From Spiribacter halobius (lineage in GTDB: Bacteria; Pseudomonadota; Gammaproteobacteria; Nitrococcales; Nitrococcaceae), in NCBI RefSeq assembly GCF_020883455.1, contig NZ_CP086615.1:62001-126000 (forward strand): 64,000 nucleotides of DNA, in the 5' to 3' direction. The position numbers and the translations under genes are program-made. This document shows, piece after piece, positions 1 through 64,000 of this stretch (position 1 is the stretch's first letter; each line of letters opens with the position of its first letter). Below the pieces are notes generated by a model. The model had not been told where the DNA came from and did not search any database. It was given only the letters and a program-made list of their open reading frames with translations.

Positions 1-3000
1 CGAGCAGCACCGCGAGCTCCGGGCGGGTGAGTCCCTGTCCCAGCTTGTTGCGCTCGCCGAGGGCGTCGTCGTCCGGCAGCTTCTCCACCAGCCGGTCGAG
101 ACGCCCGGCCCGCTCGAGCTCGCGCATGAAGCGGCCGTGCTCGTCGAGCATCGGCGCCGCCCGCGCCTCCATCAGGCTCAGTCCCTGGGTCTGGCGGTAG
201 TTGTTGGCGAGCACCAGGGACGCCACCTCGTCGGTCATGTCCCGCAGCAGGCGGTTGCGCTGCTTCAGGGTCAGGTCGCCGTCGTCCACAACGCGGTTGA
301 CTAGGATCTTGATGTTGACCTCGTGATCGGAGCAGTCGACGCCGCCGGAGTTGTCGATGGCGTCGCTGTTGACCCGGCCGCCGCCCAGGGCGAAGGCGAC
401 CCGTCCCAGCTGTGTGATGCCGAGGTTGCCGCCCTCGCCGATCACCTTGCAGCGCAGGTCCTCGGCGTCCACGCGCACGGCGTCGTTGGTCTTGTCGCCG
501 ACGTCGGCGTCGCTCTCCTCGGCGGCCTTGACGTAGGTGCCGATGCCGCCGTTCCAGAGCAGGTCCACCGGCGCCCGCAGGATGGCACTGATGAGCTCGG
601 CCGGTGTCAGCCGGCTTGCCTCGATGCCAAGAGCCGCCCGGGACTCCTTCGACAACGGGATCGACTTTGCGCTGCGCGGCCACACACCGCCGCCCCTGGA
701 GATCAGGCTGGTGTCGTAGTCCGCCCAGGTGGAGCGGTCGAGGCCGAACAGGCGCTCACGCTCGACATAGCTGGTCTCCGGGTCGGGATCCGGGTCGAGG
801 AAGATGTGCCGGTGGTCGAAGGCGCCGATCAGCCGGATCTGGCGCGAGAGCAGCATGCCGTTGCCGAAGACGTCGCCGGACATGTCACCGACGCCGACCA
901 CGCTGAACGGCTCGCGCTGGATGTCGCGGCCGAGCTCGCGGAAGTGGCGCTTCACCGCCTCCCACGCGCCGCGGGCGGTAATGCCCATCTTCTTGTGGTC
1001 GTAGCCACTGGAGCCGCCGGAGGCGAAGGCGTCGCGCAGCCAGAAGCCGTACTCCTCGGCCACCGCGTTGGCGTCGTCGGAGAAGGTCGCCGTGCCCTTG
1101 TCGGCCGCCACCACCAGGTACGGGTCGTCGTCGTCGTGGCGCACCACGTCCGGCGGTGGTACCACCGCTCCCTCGACGATGTTGTCGGTGACGTCCAGCA
1201 GTGCGCGGATGAAGGTGCGATAGCACTCCAGCACTTCCGCCTGCAGGGCGCTGCGCTCCTCGGGCAGGTGCTTGCAGACGAACCCGCCCTTCGCGCCCAC
1301 TGGCACGATCACGGCGTTCTTCACCATCTGCGCCTTCATCAGCCCAAGGACCTCGGTGCGGAAGTCCTCCCGCCGATCGGACCAGCGCAGGCCGCCGCGG
1401 GCCACCTTGCCGCCGCGCAGGTGCACACCCTCCACCCGCGGCGAGTAGACGAAGATCTCATAGGCCGGCACGGGTTTGGGCACGCCGGGTATGGCGTCGG
1501 GCCGGAGCTTGAAGGCGAGATACCCGCGCGCCCGGCCGTCGCCGTCGCGCCGGAAGTAGTTGCTGCGCAGCGTCGCCTGCACGGCGGCGAGGAGGCGGCG
1601 CAGGATGCGGTCCTCGTCGAGGCTTGCCACCGCCTCCAGCGCACCCTCCAGGGTCTCCGCCAGCCGCTCGGCACGGGCGTCGTCGCGCCGCTCCGGATCG
1701 AGGCGGGCGCGGAACAGGGCCACCAGCGAGGCGGCGATGTCCGGGTTGGCGGCCAGCGTCTCCTCGACGTAGGCCTGGCTGTAGCTGGTGCCGGCCTGGC
1801 GCAGGTAGTGGGCGTAGGCGCGCAGGATGACGATGTCCCGCCAGCCGAGGCCGGCGGCGAGGACCAGGCGGTTGAAGCCGTCATCCTCGGCCTCGTGCCG
1901 CCAGACCGCCGCGAACGCCTCCTGGAAGGCCTCGCGCACCCGGTCCGTGTCCAGCGTGCCGGCGCCCTCGTGGGCCAGCCCGAAGTCGTGGATCCAGCAG
2001 GGGGTGTCGTCCTCGCGCTCGATGTCGTACGGACGCTCGTCCACCACCTGCACGCCCATGTGCTCGAGCACCGGCAGCACGTCGGACAGGGTGATGGGCT
2101 GCTCGGCATGGAAGAGCTTGAAGCGCAGGGTGCCTTCCGGCGCCTCCAGCGGCCGGTACAGGCTGATCGAGAGATCCCCGGCCCGATGCAGCGTCTCCAG
2201 GCGCTCGATATCCAGCGCGGCCGCCCGGGGGCTCGTGTCCTCCCGGTAGGCGGCGCCGAAGCCGTCGCCATAGCGCTGGTGCAGCGCGGTGCCGCGCTCC
2301 TCGCCGTAGTGCTCGAGCAGCGCCCGGTAGAGGTCGTCCGACCAGGAGCGCATGGTGTCGGCTATGCGCCGCTCCAGCGCGGCGTGGTCGTAGGCCGGGC
2401 GGCCGGGTGTGCGCAGGTGCACGATGAAATGGATGCGCGCCAGCACCGCCTCGGAGAGCTGGACCGAGAACTCCGAGTGCGCGGCGTCGAAGGTCTCGGC
2501 GAGGATTTCCTGCATCCGCTGGCGCACCTCGGTGTTGTAGCGCTCCCGGGGGGCGTAGACGAGGCAGGAGACGAAGCGCCCGAACGGGTCGTAACGCACG
2601 AACAGCCGCACCCGCTGGCGCTCCTGCAGCTGCAGGATGCCGAGCGCGGTGGCATAGAGCTCGTCCACCGAGGACTGGAACAGCTCGTCCCGCGGGTAGG
2701 TCTCGATGATGTTCACCAGCGCCTTGCCGGCGTGGCTGTTGGGGCGCAGGTCCGCCCGCGCCAGCACCGCCTCGACCTTGCGCCGCAGCAGCGGGATGGT
2801 GCGCGGATTGCGGTTGTAGGCCGCGGAGGTGTAGAGCCCGAGGAAGCGGTGCTCGCCGATGACCTCGCCCCTGGCGTTGTAGCGCTTGACGCCGATGTAG
2901 TCCATGTAGCCCGGCCGGTGCACCGTGGCGCGGCTGCTGGACTTGGTCAGTACCAGCGGATCCGGGTCGCGGGCGCGACTGCGCAGGTCGTCCGGCAGGG

Positions 3001-3822
3001 CGTCGAAGCTTGCGGAGATGCGCTGGCGGCTGCCGCCGTCGCGCAGCAGGCCGAGGCCCGAGTCGGCGACGGCTTGCAGGACGTCACGGCCGCGGCGCTG
3101 CCGCAGGTCGTAGCGCCGGTAGCCGAGAAAGGTGAAGTGGTCCGCTGCCACCCAGCGCAGGAACTCCACGACCTCGTCGACGTACTCGCCGTCGACGCCC
3201 GGCGGGTTGCGGCGCAGGGCGCGCACGGCGGTATCCACCTGGCCGCGCATCGCCTTCCAGTCGGCGACGGTGACCTCGACGTCCTCCAGCACCGCCCGGA
3301 GGTCGTCATGAATGGCCTGCAGCCGCTCGGGGCGGCTCTGGCGGTCGACCTCGAAGTGCATCCAGGCCTCGGTGACGCCATGCCGGTCGCCATCCGCCAG
3401 CAGCCCCGTGAGGCGGTCGCCGTCGCGGGCGACGGTGAGCACCGGATGGATGATGAGGTGGATGGTGAGCCCGTGGCGGTTGAGCGCCATGGACAGGGAG
3501 TCCACCAGGAACGGCCGGTCGTCGGTGACGATCTGCACGACGCTGTGGGTGCACTCCCAGCCGTTCTGCTCCGGGTCCGGGTTGTAGACGTGGATGAGCG
3601 GCTGTCCCGGCGTTCGCCGTCCGCCCAGGGTCCAGTGGGAGAGCGCGGCGCCGTAGAGGTTACCGACGTCGCTGTAGCCGATATCCTCGGGCGCGAGGCC
3701 GGCGTAGTAGATCCGCACGAAGCGCTCGACGTCCGCCACCTGGTCCTGGGACCAGCGTTCGCGCACGCGCTCGACGGTCGCCTCGATGGCCGCTTCGCGA
3801 AGCTCGTTGTCGCTGCCGTTCT

Positions 3823-3826
<4 letters not shown>
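1..3826 (-). CDS. gdhB: NAD-specific glutamate dehydrogenase, large type (3' end outside window)
   Basis: Oxidative deamination of glutamate to 2-oxoglutarate with NAD in the cytosol. About 1,275 codons are visible; the gene runs off the left edge, and the family is usually about 1,600 residues, so roughly the C-terminal fifth is missing. The start is the ATG at 3826, with GAGGAG seven bases upstream; this ATG overlaps the stop of the upstream KAS III-like gene (ATGA), so the two are translationally coupled. The protein begins MKNGSDNELREAAIEA and shows the Lys-containing catalytic segment PVGAKGGFVCK, followed by GDMSGDVFGNGML and NGGIGTYVK, all typical of the large bacterial NAD-GDH family. 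Identity is confident; the symbol follows the Pseudomonas usage. A long plus-strand open frame over this gene is a G+C-driven shadow. Confidence 0.93.
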
Positions 3827-4926
<1,100 letters not shown>

Positions 4927-5001
4927 TCGTTCCTGGTTCCGGTCTGCGTTCTGTGCGCCTTCGGCGCGGGTTTATCTCTGCGGTTCTGGCCTCGGTGCCG
5001 G

Positions 5002-5115
5002 GGGCGAGGTGGGCGGTGACCCTTTTCGGGACACGCCGTGGATCCATCCCTGGAGGCTCCACTGCGGCATCCCTGCCGCAGAGGGTCCCGAAATGGGTCA
5101 CCACCCACCTCGCCC
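5002..5115 (+). repeat. Covarying hairpin repeat, copy 1
   Basis: First of seven copies in the window. Outer arms at about 5002-5032 and 5085-5115 are complementary with a few mismatches and enclose the family core (ACACGCCGTG... and an inner hairpin CTGCGGC/GCCGCAG around a TCCCT loop). It lies upstream of the KAS III-like gene and downstream of lpdA. No transposase is adjacent. Confidence 0.85.
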
Positions 5116-5301
5116 GCACCCGCCGGGGCGCGGTCAGGTGTGGTCGCAGCGCCACCGCTGGTGGGGGATGGTTGGGGCGTGCAAGCGCTGCGCGCTCGCA
5201 CGCCTGTTTACACTCCACCTTTCACCGCGGCGGGGATGCCTGCCCGTGCGCCTGAATTCTCCTCCTCTCAAGAAGGCCCGAGCTGCCACCATGCGGTGAT
5301 G

Positions 5302-5412
5302 GGCGGGGATCGGGTGCTCCTTCCCGGGACCCTTTGCGGCATGGATGCCGCAATGGAGCCTACAGGGATGTATTCACGGCGTGTCCCGGGAAGGAGCACC
5401 CGATCCCCGCCT
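5302..5412 (-). repeat. Covarying hairpin repeat, copy 2
   Basis: Same family in reverse orientation. The outer arms 5302-5330 and 5384-5412 are perfectly complementary over 29 bp and are unrelated in sequence to the arms of copy 1. The inner stem is the TGCGGC/GCCGCA variant. It sits 35 bp beyond the end of lpdA and may act as a transcription end for the PDH operon. Confidence 0.87.
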
Positions 5413-5447
5413 GGGCAACCGCCGTGATGTAACACTCAAGGCACGCT

Positions 5448-7238
5448 TCACGCCTTCTTTTTCTTCGGAATGTACAGATCCGTCAGCGTCCCCGCCGCGG
5501 CCTCCGCCGCCATGCCTACCGTCTCCGAGAGGGTCGGGTGGGGATGGATGGTGAGGCCGATGTCGTGCATGTCCGCGCCCATCTCGATGGCCAGGCCCAC
5601 CTCTGCGATCAGGTCGCCCGCGTTGGGGCCGACGATGCCGGCGCCGATCACCTGCTCGGTGTCGGCGTCGAAGATCAGCTTGGTGATGCCCTCGTCGCGG
5701 CCGAGGGAGAGCGAGCGGCCGTTGGCGGCCCAGGGGAAGTTGCCGATCTCCACCTTGCGGCCTTCCGCCTTCGCGTGCTCCTGGGTCACACCCACCCAGG
5801 CCACCTCGGGGTCGGTGTAGGCGACCGAAGGAATGACCCGGGCGTCGAAGGCGCTCTTCTCCCCGGCGGCGCATTCCGCGGCCACCTTGCCCTCGTGCAC
5901 CGCCTTGTGGGCAAGCATGGGCTGGCCGATGATGTCGCCGATGGCGTAGATGTGCGCGACGCTGGTGCGCATGTGCTCGTCGGCGCGGATGCAGCGGCTG
6001 TCGTCCAGCTCGACGCCGGTGGCCTCGATGTTGATGAGATCCGTGTTCGGCCGCCGGCCGACGGAGACCAGCACGCGGTCGAAGGTGTCCTTCTCCGGCG
6101 TCTTCTCGCCCTCGAAGTGAACCGTCACCGACTTCGCGCCCGGCTCCATCTTCGTGACCTTGCTGTTCAGGAAGACGTTGGCGTAGCGCTTGTCGATGAT
6201 CTTGCGGAAGGGCTTGACGATGTCCGGGTCGGCGCCGGCCATGACCCGGTCCAGCATCTCCACCACGGTGATCTCGCTGCCGAGGGCGTGGTAGACCGAG
6301 GCCATCTCCAGGCCGATGATGCCGCCGCCCACCACCAGCAGGCGCTTCGGCACCTCCTCGAGCTTGAGCGCGTCGGTGGAGTCCATGATGCGCGGGTGGT
6401 CCAGGTCGAAGCCCGGCGGGGCGGCCGGGCGCGAGCCGGCGGCAATGATGCAATTGCGGAAGCTGATGGTGCGCTCGCCGTCGTCGCCTGCCACCTTCAG
6501 ATGATGGTCGTCGACGAAGCCGGCGCGGCCGTGCACCACCTCCACCTTGCGCTGCTTGGCGAGGCCCTTGAGGCCGCCGGTGAGCTTGCCGACGACGCTG
6601 TCCTTCCAGCTGCCGAGCTTCTTCAGGTCGATCTTCGGCTTGCCGAAGCGGATGCCGTTGTCGGCGAAGAACTCCGCCTCGTCGATGACCTTGCCGGCAT
6701 GCAGCAGCGCCTTGGACGGGATGCAGCCGACGTTCAGGCAGACGCCGCCGAGGCTCGGGTAGCGCTCGACGAGGATGGTCTTGAGGCCCAGGTCCGCGGC
6801 CCGGAAGGCGGCGGTGTAGCCGCCCGGGCCGGCGCCGAGGACGACCACGTCGCAGTCGGCATCGGCCGGGGCTGGGCCGCTGGCCGCCGGGGCCGGGCCC
6901 TTGGCGGCGGGTTTCTCCGCAGGGGCCGCTGGCTCGGCCGCCGCCTGCTCCGGCGCCGGCTCGGCCGCCGGCGCCTCCTGGCCGCCGCCGGTGCCCTCGG
7001 CCGGTTCGGCCAGCAGGATGAGGTCTCCCTCGGCGACCTTGTCGCCCACCTTCACCTTCAGCTGCTTCACGGTGCCGGCGAAGGGCGCGGGCACCTCCAT
7101 GGTGGCCTTGTCGCTCTCCAGCGTGATCAGCGACTGCTCGGCCTCGACGGTGTCGCCCTCGGCGACCAGCACCTCGATGATGTCCACCGCGTCGAAATCG
7201 CCGATGTCGGGGACGCGGACTTCCTTTGCTTCTGCCAT
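5448..7238 (-). CDS. lpdA: Dihydrolipoyl dehydrogenase (PDH E3) with N-terminal lipoyl domain
   Basis: E3 of the pyruvate dehydrogenase complex: reoxidises dihydrolipoamide and passes electrons to NAD via FAD. The 596 residues comprise a lipoyl domain (about 1-80, lipoyl-Lys motif ESDKATME), an Ala/Pro-rich flexible linker (about 82-125) and the flavoprotein (about 128-596). The flavoprotein has a dinucleotide-binding [10 protein letters not shown], the redox disulfide [13 protein letters not shown] and the C-terminal His-containing interface [10 protein letters not shown]. The fused lipoyl domain marks it as the PDH-dedicated E3, unlike the lipoyl-less E3 at 62337-63758. It starts at ATG 7238, 20 bp after the aceF stop, and is the last gene of aceE-aceF-lpdA. 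The C-terminus ends in a Lys run (PKKKKA). Confidence 0.96.
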
Positions 7239-7258
7239 GGCTTGCCGCCCCTCCCGAG

Positions 7259-8980
7259 TTACAGAATCAGCCGGCGCAGGTCACCCAGCAGGCCGGCGAG
7301 GTAGGTGGTGAAGCGTGCCGCGGCGGCGCCGTCGATCACGCGGTGGTCGTAGGAGAGGCTCAAGGGCAGCATCAGGCGCGGGACGAACTGGCTGCCGTCC
7401 CACACCGGCTTCTGGCTCGACTTGGACACCCCGAGGATCGCCACCTCCGGGGCGTTGACGATGGGCGTGAACGCGGTGCCGCCGAGCCCGCCGAGGCTGG
7501 AGATGCTGAACGTGCCGCCCTGCATGTCCCCGGGGCCGAGCTTGCCGTCCCGCGCCTTGCCAGAGAGCGTGGCCAGGTCGGCGGCGATGTCGTAGACGCC
7601 CTTCCTGTCGGCGTCCTTGATCACCGGCACCACCAGGCCCTGCGGGGTGTCCACGGCGACGCCGATGTTGACGTACTTCTTCAGGATCAGCGCATCGCCT
7701 GACGGCTTGAGCGAGCTGTTGAAGTTGGGGAATTCCACCAGCGCACGGGCCGAAGCCTTCACCAGGAAGGCCAACGGCGTGAGCTTCACGCCCGCCTTCT
7801 CCGCGGCGGCCTTCTCCGCCTGGCGGAAGGCCTCCAGCTCGGTGATGTCCGCCTCGTCGAACTGGGTGACATGGGGGACGTTCAGCCAGCTGCGGTGCAG
7901 ATGCGGCCCGGAGAGCTTCTTGATCCGGGACAGCGGCTGCTCCTCGACCTCGCCGAACTTGCTGAAGTCCACCTCGGGGATGGGTGGGATGCCCATGCCG
8001 CCAGCCGCCGCGGGGGCCGCCGCCGGCGCCGCCGCACCAGCGCCGCCCTGCAGGGCGCGCTTGACGAAGGCCTGGACATCCTCGCGGGTGATCCGGCCCT
8101 TACGCCCGGTGCCCTGGACCTGCTCCAGCGGCACGCCAAGCTCGCGGGCGAAGCGGCGCACCGACGGCCCGGCGTGAGCGAGGCGCTGCTTCTCGGGGTC
8201 GATAGGGCGCTCGATGGGCTCGTGGTCCATCTCCAGCGAGCTGTCAGCGGTGGGCCCGCGGGGCGGGATGGAGGGAGCGGCGCCGGCGTCCTCCTCCGGC
8301 AGCGAGGCCGCGCCGCTCGGCGCCTCCTCCTGCGCTGCGGCGGGCGCCGGCGCCTTCTCCGCGGTTGCCGGGGCCGGGGCGCCGCCGCTGGTCTCCAGCC
8401 GCACGATGGGCGTGCCCTCGGAGACCTTGTCCCCGACCTTGATCAGCACCTCGCTGACCTTGCCCGCCTGGGGCGAGGGCACCTCCATCGAGGCCTTGTC
8501 GCTCTCCAGGGTGATCAGCGGCTGCTCGGCCTCCACTTCGTCGCCGGCGGCGACCAGCACCTCGATCACGTCCACGGCGTCGAAGTCGCCGATGTCGGGG
8601 ACGGTGACGGTCTCGGTACCGCCGCCGCCACCGCCACCGGAGGCGCTCGCCGCCGGCGCCTCCTCCGCCGGGGCCGCCTCGGGCTTCTCGCCACCGGCGT
8701 CCTTGTCCGCTGCTGCGGCGTCGTCGCCGCCACCCTCGCCGGCGACCTCGAGCTTGATCACGGCAGTGCCCTCGGCGACCTTGTCGCCGACCCCGACCAG
8801 CACCTCCTTCACCGTCCCCGCCTCCGGGCAGGGCACCTCCATGGTGGCCTTGTCGCTCTCCAGCGTGATCAGCGAGTCCTCCGCCTGGACCTGGTCGCCA
8901 GCGGATACCAGCACCTCGATCACGTCCACGGCATCGAAGTCGCCGATGTCGGGGACGTGGATTTCCTTCACCTCTGCCAC
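7259..8980 (-). CDS. aceF: Pyruvate dehydrogenase E2, dihydrolipoyl acetyltransferase
   Basis: Forms the PDH core and transfers acetyl groups from lipoamide to CoA. In order, the 573 residues contain two lipoyl domains (about 1-78 and 118-196, both with ESDKA lipoylation sites) and Ala/Pro/Glu-rich linkers. A peripheral subunit-binding domain follows (about 250-285, [10 protein letters not shown]...[11 protein letters not shown]), then the catalytic acetyltransferase domain with [10 protein letters not shown] near the C-terminus. Two lipoyl domains is within the family range of one to three. The start is ATG 8980 with an AGGAGGATT-type ribosome site. It lies 73 bp downstream of aceE and 20 bp upstream of lpdA in one operon. 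Confidence 0.97.
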
Positions 8981-9053
8981 GGGGAATCCTCCTGCCGCAG
9001 TGCGCGCGAACGCGGACGGGGCGGCTCCGGGCCGCCCCGTCGTTTCCCAACCC

Positions 9054-11735
<2,682 letters not shown>

Positions 11736-11868
11736 CGTTCACCTCTCGCTTGGGCCGCGGCGCGGCTGGCTGTCCGGTTCGGAAATTCGGCCTCGGGCCG
11801 GCTGCCTGCCGCCCGAGTATAGACACAGGCCGGGGCCTTCGTGGTGTTCGGGAAAGCCACGCAGGCCC

Positions 11869-11887
11869 TTGTTGCACCGCAAAAAAA
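11869..11887. promoter_or_regulatory. TGTTGC-N3-GCAA motif upstream of aceE
   Basis: The sequence TTGTTGCACCGCAA followed by an A-run lies 134-152 bp upstream of aceE. It matches the TG-N-TGC-N3-GCAA pattern that I recall for PhbF/PhaR-type PHB regulators. A second similar site is at 12036-12057. Function is inference. Confidence 0.35.
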
Positions 11888-11935
11888 CGCCTGCTGGCCA
11901 AGACGCACACGCTAACGCAGCAGCCCGCGTCTGTC

Positions 11936-11952
11936 GTCTCATGATTTGAGAC
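11936..11952. promoter_or_regulatory. Short palindrome GTCTCA-N5-TGAGAC
   Basis: A perfect 6-bp inverted repeat about 200 bp upstream of aceE, inside a larger imperfect dyad (GCGTCT...AGACGC). It could be an operator or part of a leader hairpin; no regulator can be named. Confidence 0.25.
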
Positions 11953-12035
11953 GCAGGCGATCAAATAGTGTGAGCAGGAAGGCAAAAACATGCTGCGCTG
12001 CCGCAAGAATCCCGGCAGCGCATTGATCCGGCAGC

Positions 12036-12057
12036 TTTGTTGCGACGCAGCGGAAAA
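12036..12057. promoter_or_regulatory. TGTTGC-N3-GCAG motif followed by A-tract
   Basis: TTTGTTGCGACGCAGCGG followed by AAAAAA contains the small palindrome TGCG-A-CGCA. The same core, inverted, occurs just upstream of the -35 of the formate dehydrogenase operon (26613-26625). It lies between hemF and aceE, about 300 bp from the aceE start. The resemblance to PHB-regulator sites is a pattern match only. Confidence 0.35.
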
Positions 12058-12140
12058 AATCTGCTGATTAGCAACGCGCTTCTGCTATCACGGCGCCAGG
12101 AACCCGCGGCGCTGGAGCTACTGTAGCGGCCGTGCCGGGC

Positions 12141-12246
12141 GCGAGGCGGGGCAGGAGCGCCCGGGACACGCTGTGAATACGTCCCTGTAAGCTCGTAGGC
12201 GAGGTCCCTCTCGCCTACGGTCCCGGTCGCTCCTGCCCCGCCTCGC
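12141..12246 (+). repeat. Covarying hairpin repeat, copy 3
   Basis: Outer arms 12141-12167 and 12220-12246 are complementary over 27 bp with one or two mismatches. The core has the GTAGGCGA/TCGCCTAC inner-stem variant. Located 42 bp beyond the stop codon of hemF. Confidence 0.86.
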
Positions 12247-12288
12247 TCGGCCGACGTGGGTACCCGCCGCCGCGCGTATACCGGGGTG

Positions 12289-13975
<1,687 letters not shown>

Positions 13976-14180
13976 CAGAGCCTCCCCGGAAGCGGGAAAA
14001 TCGCGGGATGACGTAACTGCCCAAGTCTTGCCGCGGCCTCGCGGGCCCCCCACCGGCCGTGCCCGGTGCGGTGCGGGGCAGAAGCCCCGAGCGCGGGCGC
14101 CGCATACCCGGCCAGGCACCCACGCTGCCGTACCCCGGCGGCCGCGGAAAACAAGTTCGGCCTGCGCCGCCGACCAATGC

Positions 14181-16574
14181 TCATCGGCCACCCCCCGCCC
14201 GGCGCAGCGCATCCAGATGGCGGCGCAGCTTCTGCAGCTGGGGGGAGAGGACCTTGGTGGTGCCGGCGGCCCGGTCGTAGGCATCCTTCAGCAGCGCCGC
14301 GCCCTCCGCGCCACGGCCCGTGTCCCGGAGCAGCGCCGCCAGCCGGCAGAGACTGTCCACGTGCAGGCTGCTGTCGATCCCCATGATGCGCTCCAGCCGC
14401 CCCACCGCATCCCGCAGCAGCGGCTCCGCCTGATCCACCCGGCGCGCGTCCGCGTACAGTCCGCCGAGCTCCGCCGCCGTCATCGCCGTGTTCGGGTGAT
14501 CCAGCCCGTAGAGCTCCGACCAGATCGCCAGATTCTCCCGGTACAGCGGCTCCGCCTCGTCGTAGCGGCGCGTCTCCCGCAGCAGGTCCGCCAGGTTGTT
14601 GACGCTGGTGGCTGTCGCCGGATGGCGCTCGCCGACCACCGCCTTCCAGACGGCCACCGCCTCGCGGTAGAGGGTCTCCGCCTCCTCGCGCTGGCCGGTG
14701 ACGTCCAGCACCCCGGCCAGATTGTGCAGTGTCGTGGCCGTCTCCGCGTGCTCGCGGCCGAGGGCCGCGGTGCGGATCTCCAGCGCCCGGCGGAAGCAGC
14801 GCTCCGCCTCGGGGAAGCGCTCCAGGGCGTCCAGCGTGGTGCCCAGGTTATGCAGGCCGGCGGCCGTCGCCGGATGCCCCGGGCCGAACAGCGTCTGCGT
14901 GATGTCCAGCGCCTCGCGGTACCGGGCTTCGGCGCCGGCGTAGTCGTGGCCGGCGTAGAGTAGGCCGCCGAGGTTGTCCAGGGCGCTGGCCAGCGCGGGA
15001 TGGGTGTCGCCGTAATGGCGGCGGGCGAGCTTGACGGCGCGCTCGAAGGGGGCGCGGGCGCGCTCCAGATGGTTCGCCGCCCGGTGCACGGCACCGAGGT
15101 TGGTCAGGTGCGGGATCAGCGCCGCGTCCTCGCGCCCGAGCGTCGCCTCGCGGGCCGCGAGCAGCCTGGCATAGGCCGAAGTTGCGCCGTCCAGGTCGTC
15201 GTTCGCTTCGAGGGTGGCGGCCAGGGCCGCACGGGTGGAGCGCGTGTCGGGGTGGTCCTCGCCGAGCGTTGTCTCCCTGAGCTCGAGCGCCTCTCTCAGG
15301 GGTGCCGCCGCGCCCGCCTGGTCGCCGGCCGCCGAGCGGCTAAGCGCGAGCTGATGCGCCGCCGCCGCCCGCGTCGGGCTCTCTGGCGCCAGGGCCTGCA
15401 GTCGGGTGTAGGCGGCTTCGCGCACGGCGCGGGCGGCGTCCGGCGCTTCCAGCTGCTCGAGGATGCGGCCGGCGCCGTCGTGGGCGAGGGCCATGCGCTC
15501 CACCTCCCCCGACTTGCGGCGCAGTGTGTCCAGAGCCTGGATCAGATGGCTGATGGCGGTGTCCCGAGCCGGCAGCTCCGCCCACAGGCTCTGCCAGGCA
15601 AAGGGTGCGCCGCGCCAGGCCGCCAGGGCCTCCGGCCGGGCCAGGGTCTCGAGCAGCCCGGTCCAGTCCGCGGCGAGCGCCAGATGGCGGGCGCGGGCGA
15701 GCGGCTCGTCGATCACCGCCGCAAGGCGGGCGTGGCAGGCCCGGCGCTCGGCACCCCCCGGCAGCAGCGTGCGGGCGACGGCGTCCCGCAGGCCCGCGTG
15801 GCGTAAGCGCCAGCGTCTGCCGTCCTGCAGCACCAGCGGATCGCCGGCGGGTTCCGGCAGGCCCAGGGCCGCCAGCGTCTCCGCGTCGAGACCAGTGGGG
15901 GCTGCCCAGAGCGCGCCCAGCAGCGGGACCCGCTCCGGCCCGACGTCCGCGAGCGCCGCGGCGACGGGGTCCTCGGCGCCGGCATAGTCCGGCAGCAGCG
16001 TGGCCGGGTCAGCCTCGCGGTTCATGTCGAGCCGCTCCCAGCCGAGCTCGCGCAGGCGCTCGGCGAGCAGCCCGCGGCGCGCGGTGGCCACCAGGGTGAC
16101 CCCCGGCGGCAGGTGCGCCGGCAGCCAGTCCGGCTCGCCGGTGAGGTCGCTGCCGGTGATGCGGTCGAGGTCGTCGATGACGATGAGCGCCGGCCCGGTG
16201 CCGAGGCGCGCGAGCCACCCGGGCAGCGCCTCGCGCAGGCCGGACTCATCCAGCGGCAGGGCGTCGGCGGCGTCCAGTTGCCGGCGCAGCCGGGTCAGCA
16301 GCCCGTGGATCACGCCCGCGGGGCTGTCGCGGTCCGGTGCCAGTCCGGCCGCGTGGACGTGGCACCAGCGGCCTTCCCGAGCGGCGGCGAGCCAGGTCCG
16401 GAGCGTCGCCGTGCGGCCGCTCATCTCCGGGCCGGTGAGCAGCAGCCGGCGGCCGCCGCGGGCACTGTGGCCGAGATGCTCGGCCACGTTGTCGGCCGCC
16501 GGCAGGGGATCGACGTCGAGGCCCGGGGTATTGGCGGCCTCTGGACAGGGGGGCGCGCTGCGCGGCATGTTCAT
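14181..16574 (-). CDS. STAND-like P-loop protein with kinesin-light-chain-type TPR array
   Basis: A 797-residue cytosolic protein. The N-terminal third is a nucleotide-binding domain: Walker A position GPEMSGRT (residues 48-55), with Arg54 replacing the invariant Lys, and Walker [11 protein letters not shown] (129-138). The region from about 390 to 770 is an array of roughly 42-residue tetratricopeptide repeats of the kinesin light chain class ([27 protein letters not shown]). The architecture is that of STAND signal-transduction ATPases, but no effector domain is seen. The Arg substitution predicts weak or absent ATP hydrolysis. Start at ATG 16574, divergent from moaE with 90 bp between. It ends 205 bp before the biotin-ligase-like gene. 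Function unknown. Confidence 0.8.
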
Positions 16575-16664
16575 GCTGTCTGCGTGTCACACTATGGGTA
16601 GACGCGACATCTTGCGGCCAACGCCGCCTGTCGCCAAGCGTGTCACCCTCTTGGAGAGAGCAGG

Positions 16665-17099
16665 ATGAGCGAGCACGTCGGCGCTGCGCCGATCGACCTG
16701 GATGCGCTGCTGGAGGCGGGGGACTCCCCCGACGCCGGTGCGCTGGTGGTCTTTGGCGGCACCGTCCGCCGCCACCACGACGGCAAGTCCGTCACCGCCA
16801 TCGAGTATTCCGCCTACGAACCGCTGGCCGAGAGGGCCCTGGCGGAGGTCGAGGCGGAGACCATGGAACGTTTCGACATCCTCTCCTGCCTCATCCGGCA
16901 CCGGGTCGGCAAGCTCGAGGTGGGGGAGCTCAGTGTCGTTGTGGTGGTGCGGGCGGCGCATCGTGCCGAGGCCTTCGAGGCCGGCCGCTACGCCATCGAC
17001 ACGCTGAAGAAGACCGCCCCGGTGTGGAAGCGCGAGGCCTACGCCGACGGCACCGAAGTCTATCTGCAGGGCGAGCCCCTGCCCGGCGCCGGCGCCTGA
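16665..17099 (+). CDS. moaE: Molybdopterin synthase catalytic subunit MoaE
   Basis: Inserts dithiolene sulfurs into cyclic pyranopterin monophosphate using thiocarboxylated MoaD. The 144 residues match the family length. Hallmarks: [56 protein letters not shown] and the catalytic Lys segment [16 protein letters not shown]. An AGAGAGCAGG ribosome site precedes ATG 16665. moaA follows after 29 bp; no moaD or moaC lies between them, and the only MoaD-like gene in the window is on the other strand at 20679-20957. Serves the formate dehydrogenase encoded downstream. Confidence 0.96.
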
Positions 17100-17128
17100 G
17101 CGCGCCGCGCCCCGGCACCGGAGGAGCC

Positions 17129-18151
17129 ATGGCGGGTAACGTTACCGACCGACTCGACCGCCCGCTGCGGGATCTGCGTATCTCGCTGACGGACCGATGC
17201 AACTTTCGCTGCACCTACTGCATGCCGAAGGCCCTGTTCGGCGTGAGCCACCAGTTCATGCCGCGCCGGGAGCTGCTCTCCTTCGAGGAGATCGAACGCC
17301 TCGCGCGGCTGTTCGTGCAGCTCGGCGTGCGCAAGCTGCGCCTCACCGGCGGCGAGCCGCTGATCCGGCGGGACATCGAGGATCTGGTGGCCATGCTCTC
17401 GGCCATCGACGGGGTGGAGGACATCAGCCTCACCACCAATGCCTCGCTGCTTACCCTGGACAAGGCGAAGGCGCTGCGAGCCGCCGGCCTGCGGCGGATC
17501 ACCGTGAGCCTGGACGGCATCGACGACGACACCTTCCGGGCGATGAACGACGTCGGCTTCCCGGTGGCCAAGGTGCTGCAGGGCATCGACAACGCCGCCG
17601 AGGCCGGGCTCACGCCGATCAAGATCAACATGGTGGTCCAGCGCGGCGTCAACGAGCACGACATCCTGCCGATGGCCGAGCACTTCCGGGGCAGCGGGCA
17701 CATCGTGCGCTTCATCGAGTACATGGATGTCGGCAACAGCAACGGCTGGCGCCTGGACGAGGTCATGCCCTCCCGCGAGGTCGCGGAGCTGATCGGCTCG
17801 CGCTGGCCGATCGAGCCGGTGGAGCCGAACTACCGCGGCGAGGTGGCCGACCGCTGGCGCTACCGGGACGGCGCCGGGGAGATTGGCGTGATCAGCTCCG
17901 TGAGCCAGCCCTTCTGCGGCGACTGCAGCCGCGCGCGGCTCTCCGCCGAGGGCAAGCTCTACACCTGCCTGTTCGCGAGCCGCGGCCACGAGCTGCGCGA
18001 CCGCATGCGCGCCGGTGCCGGCGACGACGAGCTGCTGGCCTACCTGCGCGGTATCTGGAGCCGCCGCAGCGACCGCTACTCGGAGCTCCGCACCCACGAG
18101 ACCAAGCCCATCGACAGCCGCAAGATCGAGATGTCCTACATAGGCGGCTGA
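17129..18151 (+). CDS. moaA: GTP 3',8-cyclase MoaA (radical SAM)
   Basis: First step of molybdenum cofactor synthesis: cyclises GTP to 3',8-cyclo-7,8-dihydro-GTP. The 340 residues carry the N-terminal radical-SAM cluster motif CNFRCTYC and the SAM-binding region [13 protein letters not shown]. The second [4Fe-4S] cluster is held by [11 protein letters not shown]...YTC. The essential C-terminal Gly-Gly is present (EMSYIGG). Start chosen at ATG 17129 because it has GGAGGAG immediately upstream and gives the normal MoaA N-terminus ([19 protein letters not shown]). Follows moaE in one transcription unit. Confidence 0.97.
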
Positions 18152-18188
18152 CCACTACGGGTGGTGATGGGGGGTAGAGAGACAGTCG

Positions 18189-18365
18189 CCAAGGCGCGAA
18201 GGACGCAAAGTGGAGGGATCAGGGACTCAACACAAAGACACAAAGGACACAAAGATGCACGAAGGTGAAGAAGGAAATTCATGTTCACTTCCCTTTGTGT
18301 TCTTTGTGGCCTTTGTGCCTTTGTGTTGAATCTCCCTCTCGCTTTGCGTCCTTCGCGCCTTTGCG
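18189..18365. repeat. Intergenic inverted repeat with CACAAAG-type tandem arms
   Basis: Two nested arm pairs: outer AAGGCGCGAAGGACGCAAAG (18191-18210) against its near-complement at 18341-18362, and inner arms built from repeated (G)ACACAAAG units (18228-18254) against CTTTGTG-type units (18293-18337). It lies between moaA and the DUF6494 gene. Could end moaEA transcription. Confidence 0.8.
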
Positions 18366-18410
18366 GTCATCCGCCCGTCAGCTCGAATCCAACCCCAAGG
18401 GGCATGAGTG

Positions 18411-18617
18411 ATGAACGAAGAGACGATGAACATCAGTGTGCGCAAGTTTCTGAAGAAGGTGGGGGTGACCTCGCAGCGGGAGATCGAGACCGCGGTGCGG
18501 GAGGCCATCGAGAGCGGCAAGCTCAAGGGCGACGAAACCCTCAAGGCAAAGATCACCCTGGAGGTGGAGGGGTTGTCGCTGACGCACGAGATTGATGGGG
18601 CGATCGAGCTGGAGTAG
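18411..18617 (+). CDS. Small conserved protein, DUF6494 type
   Basis: A 68-residue soluble acidic protein, MNEETMNISVRKFLKKVG at the N-terminus. The sequence has a short helix-rich part (VTSQREIETAVREAIESGKL) and a predicted beta part ending in HEIDGAIELE. It resembles the small family I know as DUF6494, of unknown function. Start chosen at ATG 18411 because the family begins MNEE; a GTG lies directly before it and ATG 18426 is an alternative. AAGGGG precedes it at 11-16 bases. The stop codon and last five codons lie inside a perfect 22-bp inverted repeat (separate entry). It is convergent with moeA. Confidence 0.75.
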   Translation: MNEETMNISVRKFLKKVGVTSQREIETAVREAIESGKLKGDETLKAKITLEVEGLSLTHEIDGAIELE

Positions 18618-18647
18618 CGCGCTCGGCGCGCTACTCCAGCTCGATCG
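18601..18647. repeat. Perfect 22-bp foldback at the end of the DUF6494 gene
   Basis: The arm 18601-18622 covers the last five codons and stop of the gene; 18626-18647 is its exact reverse complement, with a 3-nt loop (TCG). The RNA would form a very stable hairpin immediately at the stop codon. No T-run follows, so it is not a standard intrinsic terminator. Confidence 0.93.
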
Positions 18648-18760
18648 AGTTCAAGGTTCAAAGTTCCGAGTCCAAAGACCCAAGGCCGCAAAGCCCTGCT
18701 GGTATCCAGATATCCGCCGGCTCAGGGTCTTGGAATCTTGAACTGACAACTTTGAACTCG
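18648..18760. repeat. Inverted repeat with TTCAAAG-type tandem arms
   Basis: Left arm 18648-18681 (TTCAAGG, TTCAAAG, GTCCAAAG units) and right arm 18724-18760 (GTCTTGGAA, CTTGAAC, CTTTGAAC units) are largely complementary around a 40-bp centre. It fills the space between the two foldbacks that end the convergent DUF6494 and moeA genes. Confidence 0.75.
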
Positions 18761-18812
18761 AGCCTTTCGACACGCTTTTGCGCTTCAGCGCAAAAGCGTG
18801 TCGAAAGGCTCG
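18759..18812. repeat. Perfect 26-bp foldback at the end of moeA
   Basis: The right arm 18787-18812 contains the final codons of moeA (minus strand); the left arm 18759-18784 is its exact reverse complement, with a 2-nt loop that lies within the TGA stop. It mirrors the arrangement at the end of the convergent DUF6494 gene. Confidence 0.93.
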
Positions 18813-20035
18813 ACGAGAACGTCCTCCCCCGCCGCCACCGGGCCTGCGTCCTCCGGGAGCACGATGAAGCAGTCCGCCAGGCTCATGGAGCGGAGGATCC
18901 CGGAGCCCTGGTGGCCGACGCTCTCAACTTCCAGGGTGCCGTCCTCGCCGGGGACCAGGCGGCCGCGCTGGAACTCCATGCGGCCGGGCTTCTTGCGCAG
19001 ACGGCTGCGGCAGCGCACGCGGAAGCGTCGCGGCGGTGCGGCGTTCTCGCCGGCGAGCTGGCGCAGGGTCGGGGCCACCACCTGGGAGAAGGTCGCCATC
19101 ACCGAGACCGGGTTGCCCGGCAGGCCGAAGAACCAGGCCGTGCCGACGCGGCCGAAGGTGAGCGGGCGGCCGGGCTTCATGGCGATGCTCCAGAAGTCCA
19201 CCTCACCCTGTTCGCCGAGTATGCGGCCGATGAAGTCCGCCTCGCCGACGGAGACGCCGCCGGAGGTGAGCACCGCGTCCACTTCGGCGCTGGCATCGCG
19301 GAAGGCCTGCGCCAGCGCCGCCGGCTCGTCGGCGACCACGCCGTAGTCGAAGACCTCGGCGCCGAGGCGCGTAAGCATGGCGTGGAGCGTGTAGCGGTTG
19401 CTGTCGTGGATCTCCCCGGGGCCGAGTGGCTCGCCCAGGCCGCGGAGCTCGTCGCCGGTGGAGAAGAAGGCCACCCGGGGTCGGCGGTGCACCGCCACCT
19501 CCACCCGCCCCACCGAGGCCAGCAGACCGATGTCCGCCGGGGTCAGCCGCCGGCCCGGGCCGAGGATCGTCTCGCCGGCGCGCAGATCCTCGCCGGCGGG
19601 GCGGATGTTGTCTCCCGTCTCGGGCCAGCTCTCGATGTGGACGCGCTCGCCCTCGGCACGGGCGCGCTCCTGCATGATCACCGTGTCCGCGCCCGCCGGG
19701 ATGACCCCACCGGTCATGATGCGCACGCATTCCCCTGTCCCGAGCCGGCCGCTGAAGGGGTGGCCGGCGAAGGCGGAGCCCACCAGGCGCAGCGTCTCGG
19801 TGCCGCGGTCCTCGCCACGCACGGCGTAGCCGTCCATGGCGGAGTTGTCCTGGGCGGGGACGTCCGCGGGGGCCGTCACGGACTCCGCCAGGACGCGACC
19901 GAGGGCGCTGCGTACCGCAAGGCGCTGCCGTGCGGCCACCGTGCCCACGGCGCCGAGGATGCGCTGCAGGGCCTCGGCCAGAGGCATGGCCGGGGCGTCG
20001 TGGCCGCAGCCGGCGCTGAACAGGCGCTCGCTCAT
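18785..20035 (-). CDS. moeA: Molybdopterin molybdenumtransferase MoeA
   Basis: Ligates molybdate to adenylylated molybdopterin to give Mo-cofactor. The 416 residues show the family's VPAQDNSAMDGYAVR, GECVRIMTGGVIPAGADTV, FFSTGDELRGLGEPLGPGEI, TSGGVSVGEADF and MKPGRPLTFGR...GLPGNPVSV. Start at ATG 20035 overlaps the mobA stop (ATGA), so moeA is translationally coupled to mobA. The 3' end sits in a 26-bp perfect foldback. Part of the minus-strand Moco cluster that supplies formate dehydrogenase. Confidence 0.97.
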   Translation of the reverse strand: MSERLFSAGCGHDAPAMPLAEALQRILGAVGTVAARQRLAVRSALGRVLAESVTAPADVPAQDNSAMDGYAVRGEDRGTETLRLVGSAFAGHPFSGRLGTGECVRIMTGGVIPAGADTVIMQERARAEGERVHIESWPETGDNIRPAGEDLRAGETILGPGRRLTPADIGLLASVGRVEVAVHRRPRVAFFSTGDELRGLGEPLGPGEIHDSNRYTLHAMLTRLGAEVFDYGVVADEPAALAQAFRDASAEVDAVLTSGGVSVGEADFIGRILGEQGEVDFWSIAMKPGRPLTFGRVGTAWFFGLPGNPVSVMATFSQVVAPTLRQLAGENAAPPRRFRVRCRSRLRKKPGRMEFQRGRLVPGEDGTLEVESVGHQGSGILRSMSLADCFIVLPEDAGPVAAGEDVLVEPFDTLLR

Positions 20036-20637
20036 GGGGTGGTCGTCTCCCGTCCCGGGTCGAGCCGGGCCTCGAGGCGCGCGTGCTCCTCGGGGGTGTT
20101 GACGTTGATGAACAGCTCGCGCTGGCCGGAGAAATCGGCCTCGCGCACGTCGAGGCTGGCGTACCAGCGGTCGATCTTGCGGCCGCCATCGGCGAGGAAG
20201 CGCTCCAGGCTTGGCAGCACCGGGGCTCGCAGCAGGGCGTGCGCCGGCTGCAGGCGCTCGCCGTCGTGGGCCACCGCGGCGTCGCCGTCACCGAGGGCGG
20301 CGCGCAGCCGCGCCACCAGGTCCGCCGGCACCAGCGGACCGTCGCAGGGCAGGGTCAGCGCCAGCGGCGTGTCGCAGTGAGCGAGGCCGCTCGCCATGCC
20401 GGCCAGCGGCCCCTGGAACCCGCCCTCGCGGTCCGCTACCACGGGCAGGCCGAACGCGGCATAGCGTTCGTGGTTGCGGTTCGCGTTGATGATGATCGCG
20501 TCCACCTGCGGGCGCACGGCGTCGAGGACATGGGCGATCATGGGTCGCCCGGCCAGCGCGATCAGGCCCTTGTCCTCGCCGCCCATGCGGGTCGCCCGCC
20601 CGCCGGCGAGGATGATCGCGGTCACGGTCTCCGGCAT
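20032..20637 (-). CDS. mobA: Molybdenum cofactor guanylyltransferase MobA
   Basis: Attaches GMP to Mo-molybdopterin to make the bis-MGD cofactor used by DMSO-reductase-family enzymes such as the formate dehydrogenase in this window. The 201 residues begin MPETVTAIILAGGRATRMGG, the GTP-binding loop of the family, with KGLIALAGRPMI, NANRNHERY, GPLAGMASGL and LPCDGPLV following. GGGAGG lies just upstream of ATG 20637. Its stop overlaps the moeA start. The MoaD-like gene is 41 bp upstream. Confidence 0.96.
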   Translation of the reverse strand: MPETVTAIILAGGRATRMGGEDKGLIALAGRPMIAHVLDAVRPQVDAIIINANRNHERYAAFGLPVVADREGGFQGPLAGMASGLAHCDTPLALTLPCDGPLVPADLVARLRAALGDGDAAVAHDGERLQPAHALLRAPVLPSLERFLADGGRKIDRWYASLDVREADFSGQRELFINVNTPEEHARLEARLDPGRETTTP

Positions 20638-20678
20638 GGGAGCCTCCCGGCGGCGGGGCGGGGAATGCGGCGCACCGT

Positions 20679-20957
20679 TCAGCCTCCGGCCACGGAAGGC
20701 ACCACCGCCAGCGTGCGCCGTCCGGTCAGCGGGGTCTCGAGCCCCTCCAGCGCACGGATGTCCTCGTCGTCGAGGAACAGATTCACGTAGGGCCGGAGCT
20801 CGCCGCCCCGGGTGAGGATGCGCGGCAGCAGCAGGGCGTGGCGCTCGCCGGCGGCATTGAGTGCGTCGCGCACGCGCTCGGCGCGCACCACGATGCGTGC
20901 CTCGCCGTCGGCGATCTCCTGGAGCGCAGCGGGCAGTTCGATGGCGACTTCGGTCAT
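20679..20957 (-). CDS. MoaD/ThiS-family sulfur carrier protein
   Basis: A 92-residue beta-grasp protein ending in the Gly-Gly tail (PSVAGG) that is adenylylated and thiocarboxylated in this family. Visible features: VAIELPAALQEIA strand, VRDALNAAGERH helix, LRPYVNLFLDDEDIRALEGLETPL and TLAVVPSVAGG. It probably donates sulfur to MoaE, as no other moaD is present here. It belongs to the longer MoaD subtype (ILTRGGELRPYVNLFLDDED) often found next to BNR-repeat genes, as in this cluster. Start ATG 20957 has only a weak ribosome site. A repeat-filled 240-bp gap separates it from yqeC. Confidence 0.87.
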   Translation of the reverse strand: MTEVAIELPAALQEIADGEARIVVRAERVRDALNAAGERHALLLPRILTRGGELRPYVNLFLDDEDIRALEGLETPLTGRRTLAVVPSVAGG

Positions 20958-21015
20958 GCGGTTGTTACCGGTGTTCGAACGGACATCTCAGCCTGTGCTC
21001 ACCAACCTTCTCGGA

Positions 21016-21021
21016 ATTATC
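21016..21021 (-). promoter_or_regulatory. Possible -10 element (GATAAT) upstream of moaD
   Basis: On the minus strand GATAAT lies about 60 bp upstream of the MoaD-like start, after the REP-like element; no convincing -35 is seen at 16-18 bp. If real, moaD-mobA-moeA has its own promoter separate from yqeC. Confidence 0.25.
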
Positions 21022-21057
21022 GTCAGTTCTCAGAGCTCGGGAGCGCCCGCACGGCGG

Positions 21058-21170
21058 GCCTGTGTACCCCGTGGGAGCGGTCTCCGACCGCGAAACGCCG
21101 CGCAGCGGCGTACCGTACCGCGCTCCGCGCGCTCTCGCGGTCGGAGACCGCTCCCACGCGGCGCACAGGC
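21058..21170. repeat. REP-like inverted repeat (GTGGGAGCGG type)
   Basis: Arms 21058-21093 and about 21134-21170 are complementary with three or four mismatches; the inner part contains a second hairpin (ACGCCGC/GCGGCGT, 21095-21111). The GTGGGAGCGG...CCGCGA core resembles Pseudomonas-type REP sequences. No RAYT transposase is nearby. It separates yqeC from moaD. Confidence 0.85.
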
Positions 21171-21197
21171 CTGCTGAGACCTGGCGAGCAGCCAGCA

Positions 21198-21974
21198 TCA
21201 GTTTGCCTCGCCGTCGCGCCGCCGGACAATGTCGACCACGGGCTCCGCGGCAGTCATGGCGGCCAGCACGATGTGCGCCAGTGCGTCGCTGCGTGCGAGG
21301 GCCCGTGTGGCCGCCTCGCGGGCAAGGGCCGCCCGCTCGCCATCGTCCACCTGGTTGATCACCGGGATGACGCGCATGCCCGCGGTGCCCTTCAGTGCAC
21401 CCTGCGGGTCGCTCAGCAGTCGCGCCACGTGTTCCGGGCGCAGGGCCTCGCCGGGGGCGCAGCCGGTGACCGCGGAGAGCTCTGCCGGCCGGTGGGCGAT
21501 ACGCTCGTCGAGCGGCTCGCCGAAGACACCGGCGGAGACCACGAACAGTACGGTGGCGGTGCCGGGGACCAGCTGCGGCTCGCCCTCGGCGGGCGCCTTG
21601 ATCGAGCGCATGCGCGCGCCGTCCGCCTTGACCAGGGTGAGCCCGAAGCCGCCGGCGCGATGCAGCGCGGCGATCCGTGCCGGATCCACGCCGCTCACCC
21701 GGCCCGACTTGGCCGCGGCGGTGGCGTAGGCGATGCGCCGGTACTGGCGCCCCGCCGCCGGCACCTCGGTGTCCAGGCTCTCGGCGTCGGTGAACAGCCG
21801 TGCCTCCACCAGCCGCCGGCCCGGCGGCGTGGTCATCACCGAGGCGGTGACGGCCACCGGGCCCGGATGGGCGGCGAGCAGGCGGTAGAGCGTGGTCTTC
21901 TTGCCGCCGGCCCCCACGGCGCACACGATGCCCCTCTCGGCGCCGAAGGTTTCGAGCAGCTCGGCGTCGGTCAT
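21198..21974 (-). CDS. yqeC: YqeC-type selenium/molybdenum hydroxylase accessory protein
   Basis: A 258-residue P-loop protein: VCAVGAGGKKTTLYRLL near the N-terminus, followed by TASVMTTPP and KADGARMRSIKAPAEGEP. This matches the YqeC family, linked in other genomes to selenium-dependent molybdenum hydroxylases; the biochemical role is not established. Start at ATG 21974 (MTDAELLETFGAERG) overlaps the stop of the BNR-repeat gene (ATGA); the in-frame extension to 22043 lies inside that gene and is rejected. No hydroxylase gene is in the window, so a role in Moco maturation more generally is possible. Confidence 0.82.
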   Translation of the reverse strand: MTDAELLETFGAERGIVCAVGAGGKKTTLYRLLAAHPGPVAVTASVMTTPPGRRLVEARLFTDAESLDTEVPAAGRQYRRIAYATAAAKSGRVSGVDPARIAALHRAGGFGLTLVKADGARMRSIKAPAEGEPQLVPGTATVLFVVSAGVFGEPLDERIAHRPAELSAVTGCAPGEALRPEHVARLLSDPQGALKGTAGMRVIPVINQVDDGERAALAREAATRALARSDALAHIVLAAMTAAEPVVDIVRRRDGEAN

Positions 21975-23089
21975 GGCGCCGCCTCCAGTGAGGTCGCCCG
22001 CACGCAGAGGATGCCCGGCAGGAATCCCGCCACCAGCGCCCACTGGTCGCCGCCGTCGCGGCTCGCGAACAGGTGCCCGCTGGAGGTGCCGAGGTAGAGG
22101 CCGAGGGGGGCGAGGCCATCGCTGTCGAGGCCGTCGCGGAGGATGGTGACGAACACGTTCTCCTGCGGCAGCCCCGCGGTCAGCGGCTCCCAGCTCGTGC
22201 CCGCGTCGCGCGTGCGGTAGACCCGCAGGCGCCCGCCCACGGTCGCCCGGAACTGGCTGCTGTCCTCCGGCACCGTGTAGAGCACGTCCGGATCCCGCGG
22301 GTCGGTGGCGAGGGCGTAGCCGAAGTCGCTGGGCAGCCCGGCGGTGATCTCGTGCCAGTGCCCGCCGTGGTCGTCGCTGCGGTAGGTGCCGTGGTGGCTC
22401 TGCTGGTAGAGGCGGCCGTCCTGCGCCGGGTGCACCAGCAGGCGGTGGATGCAGTGGCCGCAGGCTGGTGCCTGGCCTGGCAGGTAGGGGGCGCGCACGC
22501 CGCGATTGAGCGCATGCCAGTGGCCGCCGTCATCGTCCGAGCGATACACGCCGCCGGCGGAGAGCGCGGCGTACAGCCGCTCCGGGCGGTGCGGGTCGGC
22601 CTGTACCGAATGCACCGCGAGGCCGCCCTTCGCCGGGCTCCAGTGGGTGCGGTCCGGATGCTGATTGAAGCCGCCGAAGGCCTCCCAGTGGCGGCCGTCG
22701 TCATCGCTGACGAACACCCCCGGCGGCTCGATGCCGGCGTAGAGGCGCTGTGGGCGGGCGCCGTCGGCCGGCGCCAGGCACCAGATCATCTGCAGGCTCT
22801 CGGGGCCGTCGTCGCGCCGGTGGCGCGGCACCTCGGCCAGCGGCGCCCAGTGCCGGCCATGGTCCTCGGTGCGGTAGACGTGGATGCCCCAGACCGGATG
22901 GTGCGCGGCGGCAAAGCCGACCCCGGGGCGGCGCGGATCGAGGAACGCGGACTGCACCTCGTAGCCGGCGAGATGCGGACCCTCCACCCGCCAGTGCTGG
23001 CGCCCGGCATCGGCGCGGGCGATGAACAATCCCTTGCGCGTGCCAACGAGCACGGCGATGGCCTCGCTGGCGGCCTGCGCCCCGGACAT
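21971..23089 (-). CDS. BNR/sialidase-like beta-propeller protein
   Basis: A 372-residue protein of repeated Asp-box units (for example YRTEDHGRHWAPL, VSDDDGRHWEAF, YRSDDDGGHWHAL, YRSDDHGGHWHEI, YRTRDAGTSWEPL, ASRDGGDQWALV). These imply a six- to seven-bladed propeller of the exo-sialidase/photosystem-assembly-like type. There is no signal peptide, so it is probably cytosolic and unlikely to be a true sialidase. GGAGGAG precedes ATG 23089. It heads a minus-strand unit BNR-yqeC-moaD-mobA-moeA. BNR-type proteins are recurrent neighbours of this MoaD subtype, but their role is unknown. Confidence 0.85.
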   Translation of the reverse strand: MSGAQAASEAIAVLVGTRKGLFIARADAGRQHWRVEGPHLAGYEVQSAFLDPRRPGVGFAAAHHPVWGIHVYRTEDHGRHWAPLAEVPRHRRDDGPESLQMIWCLAPADGARPQRLYAGIEPPGVFVSDDDGRHWEAFGGFNQHPDRTHWSPAKGGLAVHSVQADPHRPERLYAALSAGGVYRSDDDGGHWHALNRGVRAPYLPGQAPACGHCIHRLLVHPAQDGRLYQQSHHGTYRSDDHGGHWHEITAGLPSDFGYALATDPRDPDVLYTVPEDSSQFRATVGGRLRVYRTRDAGTSWEPLTAGLPQENVFVTILRDGLDSDGLAPLGLYLGTSSGHLFASRDGGDQWALVAGFLPGILCVRATSLEAAP

Positions 23090-23117
23090 GAACTCCTCCG
23101 CTTTTCGATCCGTGAGC

Positions 23118-23153
23118 AGGTACTATACCGTACGAGTTTGGAATCATTCCGAT
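23118..23153. promoter_or_regulatory. Divergent promoter/operator region with two small palindromes
   Basis: In the 78 bp between the divergent BNR and DUF6505 genes, an unusually A+T-rich patch contains GTACTATACCGTAC and the perfect dyad GGAAT-C-ATTCC (about 23143-23153). TATAGT on the minus strand and TATACC on the plus strand could be -10 elements, but neither has a good -35. Confidence 0.35.
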
Positions 23154-23167
23154 CCAGGAGGAGAGCC

Positions 23168-23647
23168 TTGCGCTTCCTGCGGGCCCTGCGCCTCGACGAC
23201 AGCGACGATGCCATCTACGCCCGTGCGGCGCAGGCCGGTGAATGGGTGGTGCCGGGGACGTTCGTGTTCACGTTCAGCGAGCGCGAGCCGGAGCGCCTGG
23301 ACGAGGGCGAGCGTGCGGCGTTCCGGCACGGCTTCCTCGGCCTGGGTTCCTTCGGCTGGACGACGCTCGCCGTGGTGGTGGAGATGCCCGAGCCGGAGCG
23401 CCGCCAGGTACTGGAGCGCCTGGCACGGCACTTCGTCGAGCACTACGGGGCGCCGGACCTCAACGCCGCGATGGAGGTGGCACGGGAAGAGGTGGCGTTC
23501 TGCGAGTCGCTCTGCACGCCGGACATCAATACCGTGCTCTCGGTGCAGCGCGAGCTTGGCGACGACGGGGTGCGCGAGGCCTTCCGCGTGCACCGGCCGC
23601 GGGCGGACTGGGAGTCGGCGCCCGTCTTCCGCATGGAGCCCGAATGA
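23168..23647 (+). CDS. Formate dehydrogenase-associated protein, DUF6505 type
   Basis: A 159-residue cytosolic protein beginning (TTG start) LRFLRALRLDDSDDAIYARA. It has no membrane segment or signal peptide. I recognise the family as one found beside DUF3305/DUF3306 genes in formate dehydrogenase loci (DUF6505); no function is known. TTG 23168 is chosen because AGGAGGAG sits six bases upstream and the product then matches the family N-terminus. Conserved-looking segments include GEWVVPGTFVFTF and GFLGLGSFGWTTLAVVVE. First gene of the accessory block. Confidence 0.75.
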   Translation: MRFLRALRLDDSDDAIYARAAQAGEWVVPGTFVFTFSEREPERLDEGERAAFRHGFLGLGSFGWTTLAVVVEMPEPERRQVLERLARHFVEHYGAPDLNAAMEVAREEVAFCESLCTPDINTVLSVQRELGDDGVREAFRVHRPRADWESAPVFRMEPE

Positions 23648-23666
23648 GGGCGCTGGAGCCATCACC

Positions 23667-24137
23667 ATGAGCGATAGCCCCGAAGCCAGAACGGTCTGGC
23701 CGGTTACCGTGATCCTGACGCGGGAGCTGCGGCAGCGCGGGCCGTGGCAGTTTCCGGCCTGGAGCGTGGCGGGCGTGCTGGCCAGGGAGACCGCACCGGG
23801 CGTCACCCGCGTACACCCGGACGACCGGCGCGCGGAGTTCGTGTGGGGCGGGCTCAGCGTCCAGCTGGTGCGCTCCAATGCCGAGACCTACTGGTTTAAC
23901 CTGAAGAGCGAACGCCCCTCGCTGTTCGTCGTCTGCCGTGAGGATCCGGCGAATGGCCTGATGCCGGTGCTGGTTACCCTGGACCACGACGAGGCGTCGC
24001 GTCAGGGCGAAGGCGATGGCGAGGTGTTCGCCGTCGAGTTTCCGGGCTGGCTGGAGGCGGGGGTGCGCGAGTTCATTGCCCGCCACTACCGGCCGGCGCC
24101 GCCGCGCAAGCGCAAGCCGCGCGAGGAGGAGGACTGA
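23667..24137 (+). CDS. DUF3305 protein (formate dehydrogenase accessory)
   Basis: A 156-residue cytosolic protein with the family hallmarks VTVILTRELRQRGPWQFPAWSVAGV, ETYWFNLKSERPSLFVVCRE and VEFPGWLEAGVREFIARHYRP, and a basic C-terminal tail (RKRKPREEED). DUF3305 always travels with DUF3306 and formate dehydrogenase genes in my knowledge; the function is unknown. Start at ATG 23667, 17 bp after the DUF6505 stop; the next gene follows after 2 bp, implying one operon. Confidence 0.85.
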   Translation: MSDSPEARTVWPVTVILTRELRQRGPWQFPAWSVAGVLARETAPGVTRVHPDDRRAEFVWGGLSVQLVRSNAETYWFNLKSERPSLFVVCREDPANGLMPVLVTLDHDEASRQGEGDGEVFAVEFPGWLEAGVREFIARHYRPAPPRKRKPREEED

Positions 24138-24139
24138 TC

Positions 24140-24739
24140 ATGGCCCGAGAGACGAACCCCGAGGACCGCGAGACCGGTTTTCTCGCACGCTGGAATCAGC
24201 GCAAGCGCGAGGTGCAGCGCGAGGCCGGGAGGCCGGATCCGGAGCCCGAGGCCGGCGCCCCCGAGGAGGCCGGTTCGGCGGACGAGCAGGCGCCGGCACT
24301 CACCGACGCAGACATGCCTGCGCTGGATAGCCTCGACCAGGACAGCGACGTCAGCGGATTCCTTTCCGAGGGCGTGAGCGAGGATCTGCGCCGGCAGGCC
24401 CTGCGCCGGCTCTTTCACACTCCGAAGTTCAATCTCCGCGATGGCCTGGACGATTATGACGAGGACTATCGGGCGATGATGACGCCGCTTGGCGATACCG
24501 TGACCCACGACCTGCGCCGGCAGCGCAAGCGGCTGGAGGAACGCGAGGCGGAGCGCCAGGAGGCGCTCGCCGACGTCGGCGAGCCCGTCGGCGAGCCCGT
24601 CGGAGAGGACGTCGGCAGCCGGGAACGAGTGCCTGGGCGCGGTCCGGCTGGCGACGGCGCGGGGGCGCCGGCGGGCGAGCCGCCGCGCGCGACGGAATCC
24701 AGCGCCGATGACAACGACAGTGACACCGGGCGTGCCTGA
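24140..24739 (+). CDS. DUF3306 protein (formate dehydrogenase accessory)
   Basis: A 199-residue, strongly acidic protein. Conserved DUF3306 features are GFLARWNQRKREV near the N-terminus and the central FLSEGVSEDLRRQALRRLFHTPKFNLRDGLDDYDEDY. The N-terminal linker (about 30-55) and the C-terminal 60 residues are low-complexity Glu/Gly/Ala and probably disordered, with a small EPVGEPVGEDVG repeat. Follows DUF3305 by 2 bp. Its pairing with DUF3305 suggests a joint role in formate dehydrogenase maturation, but this is unproven. Confidence 0.87.
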   Translation: MARETNPEDRETGFLARWNQRKREVQREAGRPDPEPEAGAPEEAGSADEQAPALTDADMPALDSLDQDSDVSGFLSEGVSEDLRRQALRRLFHTPKFNLRDGLDDYDEDYRAMMTPLGDTVTHDLRRQRKRLEEREAERQEALADVGEPVGEPVGEDVGSRERVPGRGPAGDGAGAPAGEPPRATESSADDNDSDTGRA

Positions 24740-24756
24740 CGGCCGCGGAGGCGAAC

Positions 24757-26427
24757 GTGCTTGATATCGTTGCCAATCCCCTGCCGGAGTTGCCGGCCGC
24801 CACGGAGGCCGGCGAGGCCCGCGCGGCGGCGCTGGCGGCGCTCTCCGCGGCACCCCTAGGAACGGCTGGGTTCGTCGAATACCGCTCGCTGGGTCTGTTG
24901 CTGATCGTGGGGCCTGCGGCGCCGGCCTTCGAGGCCGCGCGTGCCCTGGCGGACCAGCTCGCCTGCGTGATCGTCGCCGAGGATGACGGGATCGGGTCCG
25001 AGCCCGAGGCCGATGTCGAGCGCTTCCTCCTCGCCCGGGGGCGTCCGTCGATCAGCGGTCACCTGGGGGCGTTTCGCGCGCTGCTCCGCAGTGACACCCA
25101 TGAGGACAACCTGGCCGCGCTGGCAGCGCGCGAGCGGGAGACCTTCGATTTGGTGCTGGATCTCTCGGCGCAGCCGCACATCGGGTTCGAGCGACCTCCG
25201 CTCGGCTATTACCGCCCGGGGCAGGATCCGGAGGCCCTGGGCGAGGCGCTGGCGGTGTTGCCGGAAATGGTGGGCGAGTTCCAGAAGCCGCGCTTTTTCA
25301 CCTACGACGAGCGCATCTGCGCCCATGGCAGCCGCGGCCTTACGGGCTGCACGCGCTGCCTTGACGCCTGCGCCACCGGCGCTATCCGCTCTCTGGGTGA
25401 GCGGGTCGAAGTCGACCCCTACCTCTGCCAGGGCTGCGGCAGCTGCGCGGTGGTCTGCCCGAGCGGCGCCATGGGCTATGCCTTCCCCGAGACACGGGAT
25501 CTGCTGGGTGCGCTGCGCCGGGCGCTGCGGGCCTACGCCGAGCTCGCCGACGAGCCGCCTGCGGTGCTCTTCCATGATGACAGCAGCGGCGCGGAGGCGG
25601 TGGCCGCGCTGGCCGCCAGCCTGCCCGAGCGGCTGATTCCGGTGCCGGTGGAGGACGCCGGCAGCATCGGTCCGGACGTCTGGCTCGCCACCCTCGCCTT
25701 CGGTGCGAGCGACGTCCGCCTGCTGCTCCCGGAGGACGCGGAGCCCTCGCTGCGCGCGGCCACGGAACGCCAGCTCGCCCTCTACCGGGCCGTGCTGGAG
25801 GCGGTGCAGCTCGAGCCGGAGCGTATCGGCGTGGTGGCGCCGGGCAGCGGGCTCGAGGCGCTGACGCTGCATGCCGGCCACGGCCGGCGGCCGGCGGGTT
25901 TCAGCACCAGCGGCGGCAAGCGGGAGCTGCTGCAGCGGGCCTTTACCCATCTCTACCGCCCGGCCCGCGACCGGGCCACGACGCCGCTGGAGGCGGGCGC
26001 CCCGTTCGGGCGCATCCACGTCGACCAGGAGGCCTGCACCCTGTGCATGGCCTGCGCGGCGGTCTGCCCGGTGGAGGCGGTGGTGAGCGGCGGCAGTCTC
26101 CCGCGCCTGGTCTTCCACGAGGAGCGCTGCCTGCAGTGCGGCCTCTGCGAGACGGCCTGCCCGGAGGACGCGATCAGCCTGGAGGCGAGGCTGCACCTGC
26201 CGGCCTTCGCCTCGCCCACGGAACGGGTCCTCAACGAGGAGGCGCCCTTCCACTGCGTGGGCTGCGGCAAGCCCTTCGCCACCGAGAAGATGATCGCCCG
26301 CATCGGCGAGCAGCTCGCCGGGCACTGGATGTTCCGGGATGAGCGCGCCCGTCGACGCCTGGAAATGTGCGAGGACTGCCGGGTGCGCGACCTCTTCGAC
26401 GAGGAAGCCTCGGGTTCCGCCCACTGA
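24757..26427 (+). CDS. Multi-cluster 4Fe-4S ferredoxin-like protein of the formate dehydrogenase locus
   Basis: A 556-residue cytosolic iron-sulfur protein. Cysteine motifs in order: CTRCLDACATGAI and CQGCGSCAVVCPSGAM (about 198-230), CTLCMACAAVCPVEAV and CLQCGLCETACPEDAI (about 428-472), and a C-terminal CVGCGKPF...CEDCRVRD zinc- or cluster-like pair. That is at least four predicted [4Fe-4S] clusters. The N-terminal 180 residues are alpha/beta with no named domain. GTG 24757 is used with GGAGGCGAAC upstream. It follows the DUF3306 gene by 17 bp. Such proteins accompany DUF3305/3306 and may pass electrons to or from formate dehydrogenase, or assist cofactor insertion. Confidence 0.85.
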   Translation: MLDIVANPLPELPAATEAGEARAAALAALSAAPLGTAGFVEYRSLGLLLIVGPAAPAFEAARALADQLACVIVAEDDGIGSEPEADVERFLLARGRPSISGHLGAFRALLRSDTHEDNLAALAARERETFDLVLDLSAQPHIGFERPPLGYYRPGQDPEALGEALAVLPEMVGEFQKPRFFTYDERICAHGSRGLTGCTRCLDACATGAIRSLGERVEVDPYLCQGCGSCAVVCPSGAMGYAFPETRDLLGALRRALRAYAELADEPPAVLFHDDSSGAEAVAALAASLPERLIPVPVEDAGSIGPDVWLATLAFGASDVRLLLPEDAEPSLRAATERQLALYRAVLEAVQLEPERIGVVAPGSGLEALTLHAGHGRRPAGFSTSGGKRELLQRAFTHLYRPARDRATTPLEAGAPFGRIHVDQEACTLCMACAAVCPVEAVVSGGSLPRLVFHEERCLQCGLCETACPEDAISLEARLHLPAFASPTERVLNEEAPFHCVGCGKPFATEKMIARIGEQLAGHWMFRDERARRRLEMCEDCRVRDLFDEEASGSAH

Positions 26428-26502
26428 GACACGTGGCGCCCGGTGCCGCTCCAGCGTTCCAGGCGCAGTCGTCCCCGGCGAATACCACCGGAGCGATCAG
26501 GC

Positions 26503-26537
26503 CGATGCGGGGCAGGAGGGCCCGGGCAACGCCGGTG
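26503..26537. repeat. Possible decayed half of the covarying hairpin repeat
   Basis: GATGCGGGGCAGGAGGGCCC and the following bases resemble the left outer arm and first core bases of copy 3 (12146-12175), but no inner hairpin or right arm remains. Weak match; may be chance in G+C-rich DNA. Confidence 0.3.
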
Positions 26538-26612
26538 CTGAGCCCCGAGCGTCGCGCCGCCTGAGCGTGGCCGGGTGCGTCGGGCGACACGCTCCGATTC
26601 CACAATGTGCAC

Positions 26613-26627
26613 GCTGCGTCGCAGCAA
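26613..26627. promoter_or_regulatory. Palindrome GCTGCG-T-CGCAGC upstream of the fdh promoter
   Basis: A perfect 13-bp dyad ends 11 bp before the -35 of the formate dehydrogenase promoter, a usual place for an activator. Its core, read on the other strand with adjacent AAAATCGTTGC, resembles the site at 12036-12057 upstream of aceE. No binding protein can be named from sequence. Confidence 0.4.
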
Positions 26628-26636
26628 CGATTTTCT

Positions 26637-26665
26637 TTGGAATTGTTCCGTTTCCGAGCTATAAC
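26637..26665 (+). promoter_or_regulatory. Sigma-70 promoter of the formate dehydrogenase operon
   Basis: TTGGAA (26637-26642), a 17-bp spacer and TATAAC (26660-26665) form a near-consensus promoter. It lies 44 bp upstream of the chaperone gene in an unusually A+T-rich patch. A 13-bp dyad lies immediately upstream. This separates the structural genes (from 26709) from the accessory block (23168-26427). Confidence 0.75.
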
Positions 26666-26708
26666 TTGTCAGACGAACGGTCAGACCACATGAGGGGAAC
26701 GGCGCCAC

Positions 26709-27326
26709 GTGACTTCCCAGGCCACCGCACAGGACGAGCGCGAGTCGATGCAGACCGACAGCGAGGAGTGGCTGCGCTCTCGGGTCTACGGCCTGCTGGG
26801 CCGGCTGTTCGCGGACATACCGCCGGCGGAGGTGATCGAGCCGTTGCGCGCCCTGGAGGTGGATCCCGCGGACGGGCCGCTGGCGGAGGGCTGGCATGGC
26901 CTCGCCGAGGCGGCGCGGGCCGCGGGCGACGAGGCGCTGGACATCGAGTACCACGCCCTGTTCATCGGGCTCGGGCGCGGCGAGGTGATGCCGTTCGCCA
27001 GCTGGTACCTGACCGGCTTCCTGATGGGCCGCCCGCTGGTGAAGCTGCGTCGGGACCTGCGCGCCCTCGGCGTGGAGCGTGAGGATGACGTGCATGAGCC
27101 CGAGGATCACATCGGCGCGTTGTTCGAGGCCATGGCGTTGCTGAGCGGGCCAGAGGGCGGATCGTTCGCTGCGCAGCGGGAATTCTTCAATGCCCATCTG
27201 GCCAGCTGGGTGGAGCGATTTATGCAGGATTTGAGGGGGGCGCCCTCGGCACGCTTCTACAAGGCCGTAGGTGCCTTCGGCGAGCGGTTCATGGTGCTGG
27301 AGAAGCAGTACCTGGAGATGATCTGA
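26709..27326 (+). CDS. TorD/DmsD-family chaperone for formate dehydrogenase
   Basis: A 205-residue all-helical cytosolic protein of the Tat redox-enzyme maturation chaperone family. It has the pattern RVYGLLGRLFADIP at the N-terminus and the family core LDIEYHALFIGLGRGEVMPFASWYLTG. The helical ends EPEDHIGALFEAMALL and FYKAVGAFGERFMVLEKQYLEM are also typical. It should bind the twin-arginine signal of FdhA or of the mini Tat protein and hold export until cofactor insertion is complete. GTG 26709 is chosen with GAGGGGA about 12 bases upstream; ATG 26748 is an alternative without a clear ribosome site. First gene after the promoter at 26637-26665. Confidence 0.88.
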   Translation: MTSQATAQDERESMQTDSEEWLRSRVYGLLGRLFADIPPAEVIEPLRALEVDPADGPLAEGWHGLAEAARAAGDEALDIEYHALFIGLGRGEVMPFASWYLTGFLMGRPLVKLRRDLRALGVEREDDVHEPEDHIGALFEAMALLSGPEGGSFAAQREFFNAHLASWVERFMQDLRGAPSARFYKAVGAFGERFMVLEKQYLEMI

Positions 27327-27407
27327 CAGCGGCTCGGGGTCGGCGACGGCCGCGGGCGCAGCAAACAGCCACGTTAATCGTGAACATTTACCCGGGAGGA
27401 GAGAGCC

Positions 27408-27623
27408 GTGAGTGCCAACCATCCCCGTAATGACAGCCGCCGCCGGTTCCTGAAGGGGCTGGTGATTGGCGGCGCCGCCGCCGGCATCGCCGCTGGCGGT
27501 TCGGCCGGTGCCCTGGCGGCGCCGGTCACGGCGAAGCCCGCCAACGCCGCGGAGAAGCCAGCCCGCAAGGGCTATCAGGAAACGGCGCACGTGCGCCGCT
27601 ACTACGACCTGGCGCGGGGCTGA
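27408..27623 (+). CDS. Mini twin-arginine protein of the formate dehydrogenase locus
   Basis: A 71-residue protein: twin-arginine motif SRRRFLKGL (residues 10-18), Ala/Gly-rich hydrophobic stretch with a likely cleavage region near ALAAPV, then only about 33 residues with YQETAHVRRYYDLARG at the end. It matches the small family I know as the formate dehydrogenase region TAT target. GTG 27408 is preceded by GGGAGGAGAG. It lies between the chaperone and FdhA. Export via TatABC (56050-57590) is predicted; the role in FDH assembly or membrane anchoring is unknown. Confidence 0.87.
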   Translation: MSANHPRNDSRRRFLKGLVIGGAAAGIAAGGSAGALAAPVTAKPANAAEKPARKGYQETAHVRRYYDLARG

Positions 27624-27685
27624 CCGGCCCTCGCGGCGCCTGGCGCCGCTGGCCGCTGGCTCCAGACGTTTCGGAGAAGGCAGTT

Positions 27686-30661
27686 ATGAAGCTGATCAGA
27701 AAGCAGAGCGCAGGGGGTGAGGGCGCGGCCCGTCGCGGCGGTATCTTCGGTGTCCTCGACTCGCCCATGGACCGCCGCACGTTTCTGCGGCGTTCCGGCC
27801 TGACCGCCGGCGCCGCCGCGGTGGGCGCTGCCCTGCCGCCGGCCATGATGCGCCGGGCGGAGGCCGCCGGCGGCGAGTACTCGCCCAAGGCCGATGTCCC
27901 CACCGAAATCCGTCGGTCGGTGTGCACGCACTGCTCCGTCGGTTGTGGTGTCATCGCCGAGATTCAGGACGGCGTCTGGACGGGCCAGGAGCCGGACTTC
28001 GACTCGCCGCTGAACCTCGGTTCGCACTGTGCCAAGGGCGCCGCCCTGCGCGAGCACGGCGTTGGCGAGAAGCGCGTCAAGTACCCGATGAAGCTCGAGG
28101 GTGGACGCTGGCGGCGCCTGAGCTGGGACGACGCCATCAACGAGATCGGCGACCGCTTCATGCAGATCCGCGAAGAGAATGGGCCGGATGCGGTATGGTG
28201 GTGCGGCTCGTCCAAGGCGAGCAACGAGGGTTCCTACCTGCAGCGCAAGTTCGTCGCCTTTTGGGGCACGAACAACATCGACCATCAGGCGCGCATCTGT
28301 CACTCCACCACCGTCGCCGGCGTGGCCAACACCTGGGGCTACGGGGCGATGACGAACAGCTATAACGACATGCACAACAGCAAGTGCATGTTCTTCATTG
28401 GCTCGAACGCCGCCGAAGCCCACCCCGTGTCGATGCAGCACATTCTCCGCGCCAAGGAGAACGGCGCGAAGATGATCGTGGCCGACCCGCGCTTCACCCG
28501 CACGGCGGCGCATGCGGACATGCATGTGCGATTCCGCCCGGGAACCGACGTCGCGCTGGTCTGGGGCGTGCTGTGGCACGTCTTCGATAACGGGTGGGAG
28601 GACACGGAGTACCTCCGCCAGCGCGTCTACGGCATGGACAAGGTCCGCGAGGTGGTGGCCGATTACCCGCCCGACGTGGTGGAGAACATCACGGGGGTCG
28701 ACCGCGACACTGTCTTCAACATGGCCAAGACCATGGCCGAGAACCGCCCCGGGACGCTGGTCTGGTGCATGGGCGGAACCCAGCACCACATCGGCAACAA
28801 CAACACCCGTGCCTACTGCGTGCTGCAGCTCGCGCTCGGCAACATCGGCGTCTCCGGAGGCGGGGCCAACATCTTCCGTGGCCACGACAACGTGCAGGGC
28901 GCGACGGACGTCGGGCCGAACTCCCATACCCTGCCCGGCTACTACGGCCTTTCGGAGGGAGCCTGGCGACACTGGGCGCGTGTGTGGGACGTGGACTTCG
29001 ACTACCTCAAGTCCCGCTTCGACGACGGCCGCTACGACTCCGGGACTGGCAGCCAGGCGCATCCCATGAACATTCCCGGCATCCCGGTGTCCCGGTGGAT
29101 CGACGGCGTTTTGGAGGACCCCGAGAACCTGCAGCAGAGCGCCAACACCCGCGCGGTGTTCTTCCAGGGGCACGCGGTGAACAGCCAGAGCCGCGGGCCG
29201 GAGATGAAGGAGGCCATCGAGAAGCTCGACCTGGTTGTGATCTCCGATCCCTACCCGACCCATCTCGCCGTCATGAGCGAGCGCACGGACGGCGTCTACC
29301 TCCTGCCGACCTGCACCCAGTTCGAGCAGGTGGGATCGGTGACCGCGTCCAACCGATCGCTGCAGTGGCGCGAGAAGGTCGTGGAGCCGCTGTTCGAGTC
29401 CAAGCCGGACGCCGCCGTGCTGTACCTGCTCGCGCAGAAGTTCGGCTTTGCCGAGGAGATGTTCAAGCACATCGCGGTGGACGGCGACATGCCAAGCCCG
29501 GAGGACACCCTGCGGGAGATCAACCGCGGAACGTGGACCATCGGCTACACCGGTCAGAGCCCGGAGCGCCTGAAGCTGCATCTCGAGCACAAGCGCAGCT
29601 TCGACACCACCACGCTGCGAGCGGTGGGCGGTCCGGCCGACGGCGACTACTACGGCCTGCCGTGGCCGTGCTGGGGCAACCCGGAGATGAAGCACCCCGG
29701 CACCCACGTGCTCTATGACCCGAGTCAGCCGGTCAAGGACGGTGGCCTCACCTTCCGTGCGCGCTTCGGCGTCGAGCACGACGGCGAGAATCTGCTCGCG
29801 GAAGGCTCATACTCCGTGGATTCGGAGCTCCAGGACGGCTACCCGGAGTTTACCTTCGGCATCCTGCGCCAGCTTGGCTGGCACCGGGACCTGAGCCGCG
29901 ACGAGCTCCAGGCCATCGCCGACGTCGCGGGTGTCGAGCTGCCGTCGAGCCTCAACGACGCCTCCGACGAGGTGCTTGCGGCGCTGGACGGGGTGAACTG
30001 GAAGACCGACCTCTCCGGCGGCATCCAGCGGGTGGTTATCAATCACGGCTGCGCCCCGTTCGGCAATGCCAAGGCGCGCTGTGAGGTCTGGCAGTGGCCG
30101 GACCCCATCCCGGTGCACCGCGAGCCCCTGTACACGCCGCGCCGGGATCTGGTCTCCGATTATCCGACCTACGACGACCTCAAAAACACGGTCTACCGTC
30201 TGCCGACCCGCTACGCCTCGATCCAGGCGGATGACTACTCGCAGGACTATCCGCTGGTTTTCACCAGCGGCCGTCTGACCGAGTACGAAGGTGGTGGCGA
30301 GGAGACCCGCTCCAATCCCTGGCTGGCCGAGTTGCAGCAGGACATGTTCGTCGAGATCCACCCGGCGGACGCCTATGACCGCGGCATCGAGGACGGTCAG
30401 TCGGTCTGGCTGGACGGCCCTGAGGGTGGAAGCATCAAGATCAAGGCCATGCTCACCGAGCGCGTGGGTCGCGGCGTGGTCTGGACGCCCTTCCACTTCG
30501 GCGGCTGGTTCCAGGGGCAGGATCTGCTCGACCGTTACCCCGAGGGTACAGCCCCCTATGTGCGCGGCGAAGCCTGCAACACGGCGACGACGTATGGCTA
30601 CGACATCGTCACCCAGATGCAGGAAACCAAGACCACGCTCTGCCAGATCCGCGCCGCCTGA
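27686..30661 (+). CDS. fdhA: Respiratory formate dehydrogenase, catalytic subunit (Mo/W-bisMGD, Cys type)
   Basis: Oxidises formate to CO2 in the periplasm. The 991 residues have a twin-arginine signal (DRRTFLRRSGL, 29-39) after an unusual 28-residue leader. The N-terminal [4Fe-4S] site is C80-x2-C83-x3-C87 with C115. The active-site segment is DHQARICHSTTVAG, where Cys205 replaces the selenocysteine of E. coli FdnG and His206 follows. Molybdopterin-binding segments include IVADPRFTRTAAHADMH and MGGTQHHIGNN...GGGANIFRGHDNVQGATD. GGAGAAGG precedes ATG 27686; ATG 27767 would remove the leader but keeps the Tat motif. Partners: FdhB (30690) and the cytochrome b subunit (31753). Metal, Mo or W, cannot be told from sequence. 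Confidence 0.95.
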   Translation: MKLIRKQSAGGEGAARRGGIFGVLDSPMDRRTFLRRSGLTAGAAAVGAALPPAMMRRAEAAGGEYSPKADVPTEIRRSVCTHCSVGCGVIAEIQDGVWTGQEPDFDSPLNLGSHCAKGAALREHGVGEKRVKYPMKLEGGRWRRLSWDDAINEIGDRFMQIREENGPDAVWWCGSSKASNEGSYLQRKFVAFWGTNNIDHQARICHSTTVAGVANTWGYGAMTNSYNDMHNSKCMFFIGSNAAEAHPVSMQHILRAKENGAKMIVADPRFTRTAAHADMHVRFRPGTDVALVWGVLWHVFDNGWEDTEYLRQRVYGMDKVREVVADYPPDVVENITGVDRDTVFNMAKTMAENRPGTLVWCMGGTQHHIGNNNTRAYCVLQLALGNIGVSGGGANIFRGHDNVQGATDVGPNSHTLPGYYGLSEGAWRHWARVWDVDFDYLKSRFDDGRYDSGTGSQAHPMNIPGIPVSRWIDGVLEDPENLQQSANTRAVFFQGHAVNSQSRGPEMKEAIEKLDLVVISDPYPTHLAVMSERTDGVYLLPTCTQFEQVGSVTASNRSLQWREKVVEPLFESKPDAAVLYLLAQKFGFAEEMFKHIAVDGDMPSPEDTLREINRGTWTIGYTGQSPERLKLHLEHKRSFDTTTLRAVGGPADGDYYGLPWPCWGNPEMKHPGTHVLYDPSQPVKDGGLTFRARFGVEHDGENLLAEGSYSVDSELQDGYPEFTFGILRQLGWHRDLSRDELQAIADVAGVELPSSLNDASDEVLAALDGVNWKTDLSGGIQRVVINHGCAPFGNAKARCEVWQWPDPIPVHREPLYTPRRDLVSDYPTYDDLKNTVYRLPTRYASIQADDYSQDYPLVFTSGRLTEYEGGGEETRSNPWLAELQQDMFVEIHPADAYDRGIEDGQSVWLDGPEGGSIKIKAMLTERVGRGVVWTPFHFGGWFQGQDLLDRYPEGTAPYVRGEACNTATTYGYDIVTQMQETKTTLCQIRAA

Positions 30662-30689
30662 GGCGGAAGAATTCTAGGAGGAGTGCCAG

Positions 30690-31280
30690 ATGGCCAGAAT
30701 GAAGTTCCTCTGTGACGCCGAGCGCTGCATCGAGTGCAACGCCTGCGTCACCGCCTGCAAGAACGAGAACGAGGTGCCGTGGGGCGTTAACCGGCGCCGC
30801 GTGGTCACCATGAACGACGGCGTGCCCGGCGAGAAGTCGATCTCGGTCGCCTGCATGCACTGCACCGACGCCCCGTGTGCGGCGGTCTGCCCGGTGGACT
30901 GCTTCTACACCACCGAGGACGGCATCGTCCTGCACGACAAGGACCTCTGCATCGGCTGCGGCTACTGCTTCTACGCCTGTCCCTTCGGCGCGCCGCAGTA
31001 TCCGCAGCAGGAGGCCTTCGGCGTCCGCGGCAAGATGGACAAGTGCACCTTCTGCGCCGGCGGCCCTGTCGAGGACAACAGCAACGCCGAGTACGAGAAG
31101 TACGGCGCCAACCGCGTGGCCGAGGGCAAGCTGCCCGCCTGCGCGGAAATGTGCTCGACCAAGGCCCTGCTCGCCGGTGACGGCGACATGGTGGCGGACA
31201 TCTACCGCGAGCGGATCATGCGCCGCTCCGGCAGACCGCAGACCTGGGGTTGGGACAAGGCATACGGCGAGGGCGTATAG
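30690..31280 (+). CDS. fdhB: Formate dehydrogenase iron-sulfur subunit
   Basis: Electron-transfer subunit between FdhA and the membrane cytochrome. The 196 residues hold four [4Fe-4S] motifs: CIECNACVTACKNEN, CMHCTDAPCAAVCPVD, CIGCGYCFYACPFGAPQ, and CTFCAGG paired with CAEMCSTKAL. There is no signal peptide and, unlike E. coli FdnH, no C-terminal membrane anchor, so it must ride out with FdhA through Tat and dock to the cytochrome by its surface. Start ATG 30690 has TAGGAGGAGTG upstream. Lies 28 bp after fdhA. Confidence 0.95.
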   Translation: MARMKFLCDAERCIECNACVTACKNENEVPWGVNRRRVVTMNDGVPGEKSISVACMHCTDAPCAAVCPVDCFYTTEDGIVLHDKDLCIGCGYCFYACPFGAPQYPQQEAFGVRGKMDKCTFCAGGPVEDNSNAEYEKYGANRVAEGKLPACAEMCSTKALLAGDGDMVADIYRERIMRRSGRPQTWGWDKAYGEGV

Positions 31281-31304
31281 CGCCCCCGCCGGAAGGAGTC
31301 TCCA

Positions 31305-31511
31305 ATGCGATTACCCCTCAGGGTAGGCGCGCTGGCGGCGCTCGGGCTAACGGCCCTGGCGCTCGCCGGCTGCTACGAGTCGCCCGACGATGTCACGCTG
31401 CACGAGCCCGGGGTCTACAAGGGGCCGAGCGATCCGTTACGCAACAAGCTGGATGACGGCGAGCTCCAGCAGTCGCTGGAGCAGCGCTTCAGCGGGCAGA
31501 CGGACCGGTGA
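31305..31511 (+). CDS. Mini-lipoprotein A of the formate dehydrogenase operon
   Basis: A 68-residue predicted lipoprotein: basic N-terminus, hydrophobic segment and lipobox LALAGC at residues 18-23, so about 46 residues remain after processing, lipid-anchored at Cys23. The mature part is polar and acidic: SPDDVTLHEPGVYKGPSDPL and then a short predicted helix, LDDGELQQSLEQRF. GGAAGGAG lies upstream of ATG 31305. It sits between fdhB and the cytochrome b gene together with a second mini-lipoprotein. Function unknown; docking of the periplasmic FDH is a reasonable guess. Confidence 0.82.
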   Translation: MRLPLRVGALAALGLTALALAGCYESPDDVTLHEPGVYKGPSDPLRNKLDDGELQQSLEQRFSGQTDR

Positions 31512-31519
31512 GGTCGGCG

Positions 31520-31726
31520 ATGATGCGAGCAGGAGCAGTCGCCCGCCTCGCGACCGGGGCTGCCTTCGCCCTGCTGCTCCTCGCGGGCTGCAGCAACGAG
31601 GGCGCCTACGGGGATCCCTGGACCAATCGCGCCCAGGAGGAACGCCTTGGCGACGAGGGCGAGCGCGACCCCGAGACGGCCAAGGCGCTGCGCGAGCGGG
31701 CGCGATACAACCAGGCTGACCGCTGA
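31520..31726 (+). CDS. Mini-lipoprotein B of the formate dehydrogenase operon
   Basis: A 68-residue predicted lipoprotein (MMRAGAVARLATGAAFALLLLAGC), lipidated Cys at about residue 24, followed by SNEGAYGDPWTNRAQEERLG and an acidic helix ending in NQADR. It resembles its neighbour in size, lipobox and the order turn-DP-helix, so the two may be diverged duplicates. ATG 31520 is chosen with GAGG just upstream; GTG 31508 overlapping the previous stop is possible. The cytochrome b gene follows after 26 bp. Confidence 0.8.
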   Translation: MMRAGAVARLATGAAFALLLLAGCSNEGAYGDPWTNRAQEERLGDEGERDPETAKALRERARYNQADR

Positions 31727-31752
31727 CGGCGGCGGCGACGGAGGATGCGCAG

Positions 31753-32832
31753 ATGAGTGATCAGGACGCAGCAAAGGCCAGGCGCCGGCGCGCCCACATG
31801 AAGGTCATGCTCTGGAGTCTGCTGGTCATCGCGCTCGGCGCGATGGTGGCGCCCCTCGGCGGATACGTCTACGTCGAGGTGGCCCAGGCGCAGAGCGGGT
31901 TCGAGAACGGCAATCCGCGGTCCGATACCTGGGGTGCCGTGCGCGAGGGCGTCAGCGGCACGACCACCGTGCAGGGTCCGGAGGCGGGCGTCCTCATCCA
32001 GAACGGGGGGCAGAACTGGCGGCAGCTGCGCAACGCCATCGCCGCCGGGGTCATGCCCTGGTTCATGGCCGCGGCGCTGATCGGCATCGCTCTGGTGATG
32101 GCGATCTTCGGCCGTAACCGGCTCGACCAGCCGCCGTCAGGCAAGGTCGTGCCGCGCTGGAAGCTCTGGGAGCGCGTGCTGCACTGGACGACGGCGACGC
32201 TGTTTATCGTCCTCGCCATTACCGGCCTCAGCCTGCTGTTCGGGCGAGCGGTGCTCATCCCGGTGCTCGGCGCGGGTGGGTTCGCCGCCTACGCCGGCTT
32301 CGCGATGACCCTGCACAATTACGTGGGCCCGGTGTTCACCGCCTGCGTGGCGATCATGATCCTGGCCTGGGTGCGCCACAACATCCCCAGCCGTGCGGAC
32401 TGGGAGTGGTTCAAGGCGGGCGGCGGTTTCCTCAAGGGCAAGCACCCGCCGGCGGGCCGCATGAACGGGGGCGAGAAGGTCTGGTTCTGGTTCATCGCCC
32501 TGGTGGGTGGTCTGGTCTGCGCCACGGGCGTGGTTCTGGACTTCCCCATCTGGGGCCAGACCCGCGAGACCATGCAGCTCGCCAGCCTGGTACACGCCAT
32601 CGCCGCCATTCTCTGGGTGAGCCTGTTCTTCGGCCACGCCTGGATCGGCACCCTCGGCACCGAGGGCGCGATCGATGGCATGACCACGGGCTATTCCAGC
32701 TCCGAGTGGGCGAAGCAGCACCACGATCTCTGGTACGAGCAGGTCAAGGATCAGGAAGTGGACGCCAGCGAGGTGGGCCTCACTGCCGGCAAGGCGGCAA
32801 AGACCCCATCCGAGGGCACCAGCCCCGGCTGA
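31753..32832 (+). CDS. fdhC: Formate dehydrogenase cytochrome b subunit (gamma)
   Basis: Membrane di-haem cytochrome b that passes electrons from FdhB to quinone. The 359 residues start with a cytoplasmic basic segment, TM1 (about 15-37) and a periplasmic loop of some 60 residues absent from short FdnI proteins. TM2 (about 98-118) follows, then the conserved b556 four-helix core with haem-ligand candidates in ERVLHWTTATLF, MTLHNYVGP, SLVHAIAAILW and FFGHAWIGTLG. The C-terminal tail is soluble (HHDLWYEQVKDQEV). Last gene of the operon; an intrinsic terminator follows 46 bp later. Confidence 0.92.
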   Translation: MSDQDAAKARRRRAHMKVMLWSLLVIALGAMVAPLGGYVYVEVAQAQSGFENGNPRSDTWGAVREGVSGTTTVQGPEAGVLIQNGGQNWRQLRNAIAAGVMPWFMAAALIGIALVMAIFGRNRLDQPPSGKVVPRWKLWERVLHWTTATLFIVLAITGLSLLFGRAVLIPVLGAGGFAAYAGFAMTLHNYVGPVFTACVAIMILAWVRHNIPSRADWEWFKAGGGFLKGKHPPAGRMNGGEKVWFWFIALVGGLVCATGVVLDFPIWGQTRETMQLASLVHAIAAILWVSLFFGHAWIGTLGTEGAIDGMTTGYSSSEWAKQHHDLWYEQVKDQEVDASEVGLTAGKAAKTPSEGTSPG

Positions 32833-32877
32833 CCCCCGGACCGTTCACGGCCTGCCTACAGGCAGGCGCCTCTGTCG

Positions 32878-32914
32878 AAAGCCGCGTCAGCCCATGAGCT
32901 GACGCGGCTTTTTT
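32878..32914 (+). terminator. Intrinsic terminator of the formate dehydrogenase operon
   Basis: The stem AAAGCCGCGTCAG/CTGACGCGGCTTT with an 8-nt loop is followed directly by a T-run (TTTTTT in total). Classical Rho-independent terminator 46 bp after the cytochrome b stop. Confidence 0.93.
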
Positions 32915-32952
32915 CATGCTGACGTGTCGTCCCGGCTCGTTCGGGCTAGCCG

Positions 32953-32981
32953 GCAGCCGTGAATCGGCGAGATACGCGGGC
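32953..32981. repeat. Half copy of the GCGAATCGGTGAGACATCC element
   Basis: GCAGCCGTGAATCGGCGAGA and the next bases match, with several differences, the right half of the complete inverted repeat at 48039-48094. It stands alone in the intergenic region after the fdh operon. Confidence 0.55.
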
Positions 32982-33039
32982 TTCCCGCAATGCATTGATC
33001 CGCGGGGCTGCGGGACGGATCAACGGCCGTGCCCGGTGC

Positions 33040-33143
33040 CGAGGCGGGGTGGGAGCGCGCGGGACACGCCGTGAATACGTCCGTGTAGGCTCGAAGGCGA
33101 CATCCCTGTCGCCTGCGGTCCCGCGCGCTCCCACCCCGCCTCG
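33040..33143 (+). repeat. Covarying hairpin repeat, copy 4
   Basis: Outer arms 33040-33065 and 33118-33143 are perfectly complementary over 26 bp; the core has the GAAGGCGAC/GTCGCCTGC inner stem. It faces copy 5 in opposite orientation 150 bp away, between the fdh operon and tsaC. Confidence 0.87.
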
Positions 33144-33294
33144 CACTGGCGACGCCGTCGTAACTTCCGCGGCCAACGGGATGCCAGAGGGAGACGTAAC
33201 CCGGCCATCGTGCAGCGCTCATTGCCTCCGGGTTCTTTCACACCCCGTTGCGGCCGGGGTGCTAGTGCCCGCGGACTGGCCAGCGGCGCCGGCA
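33144..33294. other. Intergenic spacer between repeat copies 4 and 5
   Basis: About 150 bp with no coding signal, promoter or RNA gene that I can support. The wider gap 32833-33482 is otherwise filled by the fdh terminator, a half repeat and two hairpin repeats. Confidence 0.6.
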
Positions 33295-33404
33295 GTGCTG
33301 GGATCGGTGGGCCCGAGTGGGACCGTAGGCGAGAGGGACCTCGCCTACGAGCCTACACGGACGTATTCACGGCGTGTCCCACTCGGGCCCACCGATCCCA
33401 GCAC
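33295..33404 (-). repeat. Covarying hairpin repeat, copy 5
   Basis: Outer arms 33295-33323 and 33376-33404 are perfectly complementary over 29 bp and unrelated to the arms of copy 4. The core matches copies 3 and 6 (GTAGGCGA/TCGCCTAC inner stem). Located 79 bp beyond the end of tsaC. Confidence 0.88.
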
Positions 33405-33482
33405 CGGGCAACCACCGTAACGCGATGCCCGCGTCGCGGATCATCGCTCGGACAAGCCCCTGCCTCGGGGCAGGGGGCGTCG

Positions 33483-34052
33483 CTAAGCTCTACCCGGCCG
33501 GAGCACCTGCCCGGTACGGCCGTCGCGGATCTCCGTCGGGCCGCGGAGACCGCCAAGAGGGCCGTTCCACAGCCAGTCGAGGCGCTCGCCGAAGGCCCGG
33601 CGGACCTGCCAGGAACGCCGCAGGGCCGGGCGGCCGGAAAGATTCGCGCTGGTGGAGATGAGCGGCAGGCCCGCCGCACGGCACAGGGCGACCACCGGCG
33701 GGTGGGCGCTCACCCTGGCGGCGAGGGTGTCGCGGCCGCCGGTGAGAACGTCCGGGGCCTCTGGCGTCGCCTCCAGGATCCAGGTCACCGGCCCGGGCCA
33801 GCTGTCGAGGACGGCCGCGCGCCGCGACGCTGCCTCCGGTAGGCGGGCGAAGGGCTCGAGCTGCCCGAAATCCGCCGCAATCAGAATGAGGCCCTTGGCG
33901 GGCGGGCGCTGCTTGAGCTCGAGCAGTCGGTCGATGGCCGCCGCGTCGTCCGGCCGGCAGCCGAGGCCCCAGACACCCTCCGTGGGGTAGGCGCCGACGC
34001 CACCGGCGCGGATACGGTCAGCAACCCTCTGGAGCCGGAATCCAGCCCGCAT
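33483..34052 (-). CDS. tsaC: Threonylcarbamoyl-AMP synthase TsaC
   Basis: Makes L-threonylcarbamoyladenylate for the t6A37 modification of ANN-decoding tRNAs. The 189 residues match the short TsaC (YrdC) form without the Sua5 C-terminal domain. Family signatures: GGVGAYPTEGVWGLGCRPDD, LELKQRPPAKGLILIAAD, WPGPVTWILEA, and the nucleotide-binding PLISTSANLSG. ATG 34052 is the start; it lies inside a half copy of a dispersed inverted repeat, so the ribosome site region is repeat-derived. Downstream of topA by 31 bp, the E. coli-like order. Confidence 0.95.
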   Translation of the reverse strand: MRAGFRLQRVADRIRAGGVGAYPTEGVWGLGCRPDDAAAIDRLLELKQRPPAKGLILIAADFGQLEPFARLPEAASRRAAVLDSWPGPVTWILEATPEAPDVLTGGRDTLAARVSAHPPVVALCRAAGLPLISTSANLSGRPALRRSWQVRRAFGERLDWLWNGPLGGLRGPTEIRDGRTGQVLRPGRA

Positions 34053-34075
34053 GTCTCAGCGATGCGCGCCTGCGG
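34044..34075. repeat. Half copy of the dispersed CCCGGATGTCTCACCG element at the tsaC start
   Basis: AGCCCGCATGTCTCAGCGATG and the next bases match the left half of the complete repeat at 48039-48094. It spans the tsaC start codon and the short gap to topA. Confidence 0.55.
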
Positions 34076-34083
34076 GAAACACG

Positions 34084-36681
34084 TCAGGCGTCTCGCTTGG
34101 CGGCACGCCGCGCGGCGGTCGCGCGACCAGCCCCGCCCTTGCCAGGGGAGACGGACTTGCTGCCGGTCCCGCCAGTGCCCGCGCCCGCCCGCGACTTGCC
34201 ATTGCCTGCGCCCTTCGCGGGCTTCGAAGTCTTCGCCTTGCCGCCAGCGGTGCTGGCCTTCGCGGTCTTTGTCGTCTTGCCGCTGCCCTTGGCTGCGCCC
34301 TTTCGGCCGTTGCCGCGTCCGGTGTCGGACGCCGCCTCCAGCAGCTCCCGGCAATCCTCGAGCGTGAGCGAGGCGGCATCCCGATCCTTCGGCACGCTGG
34401 CCCGCTTCTTCCCGTCGGTGACGTAATGTCCGAAGCGGCCGCGGAGGACGCGAATCGCCCCGTCCTCGAAAGTCAGCAGGGTGCGCTTCGCCTCGTTGAC
34501 CTTCTTCTCCTCCACCAGCTCAAGCGCGCGGTCGCGGTCGATGGTGTAGGGGTCGTCGTCCTTTTTCAGCGAGGCGAACTGGTTGCCGAAGCGCACATAG
34601 GGGCCGAAGCGCCCGATGTTGACCGAGAGTGGCTCGCCGTCCGGGGTCTCACCCAGATCCCGGGGCAGCGTGAACAGGGCCAGTGCCTCGTCGAGGCCGA
34701 TGGTCTCGATGCTCTGGCCCGGCCGCAGGCTTGCGAAGCGCGGCTTCTCCTCGTCGTCGCGGGTGCCGATCTGAACGAACGGCCCGTAACGCCCGAGACG
34801 CGCCGTCACCGGGCGGCCGCTCTTAGGGTCAGTGCCGAGCTCGCGGGCCTTCATGACCTCGCTGCGGGAGACCTGGCGCTTCTCCTCCACGCGCTCGTGG
34901 AAGGGTTCCCAGAACTCCCGCAGCACCGGCACCCAGTCCCGCTCGCCCCGGGAGATGGCGTCCAGCCGGTCTTCCAGGCGCGCGGTGAAGTCGTAGTCCA
35001 CGTAGCGGTCGAAGTGGTCGGTGAGGAACTTGGCCACCACGCGCCCGGTGTCCGTCGGCTTGAAGCGGCGGTTGTCGAGAATGACGTACTTGCGCTGCTG
35101 CAGCGTGGAGATGATGGCCGCGTAGGTGGACGGCCGGCCGATGCCCCGCTCCTCCAGCGCCCGCACCAGGCTCGCCTCCGAGTAGCGTGGCGGCGGCTCG
35201 GTGAAGTGCTGCTCCGGGCGGATCGCCCGCAATGGCACCGCCTGGCCCTCCTCGAGCGGCGGCAGGAAACGATCGCTGCTGTCGCCGCTGGCGTCGTCCT
35301 GGCCCTCCTGGTAGACGGCCATGAAGCCCGGATCCCGCACCGTGGAGCCGGTGGCGCGGAAGACCCCGACGTCCCCCGCCGCCAGATCCACCGCCACGGT
35401 GTCTATGGTGGCGTGAATCATCTGGCAGGCCACGCTCCGCTTCCAGATCAGGTCGTACAGCCGGTACTGGTCGTCGCTCAGATACCGGCGGATGGCCTCC
35501 GGATGGCGCGCCGGGTCGGTGGGGCGGATGCCCTCGTGGGCCTCCTGGGCGTTCTTGGCACGGGTGCGGTACTGGTGCGGCTTCGCCGGGAGCTTCTCGG
35601 GCCCGAAGCGCCGCTCGATCTCCGCGCGCAGGCCGTCGATGGCCTCCCGCGAGAGGTTGACCGAGTCGGTCCGCATGTAGGTGACGAGGCCCACCGTGCC
35701 GCTACCGACGTCGACGCCCTCGTAGAGCTGCTGCGCCACGCGCATGGTCTGCTGGGCGGAGAAGCGCAGCTTGCGCGAGGCCTCCTGCTGCAGGGTCGAG
35801 GTGATGAAGGGCGCGGCGGGGTTGCGCCGGCGCTGCTTCTTCTCCACCTGCACGACGCGCAGGGCGGCGCCCTCGCCGGCGGGCACTCCGCCCTCCGGCA
35901 GCCTGGCGTCAGCGTGCACCGCCTGCGCTGCACCGCCGGCCGCCTCCAGCAGGCGCTGCGTGGCGGCGCGCGCGCCGCCCTCGGCGGTAATGCTGAACTG
36001 CTCCACCTTCTCGCCATCCAGGCGGCTGAGGCGGGCAGCGAATGCCTGGGGGTCCGCCTCCGGCGCTTCCGGCGCGCGCAGGTCCGCCTCGATGCTCCAG
36101 TACTCCTGGGGCTCGAAGGCCTCGATCTCCTGCTCGCGCTCGACGATCATCCGCAGCGCCGGTGACTGCACCCGGCCCGCGGAGAGCCCGCTGGTGATCT
36201 TGCGCCAGAGCAGCGGCGAGAGGTTGAACCCCACGAGATAGTCCAGCGCGCGGCGGGCCTGCTGGGCGTTCACCAGATCACCGGAGAGCGCACGCGGGTG
36301 CCGGATCGCCTCCTGGATCGCACTCTGGGTGATCTCGTAGAACACGACGCGGTGCACGGGCTTGTCGCCCAGCACGTTGCGCTCGCGCAGCAGCTCGTAG
36401 AGATGCCAGGAAATCGCCTCACCCTCGCGATCCGGGTCGGTCGCGAGGTAGACCGCGTCGGCCTTGCGGGCGGCGCGGGCAATGGCATCCACATGCTTCG
36501 CGTTGCGCTCCACCAGGGTGTACTGCATGGCGAAGTCGTGCTCGGGGTCCACCGCCCCCTCCTTGGGTACCAGGTCGCGCACATGGCCATAGGAGGCCAT
36601 CACCTCGAAATCCTTGCCGAGGTACTTGTTGATGGTGCGCGCCTTGGCAGGCGACTCCACGATGACGAGATTCTTGGCCAT
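34084..36681 (-). CDS. topA: DNA topoisomerase I (omega protein)
   Basis: Relaxes negative supercoils, type IA. Of 865 residues the N-terminal Toprim domain begins MAKNLVIVESPAKARTINKYLG and has YLATDPDREGEAISWHL. The catalytic Tyr is in GLVTYMRTDSVNLS. The C-terminal part has no four-cysteine zinc fingers as in E. coli TopA. Instead it has three repeats with GRFGPYV/GRYGPFV/GRFGHYV cores and then a roughly 95-residue Lys/Gly/Ala-rich tail, as known from actinobacterial enzymes. ATG 36681 starts 51 bp after smg. Downstream is tsaC. Confidence 0.97.
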   Translation of the reverse strand: MAKNLVIVESPAKARTINKYLGKDFEVMASYGHVRDLVPKEGAVDPEHDFAMQYTLVERNAKHVDAIARAARKADAVYLATDPDREGEAISWHLYELLRERNVLGDKPVHRVVFYEITQSAIQEAIRHPRALSGDLVNAQQARRALDYLVGFNLSPLLWRKITSGLSAGRVQSPALRMIVEREQEIEAFEPQEYWSIEADLRAPEAPEADPQAFAARLSRLDGEKVEQFSITAEGGARAATQRLLEAAGGAAQAVHADARLPEGGVPAGEGAALRVVQVEKKQRRRNPAAPFITSTLQQEASRKLRFSAQQTMRVAQQLYEGVDVGSGTVGLVTYMRTDSVNLSREAIDGLRAEIERRFGPEKLPAKPHQYRTRAKNAQEAHEGIRPTDPARHPEAIRRYLSDDQYRLYDLIWKRSVACQMIHATIDTVAVDLAAGDVGVFRATGSTVRDPGFMAVYQEGQDDASGDSSDRFLPPLEEGQAVPLRAIRPEQHFTEPPPRYSEASLVRALEERGIGRPSTYAAIISTLQQRKYVILDNRRFKPTDTGRVVAKFLTDHFDRYVDYDFTARLEDRLDAISRGERDWVPVLREFWEPFHERVEEKRQVSRSEVMKARELGTDPKSGRPVTARLGRYGPFVQIGTRDDEEKPRFASLRPGQSIETIGLDEALALFTLPRDLGETPDGEPLSVNIGRFGPYVRFGNQFASLKKDDDPYTIDRDRALELVEEKKVNEAKRTLLTFEDGAIRVLRGRFGHYVTDGKKRASVPKDRDAASLTLEDCRELLEAASDTGRGNGRKGAAKGSGKTTKTAKASTAGGKAKTSKPAKGAGNGKSRAGAGTGGTGSKSVSPGKGGAGRATAARRAAKRDA

Positions 36682-36732
36682 GAGAACGGTGTCCCGAGCG
36701 GGCCGGGCGTGGCAGGGCAGGCCGGCGGCCGG

Positions 36733-37206
36733 CTAGTGAGCGAGCTGTGTCGGGCTCTCGAAGATCAGGTTTTCCATCCAGGCGTAGGCCTCTTCCTGGC
36801 CCGGCTGGCTGAAGAGCACCATCAGCACCACCCACTTGAGGGTGTCCAGATCGAGCTCGTCCTCATCCAGCGCCATCATGCGCTCGATGGCCACTTCGCG
36901 GCTGGCCGGCGCCAGTATGCCCGCCTGTTCGAGAAACAGCAGGAAGCCGCGGCACTCGGTGTCGAGCTTGCCCGTCTCGGCCTCCGTGAAGATTCGGATG
37001 GAGGGCCGGCAGGGGCCGGCGAGCGGCAGCTCGCGGCTGCTGGCCAGGGCATCGAGCCAGTCCAGCGCCTTGCGGATCTCGGTGCGGGTAAACCCGGCAT
37101 CGAACAGCTCCGACTCCAGATGCTCCCGGTCCGGCTGAACGGCTTCCACATCGTAGAAGTAGTTCTCGAACAGGTACATCAGGACGTCGAAAACGTTTTC
37201 TTTCAT
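36733..37206 (-). CDS. smg: Smg family protein (DUF494)
   Basis: A 157-residue acidic helical protein, MKENVFDVLMYLFENYFYDVE at the N-terminus, with CRGFLLFLEQAGIL, REVAIERMMALDEDELDLDTLKWVVLMVLF and a C-terminal WMENLIFES, all typical of Smg. The function is not established; it sits between dprA and topA/tsaC as in many gammaproteobacteria. ATG 37206 overlaps the dprA stop (ATGA), so the genes are translationally coupled. Confidence 0.94.
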   Translation of the reverse strand: MKENVFDVLMYLFENYFYDVEAVQPDREHLESELFDAGFTRTEIRKALDWLDALASSRELPLAGPCRPSIRIFTEAETGKLDTECRGFLLFLEQAGILAPASREVAIERMMALDEDELDLDTLKWVVLMVLFSQPGQEEAYAWMENLIFESPTQLAH

Positions 37207-38300
37207 CCGCGCGCTCGATTGCCGCTGCGTGCGTAACGGCCCCCTTCGACGGCCGTCACGAGCCCCTTCAACTCTAGCCGGAGGAGCATGGAGGAAAGGG
37301 CATCGGGCGTCAATGCGGTGCGCTGCAGCAGAGCATCGAAGGGTACCGGGTCGTGACCGAGCGCCTCCAGCAGGCGGTCATAAGCCGGGTCGAATCCGTT
37401 CTCCGCCTCCGCGGGCACCGCCTCGGCGGGCGCCGCAACCGCCTCGCCGTCGCCGAGTGGCGGCAGCTCCTCGAGTACATCGCCGGCCGACTCCACCAGC
37501 TTGGCGCCCTCGCGGATGAGGGCATGGCAGCCCCGCGCCACCGGGTTGTGGATCGAGCCGGGGATGGCCAGCACCTCGCGCCCCTGCTCCAGCGCGTGCC
37601 GGGCGGTGCCCAGCGATCCGCTGCGCACGCCGGCCTCCACCACCAGGACGCCGAGGGCGAGGCCGCTGATCAGCCGGTTGCGCCGCGGGAAGTGCTCGCG
37701 CTGCACACCGGTGCCGGTCGGAAGCTCGGTGACCAGCGCCCCCTGCGCCGCGATTTCCCGGGCCAGCGCGGCATGCCGGGCCGGGTACACGCGGTCCGGC
37801 CCGGTGGCGGTGACGGCGACGGTCCCGCCACCCCCGGCCAGCGCGCCGCGATGGGCCGCGCCGTCGATGCCGACGGCGAGGCCGCTGGTGATGGTGAGAC
37901 CGGCGGCGCCGAGATAGCGGGCGAAGGCATGGGCGTTGTCGAGACCGCCGGCACTGGCGTGGCGGGCGCCGACGACGGCGAGCTGAGGTGTGGTCAGCCA
38001 GGCCGGATCGCCGGTGATGAACAGCACCGGCGGCGGGTCGGCGAGCTCGGCGAGCTGGCGCGGGTAGCCGGGGTCGCGCAGGGTCAGGATGTGATGCCCC
38101 GCCGCGTCCGCCCAGCGCAGATCGGCTTCCGCTCCCGCCTCCGCCGCCCCCGCCTCGCGGTCGGCGGTGCAGATCGGCTCGGGCAGGCCTGCCGCCCGAC
38201 GCTGGGACTCGCTCGCCGCGAGAAACGCCCCGGGGCTGCCGAAGGCCGCCAGGGCGTGCGCGAAGCGGCGCGGACCGATGCCTGGCAGCCGCCAGAGCAC
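37203..38300 (-). CDS. dprA: DNA-processing protein DprA (Smf)
   Basis: Loads RecA on incoming single-stranded DNA during transformation. Rossmann-like domain signatures: LAVVGARHASAGGLDN, ITSGLAVGIDGAAHRGAL, VYPARHAALAREIAAQGALVTELP, FPRRNRLISGLALGVLVVEA and GREVLAIPGSI. A C-terminal winged-helix-like region (FDALLQRTALTPDALSSMLLRLELKG) follows. GTG 38300 is the first standard start, but it lacks a ribosome site. In-frame codons upstream read LTDTRGLRDWL, which looks like real DprA N-terminus, from a CTG at 38333 with GAGGAG just upstream. The true start may be that CTG. Overlaps smg by 4 bp. Confidence 0.93.
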   Translation of the reverse strand: MLWRLPGIGPRRFAHALAAFGSPGAFLAASESQRRAAGLPEPICTADREAGAAEAGAEADLRWADAAGHHILTLRDPGYPRQLAELADPPPVLFITGDPAWLTTPQLAVVGARHASAGGLDNAHAFARYLGAAGLTITSGLAVGIDGAAHRGALAGGGGTVAVTATGPDRVYPARHAALAREIAAQGALVTELPTGTGVQREHFPRRNRLISGLALGVLVVEAGVRSGSLGTARHALEQGREVLAIPGSIHNPVARGCHALIREGAKLVESAGDVLEELPPLGDGEAVAAPAEAVPAEAENGFDPAYDRLLEALGHDPVPFDALLQRTALTPDALSSMLLRLELKGLVTAVEGGRYARSGNRARG

Positions 38301-38358
38301 CAGCCAGTCGCGCAGTCCGCGGGTGTCGGTCAGGGGGAGCTCCTCGCCGCCTGCGAGA

Positions 38359-39396
38359 TCAGGGGCTGCGGGCGAGATCGTTGATCCCCATCGCCCGCGA
38401 GGCCTCCATGACCAGGCCGAAGCTGAGCTGCTCCGCGGTGCGGAAGATGATGAGCTCGCCGGCCTTCTCGGCGGGCAGAGTCACGATCTCCTCGTCCTCT
38501 GCGAAGCGGTCCACCACCTCGCGGCCGCGCTTGAACACCTCCAGCACGTGCCCCGGCTCGAGACCGTCGACGCTGCCGCGGTTGAGGATGACCACATCGT
38601 ACTGGCCGATCTGGGAGACCCGATCCCGGGCCGAGACGATCACCGCCTCGACGCTGCGCTCCGGCGCGCGGGGCGTGAACTGCGCCTGCAGCTCGCGCTG
38701 CTCCGTCACCAGCAGACGGTCACCGGCGCGGATCTCGCGCAGGCTCTCCGCGATACGGAAGGTCGCCGGATCCCCCTCGCGCTCCAGCCGCACCTCGCCC
38801 AGGCGCCTCGCCTCGTAGCCCAGCACCTCGCCGGTCTCCGGGTCCTCGATGGCGCCGTGCTCGCGCACCACTGACCAGCCGCGCGCCGGCTCCGCCGGCA
38901 GGCCGCGGGCATAGACCGTGTCGCCGCGGGCGCCGAGCACGCGCTCCTCGCCGCCGGCGACGATGTACGGCGCCTCGTCCAGCACCTCCCGGCCGACCAC
39001 GCGGTCGCCGGTGAGGAAGGGCCGGATGGCGCTGATGGGGATGGTCTGCACCGCCTGATCCAGCGACTGCTCCCGCACCTGGGGCGAGAGCTTGACGGTA
39101 CCGCCGCCGCGCTGGACCGTGAGTCGTGGCTCGCCGTCCACCACGGTCAGGCGGATGACGTCCCCCGGGTAGATCAGATGCGGATTGTCGATCTCCGGGT
39201 TCTCGTACCAGATCTCCGGCCAGTACCAGGGGTCGTTCAGGAAGCGCCCGGAGATGCCCCAGAGGGTGTCTCCCGGCTGTACGGTGTAGCGCTCGGGATG
39301 ATCGTCGCGCAGGGCATCGCCGTTCTGGGCGAGCGCCGGCGCCACGGCCGCGAATGCCAGCACGCACAGTGCCCGTCGGATGGTGTGTCTGAACAT
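38359..39396 (-). CDS. LysM-domain envelope protein
   Basis: A 345-residue exported protein: signal peptide MFRHTIRRALCVLAFAAVAP with cleavage after ALAQ. A LysM domain follows at about 36-85 (RYTVQPGDTLWGISGRFLND...HLIYPGDVIRL), then some 230 residues of beta-rich sequence without a named catalytic domain. LysM binds peptidoglycan. It is the gene normally found between dprA and def in gammaproteobacteria; role in envelope maintenance is inferred. Start ATG 39396; divergent from def with 121 bp between. Confidence 0.9.
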   Translation of the reverse strand: MFRHTIRRALCVLAFAAVAPALAQNGDALRDDHPERYTVQPGDTLWGISGRFLNDPWYWPEIWYENPEIDNPHLIYPGDVIRLTVVDGEPRLTVQRGGGTVKLSPQVREQSLDQAVQTIPISAIRPFLTGDRVVGREVLDEAPYIVAGGEERVLGARGDTVYARGLPAEPARGWSVVREHGAIEDPETGEVLGYEARRLGEVRLEREGDPATFRIAESLREIRAGDRLLVTEQRELQAQFTPRAPERSVEAVIVSARDRVSQIGQYDVVILNRGSVDGLEPGHVLEVFKRGREVVDRFAEDEEIVTLPAEKAGELIIFRTAEQLSFGLVMEASRAMGINDLARSP

Positions 39397-39517
39397 CGAC
39401 CTTCCCTGTGTGGAGGCTGTAACGGTGGCGGCAACCGCGGCCGGTTGGTTATAGTTGCTTGTTAATTGGCCACTTGAAGACTAGCAGCCGCACGTTGCGA
39501 GCCGCAACGCACTGACT

Positions 39518-40042
39518 ATGGCAAAACTCGACATCCTGCAGTATCCCGACCCGCGGCTGCGAACGCGCGCCGAGCGGGTGGCGCGCGTCGACGAGGATGT
39601 GAAGCGCCTCATCGACGACATGTTCGAAACCATGTACGAGGCCCCCGGCATCGGTCTCGCCGCCACCCAGGTGGACGTGCACCGCCAGATCATCGTCATG
39701 GATCTCTCCGAGGACGGCAGTGAGCCCCGGGTGTTCATCAACCCCGAGATCCTCGGGCGCGAGGGCGAGGACAGCGCCGAGGAAGGCTGTCTGTCGATCC
39801 CGGGCGTCTACGATAGCGTGCCGCGGGCCGAGCACGTCCAGGTGCGCGCCCTCGACCGCGACGGCGAGCCCTTCGAGCTCGCGGCCGAGGGCCTGCTTGC
39901 GCGCTGCATTCAGCACGAGGTGGACCACCTCGAGGGCCGGCTGTTCATCGACTATCTCTCCGAGCTGAAACGCAAGCGCCTGCGCCGCCGCTTCGAGAAG
40001 GCGGCCCGGCAGCGCGGCGGCGCCGCTTCGGGCGCGGTCTGA
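39518..40042 (+). CDS. def: Peptide deformylase
   Basis: Removes the formyl group from nascent N-terminal formyl-Met. The 174 residues have all three metal/active-site motifs: [18 protein letters not shown] and QHEVDHLEG. Normal type I length, with a basic tail ([18 protein letters not shown]). ATG 39518 follows a short intergenic region shared with the divergent LysM gene. fmt starts 11 bp after the stop; the pair is the canonical def-fmt operon. Confidence 0.97.
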
Positions 40043-40053
40043 ACGCCTCCGCC

Positions 40054-40995
40054 ATGGCGGCGCCGCCCCGGGTCGTGTTTGCCGGCACGCCGGCCTACGC
40101 CGTGCCCGCCCTGCAGCGGCTGCTGGACGGTGTTGCCGAGGTCTGTGCCGTCTACACCCAGCCCGACCGCCCGGCCGGCCGCGGCCGGCGCCTGCTGCCC
40201 TCGCCGGTGAAGCAGGCCGCGGAGCAGGCCGGCGTGCCCGTCGAGCAGCCCGAGCGGCTGCGCGATTCGCAGGTGCGGGAGCGGCTCGCCGCCTACGCGC
40301 CCGACGTCATGGTGGTGGCGGCCTACGGGCTGATCCTGCCGCCGAAGGTGCTCGCCATCCCCCGCCGCGGCTGTCTCAACCTGCACGCCTCGCTGCTGCC
40401 GCGCTGGCGTGGCGCGGCGCCCATCCAGCGCGCCATTCTCGCCGGCGACGAGCGTACCGGCGTGTGCCTGATGCAGATGGAAAAGGGCCTCGACACCGGA
40501 CCGGTGGTCGCCTGCCGCGAGACGCCCATCACCGGCGACGACACCGCCGGTACCCTCCACGACCGCCTCGCCCGCCTCGGTGCCGAGCTGCTCGCGGCGC
40601 ATCTGGCGGACTGGTGCGCGGGGCGGCTGGCCGCGACGCCGCAGCCGGAGAGCGGCGTCACCTACGCCGAGAAGATCGACCCCGCCGAGGCCTGGATCGA
40701 CTGGTCGCAGCCGGCCGCGGCCCTGGCCCGCCAGGTGCGCGCCTTCGAGCCCTGGCCGGTGGCGCGCACGCGCCGTGGCGACGGCGAGCTGCGCCTGCGC
40801 ATGGCCCGCGCCCTGCCAGCGCCGGCGGATGCGCCGCCGGGCACCGTTCTCGCCGCCACCGCCGATGGCCTCGATGTGGCCACCGGCGAGGGCGTGCTGC
40901 GGATCACCCAGCTGCAGGCGCCGGGCCGGCGCGCGCAGCCGGTGGCGGAGTTTCTGCGCGGCCACCGGATCGGGGCCGGTGAGCGCCTCGGCTGA
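40054..40995 (+). CDS. fmt: Methionyl-tRNA formyltransferase
   Basis: Formylates initiator Met-tRNA with 10-formyl-THF. The 313 residues show [34 protein letters not shown], and the catalytic [43 protein letters not shown] and the C-terminal OB-like domain follow. ATG 40054, 11 bp after def. The last 17 bp overlap the start of rsmB. Confidence 0.97.
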
Positions 40996-42280
40996 CTCCC
41001 GGGCCGCCGCGCTGCAGGCGGTGCTGGCGGTGACCGGCGAGGGCCGCTCGCTGGACGTCGCCCTGCCGGCAGCCCTCGCGGGCGTGGCCGAGCGTGAGCG
41101 TCCGCTCGCGAGCGCCCTGGCCTATGGTGTGCTGCGCCACCAGCGCCGGCTGGCGGCGCTGCGCGATGGCCTGCTGCAGCGCCCGCTGCGCCCCCGGGAC
41201 GCCGACGTCGCCGGGATCATCGACCTCGGCCTCTATCAGCTGCTGGAGACCCAGGTCGCGCCTCACGCCGCGGTGGCGGAGACGGTGGCGCTGTGTCGCC
41301 AGCGGCGCAAGGCCTGGGCGGTGAAGCTCGTCAATGCCGTGCTGCGGCGCTTCCAGCGCGAGCGCGACCGGCGCGTCGCGGCGGTGGACGCCGACCCGGT
41401 GCTGCGCCACTCCTGCCCGGACTGGCTCGACGCCGCCCTGGCCGAGGCCTGGCCGCAAGACCGTCCCGCCCTGCTCGCCAGCCAGAACGCCCGTGCGCCG
41501 ATGACGCTGCGGGTGAACCGCCGCCGCGTAACGAAGGAGGCGGTGCAGGCCGAGCTCGCCGCCGCCGGTCATCCCGCCGCGCCCGTGCCGGGGCTGCCCG
41601 ACGCCCTGACCCTGCACGCCCCGGCGGCGGTCACGGCGCTGCCGGGCTTCGCCGCTGGCTCGCTGTCGGTGCAGGACGCCGCCGCTCAGCTCGCCGCCCC
41701 GCTGCTTGCCGCCGAACCCGGAGACCGGGTGCTTGACGCCTGCGCGGCGCCCGGCGGCAAGACGGCGCATATCCTGGAGACTGCCGACGTGTCGCTGCTC
41801 GCCCTGGACCGGGCCGAGGCGCGCCTGCCGGCGATCCGCGAGACCCTGCAGCGGCTCGGCCTCGAGGCCACGGTGGCGGTCGGCGATGCCGCCCGGCCCG
41901 ACGACTGGTGGGACGGGCGGCCGTTCCAGCGCATTCTGCTGGATGCGCCATGCTCAGGGACCGGCGTCATCCGCCGCCACCCGGACATCAAATGGCTGCG
42001 CCGGCCTGCGGACATCCCCCGCCTCGCCGCGCAGCAGGCGCGGCTGCTGCGCGCCCTCTGGCCGCTGCTCGCCCGTGGCGGGCGGCTGGTCTACGCCACC
42101 TGCTCGGTGCTGCCGGTGGAGAACGAGGCCGTGGTGGCCGCGTTCGCCGATGCCACCAATGATGCGACGGCGGAACCCGTGACGCTTCCGGTGGGGCGGG
42201 CGCTCGGTTACGGTCGGCAGATCCTCACCGGGGAAGCGGATATGGACGGTTTCTACTACGCGTGCCTGCGCAAGTCCTGA
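40979..42280 (+). CDS. rsmB: 16S rRNA m5C967 methyltransferase RsmB
   Basis: SAM-dependent methylation of C967 in 16S rRNA. The 433 residues have an N-terminal NusB-like RNA-binding domain (about 1-140, [16 protein letters not shown]) and the Rossmann methyltransferase domain with [15 protein letters not shown]. The two catalytic Cys motifs are [20 protein letters not shown] and [15 protein letters not shown] 40979 is chosen because it gives the expected N-terminus ([14 protein letters not shown]) and overlaps fmt by 17 bp; no other start lies between. The DUF4390 gene follows after 2 bp. Confidence 0.95.
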
Positions 42281-42282
42281 CA

Positions 42283-42885
42283 ATGCGGCCGCGGCGTCCG
42301 CCTGGCGGCGGACGGCTGCAGCGCTGGCTGCGGGGCGGGCTCTTGGGGGCGATGCTCGCCGCGGCCACTGTTGCCGGCAGGGCCGACGAGGGCGCCTTCA
42401 GCGTGCGCGATGGCGAGCTCTCGCGGCGTGACGGTATCGTCTACCTGGACGCCAGGCTCGACTACCGCCTGAGCGATGCCGCGACGGAGGCTATGGAGAA
42501 CGGCGTGCCGCTGGTGATCGTGCAGGCGGTGCAGGTGACCCGCGAGCGCCTCTGGGGCTGGTGGTGGGATGCCGTCGTGGCCGGGCTCACGCGGCGCCAT
42601 CGCCTGCAGTATCATGCCCTCAGCCGCCGCTACGTCCTCACCAACCTCAACACCGGCGACAGCCGCAGCTTTCGCACGCTGAACGCGCTGCTGCCGGCGC
42701 TCGGCGAGATCGAGGATCTGCCGGTGATCGACAGCGCCCGCCTGCAGCCCGGACAGCGTTACCGGGTGCGGCTCGCCACGCGACTGGATGTCGACGCGCT
42801 GCCGCGGCCGCTGCGCACCGTGGCCTATCTGTCCGATGCCTGGGCGCTGGACAGCGGCTGGCGGCAGTGGGAGCTAACGCCGTGA
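42283..42885 (+). CDS. DUF4390 exported protein
   Basis: A 200-residue protein with an N-terminal basic region and a hydrophobic segment (WLRGGLLGAMLAAATVAG) that is probably a signal peptide. A single beta-rich domain follows: YLDARLDYRLSDAATEAMENGVPLVI, RRHRLQYHALSRRYVLTNLNTGDSRSF and a C-terminal SGWRQWEL. It matches DUF4390, regularly placed directly upstream of ntrY-like kinases in gammaproteobacteria; it may sense the envelope for that kinase. ATG 42283, 2 bp after rsmB; its stop overlaps the kinase GTG. Confidence 0.87.
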   Translation: MRPRRPPGGGRLQRWLRGGLLGAMLAAATVAGRADEGAFSVRDGELSRRDGIVYLDARLDYRLSDAATEAMENGVPLVIVQAVQVTRERLWGWWWDAVVAGLTRRHRLQYHALSRRYVLTNLNTGDSRSFRTLNALLPALGEIEDLPVIDSARLQPGQRYRVRLATRLDVDALPRPLRTVAYLSDAWALDSGWRQWELTP

Positions 42886-45083
42886 AGCGCTTCCGCCGCG
42901 AGGGGCTGTTCCGCATCGGGCTCTGCCTGATGCTGCTGCTGTCGCTGTACCTGCTGACGGCCGCCACCGAGAACTCGGCCCGCTTCGGGCGCCTCTACGT
43001 CTGGCTGCTGCTGCTGAACGGCGTCGTGCTGGTGGCGCTGGTGGGGCTTATCAGCCACAACCTGTGGCGCCTGCTGCGGGGGCTGCGGGAGCGCCAGGTG
43101 GGCAGTCGCCTCACGGCCCGGCTGATGGCGCTGTTCGTGCTGCTGGCCGTGGTCCCGGGGCTCGTGGTCTACAGCTTCTCCATGCAGTTCCTGCAGAGCG
43201 GCGTCGACAGCTGGTTCGACGTGCGCGTCGAGGAGGCCCTGGACGACGCCCTGGCCCTGTCCCAGGCCTCCCTCGACCAGCGCATGCGCGACATGCTCCA
43301 GCGCGTGGAGGAGGCGGCGGACGCCCTGGCGGACGTCCCCGACGGCATGGTGGCCCTGACCCTGGGCGATCTGCGGGCGCGCACCGGGGCCTCGGAGCTC
43401 ACCCTGCTCGGCGACAACGGCCGCATCATCGCCGCCAGCAGCCTGGATACCGAGGACATCCTCCCGCACCGGCCGGAGGACGAGATCCTCCTGCAGCTGC
43501 GCCAGGGTCGGCCCTATGTCGGTCTCGACCCGATCGAGAACGCGGGCCTGCACATTCGGGCCCTGGTGCCGGCGCCGAACCCCGACAGCCCCAGCAGCAA
43601 CCGTGTGCTGCAGGCGCTGTTCCCGGTCTCGCCGCGCATCGACGACCTGGCGGAGGATGTGCAGCAGGCCTTCAGCGAGTACCGCGAGCTCTCCTACCTA
43701 CGCGAGCCGCTCAAGGACAGCTTCGTGCTGACCCTGTCCCTGGTGCTGCTGCTGTCGCTGCTGTTTGCGGTGTGGTCCGCGTTCTACCTGGCGCGGCGCC
43801 TTGTGGCGCCCATCAGCGGGCTGGCCGAGGGCACCCGGGCCGTGGCGGAAGGCGAGTACGGCACCCAGCTCCCCCCGGCCGGCAACGACGAGCTCGGCTT
43901 CCTGGTGCGCTCCTTCAACGACATGAGCCGCCGCGTGGCCCAGGTCCGGGATGCCGCCCGGCGCGGGCAGGTGATGGTGGAGGCCCAGCGTGCCTATCTG
44001 GAGACGGTGCTCGCGCGGCTGTCCTCCGGCGTGCTGGCGCTGGACCGCGAGGGTGGGCTGCGCACCCACAATCAGGCGGCGGCCACCATCCTCTCCGTGC
44101 CCCTCGCCGACGCCGTGGGCCAGCCCCTGAGCGCGCTGGAGGGCGCGCATCCGGACTTTGCCCCGTTCGCCCGGCTGGTGGAGGCGCACCGCGAGGCCGG
44201 GGATTCGGAATGGCGCGAGGAGCTCACCCTCGATACCAGCGAAGGCCGGCGCGTGCTCATGTGCAGCGGCGCGGCCCTGCCCGGGGGGCCGAGCAGCGGC
44301 GGCCACGTGATCGTCTTCGACGATGTCACCACCCTCATCCAGGCTCAGCGCGATGCCGCCTGGGGCGAGGTGGCGCGGCGCCTCGCCCACGAGATCCGCA
44401 ACCCGCTCACCCCCATTCAGCTCTCCGCCGAGCGACTGCAGCACAAGTTCGCCGACCGCCTAGACGGCCAGGATGCCGAGTTCCTGGAGCGGGCCACGCG
44501 CACGATCATCCATCAGGTGGACACCATGAAGGCCATGGTCAAGGCCTTCTCCGAGTACGCGCGCCCGCCGGTGCTGGACCTGCAGGCAGTGGACCTCAAC
44601 GCCCTGATCCAGGACGTGGTCGAGCTCTATCGCGGCGAGCGCGAGCAGCCCCAGTTCAGCCTCGCCCTCGACCCGGCGCTGCCGCGCCTGAACGCCGATC
44701 CCGGCCGGCTGCGCCAGCTGCTCAACAACCTCATCCGCAACGCCCTGGAGGCGGCGCCGCCGGAGCAGCCCTGCCGGGTGACGCTGGCGACGCGCCGCGG
44801 CGAGGGCCGTTACGCCGACCAGGTGGAGCTGCGGGTGCGCGACAACGGCCCCGGATTCTCGGACGAGGTGATGAGCCAGCTGTTCGAGCCCTACGTCACC
44901 ACCAAGGCGCGCGGGACCGGGCTCGGCCTGCCGATCGTCAAGAAGATCGTCGAGGAGCACAATGGGGTGATATCGGCGCGCAACGTCGCCGGCGGGGCCC
45001 AGATCACCGTGCGCTTTCCCGCGCTGGCCGTGCGCGGCCTGGCGGCGGGCGGGCGCCGTGCCGGTTCAGGGGAGCGGACATGA
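42882..45083 (+). CDS. NtrY-like sensor histidine kinase
   Basis: A 733-residue membrane kinase. Three hydrophobic segments lie near the N-terminus (about 9-28, 38-58, 79-100). A periplasmic sensor region (about 101-275), a further TM (about 277-300), HAMP and a PAS-like domain follow. The kinase core has HisKA with phosphorylatable His503 in ARRLAHEIRNPLTP, N-box LLNNLIRNALEA, and G-boxes RVRDNGPGF and GTGLGLPIVKKI. Partner response regulator starts within its last codons (4-bp overlap). GTG 42882 overlaps the DUF4390 stop. Signals for NtrY proteins include nitrogen status and redox; which applies here is not visible. Confidence 0.92.
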   Translation: MKRFRREGLFRIGLCLMLLLSLYLLTAATENSARFGRLYVWLLLLNGVVLVALVGLISHNLWRLLRGLRERQVGSRLTARLMALFVLLAVVPGLVVYSFSMQFLQSGVDSWFDVRVEEALDDALALSQASLDQRMRDMLQRVEEAADALADVPDGMVALTLGDLRARTGASELTLLGDNGRIIAASSLDTEDILPHRPEDEILLQLRQGRPYVGLDPIENAGLHIRALVPAPNPDSPSSNRVLQALFPVSPRIDDLAEDVQQAFSEYRELSYLREPLKDSFVLTLSLVLLLSLLFAVWSAFYLARRLVAPISGLAEGTRAVAEGEYGTQLPPAGNDELGFLVRSFNDMSRRVAQVRDAARRGQVMVEAQRAYLETVLARLSSGVLALDREGGLRTHNQAAATILSVPLADAVGQPLSALEGAHPDFAPFARLVEAHREAGDSEWREELTLDTSEGRRVLMCSGAALPGGPSSGGHVIVFDDVTTLIQAQRDAAWGEVARRLAHEIRNPLTPIQLSAERLQHKFADRLDGQDAEFLERATRTIIHQVDTMKAMVKAFSEYARPPVLDLQAVDLNALIQDVVELYRGEREQPQFSLALDPALPRLNADPGRLRQLLNNLIRNALEAAPPEQPCRVTLATRRGEGRYADQVELRVRDNGPGFSDEVMSQLFEPYVTTKARGTGLGLPIVKKIVEEHNGVISARNVAGGAQITVRFPALAVRGLAAGGRRAGSGERT

Positions 45084-46441
45084 CCACGAGCCATGTTCTG
45101 GTGGTGGACGACGAGCCGGACATCCGCGAGCTCGTCCAGGAGATCCTCGAGGATGAGGGCTACGAGGTGGCTACCGCCGACAGCGCGGCGGCCGCCCGCC
45201 AGGCGCGTCGCCGCCGGCGGCCGGACCTGGTGCTGCTGGACATCTGGATGCCCCACGAGGACGGCATCACCCTGCTCAAGGAGTGGGCCGGCGAGCACGG
45301 GCCCGACTTCCCGGTGGTGATGATCTCCGGCCACGGCACGGTGGAGACGGCAGTGGAGGCGACCCGACTCGGGGCCGTGGACTTCGTCGAGAAGCCCCTG
45401 TCCATGGGCAAGCTGCTGGTGACGGTGCAGGAGGCGCTGGCCCGCGGGCGGCGCAGCGGTGTCGCCGCGAGCCAGGCGGTGATCGAGCCGGTGGGCCACA
45501 GCCAGGTGATGCGCGGCCTGCGCGAGCGCGCCGCGCGGGTGGCGGCGAGCGACAGCTGGGTGCTGATCTCCGGCGAGGCCGGCAGCGGGCGCAAGTGCCT
45601 CGCGCGCTACCTGCACAGCCTGAGCCCGCGCGCCCAGGGCCCGCTGGTGGAGCTCGCCGCCGGCGCCATCGCGGGGGATGGGGCGGCAGAGGAGCTCTTC
45701 GGGCGCGAGCGTCCGGGGACGCCGGAGCATCCCGGGCGGCTCGAGGCAGCCCGCGGCGGCACGCTCATCCTGGACGAGGTGGCAGACCTGGACGCCGAGG
45801 CGCAGACCCGGCTCATCTCGGCCATCGAGGCCGGGCGCTTCCAGCGCGTGGGCGGCACCGCGGAGATCGCCCTGGATCTGCGGCTGATCGCCCTCACCCG
45901 CCACGATCTGGCCGAGGAGGTGCGCGCCGGGCGCTTCCGCGAGGACCTCTACTACCAGCTGAGCGTGGTGCCGATGGAGATGCCGCCGCTACGCCAGCAC
46001 GTGGAGGATATCCCGGAGCTGCTGAGCTTCTACGTGGATCGGCTGGTGGATCAGGAGCACCTGCCCTACCGGCGGTTCTCGGTGGCGGCGCAGAACCGGC
46101 TACGCAACCATGCCTGGCCGGGCAACGTGCGCGAGCTGCGCAATCTGGTGCAGCGCCTGCTGGTGCTGGGCGAGGGCGTCGAGATCGGCGTGGACGAGGT
46201 GGAGCGCGCCCTCGGCGAGACCACCGCCGAGGGCGAGTCCGGCAGCGAGTGGCCACCGGAGCTCTCCCTCGACCTACCCCTGCGCGAGGCCCGCGAGGCC
46301 TTCGAGCGCACCTACCTGCAGCACCAGCTGAAACGCGCCGAGGGCAGCGTCGCCCAGCTCGCGCGCCTCACCGGCATGGAGCGCACCCATCTCTACCGCA
46401 AGCTCCGCGCGCTGGGCATCGATCCGAAGGAGGGGGCGTGA
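45080..46441 (+). CDS. NtrX-like response regulator lacking the sigma-54 contact loop
   Basis: A 453-residue regulator: receiver domain with phospho-acceptor Asp54 (LVLLDIWMP) and Lys105 (FVEKP), AAA+ domain (about 140-375) and a C-terminal Fis-type helix-turn-helix (SVAQLARLTGMERTHLYRKL). The AAA+ domain is degenerate. Walker A reads GEAGSGRK, with Arg171 where Lys is expected, and the GAFTGA loop that touches sigma-54 is missing: ELFGRERPGTPEHPGRLEAA runs straight on. Walker B (GTLILDEVADL) is intact. It should bind DNA and respond to the kinase but is unlikely to remodel sigma-54 polymerase. ATG 45080 overlaps the kinase stop. Confidence 0.93.
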   Translation: MTTSHVLVVDDEPDIRELVQEILEDEGYEVATADSAAAARQARRRRRPDLVLLDIWMPHEDGITLLKEWAGEHGPDFPVVMISGHGTVETAVEATRLGAVDFVEKPLSMGKLLVTVQEALARGRRSGVAASQAVIEPVGHSQVMRGLRERAARVAASDSWVLISGEAGSGRKCLARYLHSLSPRAQGPLVELAAGAIAGDGAAEELFGRERPGTPEHPGRLEAARGGTLILDEVADLDAEAQTRLISAIEAGRFQRVGGTAEIALDLRLIALTRHDLAEEVRAGRFREDLYYQLSVVPMEMPPLRQHVEDIPELLSFYVDRLVDQEHLPYRRFSVAAQNRLRNHAWPGNVRELRNLVQRLLVLGEGVEIGVDEVERALGETTAEGESGSEWPPELSLDLPLREAREAFERTYLQHQLKRAEGSVAQLARLTGMERTHLYRKLRALGIDPKEGA

Positions 46442-46456
46442 GCGCTTTGCGCTCAC
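46438..46456. repeat. 8-bp foldback at the ntrX stop
   Basis: GTGAGCGC-TTT-GCGCTCAC spans the TGA stop of the NtrX-like gene; a shorter version of the stop-centred foldbacks at 18601, 18759 and 49604. Confidence 0.7.
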
Positions 46457-46457
46457 C

Positions 46458-46622
46458 AGTTCAAGGTTCTCGGTTCAAAGTTCAAAGTTAAGGGGGGACG
46501 TTCAGGGTTCTCAGTTCACAGGTCAAAGACCGTCGCCGCCAGGCACTGCGCGCTACCACTGCCGGAGCGGGAACGGGCCTTCACGGCTTCGGTCTTTGAA
46601 CCTTGAACTTTGAACTTGGAAC
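46458..46622. repeat. Inverted repeat with TTCAAAG-type tandem arms before trkA
   Basis: Left arm 46458-46489 (GTTCAAGG, GGTTCAAAG, TTCAAAG units) and right arm 46591-46622 (CTTTGAAC, CTTGAAC, CTTTGAAC, CTTGGAAC units) are complementary around a 100-bp centre. Same unit family as 18648-18760. The right arm ends 17 bp before the trkA start. Confidence 0.78.
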
Positions 46623-46639
46623 TCTCGCGAAGCGAGCGC

Positions 46640-48016
46640 ATGAAAATCATCATCCTGGGCGCTGGTCAGGTCGGAAGCACTGTGGCTCAGAACCTGACCA
46701 GCGAAGACAACGACATCACCGTGGTGGATACCGATGCCGGGGTGCTGCAGGAGCTGCAGGACCGGCTCGATCTGCGCACGGTCACCGGCAGTGCCACCTA
46801 TCCGGACGTGCTGGTCCGCGCCGGGGTCGATGACGCGGACATGATCATCGCCGTCACCGACTCCGACGAGGCGAACATGGTCGCCTGCCAGGTGGCGGAC
46901 ACTATGTTCCACACGCCCACCAAGATCGCCCGCGTGCGCGCGGTGGAGTATCTCGCCTGCCCGCAGCTGTTCTCCCCCGACGCCCTGCCCATCGACGTGC
47001 TGATCAGCCCCGAGCAGCTGGTCACCCAGTACGTCAAGCGCCTGATCGAGCATCCCGGCGCACTGCAGGTGCTGGACTTCGCCGACGGCAAGGTGCGCCT
47101 GGTGGGCGTGCGCGCCTACTACGGCGGGCCGCTGGTGGGTCAGGAGCTGCGCACGCTGCGCGAGCACATGCCGGGGGTGCAGACCCGCGTAGCCGCGATC
47201 TTCCGCCGCGGCAGCGCCATCATCCCGGAGGGTGACACCGTCATCGAGGCGGGCGACGAGGTGTTCTTCGTCGCCGCGCGCAAGAACATCCGCGCGGTGA
47301 TGAGCGAGCTGCGGCGGCTGGAGAAGCCGGTCAAGCGCCTGATGCTCGCCGGCGGCGGCAACATCGGCAAGCGCCTCGCCCAGGCCATGGAGGGGCGCTA
47401 CCAGGTGAAGATCATCGAGCGCAGCCTGCCGCGCTGCCGCGCCATTGCCGACGACCTCAAGAAGACCATCGTCCTGCGTGGCGACGCCGCCGACGAGGAC
47501 CTGCTGCTCGAGGAGAACATCGAGAACACGGACGTCTTCTGCGCGCTCACCAACGACGACGAGGCCAATATCCTCTCCGCCATGCTCGCCAAGCGCCGCG
47601 GCGCGCGGGTGGTGATGGCGCTGATCAACCGCCCGGCCTACGTCGATCTGGTGCAGTCCAGCGAGGACATCGACGTCGCCATCTCGCCGCAGCAGGCGAC
47701 CATCGGCAGCCTGCTGGCGCACATCCGCCGCGGTGACGTGGTCAACGTGCACAGCCTGCGCCGCGGCGCCGCCGAGGCCATCGAAGCCATTGCCCACGGC
47801 GATGCCGGCAGCTCCTCGGTGGTGGGGCGGCGCATCGACGAGATCCGCCTGCCGCGGGGTACCACCATCGGCGCCATCGTCCGCGGTGACCAGGTGCTGA
47901 TGGCGCATCACGACACGGTCATCGAGCCCGAGGACCACGTCATCCTGTTCCTGGTGGACAAGAGCCGCCTCGCCGATGTCGAGAAGCTCTTCCAGGTGGG
48001 CGTGACGTTTATCTAA
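46640..48016 (+). CDS. trkA: Trk potassium uptake regulatory protein TrkA
   Basis: Peripheral NAD(H)-binding gating ring of the Trk K+ uptake system. At 458 residues it has exactly the E. coli TrkA length, with two RCK units. The first begins [19 protein letters not shown], the second [21 protein letters not shown]; each has the acidic ribose-binding end (VVDTD, IIERS). C-terminal TrkA-C subdomains follow. ATG 46640; only weak GCGAG upstream. Downstream trkH encodes its channel partner. Confidence 0.97.
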
Positions 48017-48038
48017 GAGTCTACGGCGCAGACTCCCG

Positions 48039-48094
48039 GCCCGGATGTCTCACCGATCCGCGCCCGCAGCCGCGAATCGGTGAGACATCCGGGC
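48039..48094. repeat. 24-bp inverted repeat between trkA and trkH (complete dispersed element)
   Basis: Arms 48039-48062 and 48071-48094 are complementary with one mismatch around an 8-nt loop; shorter flanking complementarity (AGTCT/AGACT) extends it. Half copies occur at 32953-32981 and 34044-34075. No T-run, so not a standard terminator. Confidence 0.8.
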
Positions 48095-48170
48095 TAGACT
48101 GCGACGCTCATCAAACCGCGCCCGCCGCCGTTGTGCAGTAAAAGGCGCGGGCCAGACATGGAGCCGGTGA

Positions 48171-49628
48171 ATGCATCTCGACGCCGTCCAGCGTGTGCTC
48201 GGCGTGCTGCTGATGGTGTTCAGCATCACCATGCTGCCGCCGGCGCTGGTGTCGCTGGCGGCGGGTGATGGCGTCTACGAGGCGTTCCTGATCACCTTCG
48301 CGGTGCTGCTGGCCATGGGCGGCCTGCTCTGGCTGCCGGTGCGCCGCTCGCGCCGGGAGCTGCGCACGCGGGACGGCTTCTTCATCGTCGCCATGTTCTG
48401 GATCGTGCTCGGCGCTGCCGGCGCCCTGCCGCTGCTGATCGACCAGGAATCGACGCTGGCGCCGGTGGACGCCCTGTTCGAGAGCATTTCGGGGCTCACC
48501 ACCACCGGGGCGACGGCCATCGTCGGCATCGACGATCTGCCGCTGTCGGTCCGCTACTACCGCCAGCAGCTGCAGTGGCTCGGCGGCATGGGGATCATCA
48601 TCCTCGCGGTGGCCATCCTGCCCATGCTCGGCATCGGCGGCATGCAGCTCTATCGCGCAGAGCTTCCGGGGCCGGTGAAGGACGCGAAGCTCACCCCGCG
48701 CATCGCGCAGACGGCGAAGGCGCTCTGGTACATCTACATCGGCCTGACGGTGGTCTGCGCCCTGGCCTACTGGCTTGCGGGCATGACGCCCTTCGATGCC
48801 GTGGGCCATGCCTTCAGCACCATCGCCACCGGTGGTTTCTCCACCCACGACGAGAGCATCGGCTACTTCGACAGCCCACTGATCCAGATGATCGCCGTGG
48901 TGTTCATGCTCATCTCGGCGGTCAACTACTCGCTGCATTTCATGGTCTGGCGCCGCCGCAGCACCGAGCCCTGGCGCAGCGACCCGGAGCTGCGCGTGTT
49001 TCTGGGCGTGGTGGTGGTCATGACCGTGCTGATCCTGGGCGGGCTGCTGATCTACCAGGCCGCCCACGACCTGCCCCGGGGGGAGACCTGGCATCACGCC
49101 ATCTTCCAGGTGGTCTCCTTCGCCACCACCACCGGCTACACCAGCGTGCCCCACTACACCTGGCCCGCGTTCCTGCCCGTGCTGCTGCTGTTCCTGGCCT
49201 TCATGGGGGGCTGCGCCAACTCCACCTCGGGCGGGCTCAAGGTGGTGCGCGTGCTGCTGCTCTGGCGGCAGGGCTCGCGCGAGATCATGCGGCTGATCCA
49301 CCCCCAGGCGCAGATTCCGGTGAAGATCGGCGCCCGCCCGGTGAACGAGCGGGTGATCGACGCGGTGTGGGGGTTCTTCGCCACCTACGTGGTGCTGTTC
49401 ACCGTGCTGATGCTCACCCTGATGGCCATGGGGCTTGATCAGGTCACGGCCTTCTCGGCCACGGCCTCGGGCCTCAACAACCTCGGCCCTGCCCTCGGCG
49501 ACGTCGCCGCCAACTTCGCCGCCGTCGGCGCCGGCCCCAAGCTCGTGATGTGCGTGGCGATGATCATGGGGCGGCTGGAGATCTTCACCCTGCTCGTGCT
49601 GTTCACCCCCGCCTTCTGGCGCCGCTGA
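48171..49628 (+). CDS. trkH: Trk potassium uptake channel TrkH
   Basis: Inner-membrane K+ translocating subunit. The 485 residues match TrkH/TrkG and contain four pore-loop repeats with filter-like segments: [37 protein letters not shown] and [14 protein letters not shown]. About ten hydrophobic helices are evident. ATG 48171 has GGAGCCGGTGA upstream. It forms the Trk system with TrkA 155 bp upstream. The last codons and stop are inside a 22-bp foldback (49604-49651). Confidence 0.97.
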
Positions 49629-49651
49629 GGCGGCGCCGGAAGGCGGGGGTG
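49604..49651. repeat. 22-bp foldback centred on the trkH stop codon
   Basis: Arms 49604-49625 (last trkH codons) and 49630-49651 are complementary except for one position that would be a G-U pair in RNA; the loop is the stop codon plus one base (TGAG). Third such stop-centred foldback in the window. Confidence 0.92.
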
Positions 49652-49652
49652 A

Positions 49653-49790
49653 GTGGCAAGTGGCAAGTGGCAAGTGGCAAGTTGAAGACGGGACGACCTA
49701 CAGGCGCCAGCGCGCGCGGGGAAGGTTTGCTTCGATCTTGCAACTTGCAACTTGCAACTTGCAGCTCGCGACTTGCCACTTTGAACTCGA
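49653..49790. repeat. Inverted repeat with (TGGCAAG)n arms after trkH
   Basis: The left arm (49653-49686) is a tandem of four GTGGCAAG/TGGCAAG heptamers; the right arm (49736-49790) consists of CTTGCAA heptamers and ACTTGCCAC. The about 50-bp centre is unrelated. Fills most of the gap between trkH and the TPR gene. Confidence 0.82.
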
Positions 49791-49839
49791 CCGCTCCCGC
49801 CTCCATGGTCGAGATCATGGGACGGACCACCACAGGCTT

Positions 49840-50163
49840 ATGAACATAGAGGCGCTGGAAAAAATGATCGCCCGCGGGCAGGACAGCGCCATGCTGCGGC
49901 TGACGCTGGGTAATGCCTACGCCAAGGCCGGCGATGCCGAGGCGGCGATCGGGCATCTGCGTCAGGCGGTGGCGCTGGATCCGGGCTACTCGGCGGCCTG
50001 GCGGGCGCTTGGCAGGCTGCAGCTGCGGGGTGGCGACGAGGCCGCCGCCCTCGAGACATTCCGGCAGGGGCTCGCCGCAGCCCGGGAGAAGGGCGACATG
50101 CAGGTGGTGCGCGAGCTGGAGGTGCGGGTGCGGCGGCTGGAGGGGAAGTCGAGGGACGAGTAG
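49840..50163 (+). CDS. Small TPR protein
   Basis: A 107-residue cytosolic protein of two tetratricopeptide repeats (SAMLRLTLGNAYAKAGDAEA and SAAWRALGRLQLRGGDEAAA) with a capping helix that is Arg/Glu-rich. Start at ATG 49840 (MNIEALEKMIARGQDS), which fits small TPR families; upstream codons are repeat DNA. Probably a protein-binding adaptor; partner not evident. A strong hairpin (50172-50201) follows the stop. Confidence 0.8.
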   Translation: MNIEALEKMIARGQDSAMLRLTLGNAYAKAGDAEAAIGHLRQAVALDPGYSAAWRALGRLQLRGGDEAAALETFRQGLAAAREKGDMQVVRELEVRVRRLEGKSRDE

Positions 50164-50171
50164 GACCGGCC

Positions 50172-50201
50172 GTGCCAGCGGTCCCTGGGACCGGCTGGCA
50201 C
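50172..50201 (+). terminator. Hairpin after the TPR gene (no T-run)
   Basis: GTGCCAGC-GGTCCC and GGGACCGGCTGGCAC pair with a single bulge and a one-base loop, 8 bp after the stop. Stable, but there is no T-run, so at best a pause or Rho-assisted end. The rest of the gap to 50428 shows no feature. Confidence 0.4.
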
Positions 50202-50428
50202 GAAGCGGCGGCCGGTAGGAGGCGTGCCTTCACGCGGAAATCGTCCTTGTCCCATTGCATGGCGCCCCGGTGATTCGCGGCGAGGGCGCCGCGTGTGCCG
50301 GTTTCACGGCCTCCTCGGCGACGCTCGACCGGCGGCGGGGTGATGCGCACCCGTCGCCAGCGAACGGTGCCGTCTACACTTGCGAGGGCGGGATACCCAC
50401 CTCACGAACATTCCTGGGAGGAACAACC

Positions 50429-51064
50429 ATGAGCTGGCAGAAGCAGACCGAGGAAATGATCTCCGGCTGGACGGCTACGCAGCGTCGCCTCTGGGACAAC
50501 TGGATGGAGGCGGTGAAGGGCGTCGCGCCTGGCGCCGAGCAGTGGCAGCAGGAGTACCACAAGCACCTGGACAACTGGGAGCAGGCGGTGCGGGAGGCGC
50601 TGTCCCGCCAGCAGGAGCTGGCCGGCTCGTGGCGCCTGCCAATGGCGGACGATGCCGCCGGCCGCGAGGCGGCCGAAGCGTGGATGACCCGTGCCCAGGA
50701 GATGATGCGCACCTGGACGGAGACCCAGATGAAGCTCTGGGAGGGCTGGGTCCAGAGCATGGGGCGCGTGGAGGGCGGCAAGCCCGACGCTGCCTGGGAG
50801 GAGCACGCCAAGCAGGTGATGAACGCCTGGCAGGAGGCGGCGAACCATGCCCAGCAGGCGCTGGCCGAGTGGAGCCAGAGCGTGGGCAGTGTCCCGCCAG
50901 GCGGCGGCAGTGGCGGCAGCGGCAGCGGTAGCAGCAGCGGTGGTGGTCAGAAGTCCAAGCGCAGCGGCGGCAGCCGCAGTGGCGGCTCGGGCCGCGGCGG
51001 CTCGGGCAGCGGCGGGAGTTCCGGCTCGGGCGGCAGCGGCGCCCGCTCCGGCAAGTCATCCTGA
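50429..51064 (+). CDS. Trp-rich helical protein with Gly/Ser-rich tail, phasin/PhaE-like
   Basis: A 211-residue soluble protein. The helical N-terminal 145 residues hold two copies of a 25-residue unit with regularly spaced Trp (EEMISGWTATQRRLWDNWME and QEMMRTWTETQMKLWEGWVQ) and a third degenerate one (WQEAANHAQQALAEWSQSV). Such W-x(n)-Q-x-x-LWxxW repeats recall PHA-granule proteins and the N-terminus of PhaE, but identity is not certain. Residues about 150-211 are almost pure Gly/Ser with Lys/Arg. GGGAGGAAC precedes ATG 50429, a strong ribosome site suggesting high expression. Monocistronic. A hexanucleotide repeat begins just after the stop. Confidence 0.7.
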   Translation: MSWQKQTEEMISGWTATQRRLWDNWMEAVKGVAPGAEQWQQEYHKHLDNWEQAVREALSRQQELAGSWRLPMADDAAGREAAEAWMTRAQEMMRTWTETQMKLWEGWVQSMGRVEGGKPDAAWEEHAKQVMNAWQEAANHAQQALAEWSQSVGSVPPGGGSGGSGSGSSSGGGQKSKRSGGSRSGGSGRGGSGSGGSSGSGGSGARSGKSS

Positions 51065-51070
51065 AGCCCC

Positions 51071-51130
51071 GAAGCCGAAGCCGAAGCCGAAGCCGAAGCC
51101 GAAGCCGGAGCCGGAGCCGGAGCCGGAGCT
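51071..51130. repeat. Hexanucleotide microsatellite (GAAGCC)6(GGAGCC)4
   Basis: Ten uninterrupted hexamers, six GAAGCC then four GGAGC(C/T), begin 7 bp after the stop of the Trp-rich protein. Slippage-prone; its position after a Gly/Ser repeat-coding tail suggests the whole 3' region evolves by slippage. Confidence 0.9.
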
Positions 51131-51330
51131 CGAAGCCGGAGCCCGGGCACCTGGCTCCGGCTTGGGCAGGCCGCCCATCGCCAGCCGTGACAGCGTCGCG
51201 GCGCTGCCCGGCAGCGCGCAAGCCAGGGACCGGATAAAAGAACCGATCCTGATTACGCATATTGCTCAGCCATAGTTGTCGGTCGCGTATCCGCGGTGCC
51301 GCGAGCGGGTTGGAGGCCGTGCCGGGGGTG

Positions 51331-51435
51331 ACGCGGGGCGGGAGCGTCCCGGACACGCCGTGAATCCGTCCCTGGAGGCTCGTAGGCGAGGTCCCTCTCG
51401 CCTACGGTCCCGGGCGCTCCCACCCCGCCCCGCAT
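51331..51435 (+). repeat. Covarying hairpin repeat, copy 6
   Basis: Core has the GTAGGCGA/TCGCCTAC inner stem and the TCC/GGA small stem; outer arms (GCGGGGCGGGAGCGTCCC and its partner near 51411-51435) pair with gaps, so this copy is the most decayed. Confidence 0.78.
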
Positions 51436-51519
51436 CGCAGACGTGGGTGGCGTCTTCCGCGACGGGAAGGCTGTCGGGAAACCCGTAGGTATGTTGGCGT
51501 CGGGGACGTAATCAGGAAT

Positions 51520-51550
51520 AAAAAAATGCCGGCCCTATCCCTGGGCCGGC
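51520..51550 (-). terminator. Intrinsic terminator of a minus-strand RNA
   Basis: On the minus strand an 8-bp G+C stem (GCCGGCCC/GGGCCGGC) with loop AGGGATA is followed by ATTTTTTT. No minus-strand gene ends here, so it must serve a non-coding transcript; the GGGA loop is itself a CsrA-type site. Confidence 0.85.
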
Positions 51551-51690
51551 TGATGGTCTTCCCGAGTGGAACGCGCGATACCGGCGCCCATATAGGGCGG
51601 GGGGCAGGGGCCGGTATCGTCTTACGAGGTTCCTGTTCTGGCCGGGTCGTCCCTGATCCGGCGCGGACGCTTTCCCGCGAACGCAACGCT
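51520..51690 (-). ncRNA. Candidate CsrA/RsmA-sequestering small RNA (CsrB/RsmZ type)
   Basis: A predicted RNA of about 170 nt. Six GGA motifs occur. One is presented in the hexaloop AGGGAC of an 8-bp hairpin (51641-51662, one mismatch); another is in the AGGGATA loop of the intrinsic terminator (51536-51542). A third is in GGGAAA closing a short stem (51671-51676), and ACAGGAACC is likely single-stranded. A longer stem CGATACCGG/CCGGTATCG (51576-51619) lies between. About 60-70 bp upstream is an 18-bp site matching the GacA/UvrY upstream element at 11 of 12 defined bases. No protein-coding frame with a ribosome site exists on this strand. Such RNAs bind and titrate CsrA. The 5' end is estimated, with TAGCGT at 51686-51691 as a possible -10. 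Confidence 0.6.
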
Positions 51691-51715
51691 AGTCTCTCAC
51701 CCTGATGTCGGTCTG

Positions 51716-51741
51716 GCTGTCGGCTACCGCCGACAGCTTTT
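51716..51741 (+). terminator. 9-bp perfect hairpin followed by TTTT upstream of dtd
   Basis: GCTGTCGGC-TACC-GCCGACAGC then TTTT. It could end plus-strand transcription before dtd, or be a dyad in the control region of the minus-strand RNA, whose promoter lies immediately beside it. Confidence 0.45.
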
Positions 51742-51758
51742 GTAGGAAATGGCTTACA
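51741..51758 (-). promoter_or_regulatory. GacA/UvrY-type upstream activating site
   Basis: Minus strand TGTAAGCCATTTCCTACA matches the consensus TGTAAG-N6-CTTACA at 11 of 12 positions, including both outer TGTAAG and TACA blocks. Placed about 60-70 bp upstream of the candidate sRNA start. A GacA-family regulator is not in this window. Confidence 0.6.
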
Positions 51759-51788
51759 CGCTCCAGGGCTCGAGGGACGGAGGTGGTC

Positions 51789-52238
51789 ATGATCGGACTG
51801 TTGCAGCGGGTCAGCGAGGCAAGCGTGCGTGTCGGCGGTGAGACCGTCGGCGCCATCGGCCCGGGGCTGCTGGTGCTGGTGGGGGTGCAGCGCGGTGACG
51901 ACGAGCGCGCCGCTGCACGGCTTCTGGAGCGCCTGCTCGGCTATCGGGTGTTTCCGGATGCGGCCGGGCGGATGAATCTCTCCCTGGCCGATACGGGGCA
52001 CGGGCTGCTGCTGGTGCCGCAGTTCACGCTGGCGGCGGACACCCGCAAGGGGACCCGCGCGAGCTTTACCCCGGCGGCCCCGCCGGCGGAGGCCGAGCGC
52101 CTCTTCACCGTGCTCGCCGAGCGCGCCCATGCCGCCCATGCCCCGGTGGCCGCGGGGCGCTTCGGCGCGGACATGCAGGTCAGCCTCGTCAACGACGGCC
52201 CGGTCACCTTCTGGCTCGAGGCCCCGCCGCGACCTTGA
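51789..52238 (+). CDS. dtd: D-aminoacyl-tRNA deacylase
   Basis: Hydrolyses D-amino acids mis-attached to tRNA. The 149 residues include the conserved [50 protein letters not shown] (containing the SQxTL-like catalytic segment in the form PQFTL) and the Gly-cisPro-like end [13 protein letters not shown] 51789 is used with ACGGAGGTGGTC upstream. The Ser of the usual SQFTL is Pro here, a substitution to note. Stands alone between the candidate sRNA region and the his operon. Confidence 0.94.
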
Positions 52239-52286
52239 TGGGTTGCCCAAAGGCGAACCTGTGGCGACTCGCCGGGCTTCGGGGTG

Positions 52287-52390
52287 TTCAACACAACGAC
52301 ACAACGAGCACAACGGTGCACAACGTCCAAGAGTGTCTGTCGCCAGCCTTCATCACGTTGTGCTCGTTGTGTCGTTGTGTCGTTGTGTTT
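52287..52390. repeat. Inverted repeat with CACAACGA-type tandem arms between dtd and hisB
   Basis: Left arm 52289-52315 (CAACACAACGACACAACGAG and following) and right arm 52354-52389 (CGTTGTGCTCGTTGTGTCG and following) are complementary. Related in design to 18189-18365, with ACAACG in place of ACAAAG. Confidence 0.8.
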
Positions 52391-52480
52391 ATCCAGCCGC
52401 CCAAGACGATAGGCACGTGACTCCCTGCGTCATGGGCTGCGTGCTATCCTCCGCGCGTCATTTGCCGGGACGGGGCCCGC

Positions 52481-53074
52481 ATGGCCGATCGCACCGCCAC
52501 CATCGAGCGTCGCACGCTGGAGACCGGGATCCGGGTCCGGCTCGCGCTGGACGGCACCGGGCAGTCGGATATCGACACCGGGCTGCCGTTCTTCGATCAC
52601 ATGCTGGACCAGGTGGCGCGCCATGGGCTGCTGGACCTGGAGATCGCCGCCGCGGGTGACCTGGAGATCGACGGCCATCACACGGTCGAAGACGTCGGCA
52701 TCTGCCTCGGTCAGGCCTTCGCCGAGGCCCTTGGCGACAAACGCGGGCTGACCCGCTACGGGCACGCCTACTGCCCGCTGGACGAGGCCCTCGGCCGGGT
52801 CGTGCTCGATCTCTCCGGCCGCCCCGGCCTGCAGTTCCATGCCGAGTTTCCGCGCGAGCGCATCGGCGCCTTCGAGACCGAGCTCACGCGGGAGTTCTTT
52901 CAGGGTTTCGTCAACCACGCCGCGGTGACCCTGCACGTGGACAGCCTCCGCGGCGAGAATGCGCATCATATCGCGGAGACCCTGTTCAAGGCCTTCGGGC
53001 GGGCGCTGCGCGTGGCCTGCACCCGCGACCCGCGCCTCGGGGACGCCACGCCTTCCACCAAGGGGGCCCTCTGA
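52481..53074 (+). CDS. hisB: Imidazoleglycerol-phosphate dehydratase
   Basis: Seventh step of histidine synthesis, monofunctional (no histidinol-phosphatase domain as in E. coli). 197 residues. Metal-binding motifs: [62 protein letters not shown] 52481 follows GGGACGGGG. First gene of hisBHAFIE; hisG, hisD and hisC are elsewhere. Confidence 0.97.
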
Positions 53075-53099
53075 ACGGGGCCTGCCGGGAGCACGCGGC

Positions 53100-53732
53100 A
53101 TGAGCGTGGCAGTGATCGACTACGGCATGGGCAACCTGCGCTCGGTGGCGAAGGCGCTGGAGCACGTCGGCGCGCGCCAGGTGCGCATAACCGACGATGC
53201 CGACGCCATCGCCGGGGCCGAGCGCGTGGTCTTCCCCGGTCAAGGGGCGGTGCGCGACTGCATGAGCGCGCTACAACGGCACGAGCTGGTGGACGTCATC
53301 CGCGCGGCCATCACGGCGCGGCCGTTCCTCGGTGTGTGCATGGGCATGCAGGCGCTGATGACGCGCAGCGAGGAGAACGAGGGTGTCGCGGCGCTGGACG
53401 TCTTCCCCGGCGAGGTGCGCCATTTCCGCCGCCTCACCGGCGGCGATCCGACGCTGAAGATCCCGCACATGGGCTGGAACGGCGTGCGTCAGGTCCGGTC
53501 CCATCCGTTGTGGGCCGGGGTGGCGGATGGCGAGCGCTTCTACTTCGTGCACAGCTACTTCGTCGCGCCCGAGGAGGACGCGCTCACCCTCGGGACCAGC
53601 GACTACGGCGCGCCGTTCGCCGCGGTCATCGGCCGCGGCAACGTGTTCGCCACCCAGTTCCACCCGGAGAAGAGCCAGCAGGCCGGCCTGCGGCTGCTCG
53701 CCAACTTCCTGGCGTGGGACGGCACCGACTGA
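53100..53732 (+). CDS. hisH: Imidazole glycerol phosphate synthase, glutaminase subunit
   Basis: Supplies ammonia from glutamine to HisF. The 210 residues have the class I amidotransferase triad: nucleophilic Cys in [11 protein letters not shown], and His/Glu in [10 protein letters not shown]-terminus [14 protein letters not shown] is typical. ATG 53100, 25 bp after hisB. The intervening hisA before hisF is the standard order. Confidence 0.97.
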
Positions 53733-53755
53733 TCGCCGCGACGACTGAGGACGCA

Positions 53756-54496
53756 ATGCTGCTGATACCCGCCATCGATCTGAAGGACGGCAAGTGCGTG
53801 CGCCTGCGCCAGGGGCGCATGGATGACGAGACGATCTTCTCCGACGATCCGCTGGCGGTGGCGGAGCAATGGATCGCCGCCGGCAGCCGCCGGCTGCACC
53901 TGGTAGACCTGAACGGCGCCGTGGCCGGCTTCCCGGTGAATGCGGACATCATCGGCCGTATCGCCGAGGCGTATCCGGACGTCGAGATCCAGGTGGGCGG
54001 CGGCATCCGCAGCTTCGACGTCATCCAGACCTATCTCGACGTCGGCGTGGACTACGTCATCATCGGTACCCAGGCGGTGCGGGCGCCGCACTTCGTCGAC
54101 GATGCCTGCCTGGAGTTTCCCGGGCACATCATCGTCGGCCTCGATGCGAAGGAGGGCATGGTGGCCACCGACGGCTGGTCGAAGGTGTCCTCGCGCTCGG
54201 CCGCGGAGATGGCGCAGCGCTTCGAGGAGGCCGGCGTGGAGGCGATCGTGTTCACCGACATCGGCCGCGACGGCATGATGCGGGGCGTGAACGCCGAGGC
54301 GACGGCGAAGCTCGCCCGCGCCATCGAGATTCCGGTGATCGCCTCCGGCGGGGTGAGCAGCATGGAGGACGTGCGCGAGCTCTGCGCCGTCGCCGGCGAC
54401 GGCGTCATGGGGGCCATCGTCGGGCGGGCGCTCTATGAGGGCAGCCTCGACCTCGCCGAGGCCCAGCGCCTGGCCACTGAGCTCTGCGCGGCCTGA
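53756..54496 (+). CDS. hisA: ProFAR isomerase HisA
   Basis: Amadori isomerisation of ProFAR to PRFAR. A 246-residue TIM barrel with catalytic Asp in [13 protein letters not shown], phosphate-binding IQVGGGIRS and [14 protein letters not shown], and second Asp region [15 protein letters not shown] 53756, 23 bp after hisH; hisF starts right after its stop. Confidence 0.97.
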
Positions 54497-54497
54497 C

Positions 54498-55271
54498 ATG
54501 GGGCTCGCCAAGCGCATCATCCCCTGCCTCGACGTGGACGCTGGCCGCGTCGTCAAGGGCGTGCGCTTCGTCGACATCCGCGATGCCGGGGACCCGGTGG
54601 CCATTGCCCGCGAATACGATCGCGCCGGTGCCGACGAGATCACCTTCCTCGACATCACCGCCAGCCATGAGCAGCGCGAGACGCTGGTGCATGTGGTCGA
54701 GGCGGTGGCGGCGGAGGTCTTCATCCCGCTCACCGTCGGCGGCGGCATCCGCTCGGTGGCGGATGTCCGCCGCATGCTCAACGCCGGCGCGGACAAGGTC
54801 GCCATCAATACCGCAGCGGTCACCAGCCCCGAGCTGGTGAGCGAGGCGGCCGGGCGCTTCGGCGCCCAGTGCATCGTGGTGGCGGTGGACGCCAAGCGCG
54901 TATCCGCCGAAGACGAGCCGGGGCGCTGGGAGGTCTTCACCCACGGTGGGCGCAAGCCCACCGGTATCGACGCCGTGGCCTGGGGGGCGCGCATGGCCGA
55001 GGCCGGCGCCGGCGAGCTGCTGGTGACCAGCATGGATCGCGACGGCACGCGGCTTGGTTTCGACACGGGGCTCACCCGCGCCATCTCCGAGGCTGCCGGG
55101 GTGCCGGTGATCGCCTCCGGCGGCGTGGGCAACCTCGAGCACCTCGCCGCCGGGATTCTCGAGGGCCACGCCGATGCCGTGCTCGCCGCGAGCATCTTCC
55201 ACTTCGGCGAGTACAGCATCCGGGAGGCCAAGGACTATCTCGCGAGACGGGGCATCGAGGTGCGCCGGTGA
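54498..55271 (+). CDS. hisF: Imidazole glycerol phosphate synthase, cyclase subunit
   Basis: Makes imidazole glycerol phosphate and AICAR from PRFAR and ammonia. A 257-residue TIM barrel: [20 protein letters not shown] with catalytic Asp11, [30 protein letters not shown] with catalytic Asp, [15 protein letters not shown] 54498, one base after hisA. Its stop overlaps the hisI GTG. Confidence 0.97.
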
Positions 55272-55663
55272 GCTGGCTCGACGCCGTGGCCTGGAACGCC
55301 GACGGCCTGGTGGCCGCCATTGCCCAGGATGCGGACTCCGGCGAGGTGCTGATGATGGCCTGGATGGATCGCACGGCGCTGGCCCGCACCGCCGAGCTCG
55401 GCGAGGCCGTGTACTGGTCGCGCTCCCGCGGACGCCTCTGGCACAAGGGCGAGACCTCGGGCCACGTGCAGCGCGTGCGGGAGCTGCGCCTCGACTGCGA
55501 CGGCGACGTGGTGCTGCTGCGCGTCGAGCCGGTGGGGGGCATCGCCTGCCACACCGGCCGCCGGACCTGCTTCTACCGGCGCCTGGCCGGGGATGCCTGG
55601 CAGGCGGTGGAGCCGGTGCTGCGCGACCCGGACACCATCTACGAAGGGGAGCGCCGTGAGTAA
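55268..55663 (+). CDS. hisI: Phosphoribosyl-AMP cyclohydrolase
   Basis: Zinc enzyme opening the purine ring of PR-AMP. 131 residues, single-domain (HisE is separate). Motifs: [38 protein letters not shown], and zinc-ligand DCDGD...[18 protein letters not shown] 55268 overlaps the hisF stop by 3 bases; hisE GTG overlaps its end by 8. Confidence 0.96.
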
Positions 55664-55979
55664 CGACACCCTCGAGCGCCTCGCCGCCGTGCTGGAGGCG
55701 CGCAAGGGCGCGGACCCGGGCAGCTCCTACGTGGCCGGCCTCTACGCCGGCGGCCTCGACCGTATCCTGAAGAAGGTCGGCGAGGAGGCCACGGAGACCG
55801 TGCTGGCCGCGAAGGACGGGCAGCGTGAGCAGATCGTTTATGAGACCGCCGATCTGTGGTTCCATACACTCGTGATGCTGGCCCATTGCGGATCGGGGCC
55901 GGCGGAGGTCCTCGCCGAGCTGGAGCGCCGTTTCGGCCTTTCCGGTCTCGACGAGAAGGCATCGCGGCATAACGACTAG
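55656..55979 (+). CDS. hisE: Phosphoribosyl-ATP pyrophosphatase
   Basis: Hydrolyses PR-ATP to PR-AMP. The 107 residues show the MazG-like helical fold: [33 protein letters not shown] and [20 protein letters not shown] 55656 is preceded by AAGGGGAGC and overlaps hisI by 8 bp. Last his gene; tatA begins 70 bp further. Confidence 0.96.
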
Positions 55980-56049
55980 GTCCGCCCGGTGGAGCGCCGC
56001 GCTCCCGCATTTCCGGGTGGATCCGACAGGCCCTTGCGGGAGGCATTTC

Positions 56050-56349
56050 ATGGGTTTTGGTGGCATCAGCGTCTGGTCGCTGCTCCTTATTCTCGTCATC
56101 GTGCTGCTGCTGTTCGGCACCAAGAAGCTGCGCAACGTGGGGTCGGACCTCGGCGGCGCGATCAAGGGCTTCAAGAGCGCGATGAGCGAGGGCGAGAAGG
56201 AGGCGAAAGAGGTCAAGGACAGCGTCGAGAAGTCCGGCGAGGAAGGGGAGCAGGCCGGCGCCCAGGTGGAGCATCGCGAGCAGAGCGGCGAGTCCGCGGG
56301 CGCGACCGACACCGGGCAGGAGCGCGAAAAGCGCCAGAGCTCGTCCTGA
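56050..56349 (+). CDS. tatA: Sec-independent translocase protein TatA
   Basis: Pore-forming Tat component. 99 residues: short periplasmic end, TM helix [17 protein letters not shown], hinge, then amphipathic helix [22 protein letters not shown] and a long acidic tail (Glu/Gln-rich to residue 99). ATG 56050. Forms tatABC after the his operon, a common gammaproteobacterial arrangement. FdhA and the mini Tat protein in this window are predicted substrates. Confidence 0.95.
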
Positions 56350-56373
56350 TCCGGTTGGCCGGTCGGTCAGCCC

Positions 56374-56826
56374 ATGTTTGACGTCAGCTTCTGGGAGCTG
56401 CTGATCATCGGCGTCGTCGCGCTGGTGGTGGTCGGCCCGGAGCGACTGCCGGGGCTCATGCGCACGGTAGGGCTCTGGGTCGGGAAGGCGCGCGCGTCGT
56501 TCCAGTCCATCCGGGACGAGGTGGAGCGCGAGGTCCACGCCGAGGGCCTGCGCGACACCCAGCGCGCCCTGCAGAAGCAGGCCCGGGAAACCGAGCGCCA
56601 GGTGCGGGACGCCGTCGATTCCGGCGAGTCCCGTGCCCGGGTACAGGCGCGCAGCCCGGGCGATACGGGCGCGCCGGCCGCGGGCGCGACGGAGGCCGGG
56701 AGCTCCGCCGCCGACGCGAGCGCCACGGGCGGCGAGGAGCCCAAGGCCGGAAGCGAAGCCGGCCCGGCGGCCGCGGCCGCCGGGGCGCGCAAGCCGGCGG
56801 CCGGTAACGAGTCCGGGCAGGGATGA
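56374..56826 (+). CDS. tatB: Tat translocase protein TatB
   Basis: Receptor component with TatC. 150 residues: MFDVSFWELLIIGVVALVVV with the conserved Glu-containing TM, VGPERLPGLMRTVGLWVGKAR hinge/amphipathic helix, a charged helix to about residue 80, and an Ala/Gly-rich disordered tail. ATG 56374, 24 bp after tatA; the stop overlaps the tatC start. Confidence 0.95.
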   Translation: MFDVSFWELLIIGVVALVVVGPERLPGLMRTVGLWVGKARASFQSIRDEVEREVHAEGLRDTQRALQKQARETERQVRDAVDSGESRARVQARSPGDTGAPAAGATEAGSSAADASATGGEEPKAGSEAGPAAAAAGARKPAAGNESGQG

Positions 56827-57590
56827 GCCGCGTGTCCGACCACCAGGATCGCATGGACGAGGATCGCCCTCTGCTGACGCATCTCCTCGAGCTGCGCAGC
56901 CGCCTGCTGCGCTGCGCGGTGGTGGTGCTGGTGGTATTTCTCGCCGTCTACCCCTTCCGCGAGGAGCTCTACGGGGCGCTCGCGGGGCCGCTCATGGCGG
57001 TGCTGCCGGAGGGCGCCTCGATGATCGCCACCCAGGTGGCGACGCCGTTCCTCATCCCCCTCAAGCTGGCCCTGGTGGCGGCGTTCTTCGTCAGCATCCC
57101 GTACCTGCTCTACCAGCTCTGGGCCTTCGTCGCGCCTGGGCTGTACCGGCACGAGAAGATGCTCATCTGGCCGCTGCTCGTCTCCAGCGTGGCGCTGTTC
57201 TATGCCGGCATGGCCTTCGCCTATTACGTGGTGTTTCCGCTGGTGTTCAGCTTCTTCGCCGCGGCGACGCCGGAAGGCGTGTCCATGATGACGGACATCG
57301 GGGAGTACCTGTCCTTCGTCATCACGCTGTTCTTCGCCTTCGGGGCCGCCTTCGAGGTGCCCATCGCCACCATCCTGCTGGTGCGTACCGGCGCCACCAC
57401 CCGCGAAGCGCTGGCGAGCAAGCGCCCCTACGTGATCGTGGGGGCGTTCACCATCGGCATGGTGCTCACGCCCCCGGACGTCATCTCCCAGGTGCTGCTG
57501 GCAGTGCCGGTGTGGCTGCTGTTCGAGCTTGGGGTGATCCTGTCCCGTTGGTTCACGCCCAACGGGGATGAGGCGCGCGAGGAGGACTGA
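56823..57590 (+). CDS. tatC: Tat translocase protein TatC
   Basis: Six-helix membrane receptor for twin-arginine signals. 255 residues: LLTHLLELRSRLLRCAVV at the N-terminus, FRE...EELY region, ALYQLWAFVAPGLYRHEK, AGMAFAYYVVFPLVFSFF, and late helices VIVGAFTIGMVLTPPDVISQ. ATG 56823 overlaps the tatB stop (ATGA). Last gene of the his-tat unit. Confidence 0.97.
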   Translation: MSRVSDHQDRMDEDRPLLTHLLELRSRLLRCAVVVLVVFLAVYPFREELYGALAGPLMAVLPEGASMIATQVATPFLIPLKLALVAAFFVSIPYLLYQLWAFVAPGLYRHEKMLIWPLLVSSVALFYAGMAFAYYVVFPLVFSFFAAATPEGVSMMTDIGEYLSFVITLFFAFGAAFEVPIATILLVRTGATTREALASKRPYVIVGAFTIGMVLTPPDVISQVLLAVPVWLLFELGVILSRWFTPNGDEAREED

Positions 57591-58020
57591 CCCGGCCCGG
57601 CGTTTTGCTTACCTAAAGGTAAGAAATCGCAGGCACCGCCCCCGCTGCACCCTGCCCAAGGCCGCTCTGTTGCCGGCAAAGCCGCGCCAAGCTTGCGATT
57701 CCAGTCGCCACCGCGTATCGTCAGTGGCCACGTCGGCGCCCGCCATCCGCGGCCACCAGGTCGCACCGGGTGCGCGCCGAGTGCCCTCCTGCGGTGGCGC
57801 GGAGTCCACGATCGATGCAGCTCGCCGGCGATGGCGACAGCCACGGAGCCCGGAGAAGCTGGCCACTGGCCGGTTGCACAGCCGCCGTACTCCTCCTGCC
57901 CTGTTTCCCGGACGCCTGCCGCGCCGTGCCCGCGCCGAGTGGCGCGAGCGGGCGGCTGCACTACCTTATCCTGAGGGGGTGCGTCCGCATCCCCGCCAGC
58001 GACAGTCAGGTGAGTCATCC
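57591..58020. other. 430-bp intergenic region upstream of sucA
   Basis: No convincing gene: the open frames on both strands are Arg/Pro/Gly-rich without ribosome sites. Contents seen are the 16-bp palindrome at 57608-57623 and, near 57965, ACCTTATCCT as a weak -10-like sequence without a clear -35. Presumably holds the sucA promoter. Confidence 0.6.
57608..57623. promoter_or_regulatory. Perfect palindrome CTTACCTAAAGGTAAG
   Basis: A 7-bp perfect dyad with a two-base centre, A+T-rich against its surroundings, 18 bp after tatC and about 400 bp before sucA. It looks like an operator for a dimeric regulator; the absence of a T-run argues against a terminator. Regulator unknown. Confidence 0.45.
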
Positions 58021-60846
58021 ATGAGCGGTGCATTCGAGCAGTTCCTGCGCAACTCCTATCTGAACGCCAGCAACGCCACGTTCATGGAGGCGCTCTACGA
58101 GACCTACCTGCGGGATCCGAGCGCCGTGGAGCCGGAGTGGCGGTCCTACTTCCAGGGGCTCGAGGCCGGCGACAGCAGCGCCGGGCGGGATATCCCGCAC
58201 TCACCCATCCGCCGCGAGTTCGAGCGCATCGGCCGGAGCAACGGCCAGCGCCGCGGTGGCGCCGTCAGCGAGGCGATGGAGCCGGTGGCGGCGCAGAAGC
58301 AGGCGGCGGTGCTGCGACTGATCAACGCCTACCGCGTCCGCGGCCACCAGCATGCCGATACCGACCCGCTGGAGCTACGCGCGAAGCCCGACGTCCCCGA
58401 CCTCGATCCGGCCTTCCACGGCCTCACCGATGCGGACATGGACACGGTGTTCAACACCGGCTCGCTGTTCGCCGAGGAGCGCCTGCCGCTGCGCGACATC
58501 ATCGCCCTGGTCAAGGAGGTGTACGCGGGCAAGATCGGCTCCGAGTACATGCACATCACCGACACGGTGCAGAAGCGCTGGATCCAGGAGCGCCTCGAGC
58601 GGCCGCGGGCACGGCCGGACCTGAGCGCCGAGCAGCGCCGATACCTGCTGCAGCGGCTGGTGGCCGCCGAGGGCATCGAGAAGTACCTCAACAGCAAGTA
58701 CGTGGGCCAGAAGCGCTTCTCGCTGGAGGGCGGGGAGACGATGATCCCCATGCTCGACGAGGTGGTGCAGCGCGGCGGCAGCCACGGCATCAAGGAGCTG
58801 GTGCTGGGCATGGCCCATCGCGGCCGGCTGAACGTGCTGATCAATCTGCTTGGCAAGTCGCCGAAGGATCTGTTCGCCGAGTTCGAGGGCGACTACGAGG
58901 TGGACAACGCCAGCGCCGGCGACGTCAAGTACCACATGGGCTATTCCTCGGACATCAAGACCCGGGGTGGCCCGCTGCACCTTGCCCTCGCCTTCAACCC
59001 CTCGCACCTCGAGATCGTCAACCCGGTGGTGGAGGGCTCGGTCCGCGCCCGCATGCAGCGGCGCAAGGATTTCCAGGGCGACGAGGTGCTGCCGGTGCTG
59101 ATCCACGGCGACGCCGCCTTCGCCGGCCAGGGCGTGGTGATGGAGACCTTCCAGCTGTCCCAGGCCCGCGGCTTCTTTACCGGTGGCACGGTGCACATCG
59201 TGCTGAACAACCAGATCGGCTTCACCACCTCCAATCCGCTGGATGCCCGCTCGACGTTCTACTGCACCGAGGTCGCGAAGATGGTGCAGGCGCCCATCTT
59301 CCACGTGAACGGCGATGACCCGGAGGCGGTGCTCTTCGTCACCCAGCTCGCCATGGACTATCGCCGCGAGTTCCGGCGCGACGTGGTGGTCGATCTCATC
59401 TGCTATCGCCGCCACGGCCACAACGAGGCGGACGAGCCCTCGGCCACCCAGCCGATGATGTACCGGAAGATCAAGGCGCGGGACCCGGTGCGCAAGCTCT
59501 ACGCCGACCGCCTGATCAGCGAGGGCGTGATCGACGCCGACTCCGGCAAGAAGCTGGACCGGGAGTACCGGGACAAGCTCGACAACCAGGAGATCGTGGC
59601 GCCCAACGCGCTGGACGCGGTCCACAACGACTACGCGGTGGACTGGTCACCGTACTTCAACGCCCGCTGGGACACGGAGATCGAGACGGCGGTGCCGCTG
59701 GAGAAGATCCGCGCCCTGCAGGAGAACCTGCAGCGCCTGCCGGAAGGCTTCGAGCTGAATCCGCGCGTGGCGAGCGTGATGGAGAGCCGGCGCAAGATGG
59801 CCGCCGGAGCGCTCGCCATGGACTGGGGCTTCGCCGAGACCATGGCCTACGCCAGCCTGCTGGACGAGGGCTACAAGGTCCGCCTCACCGGGCAGGACTC
59901 CGGCCGCGGTACCTTCTTCCACCGCAACGCGGTGCTGCATAACGCCGTGGACGGGGCCACCTACATCCCGCTCAAGGACATCACCACCGAGCCGAACGAC
60001 TTCACCGTCATCGACTCGCTGCTGTCCGAGGAGGCGGTGCTCGGCTTCGAATACGGCTTCGCCACCGCCGACCCGACCACCATGGTCATCTGGGAGGCGC
60101 AGTTCGGCGACTTCGTCAACGGCGCCCAGGTGGTCATCGATCAGTTCATCGCCTCCGGCGAGACCAAGTGGGGGCGTCTCTGCGGGCTGACCCTGTACCT
60201 GCCCCACGGCTACGAGGGTCAGGGCCCGGAGCATTCCTCGGCGCGCCTCGAGCGCTTCCTGCAGCTCTGCGCGGAGCAGAACATCCAGGTCTGCGCGCCC
60301 TCCACCCCGGCGCAGTTCTTCCACATGATCCGCCGGCAGATGGTGCGCAAGTGGCGCAAGCCGCTGGTGGTGATGACCCCGAAGAGCCTGCTGCGGCACA
60401 AGCTCTCCACCTCGGTGCTGGACGACCTCTCCCGGGGGCATTTCCAGCTGGTCATCGACGAGATCGACGAGCTGCGCGCCCGGGACGTGCGCCGGGTGGT
60501 GCTCTGCAGCGGCAAGGTCTACTACGACCTGCTCCAGGAGCGGCGCAAGCGCGAGCTCAAGGACATCGCCATCGTGCGGGTCGAGCAGCTCTACCCGTTC
60601 CCGGAAAACGACCTGGCTGCCCTGCTCAAGCGCCGCTACAAGGGGGCGAAGGAGGTCATCTGGTGCCAGGAGGAGCCGAAGAACCAGGGGGCGTGGTACC
60701 AGATCCAGCATCATCTGCAGCACTGCATCACCCGCGAGCAGCGCCTCGGCTACGCCGGCCGCGAGCCGTCGGCGTCGCCGGCGGTGGGCTATGCCAAGGT
60801 CCACCATGAGCAGCAGCGCCGGCTGGTGGACGACGCCCTGAGCTGA
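58021..60846 (+). CDS. sucA: 2-oxoglutarate dehydrogenase E1
   Basis: Thiamine-diphosphate-dependent decarboxylation of 2-oxoglutarate in the TCA cycle. At 941 residues it has the normal SucA length. N-terminus [21 protein letters not shown]2-binding region, then [52 protein letters not shown] and the late [22 protein letters not shown] 58021 directly follows TCATCC; no strong ribosome site but the N-terminus fits the family. Operon sucA-sucB-lpd; no sdh or sucCD in the window. Confidence 0.97.
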
Positions 60847-60852
60847 GCGCCC

Positions 60853-60867
60853 GGGGGCTCGGCCCCC
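60853..60867 (+). terminator. Short G+C hairpin between sucA and sucB
   Basis: GGGGGC-TCG-GCCCCC just after sucA, no T-run. Possibly stabilises the sucA mRNA end or attenuates sucB; not a proven terminator. Confidence 0.3.
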
Positions 60868-60931
60868 GTCCGGTCCCGGTCTGACGCAATCCGCCGCGGG
60901 GGCGCGGCGGCGAGAACAAAGCGAGGAGTCG

Positions 60932-62266
<1,335 letters not shown>

Positions 62267-62336
62267 CCCCGCGCACCGTCGCCGCGCGGTGCTGCCGGCG
62301 CCGCGAGGACCCCACTAGCCCGATTAGGGAGTGAAC

Positions 62337-63758
62337 ATGGCTGATTCCTACGACGTCATCGTCATCGGCGCCGGCCCCGCCGGCTACGTCGGTGCCATCC
62401 GCTGCGCCCAGCTCGGCATGAGCGTGGCCGTGATCGACGAGTTCGTGCGCAAGGACGGCGAGCCGTCCCTCGGCGGCACCTGCCTGAACGTTGGCTGCAT
62501 CCCCTCCAAGGCCCTGCTCGACTCCTCCGAGCAGTACCACCGGGTGCACTCGGAGCTCGCCGGTCACGGCATCAAGGTGCAGGGCACGAGCCTCGACGTG
62601 CCGCAGATGATCAAGCGCAAGGACAAGGTCGTCGCCGACCTCACCGGCGGCATCAAGCAGCTGTTCAAGGCGGACAAGATCGACTGGCTGCAGGGCCACG
62701 GCAAGCTGCTCGCCGAGCGTCAGGTGGAGTTCACCCCGCACAAGGGCAACACCCGTACCCTGAAGGCCGAAAACGTCCTGCTCGCGACCGGGTCGCGACC
62801 CATCGACATCGGTGCCGCCCCCACGGACGGCGAGCGCATCGTCAACTCCGACGGCGCGCTGGAGTTCACCGAGGTGCCGAAGCGCCTCGGTGTCATCGGC
62901 GCCGGGGTCATTGGCCTGGAGATGGGCAGCGTCTGGAGCCGCCTCGGCTCAAAGGTGGTGCTGCTGGAGGCTCAGGACACCTTCCTCGCCCCGGTGGACG
63001 AGCAGGTCGCCCGCGAGGCGAAGAAGCTCTTCGAGAAGCAGGGCCTGGAGATCCGGCTCGGCTGCCGGGTCACGGAAACGCGCAAGGGCAAGACGGTTAG
63101 CGTCCATTACGAGGACGCGGACGGCAAGCAGACCATTCAGGTGGACAAGCTCATCGTCTCCGTCGGCCGCCGTCCGCACACCGATGGCCTCGCCTCGGAA
63201 GACGTCGGCCTGCTCACCGATGAGCGCGGCTTCGTGCACGTCAACGACCACTGCGAGACCAATATTCCGGGGGTCTTTGCGGTGGGGGACGTGGTGCGCG
63301 GCCCCATGCTGGCCCACAAGGGCTCGGAAGAGGGCGTGATGGTGGCCGAGCGCATCGCCGGCAAGCCGGGACACGTCAACTACGAGACCATCCCGTGGGT
63401 AATCTACACCGACCCGGAGATCGCCTGGGTGGGCCGCACCGAGGGGCAGCTCAAGGCAGCGGGCACGCCCTACCGCACGGGGACCTTCGGCTTCGCCGCC
63501 ACGGGCCGCGCCCGGGCGATGGACCGCGCCTCGGGCATCGTGAAGATCCTCGCCCACGGCGAGACGGACCGCATCCTCGGGGTGCACATGGTCGGCCCCC
63601 AGGCCAGCGAGCTGATCGCCGAGGCGGTGCTGGCCATGGAGTACGAGGCCAGCTCCGAGGATCTCGCCCGCACCATCCACGCCCATCCGACCCTCTCGGA
63701 GGCGGTCCACGAAGCGGCTCTCGCGGTGGACAGGCGCGCCATCCACAAGGCCAACTGA
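62337..63758 (+). CDS. lpd: Dihydrolipoyl dehydrogenase (2-OGDH E3)
   Basis: E3 of the 2-oxoglutarate dehydrogenase complex and probably shared with glycine cleavage. 473 residues: FAD-binding YDVIVIGAGPAGYVGAIRCA, redox-active [16 protein letters not shown]-binding GVIGAGVIGLEMGSVW, C-terminal active His in TIHAHPTLSE. No lipoyl domain, unlike the PDH E3 at 5448-7238. ATG 62337 is chosen with AGGGAG upstream; an in-frame GTG six bases earlier is possible. Confidence 0.96.
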   Translation: MADSYDVIVIGAGPAGYVGAIRCAQLGMSVAVIDEFVRKDGEPSLGGTCLNVGCIPSKALLDSSEQYHRVHSELAGHGIKVQGTSLDVPQMIKRKDKVVADLTGGIKQLFKADKIDWLQGHGKLLAERQVEFTPHKGNTRTLKAENVLLATGSRPIDIGAAPTDGERIVNSDGALEFTEVPKRLGVIGAGVIGLEMGSVWSRLGSKVVLLEAQDTFLAPVDEQVAREAKKLFEKQGLEIRLGCRVTETRKGKTVSVHYEDADGKQTIQVDKLIVSVGRRPHTDGLASEDVGLLTDERGFVHVNDHCETNIPGVFAVGDVVRGPMLAHKGSEEGVMVAERIAGKPGHVNYETIPWVIYTDPEIAWVGRTEGQLKAAGTPYRTGTFGFAATGRARAMDRASGIVKILAHGETDRILGVHMVGPQASELIAEAVLAMEYEASSEDLARTIHAHPTLSEAVHEAALAVDRRAIHKAN

Positions 63759-63761
63759 GCT

Positions 63762-63779
63762 CGCGACCCGCAGGTCGCG
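63762..63779 (+). terminator. Hairpin after lpd (no T-run)
   Basis: CGCGACC-CGCA-GGTCGCG begins 3 bp after the lpd stop. Stable stem without a T-run; likely 3' end structure of sucAB-lpd. Confidence 0.4.
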
Positions 63780-63906
63780 CGCGGCGCTGCCGTGCGCGAC
63801 GGAAGAACAGGCATCCCGCGACTCTCAGGAGCGTCATCGCGTGGTGCCCGGGTCGAGGCGCGTCCGCGGCGACAAGGGTTCATCGAGGCTTTCGGGCGGG
63901 GCGGTG

Positions 63907-64000
63907 TCGTGTACCCCGTCCCGGGACACGCCGTGAATCCGTCCGTGGAGGCTCCACTGCGGCATCCCTGCCGCAGAGGGTCCCGGGACGGGGCACACGA
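63907..64000 (+). repeat. Covarying hairpin repeat, copy 7 (reaches window end)
   Basis: Arms 63907-63927 and 63980-64000 are complementary over 21 bp with one mismatch and may continue beyond the window. The core matches copy 1 (CTGCGGC/GCCGCAG inner stem, TCC/GGA small stem). Confidence 0.85.

Follow-up and report, generated by a model that had tools for sequence, protein, structure and literature searches.

A predicted GacA-driven, CsrA-sequestering RNA family encoded beside dtd in Spiribacter halobius and related bacteria

We found that the minus strand at about 51684-51519 of the window, by which we mean the whole 64,000-nucleotide stretch of DNA analysed here, very likely specifies a Csr/Rsm-type non-coding RNA that is driven by GacA and sequesters CsrA. 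The same RNA gene very probably recurs beside dtd in many related bacteria and belongs to no Rfam family tested. The best explanation of the comparative evidence is a new, Rfam-unlisted family of predicted GacA-driven, CsrA-sequestering RNAs that would work like CsrB and RsmZ. In the mechanism we propose, a stress-sensing two-component system would turn the RNA on: phosphorylated GacA/UvrY would bind two head-to-tail dyads, 23 bp apart and just upstream of the promoter, and this binding would switch on transcription of the minus-strand RNA. The RNA would display several GGA sites, some of them in hairpin loops including that of the terminator, and these sites would bind and sequester CsrA dimers, relieving CsrA control of mRNAs. 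We infer transcription, its start site, the binding of GacA and of CsrA, and the physiological effect from the features described below.

Elements of the locus

The proposed gene is divergent from dtd and convergent with an open reading frame on its other side. The features of the locus are as follows.

51741..51758, minus strand: box 1, a GacA/UvrY-type palindrome, TGTAAGCCATTTCCTACA, from a motif match
51718..51735, minus strand: box 2, a second dyad, TGTCGGCGGTAGCCGACA, starting 23 bp after the start of box 1
51691..51699, minus strand: putative extended -10 element, TGAGAGACT, at a fixed offset of 59 from the start of box 1
51519..51684, minus strand: proposed CsrA-sequestering small RNA of ~166 nt, with a predicted 5' end
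51641..51662, minus strand: hairpin with AGGGAC in its loop, a candidate CsrA site, from folding
51663..51684, minus strand: hairpin with GGGAAA in its loop, a candidate CsrA site, from folding
51528..51550, minus strand: intrinsic terminator stem with an AGGGATA loop and T7 at 51520-51526; the stem covaries in relatives
51789..52238, plus strand: dtd, D-aminoacyl-tRNA deacylase (TIGR00256), the divergent neighbour and synteny anchor
50255..51064, plus strand: open reading frame convergent with the RNA, with no Pfam or NCBIfam match in a profile search

A preliminary description, made from the window alone, had reported an 18-bp GacA-like site here. On recounting, box 1 indeed matched 11 of the 12 bases of TGTAAG-N6-CTTACA, and it was the sole match in the window at ≤2 mismatches, where 0.10 was expected and one or more turned up in 9 of 100 shuffles. 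Across the host genome (4,172,350 bases) there were two GacA sites with a single mismatch, box 1 being one of them. The palindrome as such is not enriched genome-wide, since it occurred at 15 places at ≤2 mismatches versus 19 for the reversed control pattern.

The six GGA motifs previously counted downstream of the site were confirmed, although dinucleotide shuffling gave 4.9, so that the window count alone is weak; ANGGA occurred twice versus 0.9 expected. Local folding placed three of the six GGA inside hairpin loops, in keeping with the earlier figure of at least two. The AGGGAC hairpin proved real, but the clean 8-bp stem ascribed to it did not, as it consists of 7 pairs with a 1x1 mismatch. 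The intrinsic terminator with its run of seven T also held, and was the only terminator found within 51400-51850, where 0.3 were expected. Folded as a whole, the window RNA was no more stable than its shuffles (z = -0.92), and a sigma-70 consensus scan of the window locus returned no promoter. By itself, the window sequence is suggestive, not decisive.

The identity of the neighbouring dtd was borne out (TIGR00256, 165.2 bits versus a cut-off of 101.5). The frame at 50255-51064 had been called phasin-like, a label that found no backing in Pfam or NCBIfam at E ≤ 0.001. Directly after the stop of this frame lies a tandem repeat of CCGAAG/CCGGAG type (51068-51150), and a long imperfect inverted repeat of CAACGACACAACGAG type occupies ~52280-52395, between dtd and the next gene. 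We also observed a dispersed repeat at 51313-51410 (plus strand), with copies at 5038, 12173, 33071, 33348 and 63933; its core, GTGAATCCGTCCCTGGAGGCTCG, was found at six places in the window at ≤3 mismatches and in none of 100 shuffles. A match to Ysr224 beside the RNA (25.8 bits, gathering 70) coincides with this dispersed repeat and was rejected as a part of the RNA. The repeat element, which lies just past the RNA terminator, is flanked by a perfect 11-bp inverted repeat (TCCTGATTACG, 51247-51257 and 51507-51517), which would fit the insertion of a small mobile element.

Conservation of the arrangement, the promoter and the GGA loops

A DNA search of relatives gave little (7 of 59 genomes matched, the host's own not being counted apart, and besides the window there were only short weak pieces), so synteny with dtd was used instead. 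A dtd match was present in 22 of the 23 genomes of the host's family, and 500-700 bp upstream of it was read in all 22. The preliminary description had pointed to this region in relatives, and the GGA loops, the upstream site and the terminator are conserved there: in 7 of the 22 genomes (G000, which is the host's own, G002, G003, G004, G005, G007 and G009) a palindrome, a GGA-rich stretch and a terminator with a GGA loop lie divergent from dtd. The arrangement was absent upstream of dtd in the other 15, namely 13 genomes of group g2, which includes Spiribacter, and two of group g3, which includes Nitrococcus (G011, locus L020, and G013, locus L017); both of the latter retain dtd. Locus L017 also retains ACAAGAGTTGTCAG, which is 13 of 14 bases of the left box region of a relative (L027), before the sequences diverge, and this remnant looks like a possible deletion scar.

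Two models were built from the seven family sequences, R2 for the promoter (sequence only) and R1 for the 3' module. They matched side by side in 18 of the 54 genomes of the order, eleven of which were new in that they had not been used in model building. A strong R1 match was accompanied by a box 1 found by inspection in G024, G035, G037 and G053 (1, 1, 4 and 2 mismatches), and in G025 a strong R2 match was followed by GGAs and a terminator-like end. Model matches plus reading thus gave 23 of 54 order genomes carrying the RNA arrangement. In family f5, where the models score weakly, two of 12 genomes were read (G034 and G044, both outside the 23 of 54), and upstream of dtd each has a box 1, with 1 mismatch in G034 and 3 in G044, together with GGA-rich DNA and what looks by eye like a terminator carrying GGA in its loop. 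The weak matches L187, L210 (G032) and L216 (G013) were rejected on reading; weak R1 matches in G006, G010, G028, G031, G040, G042 and G048, and secondary weak ones in G004, G005, G037, G041, G042 and G053, lay outside those read.

Searching 80 named dtd loci with both models yielded 12 R2 rows and 21 R1 rows at E ≤ 1. Recognisable copies lay near dtd in three Ectothiorhodospira species (R1 E = 8.5e-4 to 0.2) and in a Natronospira MAG (R1 E = 1.1e-5), and a weak one, kept on reading, in an Escarpia tubeworm symbiont (L127, R1 E = 0.096). The E. mobilis copy, which is the same place as G373, is outside the order. Loci L099, L165, L130 and L132 coincide with genomes already included in the count, and L097, L100, L108, L119, L148, L154, L157, L159 and L161 were set aside without further reading. 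A third model, R3, searched against an even sample of 369 genomes of the class at E ≤ 1e-4, gave 14 matches, of which three were in the order and seven others, outside it, had box 1 (L240, L241, L242, L244, L245, L246 and L248). Among these seven, L242 and L244 coincide with L147 and L141; L241 and L245 are weak matches, and L245 has just 2 GGA. The remaining four (L247, L249, L250 and L251) were terminator-only matches and were rejected as RNA copies.

In 35 collected loci, the box corresponding to box 1 had 0-4 mismatches to TGTAAG-N6-CTTACA, with 0-2 in 28 of them and a perfect palindrome, TGTAAGAAAATTCTTACA, in G004. The first 45 bases of the seven family promoters align without gaps and contain a second dyad of the form TGTCGG-N6-CCGACA, which starts 23 bp past the start of box 1 and is separated from it by a 5-bp spacer. 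Neither this dyad nor the conserved segment near the 3' end of the relatives' RNAs, described below, featured in the preliminary description. Offsets 18 to 60 were each scanned in 28 sequences that had not been used to find the second dyad; these had been collected by 3'-end models without the promoter and include several near-duplicates. Scored as TGTCGG-N6-CCGACA/T, where the final A/T was allowed after inspection of the 28 sequences, the dyad averaged 8.75 of 12 at offset 23 and ≤5.2 at other offsets. Scores of at least 8 were reached by 20 of 28 sequences at offset 23 and by no more than 5 of 28 at any other offset; box 2 was weak or absent in eight (L203, L156, L124, L143, L127, L147, L241 and L245).

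Of the seven RNA loci in the 23 family genomes, all but that of G007 (2 mismatches) have the tandem dyad pattern at 0-1 mismatch. At ≤2 mismatches there were 27 rows in 16 of the 23 genomes versus 8 reversed-control matches, and weight was given to the 0-1-mismatch rows only. The one other place found at 0-1 mismatch was in the host genome, upstream of a histidine-kinase gene (C1:23367-23407, minus strand; L049 / L082). It contains the second one-mismatch GacA site of that genome (C1:23390-23407), likewise with tandem 23-bp dyad spacing, and lies ~260 bp upstream of the gene, whose product is LytS-like (PF06580); the dyads are followed by what reads as a long hairpin. We rejected a second RNA gene at this place in favour of a probable leader, since no T-run terminator was seen in the ~450 bp of transcribed strand read and the histidine-kinase gene follows downstream. 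The kinase is perhaps a direct GacA target.

Further downstream, 20 of the 35 loci share TGGCA: counted from the start of box 1, it sits at offset 59 in 19 loci and at offset 60 in the twentieth. At offset 59 the window reads TGAGAGACT. We read this element as a putative extended -10 (TGGCANNNT), a position that would place the window start near 51684 and give an RNA of ~166 nt. For csrB of E. coli, a UvrY study describes a partly conserved TGTAGGAGA lying 5 bp past the palindrome on its downstream side (PMC4682653), and box 2 starts at exactly the position of this partial motif.

Within the RNAs, aligned relatives show indels of various lengths between conserved blocks. GGA is enriched: 30 RNAs together contained 244 GGA (shuffled mean 148.5, maximum 174) and 138 ANGGA (shuffled mean 36.8, maximum 52; 300 dinucleotide shuffles), with near-duplicates (e.g. 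L193/L194, L143/L156, L246/L248 and L025/L027/L028) kept in these as in the dyad-offset, loop and 3'-segment counts. When 35 RNAs were folded with local pairs, 86 of 275 GGA (31%) and 56 of 158 ANGGA (35%) lay wholly within predicted hairpin loops, versus 12% for mononucleotide shuffles. Control triplets in loops numbered 6/164 for GGC, 3/84 for GGT, 7/182 for GCC, 23/185 for GGG, 10/93 for GAG and 5/54 for TCC; less clear controls were AGG, which overlaps GGA (42/206), and CGG (30/207). In 29 of the 35 RNAs a GGA lies inside the terminator loop or touches it, the exceptions being L163, L153, L141, L240, L241 and L245.

The terminator stem covaries. In alignment A4 (28 RNAs, with the near-duplicates L025 and L194 omitted), 94% of cells were paired, 22 cells were two-sided and the covariation score was 0.403, each above all 500 shuffles, for a structure derived from the same alignment. 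Weaker tests were the three pairs with two-sided change, a number reached by 128 of 500 shuffles, and the ten further pair types, reached by 27 of 500; slid by -3 in A4, the stem was still 67% paired with a score of 0.294.

Regulatory partners and known Csr/Rsm RNAs

CsrA was present in 21 of the 23 family genomes. The host genome has two CsrA-family genes, both over the PF02599 cut-off; the piece L001 scored 111.3 versus 73 with NCBIfam, and the piece L002 (50 aa) scored 70.7 versus 70.1 with TIGR00202 and 71.2 versus 73, hence below the cut-off, with NF002469. The host also has a GacA/UvrY orthologue (equivalog NF007018, UvrY/SirA/GacA, 292.4 bits versus a cut-off of 280), and the open frame after it reads to us as UvrC, the same order as in E. 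coli. With the GacS/BarA sensor domain PF09984 as the only test for the sensor, we found no match in the host and matches in 2 of the 23 family genomes (G007 and G009); the host may have a GacS with a sensor domain other than PF09984.

E. coli UvrY as query at E ≤ 1e-35 matched 9 of the 23 family genomes, with 51-59% identity in the seven that bear the RNA and 35-38% in G011 and G013. The latter values are like those of the second-best regulators of G003 and G007 (37-41% identity to E. coli UvrY), which are regarded as probable paralogues. Host GacA as query at E ≤ 1e-50 matched exactly the seven RNA-bearing family genomes. Over f1-f4 (42 genomes, compared without a tree and not phylogenetically independent), the RNA and a close GacA were both present in 22 genomes and both absent from 19, with the RNA only in one (G051, 82% complete) and GacA only in none. 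Family f5 was left out of this table, its RNA being mostly unread and the GacA of 10 of its 12 genomes more distant (49-53% identity); entered as RNA-negative, it changes the counts to 22 with both, 1 with the RNA only, 10 with GacA only and 21 with neither. At least three groups are without both the RNA and a close GacA, namely g2, G011 with G013, and G032 with G043 and G045, the dtd regions of these last three being outside those read. Conservation in relatives, the CsrA genes, the GacA orthologue and the agreement of RNA and GacA in 41 of 42 genomes (f1-f4) support the preliminary reading of the locus as a probable Csr/Rsm-type, CsrA-titrating RNA.

Computational predictions of CsrA-regulating RNAs have been made before, and Rfam holds Csr/Rsm families such as CsrB, CsrC, RsmX, RsmY, PrrB_RsmZ, RsmV, RsmW and similar. 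None of the 4227 families of Rfam 15 matched the window at gathering, and the search for CsrB, RsmY and RsmZ that had been suggested likewise returned no family at gathering score. When the threshold was lowered and the window region was scanned together with 6 relatives and another 16 loci, still no Csr/Rsm family reached gathering, the best scores in relatives being 20.2 bits for RsmY (gathering 57, in L201) and 14.7 for RsmV (gathering 100, in L033). A match to RsmW at 51381-51406 (14.5 bits, gathering 52) was rejected as being at chance level and outside the RNA. By membership, therefore, the RNA is not CsrB, RsmY or RsmZ.

In its organisation the predicted gene resembles enterobacterial CsrB/CsrC, which have an upstream GacA/UvrY palindrome, many GGA in loops and an intrinsic terminator. 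CsrB differs in having 22 GGA (PMC5027483), versus 6 in the ~166-nt window RNA, and it gave no match to the window RNA in the Rfam scans. The csrB palindrome is centred at -183/-182 (PMC4682653), whereas here both dyads lie near the proposed start. Pseudomonas RsmX/RsmY/RsmZ are alike in their small size, their several unpaired GGA and a palindromic upstream activating sequence, named as a potential GacA site (PMC2375449); RsmY, RsmV and RsmW differ in that their Rfam scores were all below gathering. Csr RNAs are also reported from outside the model genera, as with Pf1-Pf3 of Pseudoalteromonas fuliginea (PMC9927453, PMC11882849), which we liken by description. Among the matches listed, for which titles and abstract openings were covered and subscription papers mostly fell outside, no Csr RNA was described in Nitrococcus, Halorhodospira, Ectothiorhodospira or Thioalkalivibrio, Spiribacter and Aquisalimonas being outside the scope; one paper on the GacS sensor mentions Halorhodospira once (PMC5595915).

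The 3' segment and alternative readings

Most relatives carry ATCACCTYCAGC or a similar sequence between the last GGA and the terminator. Of 35 RNAs, 28 have CACCT in their final 90 nt (mean 3.3 and maximum 9 over 500 shuffles), and six have GATCACCTCC, which we take to be the 3' end of 16S rRNA. The ATCACC/CACCT segment is absent from the window RNA, and CACCT is also absent from L033, L207, L208, L124, L245 and L248. Control of decay is the likelier reading of this segment. We tentatively consider that it may be an RNase E entry site setting the lifetime of the RNA, as in CsrB, which is compatible with a CsrA-sequestering RNA. RNase E sites are usually only loosely defined, and the conserved sequence of the ATCACC segment is unlike such typical sites, as well as missing in the window RNA. 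In relatives the segment nevertheless occupies the place where RNase E enters E. coli CsrB: degradation of CsrB begins in the unstructured stretch that separates its last CsrA site from the terminator, and cleavage there is necessary (PMC5027483). A wider proposal, which we regard as doubtful, is a dual-role RNA family in which the GGA loops would take up CsrA and a GAUCACCUYC segment would pair with ribosome-binding sites or control decay; the paired-dyad GacA operator may then be ancestral, its second half persisting as a remnant in enterobacterial csrB, and the window organism would have lost the second job.

It is improbable that the palindromes are instead a GacA-controlled promoter of dtd or another gene, with the GGA-rich stretch an incidental leader or intergenic sequence. 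Box 1 is only ~30 bp upstream of dtd in the window, and the palindromes have no fixed direction, but the GGA-rich stretch and the terminator, with its covarying stem, are conserved on the other strand than dtd. In addition, the unit of box 1 plus RNA ends >1 kb from dtd in the Ectothiorhodospira loci L156, L143 and L147, and dtd is still present in the g3 genomes without the RNA (L017 and L020). We give even less credence to an RNA that acts mainly by base pairing of a ATCACCTCC-like segment with Shine-Dalgarno regions, the GGAs being secondary. Such a segment presumably resembles the 3' end of 16S rRNA, and the frequencies of CACCT and GATCACCTCC given above favour it; the segment is nevertheless missing, by the CACCT test, from the window RNA and the same six relatives, and GGA enrichment and loop placement are common to more RNAs than the pairing segment. 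Least credible of all is that the region encodes a small protein, or that GGA triplets and a terminator have come together by chance, since despite mechanical ORFs of 55-59 aa overlapping the RNA region and weak single-sequence statistics (6 GGA versus 4.9; z = -0.92), the relatives have indels of varied length, retained GGA loops and a covarying terminator stem.

Read as a GacA-driven, CsrA-sequestering RNA, the predicted gene could supply the RNA component that the Gac/Csr pathway has been lacking in a large group of gammaproteobacteria, comprising Nitrococcus, Aquisalimonas, Ectothiorhodospira and their relatives, and its place beside dtd gives a fixed genomic address at which Csr-type RNA genes may be found in relatives. 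Studies of how Csr RNAs are turned over gain a defined target in the conserved 3' segment of the relatives. The paired dyads suggest that GacA may often use two dyads 23 bp apart, and with this the partial, unexplained motif of csrB becomes a testable site.
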